Source: Methanoregulaceae archaeon (GTDB lineage Archaea > Halobacteriota > Methanomicrobia > Methanomicrobiales > Methanospirillaceae). From it: a DNA stretch of 38,510 nt. The notes beneath the pieces are model-generated. The model worked only from the letters and a program-made list of their open reading frames with translations. It searched no databases and had not been told where the DNA came from. Shown piece by piece: positions 1-38,510 of the stretch. The stretch spans positions 1 to 38,510 of the forward strand of contig JAJFVA010000018.1 of the NCBI GenBank assembly GCA_021371995.1, given 5' to 3'. A program made the translations under genes and the position numbers. Position 1 is the first letter of the stretch, and each line of letters starts with the position of its first letter.

Positions 1-1430
1 TCTATAAAGCGTGGAAGGAGTACCGCCCCGAACATATTTTTGTCCTTGTCTGGGCTTTCTTTATCATCGTCGCAGCCTTCCGGCAGGTCCGGTATGAATA
101 CTACCTTGCGGTGAACATTGCCCTTCTCGGTGGGATCTGTGTCGGATATGCCCTTGAGCGGGCATGGCCGGATATCAGGGCAATGGGAAAGAAAGCAGCG
201 GTGAAAGAACCACTAGAAGAACCTAAAGAACAGAAGGGATCAGCGAAGAGGAAGAAAGCAGAGAAGGTCCAGCAGAAAGCCGTTTCGAAAACAAAAATCA
301 ATTATGTCAACATCCTTGTTGCCGGGCTCGTCTGTGCCTGCGCCCTCATCTTTGCCGTCACATCGGTGCAGCTCCAGTATGCCGTAGCATCATCCGGAGC
401 AATCAGGATGAACCAGGACTGGCGGGAGTCGCTTGAGTGGATGAATGCCCATACCCCGGAAACCGGCATGGAGTATGAAACCCTGTACGACAGGGACACA
501 TTCTCTTATCCGGAAACCGCGTACGGAGTCATGTCATGGTGGGACTACGGGCACATGATCACGTATATCGCCAAACGGATACCGAACTCCAACCCGTTCC
601 AGGCGGGAGTGGCTGGTCCCAACGGCTCTGCGGCATTTTTTATCTCCCAGTCCGAAGAGACCACCAACCAGATCGCTGAGAACCAGGGGACACGGTACGT
701 CATCACCGATATCGAAATGACGGCCGGCAAGTTCTGGGCGATGGCGACCTGGTACAATTCCACGGAAAAACAGGGTCCCTACGAGAACATCTTCCTTGTT
801 CCCGAGAATTCTCAGGGAGCCTCTTCCTATAGTCCGGTCACCGTTTACACTGACAAGTATTTCATGACAACGATTGCCCGCCTTCACAATTTCGACGGCT
901 CATATACCCCTGCAGGACAGGTCTACTATATCGAATACACGACAAATTCCGGTGTCGGGCCTTACCCTGTGATCACGACTGCAACTGCGATGGACGCTGC
1001 CCAGGCAAAGGCTGCGGCAGACCAGTATAACCAGCAGGCAGAGCCGGGAACCGGAGCGGCGGCAGTCAGTTCGCTCATCATCCAGCCGAGCATAGACGTT
1101 CCTGCCCTCCGCCATTATCGGCTCGTGCACGAATCACCGACCGATGTCTTCGCAGAGGCCTCACCGGATGTCAGGTACGTGAAGGTCTTTGAGTACGTAC
1201 CCGGTGCCCGGATCAGGGGAGAAGGAACCATCGAGCTTCCGCTCGTGTCTAATACGGGGAGATCATTTGTTTACCGCCAGGCGAGCGTGAACGGAGAGTT
1301 TATTGTGCCGTATTCAACCGAAGGGAATCCCTACGAAGTGCGGGCGACCGGCAAGTATCGCATCGCGGGCACGGGTGAGGAGTTCTCGGTTTCCGAGGAT
1401 GCGGTCATGAGAGGCCTTCAGATCAGTTGA
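1..1430 (+). CDS. aglB: Oligosaccharyltransferase STT3/AglB, C-terminal part (5' end outside window)
   Basis: The frame is open from the first complete codon (base 3) and ends with TGA at 1428-1430, giving 476 residues of a larger membrane protein. AglB/STT3 moves a lipid-linked glycan onto Asn in N-X-S/T sequons on the outer face of the membrane. The hallmark WWDYG motif lies at about 537-551, just after a predicted last membrane segment (about 301-367). Before that segment is a long Lys/Glu-rich loop (about 183-300). The part after WWDYG is the soluble extracytoplasmic domain, about 300 residues. The N-terminal catalytic Asp residues would be upstream of the window. The next gene begins 3 nt downstream, so the two are probably cotranscribed. 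Family assignment is firm. Confidence 0.93.
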   Translation, partial: YKAWKEYRPEHIFVLVWAFFIIVAAFRQVRYEYYLAVNIALLGGICVGYALERAWPDIRAMGKKAAVKEPLEEPKEQKGSAKRKKAEKVQQKAVSKTKINYVNILVAGLVCACALIFAVTSVQLQYAVASSGAIRMNQDWRESLEWMNAHTPETGMEYETLYDRDTFSYPETAYGVMSWWDYGHMITYIAKRIPNSNPFQAGVAGPNGSAAFFISQSEETTNQIAENQGTRYVITDIEMTAGKFWAMATWYNSTEKQGPYENIFLVPENSQGASSYSPVTVYTDKYFMTTIARLHNFDGSYTPAGQVYYIEYTTNSGVGPYPVITTATAMDAAQAKAAADQYNQQAEPGTGAAAVSSLIIQPSIDVPALRHYRLVHESPTDVFAEASPDVRYVKVFEYVPGARIRGEGTIELPLVSNTGRSFVYRQASVNGEFIVPYSTEGNPYEVRATGKYRIAGTGEEFSVSEDAVMRGLQIS

Positions 1431-1433
1431 GAG

Positions 1434-2411
1434 ATGACGCACCAGTGCTCAGCTATCTGCGGGGAGGAATTTGCTGCCCACGACATGGAGATCTCCCGTG
1501 AGAACCGGGCACGCATCGAAAATGCCATGGCACACCTGCCGGACTATGTTATCCGGCATGGCCCCGAACCTGCACTTGTCGAGGATCTCGAGCGGGTCCA
1601 CAATCCCCGGCATATCCGGATGATCGAGGAGTTCAGCTCGTATGGGGGCCTCCATTACATCGACATGGACACGTATGTGACGGGGGAGTCATTCACCACA
1701 GCACTCCTTGCCACAGGCTCCTCAATCAGAGCTGCCGGACGTGCTCTTGACGGTGAGCACTGCTTCGCCCTCATCCGCCCTCCCGGGCACCATGCTGAAC
1801 CCGACCGTGCCATGGGGTTCTGCCTCTTCAACAATGCCGCGGTTGCGGCTGCATGGGCGCTCGAGAAGGTCGACCGTGTTGCAATCGTCGACTGGGACCT
1901 GCACCACGGAAATGGCACCCAGAAGATCTTCTACCGGAGTGACCGGGTTCTGTTCTGTTCAATCCACCAGAGTAACGCCTTTCCCGGCACCGGATGGATC
2001 GATGAGATCGGGGAAGGCAGGGGGAGGGGCTTTTCCCTGAACGCCCCGGTTTTACCCGGCAGCACCATCGATGACTATGCCTATGTATTCGGGGAGGTGT
2101 TCGCAGAGGCCATCTCCCACTTTTCACCTGACCTCCTCATCGTCTCTGCCGGCCAGGACCCTTTGTCCGATGACCCCATGGAGGGGATGCGCCTCCTCCC
2201 GCGTGACTTCGCCATCCTGACCCGGATACTCATGGAAGCCCATGACAATCCCCTCGCGCTTGTCCTCGAGGGGGGATACGGACCATCACTTGGGGATGCG
2301 GTTGCTGCAGTATTTTATGCCCTGCATGGAAAGCCTGTCAGGATGCCGTTTGGTGATCCCCGCGAGAGTACGATAAAGACCGTAACCCATCTGAAAAAAG
2401 TGATGATATAA
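1434..2411 (+). CDS. Histone deacetylase family hydrolase (class II HDAC/acetylpolyamine amidohydrolase-like)
   Basis: A 325-residue zinc-dependent deacetylase. The conserved chain of motifs is present: RPPGHHAEPDRAMGFC with the tandem active-site His pair, DWDLHHGNGTQ with the Asp and His zinc ligands, SAGQDPLSDDPM supplying the second zinc Asp, and LEGGY with the transition-state Tyr. All catalytic residues are therefore in place and the length is typical. Substrates of archaeal members are mostly unknown; acetyl-lysine proteins, acetylpolyamines or other N-acetyl groups are possible. The ATG follows the aglB stop by 3 nt, which suggests a shared transcript. I cannot tell from sequence whether it acts on glycan N-acetyl groups or on proteins. 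Confidence 0.93.
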   Translation: MTHQCSAICGEEFAAHDMEISRENRARIENAMAHLPDYVIRHGPEPALVEDLERVHNPRHIRMIEEFSSYGGLHYIDMDTYVTGESFTTALLATGSSIRAAGRALDGEHCFALIRPPGHHAEPDRAMGFCLFNNAAVAAAWALEKVDRVAIVDWDLHHGNGTQKIFYRSDRVLFCSIHQSNAFPGTGWIDEIGEGRGRGFSLNAPVLPGSTIDDYAYVFGEVFAEAISHFSPDLLIVSAGQDPLSDDPMEGMRLLPRDFAILTRILMEAHDNPLALVLEGGYGPSLGDAVAAVFYALHGKPVRMPFGDPRESTIKTVTHLKKVMI

Positions 2412-2879
2412 GACCGGTATGTCCCTATAAGCCCGCTGATACCCTGGTACAATGGCGGATTGCGATTCAGTTCAGATCTCTTTTTAAAAAGGGGATAGTG
2501 ACAATCTAACTACCGACCTTTTTGTCGAACGATAAAAATAATCGCGTTATATTGAGGCGGGTTTCCATGTTGTTTTGTGAATATCAGATGATAATTTCGT
2601 TTTCAAGGTCAATGTAACTAGTTTTTGAATCGCCGCCGGGGCGCCCTTCGGGGGCGGCTGGGTCAATCGCATATAAGAAGTGAGACCGGCAACCCGCACT
2701 TTTTCCTCCCGGATTTTAGTGACTGTATTTTCCTTACTTCCCTGTCATAATTTGTGAGCGGGATTGGTGGTAACAATGCCACTATACCTTAAAAAAAATT
2801 GTGACTGGTGAAAAAAATTCGTTGTTGAGCCATGGCTTTGCAGATACTATGGCTCTTATCCGGGGATGAAACTCCCCCC
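2412..2879. other. Non-coding 468-bp convergent intergenic region with strong hairpins
   Basis: No convincing gene was found here. The region holds a 12-nt palindrome of T5-A5 flanked by C and G (2480-2491). A very GC-rich hairpin follows, with GCCGCC at 2632-2637 pairing with GGCGGC at 2653-2658 around an inner CCC-TTC-GGG. A TATA-like CATATAAG lies near 2669-2676. Two hairpins sit at 2827-2855 (7-bp stem) and 2862-2877 (5-bp stem). The hairpins near the ycaO end, followed on the minus strand by T7 (2811-2817) and T8 (2791-2798), look like its terminator. The GC-rich hairpin and TATA-like site are unexplained. Confidence 0.6.
2791..2877 (-). terminator. Probable terminator of ycaO
   Basis: Reading from the ycaO stop on the minus strand there is a GGGGA/TCCCC hairpin (2862-2877), then a 7-bp stem (2827-2833 with 2849-2855), then runs of seven and eight T. 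Archaeal termination depends mainly on oligo-T, so the T-runs are the main evidence. Confidence 0.55.
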
Positions 2880-4055
2880 CTATTTTGTTCGTTTCCGGAC
2901 ACGGTCGCGGTTCACATGCGAAACCTCGAGCCCGGGGATAATTACCCTGACAACCGGAATTGTGGTCCTTGTAAGATCACAGACGCAGACCCGTTCAGCA
3001 TGAGGTTTGATTTCAGAAAGAACCATGCGGATATCATCGTCAATGTATGGGGTACTCAGGTCCTCAACTGAAGAGACCGGTACTTCTTCTGCCCGGGAAA
3101 ACCACTCCCTGTTTATCCGTTTCATCCGTTCATAGCCTGCCCGCTCTACCAGGCTTTTACGGCCGGGATTTTCGCGTCCGCCGAAGAGATGTGATGCACG
3201 GCTCTGGGCGACCTCGGTGAGTGCCCGGAGTGCAGCAATCGCCGGATCGGGATGGGTTCCCGAGCCCATCACCAGGAGTTCGGGATCTTTGCTGACCGTA
3301 TCATCTGCAGCCGCTGCAACGGTGGGAACCCGTGTTCTTCCCGGAAGGAGCCAGAGATGGATCTCAATCCCATGAGACTCCATCCGGTCCTGCACTTCTT
3401 TAGCCGGGCACGCACGGTCAATTACCAGTCGCCGGCCCATACACCGGTTCCGTTCAGCCATGCTCATATCGTCGCGTTCCATCACCTCGAGAAGTGCATG
3501 GAGGATTGCCTCCTCCCTCACATTCCCGCTTGCGAGGCCATTGGTATCGCTCTGGAACAGTGCAGACGTCATCCCCATGGTGTCGTACGGGTGAAAGACT
3601 GCATTGCTCGGGACAAGGACCTCCTCACCGGAAAGCAGGTCATGGGCTCTGCTCCAGTGGATTCTCTCCCCCTGGGTAAGCGGACGGGGAAGGATAATAT
3701 CTGCGGGGTTCAAGGTCCGGTGAACGGGAAGATCTTCATACGCGGCGAATTCCATAGGATCCATCCGGTATTCTGCACTGTACCGCTCCACCGCCTCCAT
3801 CATGGCCGAAACCTTTGCCTGGACCGGGTCCTTGCCTTTGCCTGCGTGGTAGCGGGCCGCTCCCCGCACGGCGCGGGGACGGTATGCAGAAAAACAAGGG
3901 ATACCGAGGCGGTCTGCATGGGTGATATCGATCACCTCCTCAACCCCGATAACCGTCATGAGCGGCTCGACCGCTTCAAGTGTCTCGGGAGGAGATCGCA
4001 CCCGGTGCGTGCCTTCCAGGAAGTGTTTTTTTACGCGCTGCAGGGTATGGCTCAT
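2880..4055 (-). CDS. ycaO: YcaO-domain protein, methanogenesis marker 1 type (McrA glycine thioamidation)
   Basis: A 391-residue YcaO protein. YcaO enzymes use ATP to activate a backbone amide. In methanogens the family member called methanogenesis marker 1 is required, with TfuA, for thioglycine formation in the McrA subunit of methyl-coenzyme M reductase. Sequence support is the conserved block with EAVERYSAEY near residue 90, a second Glu-rich stretch (LEVMERDDMS, about 190), and the ATG at 4053-4055 preceded by a TATA-like element. No tfuA gene lies nearby in this window, whereas the two are adjacent in many methanogens. It is transcribed divergently from a DUF2098 gene. The marker-1 assignment is from recognition of the N-terminal region and length. 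Confidence 0.85.
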   Translation of the reverse strand: MSHTLQRVKKHFLEGTHRVRSPPETLEAVEPLMTVIGVEEVIDITHADRLGIPCFSAYRPRAVRGAARYHAGKGKDPVQAKVSAMMEAVERYSAEYRMDPMEFAAYEDLPVHRTLNPADIILPRPLTQGERIHWSRAHDLLSGEEVLVPSNAVFHPYDTMGMTSALFQSDTNGLASGNVREEAILHALLEVMERDDMSMAERNRCMGRRLVIDRACPAKEVQDRMESHGIEIHLWLLPGRTRVPTVAAAADDTVSKDPELLVMGSGTHPDPAIAALRALTEVAQSRASHLFGGRENPGRKSLVERAGYERMKRINREWFSRAEEVPVSSVEDLSTPYIDDDIRMVLSEIKPHAERVCVCDLTRTTIPVVRVIIPGLEVSHVNRDRVRKRTK

Positions 4056-4111
4056 CAGTCATCATAGCACAGAAAATATCTTTATGGTATCCCTGTATCT
4101 CTTTGTTAGCT
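4056..4111. promoter_or_regulatory. 56-bp shared divergent promoter (ycaO / DUF2098)
   Basis: Only 56 bp separate the two divergent ATGs. A minus-strand TATA-like GATATTTTCT (about 4071-4080) lies next to a plus-strand TTTATGGTA (4081-4089). Each is about 20-30 bp from its start codon, so both messages would be leaderless or nearly so. Confidence 0.55.
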
Positions 4112-4405
4112 ATGAACTCCGAGGAACTTGTGATCGGGATGCAGGTCCGCTATCCACGGACCGGAACGGCAGGCAGGGTGGCAAAGATTGAGCGACAGGG
4201 GGGAAATCTCTTCGCTGAGATTGACACCACCGGTCTTCTCTACCGTGCAGACCAGCTGGTGCCTGTCTCATTGCAGAAAGGAAAAGAGGAGCAGAAAAAG
4301 ACAGAAGACATCGAGAGGGTAAAAAAAGAACTGGAATTTATCTCCGGGACAGGGTTCCAGGAAGCGATCTCCCACTCTGACCAGAGCTGCGAGGGCGGTG
4401 GTTAG
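4112..4405 (+). CDS. DUF2098 family protein
   Basis: A 97-residue protein of a family found mainly in methanogens and of unknown function. The ATG at 4112 is preferred over upstream in-frame codons because it follows a TATA-like element by about 25 bp and because the family pattern begins here (GMQVRYPRTGTAGRV, then LLYRADQLVPV). The first 55 residues look like a small beta-barrel, SH3-like fold; the tail is charged and helical (KGKEEQKKTEDIERVKKEL). The stop overlaps the nikR stop by 2 nt in convergent orientation. Function cannot be read from the sequence; divergence from ycaO only hints at a methanogen-specific role. Confidence 0.8.
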   Translation: MNSEELVIGMQVRYPRTGTAGRVAKIERQGGNLFAEIDTTGLLYRADQLVPVSLQKGKEEQKKTEDIERVKKELEFISGTGFQEAISHSDQSCEGGG

Positions 4406-4824
4406 TCATTGATCGGGATGGTTGTCAGCTTGACTGATTCCACCCCTTTCTGGGACATGAGCCGCTCTGCAAGTGTCTTTAAGTCTGCCCCGTCTCCGCG
4501 GATGAGGATGATCTCGAGACAACGCTCATGCGTTACATGTGAATGAAGCGTAGCCTGGATTATTCCCATAAACTCATGCTGGATATCGGTCAGGGTGGCA
4601 AGCAGCCCCCGCTGATCGTGGTCATAGATCATGGTGATCACTCCCTGGCGTTCCCCTTTCACATCAGACATCCATTTGTAATAGGTGATGTAACTCCGTA
4701 TTGCATCCCGTATCCCCTCTGAACGGGAGGAATAGCCGCGGTAGTTTATGATCTCATCAAACTTATCCAGCAGATTTTTTGGCAGTGATATCCCGATTCT
4801 CGAGAGCTCTGTGTCAACCGTCAT
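4402..4824 (-). CDS. nikR: Nickel-responsive transcriptional regulator NikR
   Basis: A 140-residue ribbon-helix-helix DNA-binding protein with a C-terminal ACT-like nickel-sensing domain. The N-terminal RHH (residues 4-50) contains RIGISLPKNLLDKFD. The nickel site is intact: His83, His94, His96 and Cys102 show the same 11-2-6 spacing as the E. coli ligands His76, His87, His89 and Cys95. NikR represses nickel uptake genes when nickel is plentiful. This fits an organism whose hydrogenase and methyl-CoM reductase both need nickel. No nickel transporter is in the window. An inverted repeat upstream (4839-4871) may be an autoregulatory site. Confidence 0.95.
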   Translation of the reverse strand: MTVDTELSRIGISLPKNLLDKFDEIINYRGYSSRSEGIRDAIRSYITYYKWMSDVKGERQGVITMIYDHDQRGLLATLTDIQHEFMGIIQATLHSHVTHERCLEIILIRGDGADLKTLAERLMSQKGVESVKLTTIPIND

Positions 4825-4838
4825 CTGGTGTAACCTCA

Positions 4839-4871
4839 GTTAAGGATATCTGCACCGACCCACCTCTTAAC
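4839..4871. promoter_or_regulatory. Inverted repeat upstream of nikR, possible operator
   Basis: GTTAAG (4839-4844) and CTTAAC (4866-4871) form a perfect 6-bp inverted repeat with a 21-bp spacer, 15-47 bp upstream of the nikR ATG. NikR-type operators are widely spaced inverted repeats, but the half-site and the 27-bp half-site distance differ from the E. coli site, so this is only a candidate. Confidence 0.3.
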
Positions 4872-4994
4872 CTTTCCGTATAGTCACAGGATGAAGTACA
4901 ACTTTTTCAGAATATTACTCAGTTGCCGTTATTCCCAGTTTATGATCTGAACCGTGCATTTCATATCCGAACCGGCGAAGCGGCGCATGACCGG

Positions 4995-5041
4995 TTTGTA
5001 TAAGTAGGTTCATTCAATATTGAATAAGGAGGTTTGATCGC
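4995..5041 (+). promoter_or_regulatory. aIF2-gamma promoter, 14-nt palindrome and Shine-Dalgarno
   Basis: A TATA-like TTTGTATAA (4995-5003) is followed at the expected start-site distance by the perfect palindrome ATTCAATATTGAAT (5012-5025). A full Shine-Dalgarno AAGGAGG (5026-5032) comes directly after it. The palindrome could be an operator over the start site or a weak mRNA hairpin next to the ribosome site. The Shine-Dalgarno ends 9 nt before the ATT at 5042 and so decides that start. Confidence 0.6.
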
Positions 5042-6280
5042 ATTTCGCGTGATGTAACAATTCCAGGCGTTAATATCGGAGTCGTCGGTCATGTGGATCA
5101 TGGGAAGACCACGCTCGTCTACGGGCTTACAAAGGCGTGGACGGATCGCCACAGTGAGGAGATAAAACGCGGCATCTCCATTCGCCTGGGGTACGCTGAT
5201 GCGACATTTTACCGGTGTGAACAATGTACCGGTCCGGATGCTCTTACCACAAGTCCGGACTGCCCGGTCTGCGGGACAAAGGCAGTGCCGTTCCGGTCCG
5301 TCTCATTCGTTGACGCCCCCGGGCACGAAACCCTGATGGCAACCATGCTTTCCGGATCAGCCCTCATGGACGGTGCCATGCTCGTGATTGCGGCGAATGA
5401 ACCCTGTCCGCAGCCCCAGACAAAAGAGCATCTGATGGCTCTCGAACTCGTCGGGATTAAGAGAATCGTGATCGTGCAGAACAAGATCGATGTAGTCTCC
5501 CAGAAAGACGCTCTCAGGCATTATGAGCAGATCAAGGCATTCGTGAAGGGCACGGTTGCAGAAAGTGCACCGATCATTCCGATATCAGCACAGAAATCGA
5601 TCAACATCGGAGCAGTGATCGAGGCGCTTGATACGGTCATTCCGGAAATAGAGAGGGATCCGGATGCAAACCCTGTCATGCTGGTTGCCCGCTCCTTTGA
5701 TATCAACAAGCCCGGTTCGAACTGGCGTGAAGTAAAGGGTGGGGTGATCGGGGGATCGCTCATTCGTGGTATCTTTAAGGAAGGGGATGATATCGAGATC
5801 CGCCCGGGCAGGCAGGTCCAGGCGGAGAACAAGATCCGGTGGGAGCCGATCACAACAAAGATCACCACCATCAATGCCGGGTCCAAAAAAATCATTGAAG
5901 CCGGACCCGGGGGACTGCTCGGGATAGGGACAAAACTCGATCCTGCCCTGACCAAGAGTGATGCGCTAGCCGGCCAGGTGGCCGGCCATGCGGGGGCGTT
6001 GCCCCCCGTCTGGGATCGCCTCCGGTTCCAGGTCACGCTCATGGAGCGTGTGGTGGGAGCCATGAGCGAGCTCTCGATTGAACCCCTCAAACATCATGAA
6101 CCTCTGATGCTCTCTGTCGGCACGGCAGTCACCGTCGGGGTGGTCACCAGTGCAAAGAAAGACCTGGCAGAAGTTACCCTGAAACGGCCGGTGTGTGCCG
6201 AGCCGGGTGCACGGATTGCAATCAGCCGCCAGCTGGGAGCCCGATGGCGTCTTATCGGGATGGGCGTCCTGACAGAGTAA
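5042..6280 (+). CDS. eif2g: Translation initiation factor aIF2 subunit gamma, probable ATT start
   Basis: The GTPase subunit that carries Met-tRNAi to the small ribosomal subunit. The G1 motif GHVDHGKT, G3 DAPGHE and G4 NKID are intact, and a zinc-ribbon insert CEQC...CPVC follows the switch region. Domains 2 and 3 complete a 412-residue product, the normal family length. The in-frame stop at 5021-5023 and the G1 motif bracket the start, and that interval has no ATG, GTG or TTG. The GTG at 5093 lies inside the P-loop and cannot be the start. ATT at 5042 gives (M)[10 protein letters not shown], which fits family N-termini, and lies 9 nt after AAGGAGG. A sequencing error is the alternative. It heads an operon with the PIN gene and rpoE1. 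Confidence 0.9.
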
Positions 6281-6657
6281 GAGTCCTGCTTGATGCAAAT
6301 GCGCTGATGGCGCAGCTGCAGTTCAGGCTTGACATCTTTACAGAACTGACACAATGTATCGGTGGATATGAACCAGTATTACTCGACTGTGTGCGTGACG
6401 AACTGCGCGGCCTTGCCGCGGGCCATGGAAAGGACGGGTCATCTGCGCGGTCTGCGCTCATCCTTGCAGAGAGGTGTTCAGTTGTTGAAACCGGATCCCT
6501 TGAAGGGTCCGTGGATGAGAAGATCCTATATTATGCGAGCACGCATGGATGCATGGTATTCACAAACGACCGGGATCTCCGGACCGCCCTGCTTTCGCAT
6601 GGTGTGCCGGTAATCTCGCTCGCAGGAAAACAGAGGCTGGAAGTATTCAGGGAATAG
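6244..6657 (+). CDS. PIN-domain protein (archaeal Fcf1/Utp24-like or VapC9-like)
   Basis: A 137-residue PIN-fold nuclease candidate. The acidic residues expected for a metal site are visible: Asp in VLLDANALM, Glu/Asp around CVRDEL, Asp in SVDEKIL and Asp in [11 protein letters not shown]. The ATG at 6244 overlaps the aIF2-gamma end by 37 nt; no usable start codon lies between that gene's stop and the first motif, so the overlap appears real. Its position between aIF2-gamma and rpoE1 is a common archaeal gene order. A role in rRNA processing (Fcf1/Utp24-like) is suggested by family and context, and is not shown here. No antitoxin gene is adjacent, which argues against a VapBC toxin. Confidence 0.85.
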
Positions 6658-6664
6658 GTGGGTC

Positions 6665-7258
6665 ATGTATTACCGGATAAAACTGGCAGACAAGGTGCGG
6701 GTCCCCCCCCACCGTCTCGGTGAGGAGCTCAGGAAGGTGATCCTCGATGTGCTGCAGGAGCAGCTTGAAGGGAGCATCGACAAGGAGATTGGCATTTTTA
6801 TTGCCGTAACAAAAGTGCTTGACGTCGGAGAAGGAGAGATTGTTCCCGGCGATGGAGCGGTCTACTATGATGTCAATTTCGAGTCACTGGTCCTGCGGCT
6901 CAGCCTTCAGGAAGTGATCGAAGGCATGGTGGTTGAAACGACCAGTTTTGGTGCATTTGTGAGTCTGGGCCCGATAGATGCCATGCTCCATGTGAGCCAG
7001 ATCTCGGATGAATACATCAATTATGATGAGAAGAACGCCCGGCTGATCTGCCAGGAGTCCAAACGGTATATCGCAGTGGGTGAGACCATCCGCGTAAGGG
7101 TGGTGACCCTCTCCCTGAATGAGCGGGAGCCCCGTGACAGCAAGATTGGTCTCACCATGAGGCAATCAGGTCTGGGCACGGCCAAGTGGCTCGAAGAGGA
7201 TCTGGCAAAAGAGAAGGAGAAGGAGAAAGAGAAGGGTGGTGAGCGTGGCGGCCGCTAG
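6665..7258 (+). CDS. rpoE1: DNA-directed RNA polymerase subunit Rpo7 (RpoE1, E')
   Basis: A 197-residue stalk subunit of the archaeal RNA polymerase, homologous to eukaryotic RPB7. The N-terminal tip domain starts MYYRIKLADKVRVPP; an S1/OB domain follows from about residue 80, with VVETTSFGAFVSLGPIDAMLHVSQ. With Rpo4 it helps open the promoter and binds nascent RNA. The last 20 residues are a Lys/Glu repeat (KEKEKEKEK) encoded by a purine-only GAGAAG-type tract at about 7206-7235. That tract runs into the start of the next gene and may serve as its ribosome-binding site. It lies 7 nt after the PIN gene stop. Confidence 0.95.
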   Translation: MYYRIKLADKVRVPPHRLGEELRKVILDVLQEQLEGSIDKEIGIFIAVTKVLDVGEGEIVPGDGAVYYDVNFESLVLRLSLQEVIEGMVVETTSFGAFVSLGPIDAMLHVSQISDEYINYDEKNARLICQESKRYIAVGETIRVRVVTLSLNEREPRDSKIGLTMRQSGLGTAKWLEEDLAKEKEKEKEKGGERGGR

Positions 7259-7448
7259 AAAAAAACTGGTACAGATCTGCAGGGAATGTCACCGGGTAGT
7301 CGAGGGGGAGAGCTGTGCGGTCTGTGGCAGTTCGAATCTCTCGACCGACTGGACCGGGTACCTTGTTATCATCGATCCCCGCCATTCTGAAGTGGCAAAA
7401 AAGATGAATATCTCTCTTCCGGGAAGATACGCTCTGAAGGTCCGCTGA
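7236..7448 (+). CDS. spt4: Transcription elongation factor Spt4 (RpoE2)
   Basis: A small zinc protein, the partner of Spt5, which clamps RNA polymerase for processive elongation. The four zinc cysteines are seen in CRECHRVVEGESCAVCG. The rest matches the family: a central WTGYLVIIDP, then an end region with IAKKM-like AKKMNI and GRYALKVR. Three GTG codons are possible starts (7236, 7239, 7245). The third would give a 67-residue form closer to the usual length of about 60. All overlap the rpoE1 end, and the preceding purine tract offers a Shine-Dalgarno for any of them. The stop abuts the next ATG directly. Confidence 0.92.
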   Translation: MVSVAAARKKLVQICRECHRVVEGESCAVCGSSNLSTDWTGYLVIIDPRHSEVAKKMNISLPGRYALKVR

Positions 7449-7955
7449 ATGCTCCTGCTGCCCGAGGGCCGGCGCCATTTATTCAGGGCGCCGTTTGGAA
7501 CCCTTTGCCCTGATATCGAAAGCGTCCTCCCATTGATCCGGGGAAGAGTGGTATACACCGTCGGCGATGTGGTAACCTATCACCTGATCCAGAAGGGAAT
7601 AATCCCCTCTGTTGCGATCATTGATGGGCACACCATGCGGTCTCCCTGCAGCCGGTCGCCGGCTGTCTACAGAAAACGGCTTACCGCCAGGAACCCGCCC
7701 GGCACACTCACACCTGAGCTGAGAAAGGCCCTTGATGCCGCGGTAGCTGATCCCGGAATGCTGGTCCTTGTTGAGGGCGAAGAAGATCTCGCAGTCATCC
7801 CCCTCATCATCTCGGCTCCCGAAGGTGCCATGGTGCTCTACGGACAGCCGGGAGAAGGGGTTGTTGTCTGCGAAGTGACTGAAGCGGCCAAGGATAAAGC
7901 AAAGACCCTTCTCTCCTGTTTTGTTGAGCACGATGAACATACGCTGCCCGTGTAG
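7449..7955 (+). CDS. GTP-dependent dephospho-CoA kinase (DUF359)
   Basis: A 168-residue protein of the archaeal DUF359 family, shown in Thermococcus to phosphorylate dephospho-CoA with GTP, the last step of coenzyme A synthesis. The family motifs are visible: YTVGDVVTYHL, the acidic IIDGHTMR, VEGEEDLAVIP and LYGQPGEGVVV. Length is typical. The ATG follows the spt4 TGA without a gap, so translation is probably coupled. Linkage to spt4 and eS24 is a conserved archaeal arrangement and not a functional hint. The assignment by motif is strong; activity of this protein is inferred from the family. Confidence 0.92.
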   Translation: MLLLPEGRRHLFRAPFGTLCPDIESVLPLIRGRVVYTVGDVVTYHLIQKGIIPSVAIIDGHTMRSPCSRSPAVYRKRLTARNPPGTLTPELRKALDAAVADPGMLVLVEGEEDLAVIPLIISAPEGAMVLYGQPGEGVVVCEVTEAAKDKAKTLLSCFVEHDEHTLPV

Positions 7956-8011
7956 AATCGCCGGGTGGCATGAGTATAAATAATCTGACCACGAATTATA
8001 AGAGGATACCG

Positions 8012-8308
8012 ATGGATTTCGAGGTTACCAGGGATACGAGGAACGAACTCCTGGCAAGGAGGGAGGTGGACTTCAGGCTCCGGTTTGATGGTCCCACGCC
8101 GTCAAGAATGCAGGTTATCGGCAAACTGGCAGCAGGGTTGAATGTGAACGAGAAGCTGCTGGTGCTTGACTCCATGAAGACAAGTTACGGGAAAACCGAA
8201 CTCTCCGGAATGGCCAGGGTGTACGATTCAGAAGAACAGAAAGCAAAGACGGAGAGGGCATACCTCTCCAGCCGTGGCATGCCAAAACCGAAGGAGGAAG
8301 AGGCCTGA
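8012..8308 (+). CDS. rps24e: Small ribosomal subunit protein eS24
   Basis: A 98-residue archaeal/eukaryotic ribosomal protein. The sequence [19 protein letters not shown] is the usual N-terminus, followed by [20 protein letters not shown], a conserved eS24 stretch. I chose the ATG at 8012 over an in-frame ATG at 7970 because the family starts here, because AGAGGA lies just upstream, and because a TATA-like GTATAAATAAT (7974-7984) would place the transcript start downstream of 7970. Its stop overlaps the eS31 ATG in an ATGA junction, so the two are translationally coupled. Confidence 0.95.
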
Positions 8309-8487
8309 TGGCGGCAAAAAAGGTAAAAGCCCCGTCAACCCGCCGTGCTTCCTGCTACACGATCGAGGGGGGTAAAGCGACGTTTGCAAAGAAGTTCTGC
8401 CCGAGATGCGGACCAGGAGTGGTCATGGCTGATCACAAGGATCGTATGGCGTGCGGAAAGTGTGGATACACTGAGTTCAAGAAATAA
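8308..8487 (+). CDS. rps27ae: Small ribosomal subunit protein eS31 (S27ae)
   Basis: A 59-residue zinc-ribbon ribosomal protein. Translation from the ATG at 8308 gives a basic N-terminus ([13 protein letters not shown]) and a C4 zinc site, CPRCG...CGKCG, ending TEFKK. In eukaryotes this protein is fused to ubiquitin; the archaeal form is free, as here. It overlaps the eS24 stop in ATGA and is followed 6 nt later by kae1-bud32. Confidence 0.95.
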
Positions 8488-8493
8488 TCGCTG

Positions 8494-10071
8494 ATGCCTG
8501 TTTTTGGGCGGATTCTCGGGATAGAGGGAACAGCCTGGAACCTCAGCGCTGCTGTTTTTGATAACGATCTCATCTCCCTCTATCAAAAGCCGTACCGTCC
8601 CCCGACGGGAGGGATTCACCCGAGGGAAGCAGCCCAGCATCATGCATCGGAGATGAAGACAGTAATCTCGAAGGTGCTGACAGACCCGGGCACGATCACG
8701 GGAGTTGCCTATTCACAAGGCCCGGGTCTTGGCCCCTGTCTCCGGACCGTGGCGACAGCTGCCCGGTCCCTGGCCATTGGTCTTGGTGTCCCCATTGTGG
8801 GGGTGAACCATTGCGTTGCCCATATCGAGATCGGTCGTTTTTCAACCGGGTGCAGCGATCCGGTTGTGCTCTATGCAAGTGGCGCCAATACCCAGGTGAT
8901 CGGGTACCTGAACCGGCGCTACCGGATATTCGGGGAGACTCTCGATATTGGGATCGGCAATGCGATCGATAAATTTGCCCGGAGCAAAGGTCTTCCTCAT
9001 CCCGGTGGTCCGGCAATCGAGGAACTGGCAAAGACCGGGGAGTATGTGGATCTGCCCTACACGGTCAAAGGGATGGACCTTGCGTTTTCCGGACTTGTAA
9101 GTGCTGCACGGGAGAGCAGGGCGCCAATCGTGGACGTCTGTTACAGCCTTCAGGAGACTGCTTTTGCCATGTGCACCGAGGTAACCGAGCGTGCCCTCGC
9201 CCATACGGGGAAGGAAGAAGTGCTGCTTGTCGGGGGAGTGGGGGCAAACAGCCGTCTGCAGGAGATGCTCTCACAAATGTGTCGTGACCGAGGGGCGATT
9301 CTGTATGTCCCGGAACACCGGTACCTTGGGGATAATGGCGCGATGATCGCGTATACCGGGAAGATAATGCTGGAAAACGGATATTCTGTTCCGCCCGGAG
9401 AGTCATATGTGAATCCTTCGTATCGTTCCGATCAGGTTGAGATAACCTGGCGGCATGATGATCCCGGGGAGCGTATCAGGACAGGATCCCTTGACCAGAT
9501 GACCCATGCTACCGGTGCGGAAGCGGAGGTGGCGCTCTGGGATACATTCGTTGAGAAACGAAGAGTCCGGAAAGCGTACAGGAGACCGGAACTCGATTCC
9601 CGGCTGATTACCGAGCGTACACGGGCTGAAGCGAGGCTTATTGCAGCAGCCCGGAGATCCGGAGTCCCGACACCGGTAATTCATGAAATTACCGGGGATA
9701 CCATCCGGATGGAGCGGGTCTATGGCAGCCTCATGAAGGATACACTCCAAAACGAACATCTGGAGGAGGCAGGCAGGACCGTTGGCAGCCTTCATCGTGC
9801 AGGAATCGTTCATGGTGACCTCACAACGAGCAACATGGTGATGAGGGACGGGAGATGCGTGCTCATTGATTTCGGCCTTTCCGGAGTGTCATCCGAAATC
9901 GAAGCCCGAGGAGTTGATCTGCATGTCCTCTTCCAGACACTCGAGAGCACGACAGACCATTTTCCTGAGCTGAAAGAGGCATTTTCCAGGGGATATCAAC
10001 AGGCCTTTGATGGTGCCTGCGCTGTCCTTCTTCGGGAAAGGGAGATTGAGAAGAGGGGCAGATACCTGTGA
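8494..10071 (+). CDS. kae1-bud32: Kae1-Bud32 fusion (tRNA t6A threonylcarbamoyltransferase / kinase)
   Basis: A 525-residue fusion of the two core KEOPS subunits. Kae1 (about residues 1-325) transfers threonylcarbamoyl to A37 of ANN-decoding tRNAs; its metal-binding HCVAH lies at about residues 106-110, with SGANTQV and the DNGAM end motif. Bud32 (about 335-525) is a minimal RIO-like kinase or ATPase; it has IVHGDLTTSNMV at about 437-448 and LIDFGLS near 456. Both halves look intact. The fusion is known in several methanogens. Partner subunits Cgi121 and Pcc1 are not in the window. The next gene starts by overlapping its stop, giving another coupled pair. Confidence 0.96.
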   Translation: MPVFGRILGIEGTAWNLSAAVFDNDLISLYQKPYRPPTGGIHPREAAQHHASEMKTVISKVLTDPGTITGVAYSQGPGLGPCLRTVATAARSLAIGLGVPIVGVNHCVAHIEIGRFSTGCSDPVVLYASGANTQVIGYLNRRYRIFGETLDIGIGNAIDKFARSKGLPHPGGPAIEELAKTGEYVDLPYTVKGMDLAFSGLVSAARESRAPIVDVCYSLQETAFAMCTEVTERALAHTGKEEVLLVGGVGANSRLQEMLSQMCRDRGAILYVPEHRYLGDNGAMIAYTGKIMLENGYSVPPGESYVNPSYRSDQVEITWRHDDPGERIRTGSLDQMTHATGAEAEVALWDTFVEKRRVRKAYRRPELDSRLITERTRAEARLIAAARRSGVPTPVIHEITGDTIRMERVYGSLMKDTLQNEHLEEAGRTVGSLHRAGIVHGDLTTSNMVMRDGRCVLIDFGLSGVSSEIEARGVDLHVLFQTLESTTDHFPELKEAFSRGYQQAFDGACAVLLREREIEKRGRYL

Positions 10072-10652
10072 AGATTGTGGTCGTGACCTCAAACCCTCAC
10101 AAGGCCGCAGAAATCGCCGATTTTTTCGGAGATCTTGTTGAGATCACGCATCTTACCATGGAGATTCCCGAGTATCGCCATCACGATGTGGGGGAAATTG
10201 CGTACCGGAAAGCTGAATACGCTTTTCATACCCTCGCCTGCCCGCTCATGGTCGATGATACCGCCTTTTCGATAGAGGCCCTCAATGGTTTTCCCGGACC
10301 GTATGCCGCGTATGCACTCTCCACCATAGGAAACGAAGGGATCCTTAAGCTGCTCGAAGGAACTGTCAACAGGCATGCGTATTTCGAGACAGCAATTGCC
10401 TTCGCTTCTGATGGTGGAATCCGGGTGTTCCTGGGCAGGGTTGACGGAGTCATCGTCTCTCCCAGGGGAACAGCCGGGTTCGGGTACGATCCCATTTTCG
10501 AAGTGGAAGGGCGCACCCTTGCAGAACTGGATCGTGCTGCGAAAAACCGGATATCCCATCGTGCACGGGCGCTCTCCCGTTTAAAGGCCTGGATCCTTTC
10601 AGAGGAAGGGGCGGTCCATGACAAAACGGTTAAGAGGAATGATGACGTTTAA
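10068..10652 (+). CDS. XTP/dITP pyrophosphatase (HAM1/RdgB family)
   Basis: A 194-residue house-cleaning enzyme that hydrolyses dITP and XTP so that deaminated purines are not built into nucleic acid. The family signature TSNPHKAAEI opens the protein. VDDTAFSIEALNGFPGPY provides the substrate and metal site, GFGYDPIF and the SHRARAL block complete the family pattern. The GTG at 10068 overlaps the kae1-bud32 stop (GTGA), so coupling is likely. The C-terminal tail (about residues 180-194) is charged and not conserved in the family. The gene order from eS31 through Kae1-Bud32 to this enzyme and eL40 looks like an operon. Confidence 0.94.
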   Translation: MKIVVVTSNPHKAAEIADFFGDLVEITHLTMEIPEYRHHDVGEIAYRKAEYAFHTLACPLMVDDTAFSIEALNGFPGPYAAYALSTIGNEGILKLLEGTVNRHAYFETAIAFASDGGIRVFLGRVDGVIVSPRGTAGFGYDPIFEVEGRTLAELDRAAKNRISHRARALSRLKAWILSEEGAVHDKTVKRNDDV

Positions 10653-10679
10653 TAATAATCCAAGAAGTGGTGTCCCTCC

Positions 10680-10826
10680 ATGGCAAGATTTCCTGAAGCC
10701 GAAGCAAGACTCCTGAATGTCAAGATATGTATGCGCTGCAATGCCCGGAATGCGATACGCGCAACCAGTTGTCGCAAGTGCGGATACAAGAACCTCCGCC
10801 CAAAGAACAAAGAGAAGAAGGCCTGA
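10680..10826 (+). CDS. rpl40e: Large ribosomal subunit protein eL40
   Basis: A 48-residue zinc-binding ribosomal protein. The frame from ATG 10680 shows the C4 site ICMRCNARN...[12 protein letters not shown] and a basic end, exactly the family length. In eukaryotes it is made as a ubiquitin fusion; this archaeal form is free. A TATA-like TTTAATAATAAT (about 10648-10659) lies 20-30 nt upstream, so it may have its own start site in addition to readthrough. It is convergent with the next gene, with only 4 nt between stops. Confidence 0.95.
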
Positions 10827-10830
10827 TCCT

Positions 10831-11538
10831 TCAGGCACTATAGAAGGTCACTCTTTTTCCTTTCTGGCTGTACTCCCCCTTATACGTCTCGATATTTCGT
10901 TTATAGCCGATACGATCAGTAAACCCGAGTTCACGCAGGCGTTCCCTGATCCGCATGACCTCCTGCTCATCCTGCCAGTCAGGGGTATAGACATAAATCA
11001 CTTTCATACTGTCCCGTGAGTCAGGATTTGGTTTTGCCGTGCTCACCTTGGCTGAAATACCGAGTTCCTTTCTGCAGGTGGCATTGCGTATGAGTGTCCA
11101 TGCTTCGTCCACCCGTTCGGGAGGAAGGAAGATGAGCCATTTTCCTGCGAGCTCATCCTCTATTGCATCCGGCTTTACATCAGGTGCGTCCTGGACAATC
11201 CAGTACATCCTGGTGGTCCGGCTCGGGATCACCCCTTCCCCTGCGAGGATGGCGTGGTATATTGCGCCAGCGGAGCCAAAACGGAAGATCAGCGCTTCTC
11301 CGAGCTGGGGATATTCGCTACAGAATTTTTCAAATATCTGGAGGAACGGGGCCTCAAAATCAATGTCTCCTTCCACGAGCTCAAAAAGATACGGTCCCAT
11401 AGCGCGAAGCCCGGCATTCAGCATCACTTCGAAAAGACCGTAAGCGACGTCAGCAAGCGCTTCGGGATCGACTTTCTCCATATGATAGGATGTACACGGA
11501 TGCAATGAAAAAAGGTTATGTTCACTGTACCCGGCCAC
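10831..11538 (-). CDS. DUF1917 family protein (BLES03/C11orf68-like)
   Basis: A 235-residue protein that I place in the DUF1917 family, which also includes human BLES03 (C11orf68). The C-terminal half carries the family pattern: GKWLIFLPPERVDEAW, ELGISAKVSTA, VIYVYTPDW and a Lys/Tyr-rich end. Databases sometimes name the family after a distant phosphothreonine-lyase-like fold; no activity is established. The N-terminal half (residues 20-110) is helical and less recognisable. A GTG start at 11538 overlaps the thi4 end by 17 nt; an ATG at 11481 would remove 19 residues and neither has a strong Shine-Dalgarno. It appears cotranscribed with thi4. Confidence 0.72.
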   Translation of the reverse strand: MAGYSEHNLFSLHPCTSYHMEKVDPEALADVAYGLFEVMLNAGLRAMGPYLFELVEGDIDFEAPFLQIFEKFCSEYPQLGEALIFRFGSAGAIYHAILAGEGVIPSRTTRMYWIVQDAPDVKPDAIEDELAGKWLIFLPPERVDEAWTLIRNATCRKELGISAKVSTAKPNPDSRDSMKVIYVYTPDWQDEQEVMRIRERLRELGFTDRIGYKRNIETYKGEYSQKGKRVTFYSA

Positions 11539-12295
11539 AGAGTTCCCGGGTCACAAGGGATGCGGCATGTTCCCCGGAGAGAAGCATCCCCCCGAAGACA
11601 GGGCCCATCCGGTGTTCACCACAGACCGCATTTGCTGCCATTCCTGTCACGATAAGACCGGGGAATATCTCTTTTGTGTGCTCAATGATCATCGATTCAG
11701 CTTTTTCAGCCCACATGAACCCCTCCCCCTTCACGATGACCTGTTCTGATTTTTTTGCAACGAGCCTGGCTACGACTGCATCGTGACCGGTGGCATCGAT
11801 CGCATACCGGCAGCCAAGAGTGAGCGGGTCCACGTGGAGACCCGCCATCGCGACCGGCGTCCAGTTCACGACAAGGCCGGAGAGCCTCGAATCGCTCCGG
11901 ACCATGACGTCCTCGACTGTTATGGAGGTGAGGAACTCCACCCCTGTATCGCAGGCAGCCGAAGTCAGTTTTGAGACCGCCTCCACGGAACCGGCAACAT
12001 AGTAGCCTTCCGTATACGTCCGATACCGTATCCCGAAATGATCAAGGAGCCGCCGCGCCTCTTCCTGGACCACGATCCGGGGAAACATCATCCCTCCCCC
12101 CCACATCCCCCCGCCGACCGACAATTTCTTCTCAATCAGGATCACCGATAAGCCCGCCTCCCCAAGAAATGTGGCAGCTGCAAGACCTGAAGGTCCGCCA
12201 CCGACTACCGCAACATCCGATTCTGTGCAGCTGAGCAGGGTATTTAACTCTGATTCAATAATCGCCCTGCTGATAATCCGCTCGTCAAGTTCCAT
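11522..12295 (-). CDS. thi4: Thi4-family thiazole synthase (sulfide-dependent type)
   Basis: A 257-residue NAD-binding protein that makes the ADP-thiazole precursor of thiamine. The dinucleotide-binding motif GGGPSG is at residues 32-37, and GGGMWGGGMMFPR follows. Yeast Thi4 gives up its own Cys sulfur and is used once; archaeal homologues have His at that position and use free sulfide catalytically. Here the segment AGLHVDP has His154 at the matching place, which predicts the sulfide-dependent type and suits an anaerobe. A related archaeal family name is ribose-1,5-bisphosphate isomerase, but the sequence pattern is that of Thi4. I found no TPP riboswitch in the upstream 260 bp. Confidence 0.9.
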   Translation of the reverse strand: MELDERIISRAIIESELNTLLSCTESDVAVVGGGPSGLAAATFLGEAGLSVILIEKKLSVGGGMWGGGMMFPRIVVQEEARRLLDHFGIRYRTYTEGYYVAGSVEAVSKLTSAACDTGVEFLTSITVEDVMVRSDSRLSGLVVNWTPVAMAGLHVDPLTLGCRYAIDATGHDAVVARLVAKKSEQVIVKGEGFMWAEKAESMIIEHTKEIFPGLIVTGMAANAVCGEHRMGPVFGGMLLSGEHAASLVTRELCGRVQ

Positions 12296-12555
12296 CCTGG
12301 TTCCTCAGCCAATTCATAGCTTCTGGTGTATATGAAATAAGACATGCTATTATCGCTCCGGCTGGAAATCCCACGGGAACCATGATTGTGCCCGTCCTGC
12401 AACAGCTCGATAACAGAGCAATTCAGGAGCACGATGGAACCAGTGGCGCTTTGGGAATAAACGCCCCTTGATCCAGGCTTATTTTGGGATTCTGTCAGGA
12501 ATTTCCACCCCCCGTAGAGAATGTTTATGAACCACGCATTCCGTACATTCTTATC

Positions 12556-13440
12556 ATGAAACCATGGAAGCGTGACTGGGGACTCACGGGCAGGATCTGG
12601 CTCACCATGTTCCTGCTGTTCTTAGTCTACCTTGCCTTCATCGCAGTTCTCTCGATGCTGGGAATCGGTCTCCCGTTCCTTGTGGTAATTGTATTCCTGA
12701 TGGCATTTCTCCAGTATTTTTTCTCGGACCGCCTCGTACTCTGGAGCACGAGAGCCCGGGTGATCGAGCCGGACGAATATCCTGAACTCCACAGTATGGT
12801 CGAGAGGTGTGCAACCGAGGCAGGAATCCCAAAACCCCGTGTTGCCATCATGCAGACCCCTGTACCTAATGCTTTCGCCACCGGAAGGAGCCCGAAACAC
12901 GCCGTGGTCGCGGTTACCGACTCGATCATGCGTCTCCTTACCCCGCGAGAGCTGGAAGCGGTCATTGCCCACGAGATCTCACACGTCAGGAACAGGGATG
13001 TGCTGACACTCACCATCGCGAGCTTCGTCGCCATGATCGCAGCGCTCATCATGAACAATTTCCTCTTTGCTGCGATGTTTGGGCGGAGGGATTCCGGGAA
13101 TGCCTGGATCCTGGCGGGGATTGTTGCCGTTGTGGTATATTTCATTGCGCAGCTCCTTATCATGGCCCTCTCACGGTACCGTGAGTTTGCTGCAGACCGG
13201 GGAAGTGCGTATATCACGGGCTCTCCGAGCGATCTCATCTCAGCCCTTGGGAAGATCAGCGGGAAGATGGAGACAGTACCCCCCCAGCAGAAACAGGCCG
13301 TGGAGACCGCAAATGCTTTCTTCATCATCCCTGCCCTTTCAGGATCCACCCTGCTCGAACTCTTCTCCACCCATCCGCCACTGGAGAAGAGAATTGCTGC
13401 TCTCGAGCAGGTCGAGCTCGAACTGAAAGGTCTTGTCTAA
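12556..13440 (+). CDS. htpX: HtpX-like membrane zinc metalloprotease
   Basis: A 294-residue integral membrane protease (M48 family) that degrades damaged membrane proteins. Two membrane segments lie at about residues 12-36 and 37-57, with two more in the middle (about 155-205). The zinc motif HEISH is at residues 139-143 and the third ligand lies in EFAADRGSAYITG. Length is typical. I chose the ATG at 12556 rather than in-frame upstream codons since MKPWKRDWGLTGRIW is a normal HtpX start and a TATA-like GTTTATGA (about 12523-12530) stands about 27 bp before it, giving a nearly leaderless message. Confidence 0.93.
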   Translation: MKPWKRDWGLTGRIWLTMFLLFLVYLAFIAVLSMLGIGLPFLVVIVFLMAFLQYFFSDRLVLWSTRARVIEPDEYPELHSMVERCATEAGIPKPRVAIMQTPVPNAFATGRSPKHAVVAVTDSIMRLLTPRELEAVIAHEISHVRNRDVLTLTIASFVAMIAALIMNNFLFAAMFGRRDSGNAWILAGIVAVVVYFIAQLLIMALSRYREFAADRGSAYITGSPSDLISALGKISGKMETVPPQQKQAVETANAFFIIPALSGSTLLELFSTHPPLEKRIAALEQVELELKGLV

Positions 13441-13550
13441 TCCATACCTTTTTCCCCTCCGGTTTCTGGTTCCATCACCGCTGGAAAAAGCCCTGATGGA
13501 ATGTAACAAAAGGAATAAGTGGGAGTATCTCAAAATAGAATGGCGCGATT

Positions 13551-13621
13551 GCATCGATGGTCTAGTGGTATGACTTAGGCCTTCCAAGCCTATAGCCCGG
13601 GTTCAATTCCCGGTCGATGCA
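13551..13621 (+). tRNA. tRNA-Gly (anticodon UCC)
   Basis: The 71-nt cloverleaf is complete. The acceptor stem GCATCGA/TCGATGC is perfectly paired, the D-arm starts GTC and closes GAC, the anticodon arm is TAGGC-CTTCCAA-GCCTA with UCC at 34-36, and the T-arm is CCGGG-TTCAATT-CCCGG. The discriminator is A at 13621. CCA is not encoded. It is 4 nt from the next tRNA, so both are likely one precursor. Confidence 0.96.
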
Positions 13622-13625
13622 CTGC

Positions 13626-13699
13626 GGGCCCGTGGTCTAGCTGGTTATGACGTCGCCTTCACACGGCGGAGGTCAGGAGTTCGAATCTCCTCGAGCCCA
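13626..13699 (+). tRNA. tRNA-Val (anticodon CAC), with a C-A mismatch in the acceptor stem
   Basis: A 74-nt cloverleaf with anticodon arm TCGCC-TTCACAC-GGCGG (CAC, Val) and T-arm AGGAG-TTCGAAT-CTCCT, discriminator A. The acceptor is GGGCCCG against CGAGCCC: position 5 (C at 13630) faces A at 13694, so one pair is a C-A mismatch where U-A would be expected. All other arms pair well, so the gene looks functional. Confidence 0.95.
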
Positions 13700-13825
13700 T
13701 GGTTGTTCCGAAAGATTATTTCCAGATTTCAGAATTCCTTTCCGGCTCGTGGAAAAGTGCCCTCGATCCTATGTTCTCTCCTGCAGCTGATTCAAAGGGT
13801 TGGTTTTTCCCATCGTTCACAAACC

Positions 13826-13833
13826 TCTAAATA
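13826..13833 (+). promoter_or_regulatory. TATA box of the YIP1-type gene
   Basis: TCTAAATA at 13826-13833 sits 25-33 bp before the ATG at 13859, the usual distance for a leaderless archaeal message. Confidence 0.5.
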
Positions 13834-13858
13834 GAACGTTGCATGACTCTTATCCCGT

Positions 13859-14497
13859 ATGATCGAAGGAATTATTGAAAAAGTCAAGGGATTCCTGATG
13901 AACCCTGCGGAATCGTTCCGGAAGACCCGGAGCGATTCTGTCGGAGCAGCATACCGGTATTTCGTGGTGCTCCTTGTTGTCTACACGATTCTCTCAGCCA
14001 TCGTTGCTGTTGCGGTCGGGATGTATGCCTTCAATGACATGATTGCCCAGCTGGCACAGACCGGTATGCTGGGAGCAGCCCTTGCCGGGGCATTCTCGAA
14101 CCTCGGGCCATTTGTCGCGGCAATGATAGTATTCGTGGTATATCTCTTCTTCTTTATTGCCCTCTTCGGGATCTTCATAAAAGGGCTGGCACTTCATGTA
14201 TTTGTCCTCATGTTCGGTGGGGAGAAAGGTCCGGAACAGACCCTCAAGACTACAATGTATGCGACCACCCCGTTTCTCCTGCTTGGCTGGATCCCCTATG
14301 TCTCAATAATCGGGGCGATATGGTACCTTGTCCTCCTCATCATCGGTATCCGGGAAACACAGGAGATTGACATGGGAAAAGCTCTGCTTGTCGTCATCGT
14401 TCCTATCGTTCTCATTCTCGTCCTGGCATTACTGGGTGGGATAGTGATCGCGGCACTTATGCAAGGAATTCTCTCTATGATTCCCTTTGTGGGATAA
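13859..14497 (+). CDS. YIP1-family integral membrane protein
   Basis: A 212-residue multispanning membrane protein with five likely helices: about residues 30-55, 70-90, 93-118, 140-165 and 175-205. The N-terminus MIEGIIEKVKGFLMNPAESF, an amphipathic stretch before the first helix, is characteristic of prokaryotic YIP1-domain proteins. Family members in eukaryotes act in vesicle traffic; the archaeal role is unknown. It stands alone, with a TATA box upstream and an 11-base T-run downstream (14552-14562). Naming is by overall pattern, so a different small membrane family is possible. Confidence 0.75.
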   Translation: MIEGIIEKVKGFLMNPAESFRKTRSDSVGAAYRYFVVLLVVYTILSAIVAVAVGMYAFNDMIAQLAQTGMLGAALAGAFSNLGPFVAAMIVFVVYLFFFIALFGIFIKGLALHVFVLMFGGEKGPEQTLKTTMYATTPFLLLGWIPYVSIIGAIWYLVLLIIGIRETQEIDMGKALLVVIVPIVLILVLALLGGIVIAALMQGILSMIPFVG

Positions 14498-14551
14498 CAC
14501 AGAGAGATTTTTTCAGCATTCTATTTTCACAGTAATGTAAGGAATAACACC

Positions 14552-14562
14552 TTTTTTTTTTT
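14552..14562 (+). terminator. Oligo-T terminator after the YIP1-type gene
   Basis: Eleven consecutive T, 55 nt after the stop. Oligo-T alone is enough for termination in archaea. Confidence 0.55.
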
Positions 14563-14626
14563 AAAACTGAATTTTCCGGATTATTCCAAACGTTTGAAGG
14601 GACCCTGCAGGGTTCAGAATAAATCC

Positions 14627-14664
14627 TTATATATAGGACAATTCTCATTACCTATTCAGAGGAG
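14627..14664 (+). promoter_or_regulatory. Promoter and ribosome-binding site of the ferritin-like gene
   Basis: TTATATATA (14627-14635) is a strong TATA box and GAGGAG (14659-14664) is a Shine-Dalgarno 11 nt before the ATG. The predicted start site lies just before the Shine-Dalgarno. This is one of the strongest promoter signals in the window. Confidence 0.65.
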
Positions 14665-14675
14665 CTGAAAGAATT

Positions 14676-15131
14676 ATGACTCCGGAACAGTACAGAGCGA
14701 TTATATCCAAAGCAATTGAACGAGAAGTGGAATCCTACACCTACTACCGGACCGTTTCCGATAAGGTGAAGGATGCATATCTGAAGAAAATATTCGCAGA
14801 CCTCGCAGGCGACGAAACCAAGCACCGCGAGTTCCTGCAGGGACTCCTCGCAAAGGAGCCAAAGCAGCTCAAGATTTCTGCTACAAAGGACTACAAGATT
14901 GCCGATACAGTGAAAACCCCTGCGCTATCGGCTGATTTGAAGCCCCTCGATGGAATTGTTCTCGCTATCAAGAAGGAGCTTGAGGCGATGCAGATGTATA
15001 CGCAGCTTGCTGAAGCACAGACTGATGCAGAACAGAAACTTCTCTTCACCGACCTTGCAGCAATGGAGCGGGGCCACAAGGCCCGGCTCGAGGACATTTA
15101 CACGAACATGGCATTTCCCGAATCCTGGTAA
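14676..15131 (+). CDS. Ferritin-like diiron protein (rubrerythrin type, no rubredoxin domain)
   Basis: A 151-residue four-helix protein. Two Glu plus ExxH sets are seen: REVESYTYY with GDETKHREF in the first half, and KKELEAMQMY with AMERGHKARLE in the second. This is the arrangement of a carboxylate-bridged diiron site. No CxxC rubredoxin module is attached at either end. Related proteins reduce peroxide or store iron in anaerobes; which applies here is not decided by sequence. A strong TATA box and Shine-Dalgarno precede it and a nine-T run follows it, so it is a single-gene unit, probably well expressed. Confidence 0.88.
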   Translation: MTPEQYRAIISKAIEREVESYTYYRTVSDKVKDAYLKKIFADLAGDETKHREFLQGLLAKEPKQLKISATKDYKIADTVKTPALSADLKPLDGIVLAIKKELEAMQMYTQLAEAQTDAEQKLLFTDLAAMERGHKARLEDIYTNMAFPESW

Positions 15132-15144
15132 GGGAAGCCGCCTC

Positions 15145-15161
15145 TTTTTTTTTAAAAAAAA
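15145..15161. terminator. T9-A8 terminator after the ferritin-like gene
   Basis: A run of nine T followed by eight A begins 14 nt after the stop. It would terminate transcription from the plus strand and could act on the other strand as well. Confidence 0.6.
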
Positions 15162-15377
15162 TCAGTTATTTCCTGATTCGTTCTCGTTCATCCAGCAATT
15201 TCATTCCCCTGATATTCACGTAAAACCATTGCCCGTGCAAAAACCCTGGAACGCCATGGGTACGGTAAGAAAATTCCTTAAAATATTACCGGATTTTAAA
15301 AAATTCCCGTGAATAAAAAACGATCTTACCCGTTCGGTAATCTAATAACCCCTCACACAAAGATCATACCAGCATAT

Positions 15378-16235
15378 ATGCAACGCAGTCCCAGGACTTT
15401 CCGGGTGGTTTCAGTCCTTTTCATACTAGCAATAGGCCTCATGGCAGTCTTCCTGATCCCGACAACAGTTTCAGGAGATTCACCCTCTGAAATTGCAGCG
15501 TCCTATATCCAAAAAGGAGATGACCTTACCCTCAAGAAACAATATCTTGAAGCCCTTGAAGCATATGAGGCTGCGGTCGCGAGCGATCCCTACAACAGTA
15601 TCGCGTGGAACAAACTCGGGATTGCGCACATGAACACCGGGAGATATCAGGATGCAGTGACTGCATTTGAAAAGGCTCTTACCATCGATCCATTCTACCC
15701 GGAGGCCTGGAACAACAAGGGGGATTCACTCTTAAAGCTGGGAGAGTACGATGATGCCATCAGTGCCTATGACCAGGCGCTTCTTTTGAATCCAAATGAT
15801 CTCTATGCATTGCTCAGAAAGGGCACCAGCCTTCAGGAATCAGGGTCTCCAGCTGAGGCCATGCTCATCTATCAGGAAGTCATCAGCCTGGCTGAGAAAG
15901 AAGTAAGAAAACACCCTGATTATGCCCGTTTCGATGCGAAATTATGGGCCAACAAAGCCGAAGCACTCTACCGGCTGGGGCGGTATCCAGAAGCAGTGGA
16001 GGCATATTCCGCTGCGCTCGCCATCAATCCCAAATATGACCGGGCTCTCCAGGGGAAAATTCATGCAGAGGAAGAGATACTGCGTGCCCGGGGTTCTCCC
16101 ACAACCACTATACCTGCAACGGAGGGCAACATAGTTGATATCGGACTGACAAATCTCCCCGTTTCATTCCCTGTACTGCTTGGAGCGCTCGTGGCTGCAG
16201 TATTCCTGCTCCGGATAAGACAACAAAAGAAGTAA
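15378..16235 (+). CDS. Membrane-anchored TPR-repeat protein
   Basis: A 285-residue exported protein. From ATG 15378 it has a basic start (MQRSPRTFR) and one hydrophobic segment (about 10-30, VVSVLFILAIGLMAVFLIP), then at least four tetratricopeptide repeats over about residues 38-225, with the classic AWNKLGIAHMNTGRY and EAWNNKGDSLLKLGEY patterns. A Thr-rich linker and a C-terminal membrane helix (VLLGALVAAVFLL) ending in RIRQQKK follow, so the repeats probably face outside and are tethered at the C-terminus. An in-frame GTG at 15309 would add 23 polar residues before the signal and is less likely. The radical SAM gene starts 19 nt after its stop. Confidence 0.85.
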   Translation: MQRSPRTFRVVSVLFILAIGLMAVFLIPTTVSGDSPSEIAASYIQKGDDLTLKKQYLEALEAYEAAVASDPYNSIAWNKLGIAHMNTGRYQDAVTAFEKALTIDPFYPEAWNNKGDSLLKLGEYDDAISAYDQALLLNPNDLYALLRKGTSLQESGSPAEAMLIYQEVISLAEKEVRKHPDYARFDAKLWANKAEALYRLGRYPEAVEAYSAALAINPKYDRALQGKIHAEEEILRARGSPTTTIPATEGNIVDIGLTNLPVSFPVLLGALVAAVFLLRIRQQKK

Positions 16236-16254
16236 ACGGATAGCAGATTCTTCC

Positions 16255-17373
16255 ATGTTCTTTCATGTTATCCTGACCGACGAGTGCAATCTCTCCTGCC
16301 GGTACTGCCGGGGAAATGTATCCGATGCGTTTCTCCCGGTCGATGACAATTGCATTCTTGATATGAATATCCCCCTTGAACTGGCGTATGATCTTTCCGA
16401 CCTCTATTCCTTTCTGTCGAATGACCCCTCACCCTGCATCACGTTTTACGGGGGTGAACCCCTCATCAGGGCAGATCTCGTGAGGGAGATCATGGATCAT
16501 GCACCGGTTTCCCGGTTTATGGTCCAGACCAATGGTCTCCTGCTTGATGCAGTAGGGCAGGAGTACCTCAATCGCATGGAAACGATTCTTGTATCGGTGG
16601 ACGGCCCGGAGGATCTTACCGATTATCATCGCGGAAAAGGGACGTTTCGTCGGGTAGTTACACAAATCAAAGCACTACGGAACAGAGGGTATGCGGGTGA
16701 AGTGATAGCACGGATGACAGTGACTCAAAAGACCGATATCCTGACATCAGTCCGCTACCTTGCTTTTAATGACGACTGCCCGTTTTCATCGGTCCACTGG
16801 CAGATTGATGCCGATTTTTCCGGGAATGCCCAAAACGAGGATTTTCGAAGGTGGCTGCATCACTCGTACAATCCCGGGATCAGGCAACTCATCGAGGATT
16901 GGGTCAGGATCATGAAAGAGGAAGGAAGGGTAGCCCGATGGTACCCTTTTCTCCAGACAACCGAGGATCTCCTGCAGGGGAGAAATTCCCGGCTCCGCTG
17001 CGGCTGCGGCTATGCTAACTACACCATCATGACTGATGGGAGTATTGGCCCCTGTCCTGTCATGATCGGCATGAGTGACTATTATGTAGGTCACATCAAA
17101 ACGGCAGATCCCCGTTCTCTGCCGGAGATTGGACTGGGCGGGTCCTGTAATGACTGCGAAATCTTCGGGTTCTGCGGTGGAAGATGCCTCTATGCAGATG
17201 CGACCAGACCATGGTCTCCGGAACAAAAGGAACTCATCTGCAGCGCGGTATATGCCCTTCGTGAAGGGCTGACAGGTGCACTCCCCCGTATCCGGGAGTG
17301 TATCGAATCAGGCAGGGTACGGCTGGATGATTTTTCACACACCCGCTATAACGGGTGCGAGATTATCCCCTGA
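16255..17373 (+). CDS. SPASM-domain radical SAM protein, putative peptide-modifying (AF1577/Mhun_1560-like)
   Basis: A 372-residue radical SAM enzyme with an extra iron-sulfur domain. The SAM cluster motif CNLSCRYC gives Cys11, Cys15 and Cys18 very close to the N-terminus, followed by TFYGGEPLIR. The C-terminal SPASM-type domain has cysteines at about 249, 251, 267, 298, 301, 307 and 311 (CGCGYANY, GPCPV, CNDCEIFGFCGGRC). This layout matches archaeal families described as putative peptide-modifying enzymes; which of them it belongs to I cannot settle. No small Cys-rich precursor gene is visible within about 1 kb. It follows the TPR gene by 19 nt, suggesting a common transcript. Confidence 0.86.
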   Translation: MFFHVILTDECNLSCRYCRGNVSDAFLPVDDNCILDMNIPLELAYDLSDLYSFLSNDPSPCITFYGGEPLIRADLVREIMDHAPVSRFMVQTNGLLLDAVGQEYLNRMETILVSVDGPEDLTDYHRGKGTFRRVVTQIKALRNRGYAGEVIARMTVTQKTDILTSVRYLAFNDDCPFSSVHWQIDADFSGNAQNEDFRRWLHHSYNPGIRQLIEDWVRIMKEEGRVARWYPFLQTTEDLLQGRNSRLRCGCGYANYTIMTDGSIGPCPVMIGMSDYYVGHIKTADPRSLPEIGLGGSCNDCEIFGFCGGRCLYADATRPWSPEQKELICSAVYALREGLTGALPRIRECIESGRVRLDDFSHTRYNGCEIIP

Positions 17374-17380
17374 ATCGTAG

Positions 17381-17866
17381 CTATTTATGGTAGGGGATTT
17401 TCCGGCTGATACAGTCAGCACGATAGATCTGCTCGATCAGGATGAGCCGGACCAGCTGGTGGGGAAATGTCATCCGGGAAAGCGAAAGCACAAGGTCGGC
17501 ATGTCTGGTCACAGCAGGGGCGAGGCCAAGGGATCCGCCGATGAGAAATGAGATGTTCCCCTGTCCTTCCAGTTCCCACTGGGACATCCGGGCTGAAAGC
17601 TCATCGCTTGAAAGCAGATCTCCCAGCGGATCGAGTGCCACGCCAATCGATCGTTTTGGTGCAGCGGCCATCATGCGTCTTCCTTCTCTCTCTTTTATCG
17701 TCTGCTTTTCAGTATCCGAGCACTTCTCCGGTATCCGTTCTTCAGGGAGATCAGTCATGGCGATTTTATGCCATGGGGAAAGGCGGGTTCGATAGATCTC
17801 GATTCCCTCCCTGATATAAGCCTCCCTGACCTTTCCTATTGCGATGATCTGGATCTGCATGGACAT
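17381..17866 (-). CDS. rlmH: 23S rRNA pseudouridine-1915 N3-methyltransferase RlmH
   Basis: A 161-residue SPOUT methyltransferase that in bacteria methylates pseudouridine 1915 of 23S rRNA. The trefoil-knot SAM site is visible in FLIGGSLGLAPAV, and the conserved end LSRMTFPHQLVRLILIEQIYRA...IPYHK is nearly that of bacterial RlmH. Such genes are scattered among archaea, and a bacterial origin is the usual explanation. ATG 17866 and ATG 17860 are both possible; the second gives MQIQIIAIGK, closer to the bacterial start. GGGATGAG lies just upstream. It is convergent with the radical SAM gene, 7 nt apart, and lies downstream of a DUF5518 gene across a structured 245-bp gap. Confidence 0.93.
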   Translation of the reverse strand: MSMQIQIIAIGKVREAYIREGIEIYRTRLSPWHKIAMTDLPEERIPEKCSDTEKQTIKEREGRRMMAAAPKRSIGVALDPLGDLLSSDELSARMSQWELEGQGNISFLIGGSLGLAPAVTRHADLVLSLSRMTFPHQLVRLILIEQIYRADCISRKIPYHK

Positions 17867-18111
17867 CTCATCCCGGTCAATGCCGGGAACTCCTGTCTCC
17901 TGAAGGCACTTTCACGGTGCACGGCCGGACTATTTGAACTCTCTCACTGATGGTTGATCTGGAGAGGCATGCGGATACGGGCCCATACCGTGCACGGGCC
18001 CACCCCCTCCCCTCTGCAGTCTGACAGACCTTGAAGAGAAACCTCAGGACTCCCCCCTTTTCTCCGGGGTTTCTCTCCTTATACCTGCGATCTCCCTTCC
18101 GTTCCACTGTA
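17867..18111 (-). other. Structured non-coding gap between DUF5518 gene and rlmH
   Basis: No gene is supported in these 245 bp. The strand shown is that of the flanking genes. Three inverted repeats are seen. The best is an 11-bp stem formed by 18035-18045 with 18066-18076 (one wobble pair). GTGCACGG at 17917-17924 pairs with CCGTGCAC at 17988-17995. GTCTGACAGAC lies at 18019-18029. The content is GC-rich and could be a leader, a terminator or a small RNA. I did not find the conserved blocks of SRP RNA or RNase P RNA. Confidence 0.4.
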
Positions 18112-18453
18112 TTACCTGAAAAGTGCTCCTGCGAGAGCCCCTCCTACCGCACCAATCAGACCGAAATAAAGGGTAGCGATGACAATGATGAACGATACCC
18201 CGAGTGCAGTGAAGAATCCCGGGATGCCAAAGAGCAGGCTCCCGCCAAGAACAAGTATCACAGAGACAACAATCGCCCCGAAGATCCCGGCAAGAAACCC
18301 GGCCAGGGCACCGCCACGGACACCCCCCCGTGAGATAAGACCTGAAATGAATCCTCCGATGACCGGACCGAGGACAGGCAGGCTGCCAAGGAGCACCATT
18401 ACGATAAATCCGACCAATACCCCCGGCCAGAACGAGCCTTTTCTCACTGCCAT
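18112..18453 (-). CDS. DUF5518 small membrane protein
   Basis: A 113-residue, Gly-rich integral membrane protein, common in archaea and of unknown function. Four hydrophobic helices are seen at about residues 8-25, 27-37 (short), 46-75 and 78-112, with a short basic loop (SRGGVRGGA) near residue 45. The ATG at 18451-18453 is preceded by a TATA-like ACTTTATC about 30 bp upstream on the minus strand. No partner is obvious. The family call rests on the Gly/Ala-rich GGFISGLISRGG pattern. Confidence 0.7.
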   Translation of the reverse strand: MAVRKGSFWPGVLVGFIVMVLLGSLPVLGPVIGGFISGLISRGGVRGGALAGFLAGIFGAIVVSVILVLGGSLLFGIPGFFTALGVSFIIVIATLYFGLIGAVGGALAGALFR

Positions 18454-18590
18454 ACGGGAATCTGTTACCTGCTCCGCGGATAAAGTTACGGGTTTAATGC
18501 CTGTTGTTTCGAATCATGCCGGAAAGAAATTTCAAAATGTCCTGTGAATGAGATAACAATTTATTTTTAGAAATATTCCAAATCATTCAT

Positions 18591-19076
18591 ATGGCACTCC
18601 GGTCAGTCACCCTCCCTGGAATAGGGACGAAATATGAACTGGAAACCGAAAAAAAGGATACCATCGCGGTTTTCTTCCTCAAAAACGGAAACATCCAGAT
18701 GTACACCCTTCAGCATGAGAGCCCGACCCCAAGCGTTGCCGAACTCTCTCCTCAGGAAGCAAGAAGACTTGGCGCAATCCTAACCGGAGCCATCATGGAA
18801 GCTGATCGCGAGAGCGTGGAGATTGCCTTTTCGGCACTTTCCGATCTGAGGCTCAGCCTCCATACTTATATTATCGGAAGGGATATGGCCGGAAAGAGTC
18901 TCTCTGACCTTCAGATCCGGGCAAAAACAGGAGTGACCATTATCGCGGTTTCAAGGGGAGAGAATAATATCGTGAATCCCCCTGCGGATTTTGAATTCAA
19001 AGAGGGTGATGCTGTCGTTGCGATTGGTGAGACGGACCAGCTGAAACAGTTTGAGCGTGAAATCATGGTGAAGTGA
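18591..19076 (+). CDS. RCK_C/TrkA-C-domain regulatory subunit of cation/H+ antiporter (KhtT-like)
   Basis: A 161-residue cytosolic subunit. The C-terminal 75 residues form an RCK_C (TrkA-C) domain: DMAGKSLSDLQIRAKTGVTI, then FEFKEGDAVVAIGETDQL. In Bacillus KhtT such a domain controls the antiporter KhtU in response to nucleotides. The N-terminal 85 residues (VTLPGIGTKYELET...) match the KhtT-like amino-terminal domain. A TATA-like AATTTATTTTTAG (about 18559-18571) lies upstream. The antiporter start overlaps its stop by one base, which fits a two-subunit system. Cation specificity is not proven from sequence. Confidence 0.88.
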   Translation: MALRSVTLPGIGTKYELETEKKDTIAVFFLKNGNIQMYTLQHESPTPSVAELSPQEARRLGAILTGAIMEADRESVEIAFSALSDLRLSLHTYIIGRDMAGKSLSDLQIRAKTGVTIIAVSRGENNIVNPPADFEFKEGDAVVAIGETDQLKQFEREIMVK

Positions 19077-20224
19077 TGCAGGGAATTGTCCTCGCTCTCT
19101 TCGTCTGCATGCTCCTGGCGCTGGTCACGAAACGCTTCTCCCTGCCGACCATCCCCTTCTATATCCTGGCCGGGCTGGTTCTTGGCAAGAGCGGGCTCGA
19201 TCTTGTGGGTGCTGACCAGGTCTCGGCATTCCTCACCCACCTGGGCCTCATCTTTCTCCTGTTCTTCATGGGACTTGAGATAAAACCTGACCGCATATGG
19301 CATAACCAGTCAGCCATCGTTTCAAGTGGTCTGATCGATCTCAATATTAATGCCCTTATCGGGTTTCTTGCTGCATATGCGCTCGGATTCCCCCTCTTTG
19401 ATGCGCTCATCATTGCTGCAGCCTTCTTCATCAGCAGCACGGCAATGGCAGTAACCTCTCTCGTAGAGAACCGGAAACTCCTCATGAAGGAATCCGAAAC
19501 GATTGTATGGCTGATGGTCTTTGAGGATATCGTGGTCATCCTCATCCTCGCTCTCATCACCCCGCAAACCAATAGTCCGGGGATTATGCTTGCAAAGACC
19601 GTTGCTATCCTCCTTTTCCTGTATGCACTGATCCGGTTCGGAAAAGAGCAGATCATCTGGGTGCTCAGACGCGATGATGAACTTCCGGTCCTCCTCACGT
19701 TCTCGGCTGTGCTCGGAATTTCTGCCCTCTCTGTTTATATCGGCATTCCTGAGTCTTTCATGGTAATCGCATTCGGGACGCTGCTTGGGACAATCGATCC
19801 CGTATCGTTTGAAGTCCAGTCCCGGCCTTTCAAGGATGTCTTTTTAGTGGTCTTCTTTGTCTTCTTCGGGATTACCGTGAACCTTTTTTCTGCAGGAATC
19901 TCATTTACCGTGCTCATTGCAGTCAGCCTCGTGGCGATTCTCTCCAAATACCTTTCCGGTATTGCTATAGGGAAATACATCCACAAGAGCTCCCGTTCCG
20001 GAATCGAGATATGGGCAAACACGATCGGGAGAGGTGAGTTCTCTATCGTCATCGCGGCCCTGTATGCTTCGGATGCGGTCTCCGGGACAATCGCCTGCAT
20101 GGTGATCGGTACCTCGATCATCGGGGCATTTGTGGCAAAATACAGTGAAAAAATCGGGGAAATCCTTCTTCGTCCCAAAAACCCGGATCATTTAGTCCGG
20201 CTGGTGAAGGATCAACCGGAGTGA
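19076..20224 (+). CDS. Monovalent cation/proton antiporter membrane subunit (KhtU-like, CPA2 family)
   Basis: A 382-residue membrane protein with about 11-12 hydrophobic helices from end to end. The CPA2 patterns are visible: FYILAGLVLGKSGL, LIFLLFFMGLEIKPDRI, a helix with SSTAMAV, and VWLMVFEDIVVILILAL with the acidic residue pair used in ion transport. The family swaps K+ or Na+ for H+. The ATG at 19076 overlaps the regulatory subunit stop; a GTG one codon earlier is possible. The C-terminus lacks the TrkA domains often fused in KefB/C proteins, and the separate upstream gene supplies the regulator. It is convergent with sepS, 9 nt apart. Confidence 0.9.
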   Translation: MQGIVLALFVCMLLALVTKRFSLPTIPFYILAGLVLGKSGLDLVGADQVSAFLTHLGLIFLLFFMGLEIKPDRIWHNQSAIVSSGLIDLNINALIGFLAAYALGFPLFDALIIAAAFFISSTAMAVTSLVENRKLLMKESETIVWLMVFEDIVVILILALITPQTNSPGIMLAKTVAILLFLYALIRFGKEQIIWVLRRDDELPVLLTFSAVLGISALSVYIGIPESFMVIAFGTLLGTIDPVSFEVQSRPFKDVFLVVFFVFFGITVNLFSAGISFTVLIAVSLVAILSKYLSGIAIGKYIHKSSRSGIEIWANTIGRGEFSIVIAALYASDAVSGTIACMVIGTSIIGAFVAKYSEKIGEILLRPKNPDHLVRLVKDQPE

Positions 20225-20233
20225 CGACCGGAA

Positions 20234-21817
20234 TCAGCTGTCCAGTTCAGAGCGCACAGTAAGAAAGACCGGTCCCCGCAGGTCCACCTTCTTTTTGTGG
20301 TCCGTGATGAACCGCATTGCATGCTCTTCAATCCTGACGTTGATATCGCTCGGAAGTTTTGCCATCTTCACCTGGACGATGGCGGGTTGCCCGCATCGGG
20401 TCGCCTGCTCAATCCGTGCCGAGGCCAGGGCTGCAACCGCTGAAAGGTAGGAAATTCCACAATCCACCCCGGATTCCCGGACCTCCTTCCATTTATCGGT
20501 GTCAGGAACCCCGAGTACCGACCCGGCGTGGACATAGATCCTGTTCTGGCAGGCCGGGCCAAGCAGTTTGGTACCGCTCTCGGGCTCTTCCACATAGACC
20601 CGGACTCGTCTGCCTTCAATCTCGCTTTCAGATGCAAGGAACGAGCAGGGACCAGGTTCTGATCCATGAACTTCCGCTGCAGATACGATCGCCCGTGCGA
20701 GATGCTTTCCGGCAGGACCCGCCGGCTCTTCCTTCAGGGTTACTGCCTGTGCAATTTCAAAATCGGTCAGATCAGGCGGGAAGAACTGGGGAAATGTGAG
20801 TTTCCTGATGTCATCTGAATGGTAGGCAATCATCGCGAGCCGCTCAACACCGAGACCAAGATTCATCACAGGGATACCTATCCCGTACTCCCCAAGCGCC
20901 GAAGGGGAATAAAGGCCGAATGTCGCAACTTCCACCCAGTCATGAACAGGGTGGCGGGCATACACCTCGGTCTGGGAGCCGGGCATATAATATTTTGATC
21001 GTTTTTCATCAGGCCGGAACCGGAAGTCGGTATAACCAAACGCCGAGAGGAGAGCCCTGCTCACCGCTTTGCCCTCCTCGTTTGTCACATCCTCACCTGC
21101 AATCACGCATGAAGCAGAATGATAGCTCATCAGCCGGGTCGGCCCCTCTTCCTGCTCCCGGCGAAAACACCTGTCTACCGAGAACAGCCGGAGGGGGAGG
21201 GGGCGCCTCTCCCAGATCTGGGAGAGTGTCAGGAACCACCCGCTCGTCATGTGGCTCCGGAGTGTGTTCCTGGAAGATCGCGGCGCAAGCGAACGGAATG
21301 CAGAGAACACCTTCTCGTAGATCTCAACGGTAGCACCGTCATCGATTCCGAGCGCTTCGGACGTGGCATGAATGAGATCGTCACCATCGATCGCCGATTT
21401 TTTATATGACTGGAGGAGCTCCCGCAGGCGTTCCTCTTCAGTGGCACTCACCGCCTTTCCTGTTATCGAGGCAATCCCCTCGATTTCAGCCTTTCCAATA
21501 CCCTGGTTCGGCCGCTCGAGTCCTCCCAGGTAAAATACGCGGTCGAGTACCGCACTGGCTTCAGGGCCGAACTGGCGGTATACCTCCTGCTCTTCAACAA
21601 TGATGGGGTTGCAGATCTCTTCAAATCCAAGAGAGAGGTAGGTCTCCCTCAGCCGGTTTACCATCTCAAAGACAGGATGGGCAGCGGCTTTCCGGTACTG
21701 CAGGCGCGGGTACTCCTGCTCATTTGCAGGAGGAGTGAGCACTTCAGGGCCTTTATACCAGGCCCGTTCAAAATTATCCCGGGCTGATTTCCGGTACTCT
21801 TCAGGATTGAATCTCAT
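20234..21817 (-). CDS. sepS: O-phosphoseryl-tRNA(Cys) synthetase SepRS
   Basis: A 527-residue class II aminoacyl-tRNA synthetase that charges tRNA-Cys with phosphoserine; SepCysS then converts it to Cys-tRNA. The N-terminus [17 protein letters not shown] and [12 protein letters not shown] are family marks; motif 2 is [13 protein letters not shown], motif 3 is GLGVERLAM. The C-terminal domain that reads the anticodon loop is present (about residues 380-527) and the length is normal. No CysRS or SepCysS gene is in the window. The ATG overlaps the tyw1 stop in ATGA, so it is the last gene of the aRF1-argS-tyw1-sepS unit. Confidence 0.96.
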
Positions 21818-22707
21818 TCCACCTTCTCCAGCAGGACTACCCTGCTCGCCTTGTTCTCATTGGTAATCCGGTAGTCACAGTGCTCTGAAACCCGTCCCGC
21901 AAACTCCCGTATGTATGCATGCTCTGGCATATGCTCCCTGCTCAGTCGTTTTCTACTGTATCCAAGATACATATATCCCTTTATCTCGATATACGAAGCC
22001 CCGGAGTCTTGGATCAGGGCAGCATAGTGGTCAGGGCCGTGATCATTAAGACCGCGGACTAACGTCACTCTGACAGCTGACCTCCTTGTACCGAGAAGGG
22101 AAAGGCTGTCGCGAATCCGGTCCCAGTAATCCTCAACAGGCCTGCATATCCTGAGATAGGTCTCCTTGTCAGGTGCAGGCAGAGAGACATAGGTCTGGAA
22201 TGGTGCACAACGGGAGAGGATATCCGGATTTGTTCCGTTGCTTACAAGAAAGGTAGTAAAACCCCGTGCCTTCAGGAGATCGACCAGTCCGGGAAGGTGA
22301 GAATACAGGGTTGGTTCCCCTGACAGTGAGATCGCCACATGGGCGGGCATGAGTGCTTCGAGAAACCGCTCACGGGTCACATACGGGGAGACCTTGTATC
22401 CGGATAGAGCTCTTTTCTGGAGATCATGTAAACCAGCAAGGATTTCTTCAGGGGTGCATTCTCTCTCCCCCGGATATTCATGCTCAAACGATCGCCAGCA
22501 GAAGAGGCACCGGTGATTGCACCTTAATGTAGGGGTCATCTGGACGCACCGGTGGCTCTCTATCCCGTAAAACTGGTGCTTGTAGCATTGCTCCCCTCCC
22601 TTGAGGGCCTTTTTACACCAGAGGCAGGGCTTGACCGCAGCCGAAGAATCGGGGGAGAAGAACTGGTATCCCTGGCCCCGGAGTGCCTTACATGGTGACA
22701 AGGGCAT
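21814..22707 (-). CDS. tyw1: 4-demethylwyosine synthase Tyw1 (tRNA-Phe)
   Basis: A 297-residue radical SAM enzyme that joins pyruvate carbons to m1G37 of tRNA-Phe to build the tricyclic wyosine core. The SAM cluster cysteines are Cys63, Cys67 and Cys70 in [10 protein letters not shown] second iron-sulfur cluster is supported by Cys28, Cys41 and Cys54, with the 13-13 spacing seen in M. jannaschii Tyw1 (Cys26, 39, 52). The ATG at 22707 is the natural start; it overlaps the argS end by 20 nt. Upstream in-frame codons would lie deeper in argS. The stop overlaps the sepS ATG. Other wyosine genes are not nearby. Confidence 0.94.
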
Positions 22708-24352
22708 CGATACCAAGAGTCCCGAGCGTCTCTGCAAGCGTGTTCTTCGTTGCCTGCACAAGAGTGAGACGGCTCTGCCGGGTCATTCCCGTGCTTTTCA
22801 GCACCGGTTCAAACTGGTAGAAGACATTGAACAGGTCTGCAAGTTCCCTGGCGTACGTGGCGATAAGATGTGGTTTTAAGTCGCGGACAGCATTCTGGAT
22901 AACATACGGGAATTTTGCGATATGCTTGGCAAGGGCGATCTCGCTCTCCATGGCAAACTCATATGCCGGTTCGAACGGACCCGCTTTTCCAAGGATACTG
23001 CAGGCCCGGGCATGGGCATACTGGATGTACGGGCCGCTCTGCCGCTCGAAATCGAGCGCCTCCTTCCAGTCAAAAACGGTGCTCTTCTCAGGAGAGATCT
23101 TCACGATATCATAACGGATTGCAGCAATGGCGACGGAACGGGCAATTGCCAGTTTTGTCTCTTCATCAAGGTCATCCCGCCGCGAATCGACCTCTTCATA
23201 AGCTCCCCTGGTCACCTCGTCAATGAGCTCGTCGGCAGACACGAACTTTCCTGCCCGGGTGCTCATGGATCCTTCCGGCAGGGAAACAAACTCAAAGTGC
23301 ACGATCTCGGGGACTTTCTCTCCAATAAGCCTGAGTGTTGCGATGAGCTGGGAGCCTATCAGTTTATGGTCAGCGCCGAGGACATCGATCATCCGGTCAA
23401 AGTTCCTTCCCTTCCAGATATGATAGGCAAGGTCGCGGGCTGCATAGACCGATGTCCCATCGCTCCTGCGAAGAACGTACTCCTTTTCGAAACCTTCCTT
23501 CGAGAGATCAAGCCATAGTTTCCCATCCTCATGGCATTCATCCATTCTCCGGATCCTGGCAAGGAGACGCTCCGTGTCACCGTTCCGGATAAAGTCGCTT
23601 TCCCATACGAAGCGATCGTGACGGGCATACAGACGGCTGAGGGTAACCCTGAACCCTTCGAGACATTCACTGACAGCATTCCTGAAGAGTGCAGTCGTGG
23701 CCGCATCACCTTTTTCCACCTGCTGCATCAGCAGATCGACACCGGCTACGATGCCGGGATCTTTTTCCAGCTCCCGGTTTGCCGCGATATATACCCGTGC
23801 GACATGGTGGTCGCCCTTCTCCCCTTCCTTCCGGGAACTGTCAAGATGCGAAAATCCCCAGGCGACAATGGCGATCTGGCGGCCCATATCGTTCACGTAA
23901 TACTGGACCTCCACCTGGTGCCCGGCTTTCCGAAACAGCCTTACAAGGGTATCCCCGATGACAGTATTCCTGATATGGCCGACATGGAGGGGACCGTTCG
24001 GGTTCGCGCTGGTGTGTTCAAGCACGACCCGGCCGGTTTTCAGGGGAAGGGTGCCATACCCGGGTTGCAGCGCTGCTTCAAGTGATGACCGGAGAAAACC
24101 GGAACCGGTATGGAAGTTGATATACGGCCCTTTTGTCTCGATCCTGATCCCCTTGAGGGATGGGTCTTTTGCAAGCGCTGCGGCAATTTCCTCTGCAATC
24201 TGCATGGGAGCGCGGCGCAGCTCCTTTGCGCGTTCAAATGCGATGGCGGTGGCAAAATCGGCATGGGTTCCGCCATCGGTCAGGGGCGGGTTCTGCACCC
24301 CGGTAGCTGCAAAAAGAGCCCGCTTAATCGTCTCAAAGATCTCAAGATACAT
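22688..24352 (-). CDS. argS: Arginyl-tRNA synthetase
   Basis: A 554-residue class I synthetase. An N-terminal additional domain of about 100 residues is followed by ANPNGPLHVGHIRN, with HVGH at residues 123-126. The second signature is the variant SMSTRAGKFV in place of KMSKS, as in many ArgRS. The DALR anticodon-binding domain fills the C-terminus (SGPYIQYAHARACSI onward). The ATG directly follows the aRF1 TAA without a gap, and the gene end overlaps tyw1. Length is normal for the archaeal form. Confidence 0.95.
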   Translation of the reverse strand: MYLEIFETIKRALFAATGVQNPPLTDGGTHADFATAIAFERAKELRRAPMQIAEEIAAALAKDPSLKGIRIETKGPYINFHTGSGFLRSSLEAALQPGYGTLPLKTGRVVLEHTSANPNGPLHVGHIRNTVIGDTLVRLFRKAGHQVEVQYYVNDMGRQIAIVAWGFSHLDSSRKEGEKGDHHVARVYIAANRELEKDPGIVAGVDLLMQQVEKGDAATTALFRNAVSECLEGFRVTLSRLYARHDRFVWESDFIRNGDTERLLARIRRMDECHEDGKLWLDLSKEGFEKEYVLRRSDGTSVYAARDLAYHIWKGRNFDRMIDVLGADHKLIGSQLIATLRLIGEKVPEIVHFEFVSLPEGSMSTRAGKFVSADELIDEVTRGAYEEVDSRRDDLDEETKLAIARSVAIAAIRYDIVKISPEKSTVFDWKEALDFERQSGPYIQYAHARACSILGKAGPFEPAYEFAMESEIALAKHIAKFPYVIQNAVRDLKPHLIATYARELADLFNVFYQFEPVLKSTGMTRQSRLTLVQATKNTLAETLGTLGIDALVTM

Positions 24353-25624
24353 TTACGATCCCGTCCTGTAACGGAGGATCGCTGCAATTCCCCCGAACGC
24401 GTTATAAAGGATCGCCCCCTCTTCAAAATCATCGGAGATGATCTCGACTCGTGTACTGGTCTGGTCTGCAAGATTCGTAAGCTCCTCCACGATATCCACT
24501 TCTGATTCCACGATGAGGGGGGCTGTGCATATCCGGCAGGTGTGTACAAGAATGTCTCCAACGGTCTTCCCTGGTTCAAGGGCGATCGTCCGTTCTTCTG
24601 AGTGACCGCAGCTCTGGCAGGTGATTTTTACCCTCGATTTCCGGAGACGACTGGAGAGGAGAAGGACATCGACGGAACCGAGCTCGAGATTCTTTCTCAC
24701 GCTCTCCTCACCATACGAAGCAAGGCCGGCATCTTTCACAAGCTCTTTTAAGAAACGCTCCATCACCTCTTTCTCTTTCACGACCTCCTGGCCTTTCAGG
24801 GCATCCTTTGCGGCATCGACGAGTTCGGAAAGACCGTCCTCGTTGGTGTATGCAACATCGAAAAGACCGATGATCCGTTTCTGGATCTCATGGTGGAGAT
24901 ATTTTCCGGCTTCAAACTCTTCCTTGGTCGGGCTGGGCCCCCCGATCAGGACCCCCCGGAACCGCTCGAAAAAATCCTTTTCGGTAAGAAAAATGGCACT
25001 TGACCTCTCGCCAATCTTTGTATAGAATTCATCGATTGCAATCTCGCGGAGACGCTGGAACCTGGCGCTGGACTGACCGCCTTTCCGCTGCTTTCCCGGT
25101 ACGGTAGAGGTTACACCCCCGACTGGCTCGATACGGTTCCCCCGTAAAAAGCCCCAGTAGGCTTCGCGCCTGTCCAGGACAAGGAGCCCGTACACCACCT
25201 TCTCTTCAAGCATCTGCTTTAAAGGCTCGAGCTCGAAATTCGAACTGCACCGGTACATGTAGAGATTAAGGGGTTCAGGCGGGTCGATGATCGTACATTC
25301 AAGGTCATACCGGTCCCCTCCAAGCTGGATCGTACCGCAGAAGACCGCCATTCCGTTTGCCGGGGGGTTCTTGTAATACTTGAGCCTGGAAAGGATGGAA
25401 GAGATGGCACTCTGTACATTGGTCCGGGTCTGCTTGCTCTTTATGTTGGCACACTGCCCGAATTCATCACGGAGTTGTGCGGTGACATCGTAAATCTGCT
25501 TGTCGGGCGGGATATACAGCGAGATAAGTTCGGTCCCGCTCCCCTGTTTTGCCTGGAGCTTCTCAAGGGTTTTCTTGAATTCATAACGACGCCGCGCATT
25601 GTCCATCTCCGCTGCTTCAGCCAT
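24353..25624 (-). CDS. prf1: Peptide chain release factor aRF1
   Basis: The archaeal omnipotent release factor, 423 residues from the ATG at 25624. The stop-codon reading motif NIKS lies at residues 60-63 and the GGQ motif, which triggers peptide release, at about 182-184 (RKGGQSSARFQRLR). The C-terminal domain has a zinc-type CQSCGH...CRICTA pair. A GTG four codons earlier is in frame, but GGTGA lies 8 nt before the ATG and favours it. It is the first gene of the operon with argS, tyw1 and sepS, all of them concerned with translation. Confidence 0.95.
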   Translation of the reverse strand: MAEAAEMDNARRRYEFKKTLEKLQAKQGSGTELISLYIPPDKQIYDVTAQLRDEFGQCANIKSKQTRTNVQSAISSILSRLKYYKNPPANGMAVFCGTIQLGGDRYDLECTIIDPPEPLNLYMYRCSSNFELEPLKQMLEEKVVYGLLVLDRREAYWGFLRGNRIEPVGGVTSTVPGKQRKGGQSSARFQRLREIAIDEFYTKIGERSSAIFLTEKDFFERFRGVLIGGPSPTKEEFEAGKYLHHEIQKRIIGLFDVAYTNEDGLSELVDAAKDALKGQEVVKEKEVMERFLKELVKDAGLASYGEESVRKNLELGSVDVLLLSSRLRKSRVKITCQSCGHSEERTIALEPGKTVGDILVHTCRICTAPLIVESEVDIVEELTNLADQTSTRVEIISDDFEEGAILYNAFGGIAAILRYRTGS

Positions 25625-25735
25625 GTCAGGTTTCACCGGTGCTCAAAAACTTAGTATTATTCAGTGCAGGTACCTATTAAATTGCGCCCGGGGGTAAATG
25701 CCCGTGACCCTGTGTGCAGGAGAACCATGGATACA

Positions 25736-26245
25736 TTATCTGGTTCCCGGCCCGATGCAGCGATATACCAGCGCGATGGTCTTTGCATCCGAGATCCTGC
25801 CGTCCTGAATCATGGCAGGGAGGTCAGCAAACGGCACCCTGATGACCTCAATATCCTCGTCTTCATCTTTCTGGTAGAGACAGGAGGGTGAGAGACCATG
25901 TGCTTCAAAGAGAAAGATACGTTCATCGGTAAATCCTGGTGTGGTGTAAAGAAACCCCCTCGGAATCAGGGTCGAAGCCTGGAAGCCGGTCTCCTCGATC
26001 AGCTCCCGTTGTGCCGTCTCATCCGGCCTCTCGCCGGAATTGAGTGTTCCTGCCGGGGCTTCAAGGATATATTCCCTGATTGCGAACCGGTACTGCCTGA
26101 TCAGATAGCAACTCATATCCGCCCTGACGGGTAGCACCGCTACTGCATCCCCTGGATGAACGACAACCCGTTCACGTTCCTGCCCATCGGGCAGACGAAC
26201 GCTGACCTTCTCAACTGATAACCGGGTTCCCCTGTAGAGCTCCAT
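25736..26245 (-). CDS. Nudix hydrolase (ADP-ribose pyrophosphatase-like)
   Basis: A 169-residue Nudix enzyme. The Nudix box fits the consensus exactly: G at the start of GTLNSGE, then RPDETAQ, REL, IEETGF. The Glu/Arg metal site is therefore intact. The surrounding pattern (VAVLPVRADMSCYLIRQYR, then YTTPGFTDERIFLFEA) resembles ADP-ribose pyrophosphatases. The ATG at 26245 follows queC by 2 nt and has GAGGAGG upstream; a TTG two codons earlier is unlikely. It ends the queDEC unit, but a link to archaeosine is not known; it may only clean up nucleotide diphosphates. Confidence 0.88.
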   Translation of the reverse strand: MELYRGTRLSVEKVSVRLPDGQERERVVVHPGDAVAVLPVRADMSCYLIRQYRFAIREYILEAPAGTLNSGERPDETAQRELIEETGFQASTLIPRGFLYTTPGFTDERIFLFEAHGLSPSCLYQKDEDEDIEVIRVPFADLPAMIQDGRISDAKTIALVYRCIGPGTR

Positions 26246-26247
26246 GG

Positions 26248-26916
26248 TCAATCCTCCTCATACGGGACAGGGTCGCAAAGCCCGAGTGATTCAAAAGCCG
26301 CCTTCCGGAAATGACAGGCTCCGCAGACTCCACATGCCTTCTCCTCGTTCTGGTAGCAGGACCAGGTGTGCTCATAAGGAACCTTCAGATGTACACCTAT
26401 GATGAGGATATCCTTCTTTGTCATGGACAGGAAGGGGGCATTAATCCGGATACAGGTCTCATCCCTGGTTCCGACATCGACAAGTCGCTGGAAGGTATCG
26501 ATGAACTGCGGGCGGCAGTCCGGATACCCGCTGTAATCCTGTGACTGTACACCAATGAAGATGGCGTCTGCTCCCCGTGCTTCAGCGTAACTGGTCGCAA
26601 TGGAGAGGAGGTTTGCGTTCCGGAATGGTACGTACGTATTCGGGATACCCTCCCTGTCCTCCTGATACCTGTCAACGGACAGGTTGTGATCGGTAAGGCT
26701 GCTCCCGCCAAAGCGGGTAAGGTATGAGAGGTCGATCTCTATGAGCTCCCGAGCCCCCAGCAACCCTGCTATCTTTTTTGCGGATGCCTGCTCTTTTCGT
26801 TCGGTTCGCTGACCATAGTTGAAATGGAGACAGTAGATGTGGTATCCCTGGTCCCGTGCGAGGTATGCCAGGGTTGCCGAGTCCATGCCTCCGGAAAGTA
26901 AACAAACCGCCTTCAC
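26248..26916 (-). CDS. queC: 7-cyano-7-deazaguanine synthase QueC
   Basis: A 222-residue ATP-dependent ligase that turns 7-carboxy-7-deazaguanine into preQ0 using ammonia. The PP-loop is LLSGGMDSATLAY at about residues 6-18, and the C-terminal zinc site is CGVCGACHFR with an upstream Cys in TWSCYQNEE. In archaea preQ0 is inserted at G15 of tRNAs by archaeal TGT and matures to archaeosine. The start is GTG at 26916, overlapping the queE TAG by one base. The family match is close and length is normal. Confidence 0.95.
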   Translation of the reverse strand: MKAVCLLSGGMDSATLAYLARDQGYHIYCLHFNYGQRTERKEQASAKKIAGLLGARELIEIDLSYLTRFGGSSLTDHNLSVDRYQEDREGIPNTYVPFRNANLLSIATSYAEARGADAIFIGVQSQDYSGYPDCRPQFIDTFQRLVDVGTRDETCIRINAPFLSMTKKDILIIGVHLKVPYEHTWSCYQNEEKACGVCGACHFRKAAFESLGLCDPVPYEED

Positions 26917-27524
26917 TATCTCACTCCGATAAGTTTATGCAACTGGAGCTGAAGCCGTGCAGGAAGGCACCGTTCGAGAAGGAAATGTGCAATCGTCGCA
27001 TACTCCGATCCGTATACCGGGGAGAAAAAGACCTCTCCCCTGACAGGATGCGACTCCAGCACCTTTTCGGCATATCTGCAGTCATCGCGATCAGCGACAA
27101 CGAACTTGATACTGTCATTCCCGGAGATATGGCACAGGAGGGAGAGGTCGCTTCTCTCACCGGAAGAAGGGCATTTTACATCCATGCAGATGGAGGCAAA
27201 TGGCTGGAACTGCCGGAAATCAATCGTGCCATTTGTTTCGATCTCCAGCTGGTATCCCTGTTCACGAAGTCCGGCAAGGAGGGGCAGGAGTTGAACATGC
27301 TGAAGGAGAGGTTCTCCTCCGGTAATACAGAGGCGTTTGCCCGGACAGGCAGATATTATACGTGTTATTTCGTCACAGGGCATGTCGGTGCCCCCTTCCC
27401 GTGCATACCGGGTATCGCACCATGTGCAATCAAGATTACATCCGGCTAACCGGAGAAATGTGGAAGGGTAGCCCTGGGAGCGTCCCTCCCCCTGGATACT
27501 CCGGAATATCTCAACGACCTTCAT
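26916..27524 (-). CDS. queE: 7-carboxy-7-deazaguanine synthase QueE (radical SAM)
   Basis: A 202-residue radical SAM enzyme that contracts carboxytetrahydropterin to 7-carboxy-7-deazaguanine. The N-terminus MKVVEIFRSIQGEG is a family mark. The iron-sulfur cysteines are Cys29, Cys33 and Cys36 in CNLDCTWCD, and LCITGGEPLLQ carries the SAM-binding GGE. The ATG at 27524 lies inside the queD end (overlap 14 nt); a TTG five codons before is a weaker choice. It works between QueD and QueC in the same operon. Confidence 0.95.
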   Translation of the reverse strand: MKVVEIFRSIQGEGRSQGYPSTFLRLAGCNLDCTWCDTRYAREGGTDMPCDEITRIISACPGKRLCITGGEPLLQHVQLLPLLAGLREQGYQLEIETNGTIDFRQFQPFASICMDVKCPSSGERSDLSLLCHISGNDSIKFVVADRDDCRYAEKVLESHPVRGEVFFSPVYGSEYATIAHFLLERCLPARLQLQLHKLIGVR

Positions 27525-27924
27525 GCCTGATCTCTGCAAAGCAGGTATCGGATTCCCAGACCCTGATCTTCGCCACCCGTGCGACTACGCCCGAATTCCT
27601 GCATTCTGCGTCAAGCATGTCTGCGATCATTCCGGCAAGAAGCTCGCTTGTAGGATCGCCACTGGTCGTGATAACCGGCTGGAACTGTCCGATACAGGGA
27701 ACCATCGGGTCATCCCGGTTCAGGATGGTCTGGTGATCGAAACGTTCAATAATGGATTTGATCGTATTGTAGTCAACCAGGATTCCGGTAGCATCGTCCA
27801 CCCTTCCTTCCATCCATACCTCCACCCGCCACCTGTGGCCATGGAGATGCGCACATTTCCCGTGGTAATGCATGAGCCGGTGGCTTGCGTCAAAATGAAC
27901 CGACTTGTAAATTCGGGAATTCAT
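27511..27924 (-). CDS. queD: 6-carboxytetrahydropterin synthase QueD
   Basis: A 137-residue tunnelling-fold enzyme that forms 6-carboxy-tetrahydropterin from dihydroneopterin triphosphate. Zinc ligands are His15, His28 and His30; the catalytic Cys24 lies in HGKCAHLHGH, the CxxxHGH pattern of QueD rather than of eukaryotic PTPS. The start at 27924 (MNSRIYKSVHFDASHR) is chosen from this pattern; upstream codons would add about 40 unrelated residues. A minus-strand TATA-like AATATTATAC lies about 25 bp upstream near 27946-27955. It is the first gene of the queD-queE-queC-Nudix unit. Confidence 0.93.
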   Translation of the reverse strand: MNSRIYKSVHFDASHRLMHYHGKCAHLHGHRWRVEVWMEGRVDDATGILVDYNTIKSIIERFDHQTILNRDDPMVPCIGQFQPVITTSGDPTSELLAGMIADMLDAECRNSGVVARVAKIRVWESDTCFAEIRHEGR

Positions 27925-28028
27925 TAGTATTGGTACGCCTGAAGCATGTATAATATTATTATCAATGCAGGATAACCTATTCAGGCACAGGTTGGCGACT
28001 CCACAATGTATAAAACCGTTCCGCGCGA

Positions 28029-28038
28029 TTATATATAT
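28029..28038 (+). promoter_or_regulatory. TATA box of the uS12-uS7-EF-2 operon
   Basis: TTATATATAT at 28029-28038 is a near-consensus TATA box. A start site near 28062 would leave a leader of about 28 nt before the uS12 ATG. It is the only strong promoter signal upstream of this set. Confidence 0.6.
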
Positions 28039-28089
28039 CACAGTGGGGTGTCTCTACATCGTCGAGACCAAAACCAAAGAGGGTAATAC

Positions 28090-28518
28090 ATGGGACAGGG
28101 TAAATTCGCAGCAAGAAAGCTGACTCGCGACGCTAAGAAGTTCCGGTGGAGTGATCCCAAATACGTCCGGAGCCATTCTGGTGTCAATCTGAAATCCGAC
28201 CCCCTAGAGGGTGCACCACAGGCACGGGGTATCGTGCTTGAGAAAATCGGGGTTGAGGCAAAACAGCCAAACTCTGCCATCAGGAAATGCGTTCGTGTTC
28301 AGTTGATCAAGAACGGCCGCCAGGTTACCGCTTTTGCAGTAGGCGACGGGGCTATCAACTTCATAGACGAGCATGACGAGGTTGAGATTGAGGGCATTGG
28401 TGGCAGGCTTGGCAGGTCCATGGGGGATATCCCGGGCGTCCGGTATGTCGTGACGAAGGTTAACAATGTATGCCTCCATGAAATGGTCATCGGCAGGAAG
28501 GAGAAACCACGCAGGTGA
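28090..28518 (+). CDS. rps12: Small ribosomal subunit protein uS12
   Basis: A 142-residue ribosomal protein near the decoding centre. Conserved features include the N-terminal [20 protein letters not shown] of the archaeal/eukaryotic type, [19 protein letters not shown], the equivalent of the bacterial streptomycin-site region, and [14 protein letters not shown]. It heads the uS12-uS7-EF-2 operon, the archaeal form of the str operon. The next gene begins at, or just after, its stop. Confidence 0.96.
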
Positions 28519-28523
28519 AGGGT

Positions 28524-29105
28524 ATGGCAGAGACAGAAGCAGTTCAAAGACTTCTCTTTAACCGGTGGGACCTGTCCGAAGTCCAGATCGCCGATCCCGG
28601 GCTTGTCCGGTATGTGGGTTTAAACCCTGTGATCATTCCCCATACAACCGGGAAATTCACGCGCCAGGAGTTTAACAAGGCCAACATGCTCATCGTTGAG
28701 CGGCTCATCAACCGTCTCATGAAGTCGGAGATGAATACCGGGAACAAGCAGCTGGCGACCCGGATCGTCCGTGATGCATTCGAGATCGTCCACCAGAAGA
28801 CAAAAAAGAACCCCGTCCAGGTTCTCGTTGAAGCGATTGCCAATACCGGCCCCCGCGAAGAGACAGTCCGGCTCAAGTACGGTGGAATCAACGTCCCGAA
28901 ATCCGTGGATACCGCACCGATCAGACGTGTCAACACGGGTCTCTACTTCATTTCAGAGGCCGTGTACAAAGCTGCCCACAAGAACAAGAAGCCCGTGGCA
29001 GTATGTCTCGCCGATGAACTGATTGCGGCGTCAAAAGGCGATGTGAAGGCATTTGCAGTGAATAAAAAAGAAGAGCGCGAACGTATCGCAAAGTCCGCTC
29101 GATAA
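28524..29105 (+). CDS. rps7: Small ribosomal subunit protein uS7
   Basis: A 193-residue primary rRNA-binding protein of the 30S head. The archaeal pattern is seen in LLFNRWDLSEVQI and the conserved TGNKQLATRIVRDAFEIVHQKTKKNPVQ region (only partly quoted: NPVQVLVEAIANTGPREE), with the basic end ERIAKSAR. An in-frame GTG at 28515 overlapping the uS12 stop would add three residues; the ATG at 28524 with MAETEAVQR is preferred. EF-2 follows 24 nt after the stop. Confidence 0.95.
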   Translation: MAETEAVQRLLFNRWDLSEVQIADPGLVRYVGLNPVIIPHTTGKFTRQEFNKANMLIVERLINRLMKSEMNTGNKQLATRIVRDAFEIVHQKTKKNPVQVLVEAIANTGPREETVRLKYGGINVPKSVDTAPIRRVNTGLYFISEAVYKAAHKNKKPVAVCLADELIAASKGDVKAFAVNKKEERERIAKSAR

Positions 29106-29129
29106 TCATTCCTTTTTTGTGGTGTTGTT

Positions 29130-31322
29130 ATGGCCCGAGGCAGGAAATCCATTGACAGGGTAAAAGAGCTGATGAACGAGCCGGCACATATCCGGAATAT
29201 CGGCATCGTAGCGCATATTGACCATGGGAAGACGACCCTTTCCGACAACCTGCTTGCCGGTGCCGGGATCATCAGCGAGGAGCTCGCCGGAAAGCAGCTC
29301 TTCATGGACTCCGATGAGGAAGAGCAGGCGCGTGGTATCACCATCGATGCAAGCAACGTCTCGATGGTGCACGAATATGGCGGCCAGGAATACCTCATCA
29401 ACATGATCGACACCCCCGGTCACGTTGACTTCGGTGGTGACGTCACCCGTGCAATGCGTGCGGTTGACGGGGCCGTTGTCCTCGTTGATGCTGTCGAGGG
29501 CACAATGCCCCAGACCGAGACGGTGCTCAGGCAGGCGCTCAAGGAGCAGGTGCGCCCGGTCCTTTTCATCAACAAAGTCGATCGTCTCATCAATGAACTC
29601 AAGGTTGACGAGATGGAGATGCAGATCCGGCTTGGAAAAGTGATCGATAAGGTCAACAAGCTGATCAAAGGCATGAACGAAGAGTCCTATAAAAACGGCT
29701 GGAAACTGGATGCGTCACTTGGAACGGTTGCATTTGGTTCAGCTCTCTATAACTGGGCAGTATCAGTCCCGTACATGCAGAAAAGCGGGGTCTCCTTCAA
29801 GGAGGTCTACAACCGGTGCCGTTCCGGGGACATGAAATACCTTGCCAAGAACAGCCCCCTCTCCGAGGTATTGCTCGATATGGTGGTCCGCCACCTTCCA
29901 AACCCCGTTGATGCACAGAAACGTCGTATCGGAGCGATCTGGCATGGAGATAAGGAATCAAAGGAAGGAAAATCCATGCTCAACTGTGACCCGAACGGTC
30001 CTGTTGCCCTGATGGTGACTGACATCTCCTTTGATCCCCACGCAGGAGAAGTCGCAACAGGACGTCTCTTTTCCGGGCGCCTCAAACGGGGTGACGGGCT
30101 TTATGTCATGGGTTCGGCAATGAAGGAGAACCGGCTCCAGCAGGTCGGGATCTTCATGGGACCGAAAAGGGTCGAGGTCGATGAGATTGTGGCCGGGAAT
30201 ATTGCAGCAGTCACCGGATTGAGAGATGCCATTGTCGGTTCAACCGTGACTTCGCTTATGGAGATGACCCCCTTTGAATCACTCAAGCATTACAGTGAGC
30301 CGGTCATGACCGTAGCCGTCGAAGCAAAGAACATGAAAGACCTGCCAAAACTCGTTGAAGTGCTCCGCCAGGTGGCCAAAGAGGACCCGACCCTTGTCAT
30401 CACCATTAACGAGGAGACCGGTGAGCATCTTATCTCGGGTATGGGGGAACTTCACCTTGAGATCATTACCGGGCGTATCAAGAGGGACAAGGGTGTTGAG
30501 ATCCTCACTTCCGAGCCGATCGTCGTCTACCGTGAGACTGCCACCCAGAAGGTGGAGGCGGTCGAAGGAAAATCGCCGAACCGGCATAACAGGTTCTACT
30601 TCGACATTGAACCCCTGCCGGATGAGATAGTTGCCCTGATAAAGAACAACGAGGTCTCCATGAACCAGCAGGCGCTGGAACGGCGTGATGTGCTGATGAA
30701 GGCAGGTATGGACAAGGACGAGGCAAAGAGTGTCAAGGACATCAAGGGCACCAACATGCTTATCGATATGACCAAGGGTATCCAGTACCTCAACGAGACA
30801 ATGGAACTGATCATCGAAGGCATCCACGAGGCGCTTGCCGGTGGTCCCCTTGCTGATGAACCTGTACAGAATCTCAAGATGCGGCTTGTTGATGTCAAGC
30901 TCCACGAGGACGCAATTCACAGGGGCCCGGCGCAGGTCATCCCGGCAGTACGAAGCGCGATCAAGGCCGGAATCCTCCTTGCCGGAGACTCGCTCCTTGA
31001 ACCCGTACAGAAAATCCAGATTACCGTTCCCACCGATCAGATGGGAAGTGCGACCTCCCAGATACAGGGGAGGAGAGGGCAGGTCTTTGATATGCAGAGT
31101 GAGGGCGACACGATCACCGTGATTGGAAAGGCACCGGTCGCTGAGCTCTTCGGCTTTGCTGGGGATATCCGGTCTGCTACTGAAGGGCGGGCCATGTGGA
31201 GCACCGAGTTCGCCGGCTTTGAGATCGTCCCCGCAGGCATGGTAAAGGAAGTGGTGACCGCTATCCGCAAGCGCAAGGGTTTGAAGGAGCAGATCCCGAC
31301 TCCCTCAGATTACCTTGCCTGA
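29130..31322 (+). CDS. fusA: Translation elongation factor 2 (aEF-2)
   Basis: A 730-residue translocation GTPase. G1 is AHIDHGKT (about residues 28-35), G3 is DTPGHVDF and G4 is NKVD. The domain IV loop [13 protein letters not shown] contains His597 at the place that is modified to diphthamide in archaea and eukaryotes. Domains I-V are complete. In many archaea the gene is followed by EF-1A (tuf) and uS10; here a 384-bp gap and a cyclophilin on the other strand follow instead. A T-run at 31330-31335 probably ends the transcript. Confidence 0.97.
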
Positions 31323-31329
31323 ACCCCTC

Positions 31330-31335
31330 TTTTTT
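31330..31335 (+). terminator. Short oligo-T run after EF-2
   Basis: Six T beginning 8 nt after the stop, in a pyrimidine-rich stretch. A weak but plausible archaeal terminator. Confidence 0.4.
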
Positions 31336-31439
31336 CCCTCTCTCCTATCGCATCGCCGGTTCTTTTCGAAACCATCGTTTGCATCATTGCCTGAATATAT
31401 TACTGACTGTTTTTCATAGACCCACATCCAATCCCGACC

Positions 31440-31538
31440 ATGAAGGGTGAAAACCGTGAAATTCGGGGTTCCCTTGAAGATCTCATCAGGACTGAAGACC
31501 TGGCAGCAGGTGAACGGGACCATCCATTCCGTAACTGA
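31440..31538 (+). CDS. Possible small protein of 32 residues
   Basis: The frame starts at ATG 31440 and ends with TGA at 31536-31538. The product, opening MKGENREIRGSLEDLI, is charged, probably helical, and not recognised. A TATA-like GAATATATTA at about 31393-31402 would set a start site about 17 nt before the ATG. There is no Shine-Dalgarno. It lies in the otherwise empty 384-bp gap after EF-2 (31323-31706); the rest of the gap shows nothing convincing apart from flanking T-runs. Chance is a real possibility at this length. Confidence 0.25.
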   Translation: MKGENREIRGSLEDLIRTEDLAAGERDHPFRN

Positions 31539-31681
31539 AATTCAGGATCAGGTCCGATGTGACACCGCACGTTTTCTTAAGGCCCGCTTCCGGGTCATCA
31601 AAATCAATTAATGCATTGCACGGGAATACAAATCAGCCTGGTTTTATAATCAGATGTTCCGGTAAAGTAATTCAACGGAGT

Positions 31682-31689
31682 AAAAAAAA
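31682..31689 (-). terminator. Oligo-T terminator of the cyclophilin gene
   Basis: Eight A on the plus strand (T8 in the message sense) lie 18 nt after the cyclophilin stop. Confidence 0.5.
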
Positions 31690-31706
31690 GATAGGGAGGG
31701 ATAATT

Positions 31707-32186
31707 TCAGATAACTGATGCGCTGACGATCTTCACCGGCGAGAGTGGCCTGTCGCTCCTGTCGGTTTTTACTTTACCTATCTTGTCGACAACATCCATT
31801 CCCCCGACAACCTTCCCAAAGACGGGGTGATTTTTATCGAGGTAGTTATTGTCAGCCAGGTTGATAAAGAACTGGCTGCCACCGGTATTCGGACCGGCAT
31901 TGGCCATCGAGATCGTCCCCCTGTTGTTCTGGTTTGCACGAGTGAATTCATCCTTTATCACATATCCCGGTCCCCCAGTGCCGTTCCCTTTCGGGCACCC
32001 GCCCTGAATCATGAACCCGTCAATAATACGGTGGAATACGATGCCATTATAGAATCCCGATGTAACGAGTTTTTCGAAATTTCCTGCGGTCACCGGCATA
32101 TCCGCATAGAGTTCAAGAATGATCTCACCCATTGAAGTCTCAAGTTTTACCTGTTTCCCGGCAGGATGCGCATTTGTCTCAGACAT
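31707..32186 (-). CDS. Cyclophilin-type peptidyl-prolyl cis-trans isomerase
   Basis: A 159-residue cytosolic cyclophilin without a signal peptide. The catalytic core is intact: FHRIIDGFMIQGGCPKGNGTG with the active-site Arg, then GTISMANAGPNTGGSQFFI. It speeds proline isomerisation during folding. The sequence is of the short bacterial-like kind that is common in methanogens. A minus-strand TATA-like TTTTATTC about 25-30 bp upstream (near 32209-32216) suggests a nearly leaderless message. It is a single-gene unit. Confidence 0.93.
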   Translation of the reverse strand: MSETNAHPAGKQVKLETSMGEIILELYADMPVTAGNFEKLVTSGFYNGIVFHRIIDGFMIQGGCPKGNGTGGPGYVIKDEFTRANQNNRGTISMANAGPNTGGSQFFINLADNNYLDKNHPVFGKVVGGMDVVDKIGKVKTDRSDRPLSPVKIVSASVI

Positions 32187-32327
32187 GCCATAAGCGTTGA
32201 CGCGGAGGAGAATAAAACCGATGAATGGAAACTGGATTCTTCGTGATCTGCCACTCCAAGGGAAACCGCCTTTTTACAGAAACAGGGATCGAAACAGTTA
32301 AAAAAAATTCCCTGCCATACCTAGGCA

Positions 32328-32819
32328 ATGGATTCATCGCGGCTGAAGATTGTAGTCTTTGGGTCTTTTCATTCCGGCAAGTCCACTTTTATCCAGGCGA
32401 TTGACCCTGCATCACGCCATATTGATGCGGAATGCGCAGATGGTACTACAACAGTTGCGCTGGATTATGGAAAAGTAATGGTCAATAATTTTCATGTCCA
32501 TCTCTACGGAACGCCTGGACAGGAGCGGTTCGGATTTGCACGGAAGATTATCATGCAGGGGATGGATGCAGCCCTTCTTTTGGTCGACTGTACCTGCGCA
32601 GTAGATGCATTTACAAAAGGCATTTACCACGATCTCATGGATTGTCATGTCCCGCTTGGCCTCCTGCTGAACAAATGTGATGTTACCGAATCATGTCCTG
32701 CAATGGTGAAAAGGGAGCTCCCGGGAAGCATTCACGTCTATGAGATTTCTGCAAAAGATCCTGCGAGTGCACGGGAAGCATTAGGCCGGTTCGTGGAAGT
32801 TATCACAAATGCCAGTTGA
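32328..32819 (+). CDS. Small Ras-like GTPase (COG2229 type)
   Basis: A 163-residue GTPase. G1 is GSFHSGKS (residues 12-19), the TTTVALDYG block corresponds to switch I, G3 is YGTPGQERF and G4 is NKCD. The GTPGQERF motif and TTTVALDYG resemble archaeal and bacterial COG2229 predicted GTPases, related to MglA and Arf. Members often sit beside roadblock/LC7 genes, but none is here. A TATA-like AT-rich stretch (32298-32310) lies about 25 bp before the ATG, so the message is probably leaderless. Its cellular role is unknown. Confidence 0.85.
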   Translation: MDSSRLKIVVFGSFHSGKSTFIQAIDPASRHIDAECADGTTTVALDYGKVMVNNFHVHLYGTPGQERFGFARKIIMQGMDAALLLVDCTCAVDAFTKGIYHDLMDCHVPLGLLLNKCDVTESCPAMVKRELPGSIHVYEISAKDPASAREALGRFVEVITNAS

Positions 32820-32930
32820 TTTTAGGAGTTTACTTCAATTTTGTATTCCTGTGCCAGGGAGCATTATCTGCCTTGGAACGATCGTGCCTGATTACTTCCC
32901 GGGAAATAAAAAATGGTGTAATCCTCGCTC

Positions 32931-33440
32931 TTATTTGTCTTTCAGATGAAACAGATCTCCGAGTTCTCTTGCCCAGGAACGAACCAGGTCCTCATCGCGG
33001 AAATCCCCGGGTGTAGCCCCGCTTAGCTTCATCATGGACCTGTCAGCGGCAGACATCCGATCCGGGTCAACTTTTCCCGGAAAGAGCCCTGTACTAACTG
33101 GATTAATGAAAATTCGGACAGGGACAAGGGCGTCCTCACCGCTTTTCAGGTGCTCTGTCGTCCTGTCCTTCAGGGAATAACCGACTGAAAAAACAGCAAC
33201 AGGACGCTCCTTTAGCGGGTGGCGGAACCTGCTCACAAAATCCCGTGCTTCCGCGAGCCATTTTCCCATGTAAAGCGGACTTCCGATGACGATGGCATTA
33301 TAGTTCCCCGGGTCTTGTACATCGGCAATGGGGCTGACCGACACTTGGTAGCCTGCCGCCTCCAGTTCTTTTCCGATGATCCGGGCAATATCGCCGGTAG
33401 AGCCATACCGGGTAGCATAGCAGACAAGAATCTTTTTCAT
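32931..33440 (-). CDS. Flavodoxin-domain protein (HemG/Flavodoxin_5-like)
   Basis: A 169-residue FMN-binding protein. The N-terminal phosphate loop is YATRYGSTGDIARII, the residue pattern VIGSPLYMGKWL follows near residue 52, and the FSVGYS stretch fits the Flavodoxin_5 group to which menaquinone-dependent protoporphyrinogen dehydrogenase HemG belongs. Methanogens usually lack heme synthesis by that route, so a general electron-transfer or oxygen-stress role is likelier. It is divergent from the DUF2124 gene, with about 110 bp between starts. Confidence 0.85.
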   Translation of the reverse strand: MKKILVCYATRYGSTGDIARIIGKELEAAGYQVSVSPIADVQDPGNYNAIVIGSPLYMGKWLAEARDFVSRFRHPLKERPVAVFSVGYSLKDRTTEHLKSGEDALVPVRIFINPVSTGLFPGKVDPDRMSAADRSMMKLSGATPGDFRDEDLVRSWARELGDLFHLKDK

Positions 33441-33549
33441 GGCGAATTCACGCTCCCGTACAGATGTTACATTAATATTGGAGAATCTCCCTATTTACAT
33501 TCCCGGTATTCCGGCCGACTGCCGGCACTCCGGACAGATTGAACCTGTG

Positions 33550-34038
33550 ATGATCATGAAACAAAAAGAGGTTTTTCAGGGCGTTCCCGGTATGCTGCGG
33601 CCATTTAAGGAATTTATCGAGAAGAAAGGGCTCTCTGCCGGTGACCAGGTCGTGTATTACGGGTGCCCGGGCACCTGCACGCCGTTTGTCGAGCTCCTTG
33701 GCTTTGCGGTTAGGGGGATGAACCTTGAACAGGTGTTTGTTCCCTATGTGGACGAATCAAAAGCACAAAAACTGAAACTTTCTCCAGATATCGGAATGCA
33801 GGCGGGAGGTACCGTGAAAATCGGCAGGCCTAAAGCGGTCGTGGTCATGGGCGGGCTTTCAATGCCGAATGTTCCTGTTACCCTGGAACAGGTAAAATCA
33901 GCCGTGGAAAAACATCCTGAAGCCCTCCTCATAGGGATCTGTTTCATGAACATGTTTGAGAAGGCAGGCTGGCTCAAGGCTATGGAGTTTGACCTGCTGA
34001 TCGATGCGATGATCAGCCCGGTCGATGTCTGGAAATAA
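33550..34038 (+). CDS. DUF2124 family protein
   Basis: A 162-residue protein of a methanogen-associated family with no known function. A start at ATG 33550 (MIMKQKEVFQGVPGML) is chosen; ATG 33556 is two codons later, and a longer in-frame GTG at 33439 would overlap the divergent promoter. A Cys-containing motif YYGCPGTCTPFVELLGF lies near residue 36-52 and VVVMGGLSMPN near 100, followed by ICFMNMFEKAGW. The alternating strands and helices suggest a Rossmann-like fold. A seven-T run (34041-34047) follows the stop. Confidence 0.75.
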   Translation: MIMKQKEVFQGVPGMLRPFKEFIEKKGLSAGDQVVYYGCPGTCTPFVELLGFAVRGMNLEQVFVPYVDESKAQKLKLSPDIGMQAGGTVKIGRPKAVVVMGGLSMPNVPVTLEQVKSAVEKHPEALLIGICFMNMFEKAGWLKAMEFDLLIDAMISPVDVWK

Positions 34039-34040
34039 CC

Positions 34041-34047
34041 TTTTTTT
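34041..34047 (+). terminator. Oligo-T terminator after the DUF2124 gene
   Basis: Seven T begin 3 nt after the stop codon. The 216-bp convergent gap from here to frhB holds no gene that I can support. Confidence 0.5.
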
Positions 34048-34233
34048 ATCTCCATCTGCTGTTTTTCACGTTGAAGAGCCCTCAAAGGCCAGCATACGTA
34101 AAGATATTGCAACCCTCTGTTCCCCCCTCTTCTTCGCACCGGTCCGGCAAAACAAAGGAATAACCCGTACGCAGAAGGCAACCGCACTATCCAGAATTAA
34201 ATAGGGGGAAATTTCGCATTTCCAGTTGTGTTC

Positions 34234-34241
34234 AAAAAAAA
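34234..34241 (-). terminator. Oligo-T terminator of the frh operon
   Basis: Eight A on the plus strand (T8 in the message) lie 14 nt after the frhB stop and probably end the frhADGB transcript. Confidence 0.55.
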
Positions 34242-34254
34242 TAATTGAAAGGTA

Positions 34255-35133
34255 TTATTTCGGGCTGATATAGGGGTTCCGGAGCGCCTTGTTGACGCCG
34301 AACTTCGCCCGCTCTTCTACGGTCTTCTGGTTCTTTGTGATCTTCTCGTTTGCCAGTTTTGAGACGAGCTCAAGTCCGGGTTTGACCTGCTCGATGGGTT
34401 TTGTCTCAAAGCATCCGGCAGCGATCGCCTTCGACCAGATATCATCGCCGTTCTTGGTCCGCACGAATACCGTGCTCCAGCCGTCCGGGCTTCCGACGGA
34501 CCCCGTGGAGACATCAGCAAGATTGGCCACGTAATCGAGGCAGACGTGGCAGCCCGGCTGTTCGTACTTGTGGGTGACCTTGAGCGGCAGCTGGACAACC
34601 TGTCCGCGTTCTCCGTAGACCCAGAATTTCCCCTTTCCGATCTCCATCTTCTTGACAGCCTCAAGCTTCATCGCCGCATGGTCTTCCACAAGCTGCTTGA
34701 TACTCTGGTAAGGGAAGTTCTCCATGCAGAAGATACCGATCGCGAGTGCGATCTTGTCAGGGACATCACGGAGACCTACCGGGTACAGCTGGCCCTTTCG
34801 CACCGCCTGCATCTGGCAGGGAGTACCTACAATTCCAATCTTGTCAAGGCCATAGCTCCTTGTCGCCTCCTTGATGAAGGAGACATTGGGGCTGAGGTTG
34901 TACCGGGTTCCCCTTGATGTCATCAGCTCTTCTACCGTTGTAGCGACAAAGGGGCGTGGCCTCCAGGGCTCATCGCTGGGCCCGCTGACGATTGCACCGT
35001 CGATGATTCCTTCTTCAAGGGCATACTTGAAGAGCGTCGTGACGATACCGCCGTCCTGGGCTTTCTTCAGGATCTCCTTGTCAGCGCTGCGTGCCGATAC
35101 ACAGAGTTTGTATTTGCCGAGTTCAGTTCCCAT
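34255..35133 (-). CDS. frhB: F420-reducing hydrogenase subunit beta FrhB
   Basis: A 292-residue iron-sulfur flavoprotein that passes electrons from the hydrogenase to coenzyme F420. The N-terminal AQDGGIVTTLFKYALEEG, the central IVGTPCQMQAVRKGQ and the Cys pairs of QPGCHVCLDYVANLADVSTGSVG are family marks. The ATG at 35131-35133 has GAGGTGA upstream and gives MGTELGKYKLCV; further upstream codons lie in frhG. It is the last gene of the frhADGB operon, 10 nt after frhG. Confidence 0.95.
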   Translation of the reverse strand: MGTELGKYKLCVSARSADKEILKKAQDGGIVTTLFKYALEEGIIDGAIVSGPSDEPWRPRPFVATTVEELMTSRGTRYNLSPNVSFIKEATRSYGLDKIGIVGTPCQMQAVRKGQLYPVGLRDVPDKIALAIGIFCMENFPYQSIKQLVEDHAAMKLEAVKKMEIGKGKFWVYGERGQVVQLPLKVTHKYEQPGCHVCLDYVANLADVSTGSVGSPDGWSTVFVRTKNGDDIWSKAIAAGCFETKPIEQVKPGLELVSKLANEKITKNQKTVEERAKFGVNKALRNPYISPK

Positions 35134-35143
35134 CTTGTTCACC

Positions 35144-36028
35144 TCACTTGAGCGCTCCGTCAATGAGTTCCATGATTCCTTCAAACTCGTTCATGACGTC
35201 GAAGTTGAAGAAGCTCCGCGGGCACTGGGCATAACAGGCACCACACTTGATGCACATCTCCCGGTTCACGTTGGGCTTCCCGTATTCGTGGGTGATCGCC
35301 CTGACCGGGCAGGCTGCAGCACAGCTCCCGCACCCCATGCAGAGTCCCTGGTTGATGATGTCATACATCAGGTCGCAGCCGCAGGCTTCCGTTCCGCGCT
35401 CTGCAAGCTGCATCAGGGGAGTGAGGTACTTTGTTGCGAGCGCCTGCTGCTCCTTGTTCCCTTTCAGGAGCAGGTACGCCATCACACAGACGTTCCTGAT
35501 CAGTTGCGGTGTCGGTGCACATCCGGGGATGTAAACATCGACCTTGATCAGGTCGCCGATTGGGAGATACGACTCGTGCTGCGGCTGGTTGGGTTGGCCG
35601 CCACGGCCGAACCTGGTAATATTGCCATAGCATGCGCATCCGCCGACAGCAACAACGACTGCTGCCTTCTCGCGTGCCTCTTTGATCTCTTCAACTGAAG
35701 TCTTGTCCTGGATGCAGACCGAACCCTCGACGAGCGCAACATCCATCTTCGGGATGTGGCGAACGTCTGCAAGGGTCAGGCCATAGACCAGGTCAGCATA
35801 CTTGTCAAGGATTGTGAGCAATCCTCCGTAATTGTCTGCTAAGGATACAAGGCAGCCTGTACATCCACTCATGTGTACATGGCCAACTTTTATCTTGTCT
35901 GCCACAGGCTTATCCTCCTTTTGTAAAACTTCTGCCTTATTTTCCACGTCAGCCTTCACCGAAGCAGGTTTCTCTGCCGGTTTCCCGCTGTCGTCCTTCG
36001 TTCCGAAGATTCTTGATAGCCATCCCAT
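35144..36028 (-). CDS. frhG: F420-reducing hydrogenase subunit gamma FrhG
   Basis: A 294-residue small subunit of the [NiFe] hydrogenase that carries the electron relay. The proximal cluster site is seen in SGCTGCLVSL, VGGCACYGN and PGCAPTPQL; two [4Fe-4S] ferredoxin motifs follow near the C-terminus (CMGCGSCAAACPV and CIKCGACYAQCPR). The first 45 residues are a charged, low-complexity extension (GTKDDSGKPAEKPASV...) before the conserved KVGHVHMSGC. AGGGGTGG before the ATG supports this start. The 5' end overlaps frhD by 80 nt in another frame. Confidence 0.95.
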   Translation of the reverse strand: MGWLSRIFGTKDDSGKPAEKPASVKADVENKAEVLQKEDKPVADKIKVGHVHMSGCTGCLVSLADNYGGLLTILDKYADLVYGLTLADVRHIPKMDVALVEGSVCIQDKTSVEEIKEAREKAAVVVAVGGCACYGNITRFGRGGQPNQPQHESYLPIGDLIKVDVYIPGCAPTPQLIRNVCVMAYLLLKGNKEQQALATKYLTPLMQLAERGTEACGCDLMYDIINQGLCMGCGSCAAACPVRAITHEYGKPNVNREMCIKCGACYAQCPRSFFNFDVMNEFEGIMELIDGALK

Positions 36029-36488
36029 AGTCCACCCCTAGTAATTCCAATACATGTCGGACCGTTCTCGGGATTGCGTCCTTAACCTCATCAGTGAGCC
36101 CCAGTTCAAATTCGGGGGCAGTAACTCTTCCTGGCTGGCATCCGATAACTGTGATATCCACAGCGTCTTTCAGGCGCTGGAGCGGTTCGGTGAGATCCCA
36201 TGAATGGATATCCCGGTAGCTCCCTGCAGGCAGGTCCTCGACCGAAAAGTCCCTGATCTCACCCGGTTTTGCACCAAAATCGGCAGTATCGATAATGATA
36301 AGCCTTTTTGTGTGATCAGGGTCGATGAGGGTAAAAATAAAGTGCGGTCCGCCGAGGCCGGCGTCCACTACCTTTATTGTATCGGGGAGTTCGAGGCGAG
36401 CCAGCTCTTCTGCTACGGCGGGACCGAACCCGTCGTCAGCAAAGAGGGGGTTTCCACACCCTGCAACCACAATTTCCGGAAACAGCAT
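35949..36488 (-). CDS. frhD: Hydrogenase maturation endopeptidase FrhD
   Basis: A 179-residue protease that removes the C-terminal tail of FrhA after nickel insertion. VAGCGNPLFADDGFG at the start carries the metal-binding acidic residue pattern, IIIDTADFGAKPG and VIGCQPG follow, all typical of HybD-like proteases. The ATG at 36488 is chosen because the family begins here and upstream codons lie in the end of frhA. About the last 26 residues, rich in Arg and Glu, are read from the first 80 bases of frhG and look unlike the family core. That extension may be dispensable. Confidence 0.93.
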   Translation of the reverse strand: MLFPEIVVAGCGNPLFADDGFGPAVAEELARLELPDTIKVVDAGLGGPHFIFTLIDPDHTKRLIIIDTADFGAKPGEIRDFSVEDLPAGSYRDIHSWDLTEPLQRLKDAVDITVIGCQPGRVTAPEFELGLTDEVKDAIPRTVRHVLELLGVDYGMAIKNLRNEGRQRETGRETCFGEG

Positions 36489-36498
36489 GGAGTTACAC

Positions 36499-37866
36499 TC
36501 ACTGGATGAGTTTCTGGGCAACTATCCTCTTGTCTTCATCAATGACGATCATGTGGGTAGCACATGAGACACACGGATCGTAACCGCGAACCACCATCTC
36601 GGCAACCTGCCAGGGGGCACCGGTAAGTGCACGGCTGCAGGTCGGGAAGTTCCAGGTGGTCGGCACGAGCATCTCGTAGTAGAGCACACGCCCGTCCTTG
36701 ACCTTTGCAAGGTGGACATCACATCCACGGGGGGCCTCGTTTGCTGCCCAGCCCATGGAACCATCGCCCTGGGGGATAGGATCTGCAAGGACCTTTCCTG
36801 TGGGGTTGTACTCATCGAGAGCATTGATGATGGTATAGAGACAGTCGGTGTACTCGAGCTGGCGTGCAATATGCTGGCCCCAGGTTCCCTTCTCGTCATA
36901 GTTTTTGAACTTGACCAGTCTTGCCCGTGGTCCAACCTCAACCGGGGCGCCGTCATACAACGGGACACCGGTGCAGGCTTCCATCTGCGGGTTGACTTTC
37001 GTGCCGACAGGAGAAGTTCCACCTATCGGATAGCCTGGGTCTGCAAGGCTGACTTCTCCCTCACCCATGTACCAGTCCCACGGCCTTGTATCCGTCCAAC
37101 GCCGGGGATCCCAGCCAGGGTGCTCGTCAAGGTTTGAGCTGCCATACATCGGGTCTGCTGCCATGTAGCCCTGGTTGTGGTATCCGAGGGTCTTTGGCAG
37201 CGGAATCTGTTTTCCGCCGACTTCTGTCCAGTCTCTCTTCTGCATGTTCCTGAGCACGGCAATCATGAAATCCATCTGCTCGTGGGCAAGGACGAGACCT
37301 TCCTTTGCAAGGTCATACATCTTTGTCACGGCACGCGGAGTGCAGGCCTTATACATCCCCCCGACACGGGGATTACTCGGGTGAATAGCCTCACCACCAG
37401 CGATTTCGCCGATGGTCTGCCCGATCTCGCGGAGCCTCTGGATGCGCTTTGCGACGCTCCTGACAGGCTCTTCGGGAGTGAACGGGTTGATCTTCTTGTC
37501 TGTACCCGGGATATAGAAATCGGGCAGGATCAGGATGTTGTGCAGTGCATGGCTGTGGAGCCTGTTGGCACACTGCAGTACGATACGGAGGAGCTTGGCA
37601 TCCTGCGGAATCTCGCATCGTATAGAGCCTTCCATGGACTCGATTCCGGCAAGCGTGTGGGCAATCGGACAGATACCACAGACGCGTGATGCGATCTTTG
37701 GCACCTGATCCATTGTCTTGTTGATGGCGAGCTTCTCAACTCCCCGTACAGGGGTGATGGAGAGCCAGTCACCACGCTCAATGATGCCTGCATCGTCCAC
37801 TTTGAGGACGAGCTTTGAGTGTCCCTCATGCCTCGTGGTTGGGGATATCTCTACAATTTTCGACAA
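36499..37866 (-). CDS. frhA: F420-reducing hydrogenase subunit alpha FrhA
   Basis: A 455-residue large subunit holding the [NiFe] site; it oxidises hydrogen and feeds electrons through FrhG to FrhB and F420, which drives two reductive steps of methanogenesis. Nickel ligands are Cys63 and Cys66 in RVCGICPIAH and the pair near the C-terminus in DPCVSCATH (about residues 431-438). The first C-terminal ligand is an ordinary Cys codon, so this is not the selenocysteine form. About 17 residues after the His would be cut off by FrhD. It is the first gene of frhADGB. Confidence 0.96.
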   Translation of the reverse strand: MSKIVEISPTTRHEGHSKLVLKVDDAGIIERGDWLSITPVRGVEKLAINKTMDQVPKIASRVCGICPIAHTLAGIESMEGSIRCEIPQDAKLLRIVLQCANRLHSHALHNILILPDFYIPGTDKKINPFTPEEPVRSVAKRIQRLREIGQTIGEIAGGEAIHPSNPRVGGMYKACTPRAVTKMYDLAKEGLVLAHEQMDFMIAVLRNMQKRDWTEVGGKQIPLPKTLGYHNQGYMAADPMYGSSNLDEHPGWDPRRWTDTRPWDWYMGEGEVSLADPGYPIGGTSPVGTKVNPQMEACTGVPLYDGAPVEVGPRARLVKFKNYDEKGTWGQHIARQLEYTDCLYTIINALDEYNPTGKVLADPIPQGDGSMGWAANEAPRGCDVHLAKVKDGRVLYYEMLVPTTWNFPTCSRALTGAPWQVAEMVVRGYDPCVSCATHMIVIDEDKRIVAQKLIQ

Positions 37867-38176
37867 TAGTATCGCCTCATGTTATTGAGTTGTTCATTTT
37901 GCGGTACTGGTGTTAATCCACACAACTCATCTCAACGGATGAATGACCGTACAGAGTACGTTCATCTTTACTGTATCCGCTCCTGTATATATCAGCTGTG
38001 TATCATTACGCCCCAAAATGGCCCTGAAATGCCGAAATAGTAAATTATATATGGTAATTATATTGCGTAATTGGTAATCATCAGAGAAACGGATATTTTC
38101 CGAATCCGCATCCGGTAATTAAACAAAAAAACTGACGGAGAATGGAGTGAGACCCTGCCCCTCTTTCCCTTCTTTG
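37867..38176 (-). promoter_or_regulatory. frhADGB promoter and structured leader region (310 bp)
   Basis: No gene is seen in these 310 bp. Two minus-strand TATA boxes are likely: 37986-37992 and a stronger AT-rich one at 38045-38052. Downstream of them is an inverted repeat at 37938-37966, with GATGAA/TTCATC outside CGTAC/GTACG and a four-base bulge. An 8-bp repeat TGAGTTGT (37886-37893) / ACAACTCA (37922-37929) also lies here. Three direct copies of GGTAAT are at 38053, 38073 and 38114. Together they suggest a long leader and regulated transcription. Confidence 0.5.
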
Positions 38177-38510
38177 TTAGGGTTTATTTGGTTCACCGTT
38201 AAGTTCGACGTAAAGCTCTGCCATGGTTGCCCTGCGCTCTGCATAGGCATCATGCTGGTGGATGCTCTCTTCATTGGTCTGTTTGATGGTGATGAGAGAA
38301 TCACCGGGGAGATCTTTGAACTCGGCAAGGACTTTCTTTGCCACCTCCCTCACGCAGTCTTCCACAAACCGCGGATTCTTGTGGGCGTTTAAGACGACAT
38401 AACTCTCATCACCACGCTTGAGTAGTTCGTAAATACTTGTGCTCATGGAGTCCTTGAGAATCCGTATAATCTTTTCAAGTTTTACGTGCTGATCATCATC
38501 AATCTCGATG
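38177..38510 (-). CDS. mptA: GTP cyclohydrolase MptA, C-terminal part (5' end outside window)
   Basis: The frame stays open to the window edge, so about 110 C-terminal residues are seen. Patterns are those of the FolE2-like archaeal enzyme MptA: KDSMSTSIYELLKRG, NAHKNPRFVEDCVREV and QTNEESIHQHDAYAERRA. MptA is the Fe(II)-dependent enzyme that makes a cyclic phosphate of dihydroneopterin from GTP, the first step to tetrahydromethanopterin. The internal ATG at 38446 is not the start, because conserved sequence continues before it. It lies upstream of frhA on the same strand. Confidence 0.92.
   Translation of the reverse strand, partial: IEIDDDQHVKLEKIIRILKDSMSTSIYELLKRGDESYVVLNAHKNPRFVEDCVREVAKKVLAEFKDLPGDSLITIKQTNEESIHQHDAYAERRATMAELYVELNGEPNKP

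Follow-up and report, generated by a model that had tools for sequence, protein, structure and literature searches.

A stand-alone archaeal radical SAM/SPASM enzyme of family TIGR04084 with a conserved C-terminal tail and a clade-specific TPR neighbour

Organization of the locus

The window, that is the whole stretch of 38,510 nucleotides analysed from a Methanoregulaceae archaeon, carries a gene for a TPR protein followed on the same strand by a gene for a radical SAM/SPASM enzyme (Table 1). The original prediction had called attention to the short gap between these two genes, and the length that it gave is exact; whatever else it had read off the letters of the locus was likewise borne out. 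Both genes are probably carried on a single transcript. A GTG at position 15309 is a possible alternative start of the TPR gene and would extend its product to 308 aa.

Directly upstream of the TPR gene, positions 14676-15131 encode a small rubrerythrin/ferritin-like protein, which was not found at the corresponding upstream position in the sampled relatives. Elsewhere in the window, the product of a reverse-strand gene (10831-11538) matches, in its C-terminal part, the Bles03 family, whose best-known members are eukaryotic.

Table 1. Features of the TPR/radical SAM locus, in positions of the window
Feature	Position	Strand	Remarks
TPR protein gene	15378-16235	+	285 aa; ATG start
Intergenic gap between TPR and radical SAM genes	16236-16254	.	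19 nt
TIGR04084-family radical SAM/SPASM enzyme gene	16255-17373	+	372 aa
Radical SAM cluster motif, C11-x3-C15-x2-C18	16285-16308	+
SPASM seven-cysteine region, C249...C329	16999-17241	+
C-terminal tail E369-I-I-P372, immediately before stop	17359-17370	+	from alignment; ordered in predicted models
rlmH (23S rRNA methyltransferase), convergent	17381-17866	-	syntenic in the TPR-linked clade; function unrelated

Family assignment and cluster motifs

The radical SAM gene is not a chance open reading frame, since its product matches the NCBIfam family TIGR04084 with 281.4 bits (cut-off 225) over model positions 1-347, the full length including the C-terminal end. Its identity as a radical SAM protein is also supported by a match to Pfam PF04055 and by an AlphaFold2 model (mean pLDDT 93) with radical SAM fold matches. 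The three cysteines of the SAM cluster are invariant in 165 homologues. As criterion for a SPASM domain we used the seven cysteines of the arrangement C-x9-15-G-x4-C ... C-x2-C-x5-C-x3-C ... C, and the window enzyme has exactly this canonical set (C249-x12-G262-x4-C267; C298-x2-C301-x5-C307-x3-C311; C329), as had been anticipated from its SAM cluster and at least seven further cysteines. Six of the seven are invariant in the same 165 homologues, and the conservation of C329 is at least 90%. From these motifs, two auxiliary 4Fe-4S clusters are expected in the SPASM region. The protein starts only about 4-7 residues ahead of the first strand, which bears the cluster, and therefore has no leader-binding (RRE) domain fused at its N-terminus.

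TIGR04084 (rSAM_AF0577) was matched by all 106 aligned members, and no feature tested separates the window enzyme from this subfamily, which has no assigned function. Our literature search retrieved no paper naming TIGR04084, and the papers retrieved with AF0577 and TIGR04083 were, by their titles, on unrelated subjects. The system had been called undescribed; this stands as far as function and literature are concerned but not for the family itself, which is known as a database entry and is functionally blank.

An invariant C-terminal tail

Alignment of 165 archaeal members revealed a common ending, the two sequences without it being cut by contig ends. All 163 complete sequences finish with E-[IVA]-[IVM]-P and a stop right after the proline. 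The glutamate corresponding to E369 is present in 164 of 164 sequences and the terminal proline (P372) in 163 of 163, an invariance equal to that of the cluster cysteines. The residue preceding the glutamate is Cys in the order of the window and T, V or P elsewhere. In the model of the window enzyme, residues 361-370 have a pLDDT of about 85 and the last two residues 51, and in the model of a homologue from another phylum (mean pLDDT 95) the last nine residues reach 89. The tail is thus predicted by modelling to be ordered rather than a loose end, and its free carboxylate seems to matter, given how strictly the stop is placed.

A degenerate search for E-I-I-P endings in the own genome of the window returned the enzyme itself, one 13-codon frame and three matches that are not followed by a stop. 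A second protein with this ending was considered as a lead to the substrate and rejected, as the search yielded no other gene-sized open reading frame ending in E-I-I-P. Leads to the role of the tail come from other enzymes: the radical SAM enzyme MoaA has a conserved functional C-terminal tail. In QueE, a stiffening tail has been modelled (PMC8124187). The conservation of the tail across archaea is a new finding.

Distribution and phylogeny

Only one copy of the gene exists in its own genome, where four weaker matches all score at most 30 bits; one of these four is an anaerobic sulfatase maturase, another a TIGR04083 enzyme. Within the order of the window, a copy over the cut-off was found in 133 of 150 sampled genomes, representing nearly all genera. 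In the sample of the phylum, 123 of 393 genomes have such a copy, corresponding to this order and a few other families; presence is patchy in one of them (f9), which is taken to be Archaeoglobaceae. Positive genomes were also found in the phylum of a Bathyarchaeota genome (90 of 200, with up to 642 bits) and in that of Methanofastidiosum (10 of 115). Named loci belong to Methanocella, Methanimicrococcus, Bathyarchaeota, Helarchaeota, Thorarchaeota, Heimdallarchaeota, Woesearchaeota and Methanofastidiosum, so that the lineage span includes Asgard and DPANN archaea. As for the control genomes, Sulfolobus acidocaldarius carries a copy and Methanosarcina acetivorans has none over the cut-off.

In a tree of 165 proteins, Methanomicrobiales form one clade (99% SH-aLRT). 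The copies of Methanimicrococcus and of a rumen Methanosarcinaceae MAG (L126, L127, L128) fall inside the Methanocella group and were probably acquired by transfer. The gene of the window encodes a stand-alone archaeal radical SAM/SPASM enzyme that is probably inherited mostly vertically.

The TPR neighbour

The TPR protein has a signal peptide, TPR repeats recognised by Pfam and a C-terminal membrane segment with a basic end, its hydrophobic segments lying at residues 8-28 and 260-280 of 285. This agrees with the exported, membrane-tethered protein of the original prediction. It contains no cysteine. Signal peptide, repeats and C-terminal membrane segment are common to its orthologues, and no cysteine is shared in their mature part.

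The survey of the link between the two genes covered 61 genomes sampled from the order for which flanking sequence was available, 34 of the window's family and 27 of other families. In 15 of the 34, the gene immediately upstream of the radical SAM gene is a TPR orthologue of about 285 codons; these genomes are confined to five genera (g1, g2, g6, g9 and g11), within which the link is kept in 15 of 15 genomes. It is absent from this position in the 19 other genomes of the family and in all 27 of the other families. In those unlinked genomes of the family that were searched, the best TPR match anywhere reached only 90 bits versus 199-277 for linked orthologues, so the orthologue itself is missing from them. 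On the tree, the link changes twice. The convergent rlmH gene is likewise kept in much of the TPR-linked clade, with no expected functional tie to the radical SAM enzyme, so shared descent of gene order suffices to explain the TPR link. Moreover, TPR stretches are frequent in these genomes, with 20 further matches in the own genome, and lineages from Methanoregula to Sulfolobus have the enzyme but not this TPR protein.

In one clade, the TPR and radical SAM genes do form a real operon. The conservation of the pair, a test set beforehand, spoke mostly against a functional link: the single clade keeps it throughout and the remaining genomes of the survey lack it, which does not support the maturation system that had been proposed for the two genes. 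The enzyme is very probably independent of the TPR protein in general. The latter was rejected as a general substrate because it is linked in one clade only and has no cysteine, and its gene is best described as a lineage-specific operon neighbour.

Four Methanocalculus-like loci (L089, L110, L123 and L184) have a 600-codon TPR gene about 75 nt downstream of the radical SAM gene, unrelated to the window TPR gene beyond the repeats.

Search for a precursor or a shared partner

Frames down to 18 codons within 3 kb of the enzyme were compared with ten close relatives, and no conserved intergenic small open reading frame was found. The only matches were frames overlapping a tRNA gene and fragments in one or two of the nearest relatives. 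The absence of a small Cys-rich precursor nearby, noted from the window alone, thus holds over this range. The substrate had been placed either elsewhere or in a protein such as the TPR neighbour; the lack of a local precursor fits the former, while the latter is not supported.

Clustering of the neighbours of 181 loci, 141 from across archaea and 40 from the phylum containing Bathyarchaeota, revealed lineage-specific sets only: no neighbour gene, and no small gene, is common to them, and the neighbourhood survey that had been suggested thus gave no partner. Among these sets, Methanomicrobiaceae-like genomes have a B12-binding radical SAM gene (Pfam), Methanocorpusculum has SepCysS-like and permease-like genes (named by eye) and one group of the Bathyarchaeota-containing phylum has a leucyl-tRNA-synthetase-like gene (named by eye).

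Among the Bathyarchaeota loci (L129-L144), thirteen have a polyprenyl-synthase-like gene and an MFS transporter gene directly upstream of TIGR04084, with a spacing of 13-54 nt in most loci. This operon was not seen in other lineages.

Putative function

Kinship with PapB, fold matches to anSME, CteB, SkfB and SuiB, all of which have protein or peptide substrates, and the missing leader-binding domain together favour a protein or peptide supplied in trans. We consider a substrate of this class moderately probable, keeping in mind that kinship with peptide maturases is no proof of substrate class, as the lipid-acting Gms illustrates (PMC11186832). In the mechanism that we propose, the N-terminal 4Fe-4S cluster would cleave SAM, the 5'-deoxyadenosyl radical would abstract a side-chain hydrogen of the bound substrate and the SPASM clusters would carry the electron off, leaving an oxidised or cross-linked residue; the tail E-I-I-P-COOH may fold back onto the enzyme and aid substrate binding or gating. 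Taken whole, this picture of a stand-alone enzyme acting on a protein or peptide whose gene lies elsewhere, its tail assisting at the active site, stands in our judgement at an even chance.

A small-molecule substrate of the kind used by MoaA, Tes or Gms, for instance a cofactor or lipid precursor, would suit the core-like distribution of the family, the tail recalling those of tailed small-molecule enzymes, and the polyprenyl-synthase-like and MFS transporter genes upstream in Bathyarchaeota. It appears unlikely, however, as that operon is not kept in other lineages, the match to MoaA is poor and the best matches in sequence and structure act on peptides or proteins. The enzyme could also be an ordinary RiPP maturase set apart from a dedicated precursor peptide encoded elsewhere in the genome, as its complete SPASM layout and its closest characterised family, that of the ranthipeptide maturase PapB, would allow. 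Yet near-universal presence in the order is unlike the patchy occurrence of RiPP clusters, and neither an N-terminal leader-binding domain, nor a precursor within 3 kb, nor a small gene common to the 181 neighbourhoods was found; we hold this to be quite unlikely.

The TPR neighbour as substrate or partner is very unlikely in spite of the tight same-strand link throughout five genera, the absence of the orthologue wherever the link is absent and the different 600-aa TPR protein encoded just downstream in Methanocalculus. Nearly all archaea that have the enzyme keep it without this neighbour, the cysteines needed for a thioether are lacking in the window protein and not shared in mature orthologues, and the TPR protein is predicted to be exported whereas the enzyme is cytoplasmic; these genomes have many TPR stretches, and a link that changes twice on the tree may be inherited synteny, like that of rlmH. 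Self-modification, with the E-I-I-P end as substrate, would account for a tail as invariant as the cluster cysteines and for a genome in which the only other stop-terminated match is a 13-codon frame; the Cys before the Glu in the window's order even forms a pair of the type that PapB joins (PMC9413430). That Cys is not conserved elsewhere, though, an enzyme altering itself once would be unusual, and the invariance is also explained by a tail with a catalytic or gating role, which leaves self-modification highly improbable.

A SPASM enzyme kept across a methanogen order and many other archaea, with neither partner nor precursor, points to an overlooked conserved modification. If a protein or peptide is modified in trans as proposed above, a conserved protein in much of the archaeal domain, including the aerobic Sulfolobus, might bear a post-translational modification not yet described, introduced by an enzyme whose invariant free C-terminus (E-I-I-P-COOH) acts as an intrinsic part of the active site or mimics the substrate; this larger claim is tentative and rather doubtful. 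With the tail signature and a member in Sulfolobus, the function becomes testable in a genetic host; what merits further study is the conserved tail and the occurrence across the domain. The tight operon link in one clade is tempting to read as a pointer to the substrate, a misreading that the present survey corrects.

Comparison with characterised enzymes

A second methanogen family of peptide-modifying radical SAM enzymes, TIGR04083, is also of SPASM type and also present in this genome but forms another subfamily, to which the window protein scores 47.5 bits against a cut-off of 300. An mcrA-like gene (named by eye) precedes the TIGR04083 gene (656 bits; L002 1435-2619, G000:C25; also L301) on the same strand, with 218 nt between its stop and the start of the latter. 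As McrA has several rare modifications, the TIGR04083 enzyme may be one of its modifiers. For the window enzyme, a role in MCR modification was rejected because TIGR04084 occurs in Sulfolobus, which has no MCR.

The match to MoaA (GTP 3',8-cyclase) is weak (38 bits); MoaA has one auxiliary cluster and a Gly-Gly tail, unlike the window enzyme. Archaeal Gms is a SPASM enzyme with a lipid substrate (PMC11186832). Identity with this GMGT synthase was set aside, since a length above 420 aa was used to select Gms homologues and Gms has an extra N-terminal domain (PMC11186832).

Among solved structures, the best fold match is anSME (PDB 4k39; TM 0.67-0.70), followed by CteB, SkfB and SuiB. The cluster layout of anSME (TIGR03942), which acts on a protein in trans, matches that of the window enzyme, which however scores 42.6 bits versus a cut-off of 349. 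In anSME the Asp of the 'HFD' stretch is catalytic; the aligned residue of the window enzyme is Leu. The own genome has a single sulfatase, with a CSPTR motif, and, on the same contig at a distance of about 6 kb, a true anSME (495 bits; L300, L003; G000:C27). Sulfatase maturation is an unlikely role because the sulfatase thus already has its own maturase and because of the Leu at the Asp position.

For 104 of 106 members, PapB is the closest of the characterised families in sequence, followed by nif11 and QhpD maturases; the earlier reading of the window enzyme as having the layout of peptide-modifying SPASM enzymes is right in placing it with those that act on peptides or proteins. PapB forms Cys-Asp/Glu thioethers and accepts widely differing peptide sequences (PMC9413430). 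The window enzyme scores 88 bits against the PapB model (NF047865; cut-off 340) and is thus not a member. The adjacent Cys-rich precursor that would be expected of a PapB system was not found within 3 kb of the window enzyme, nor is one common to its relatives. The layout of the two enzymes is alike over residues 5-313 of the window enzyme, which continues for about 59 extra C-terminal residues and ends in the invariant tail.
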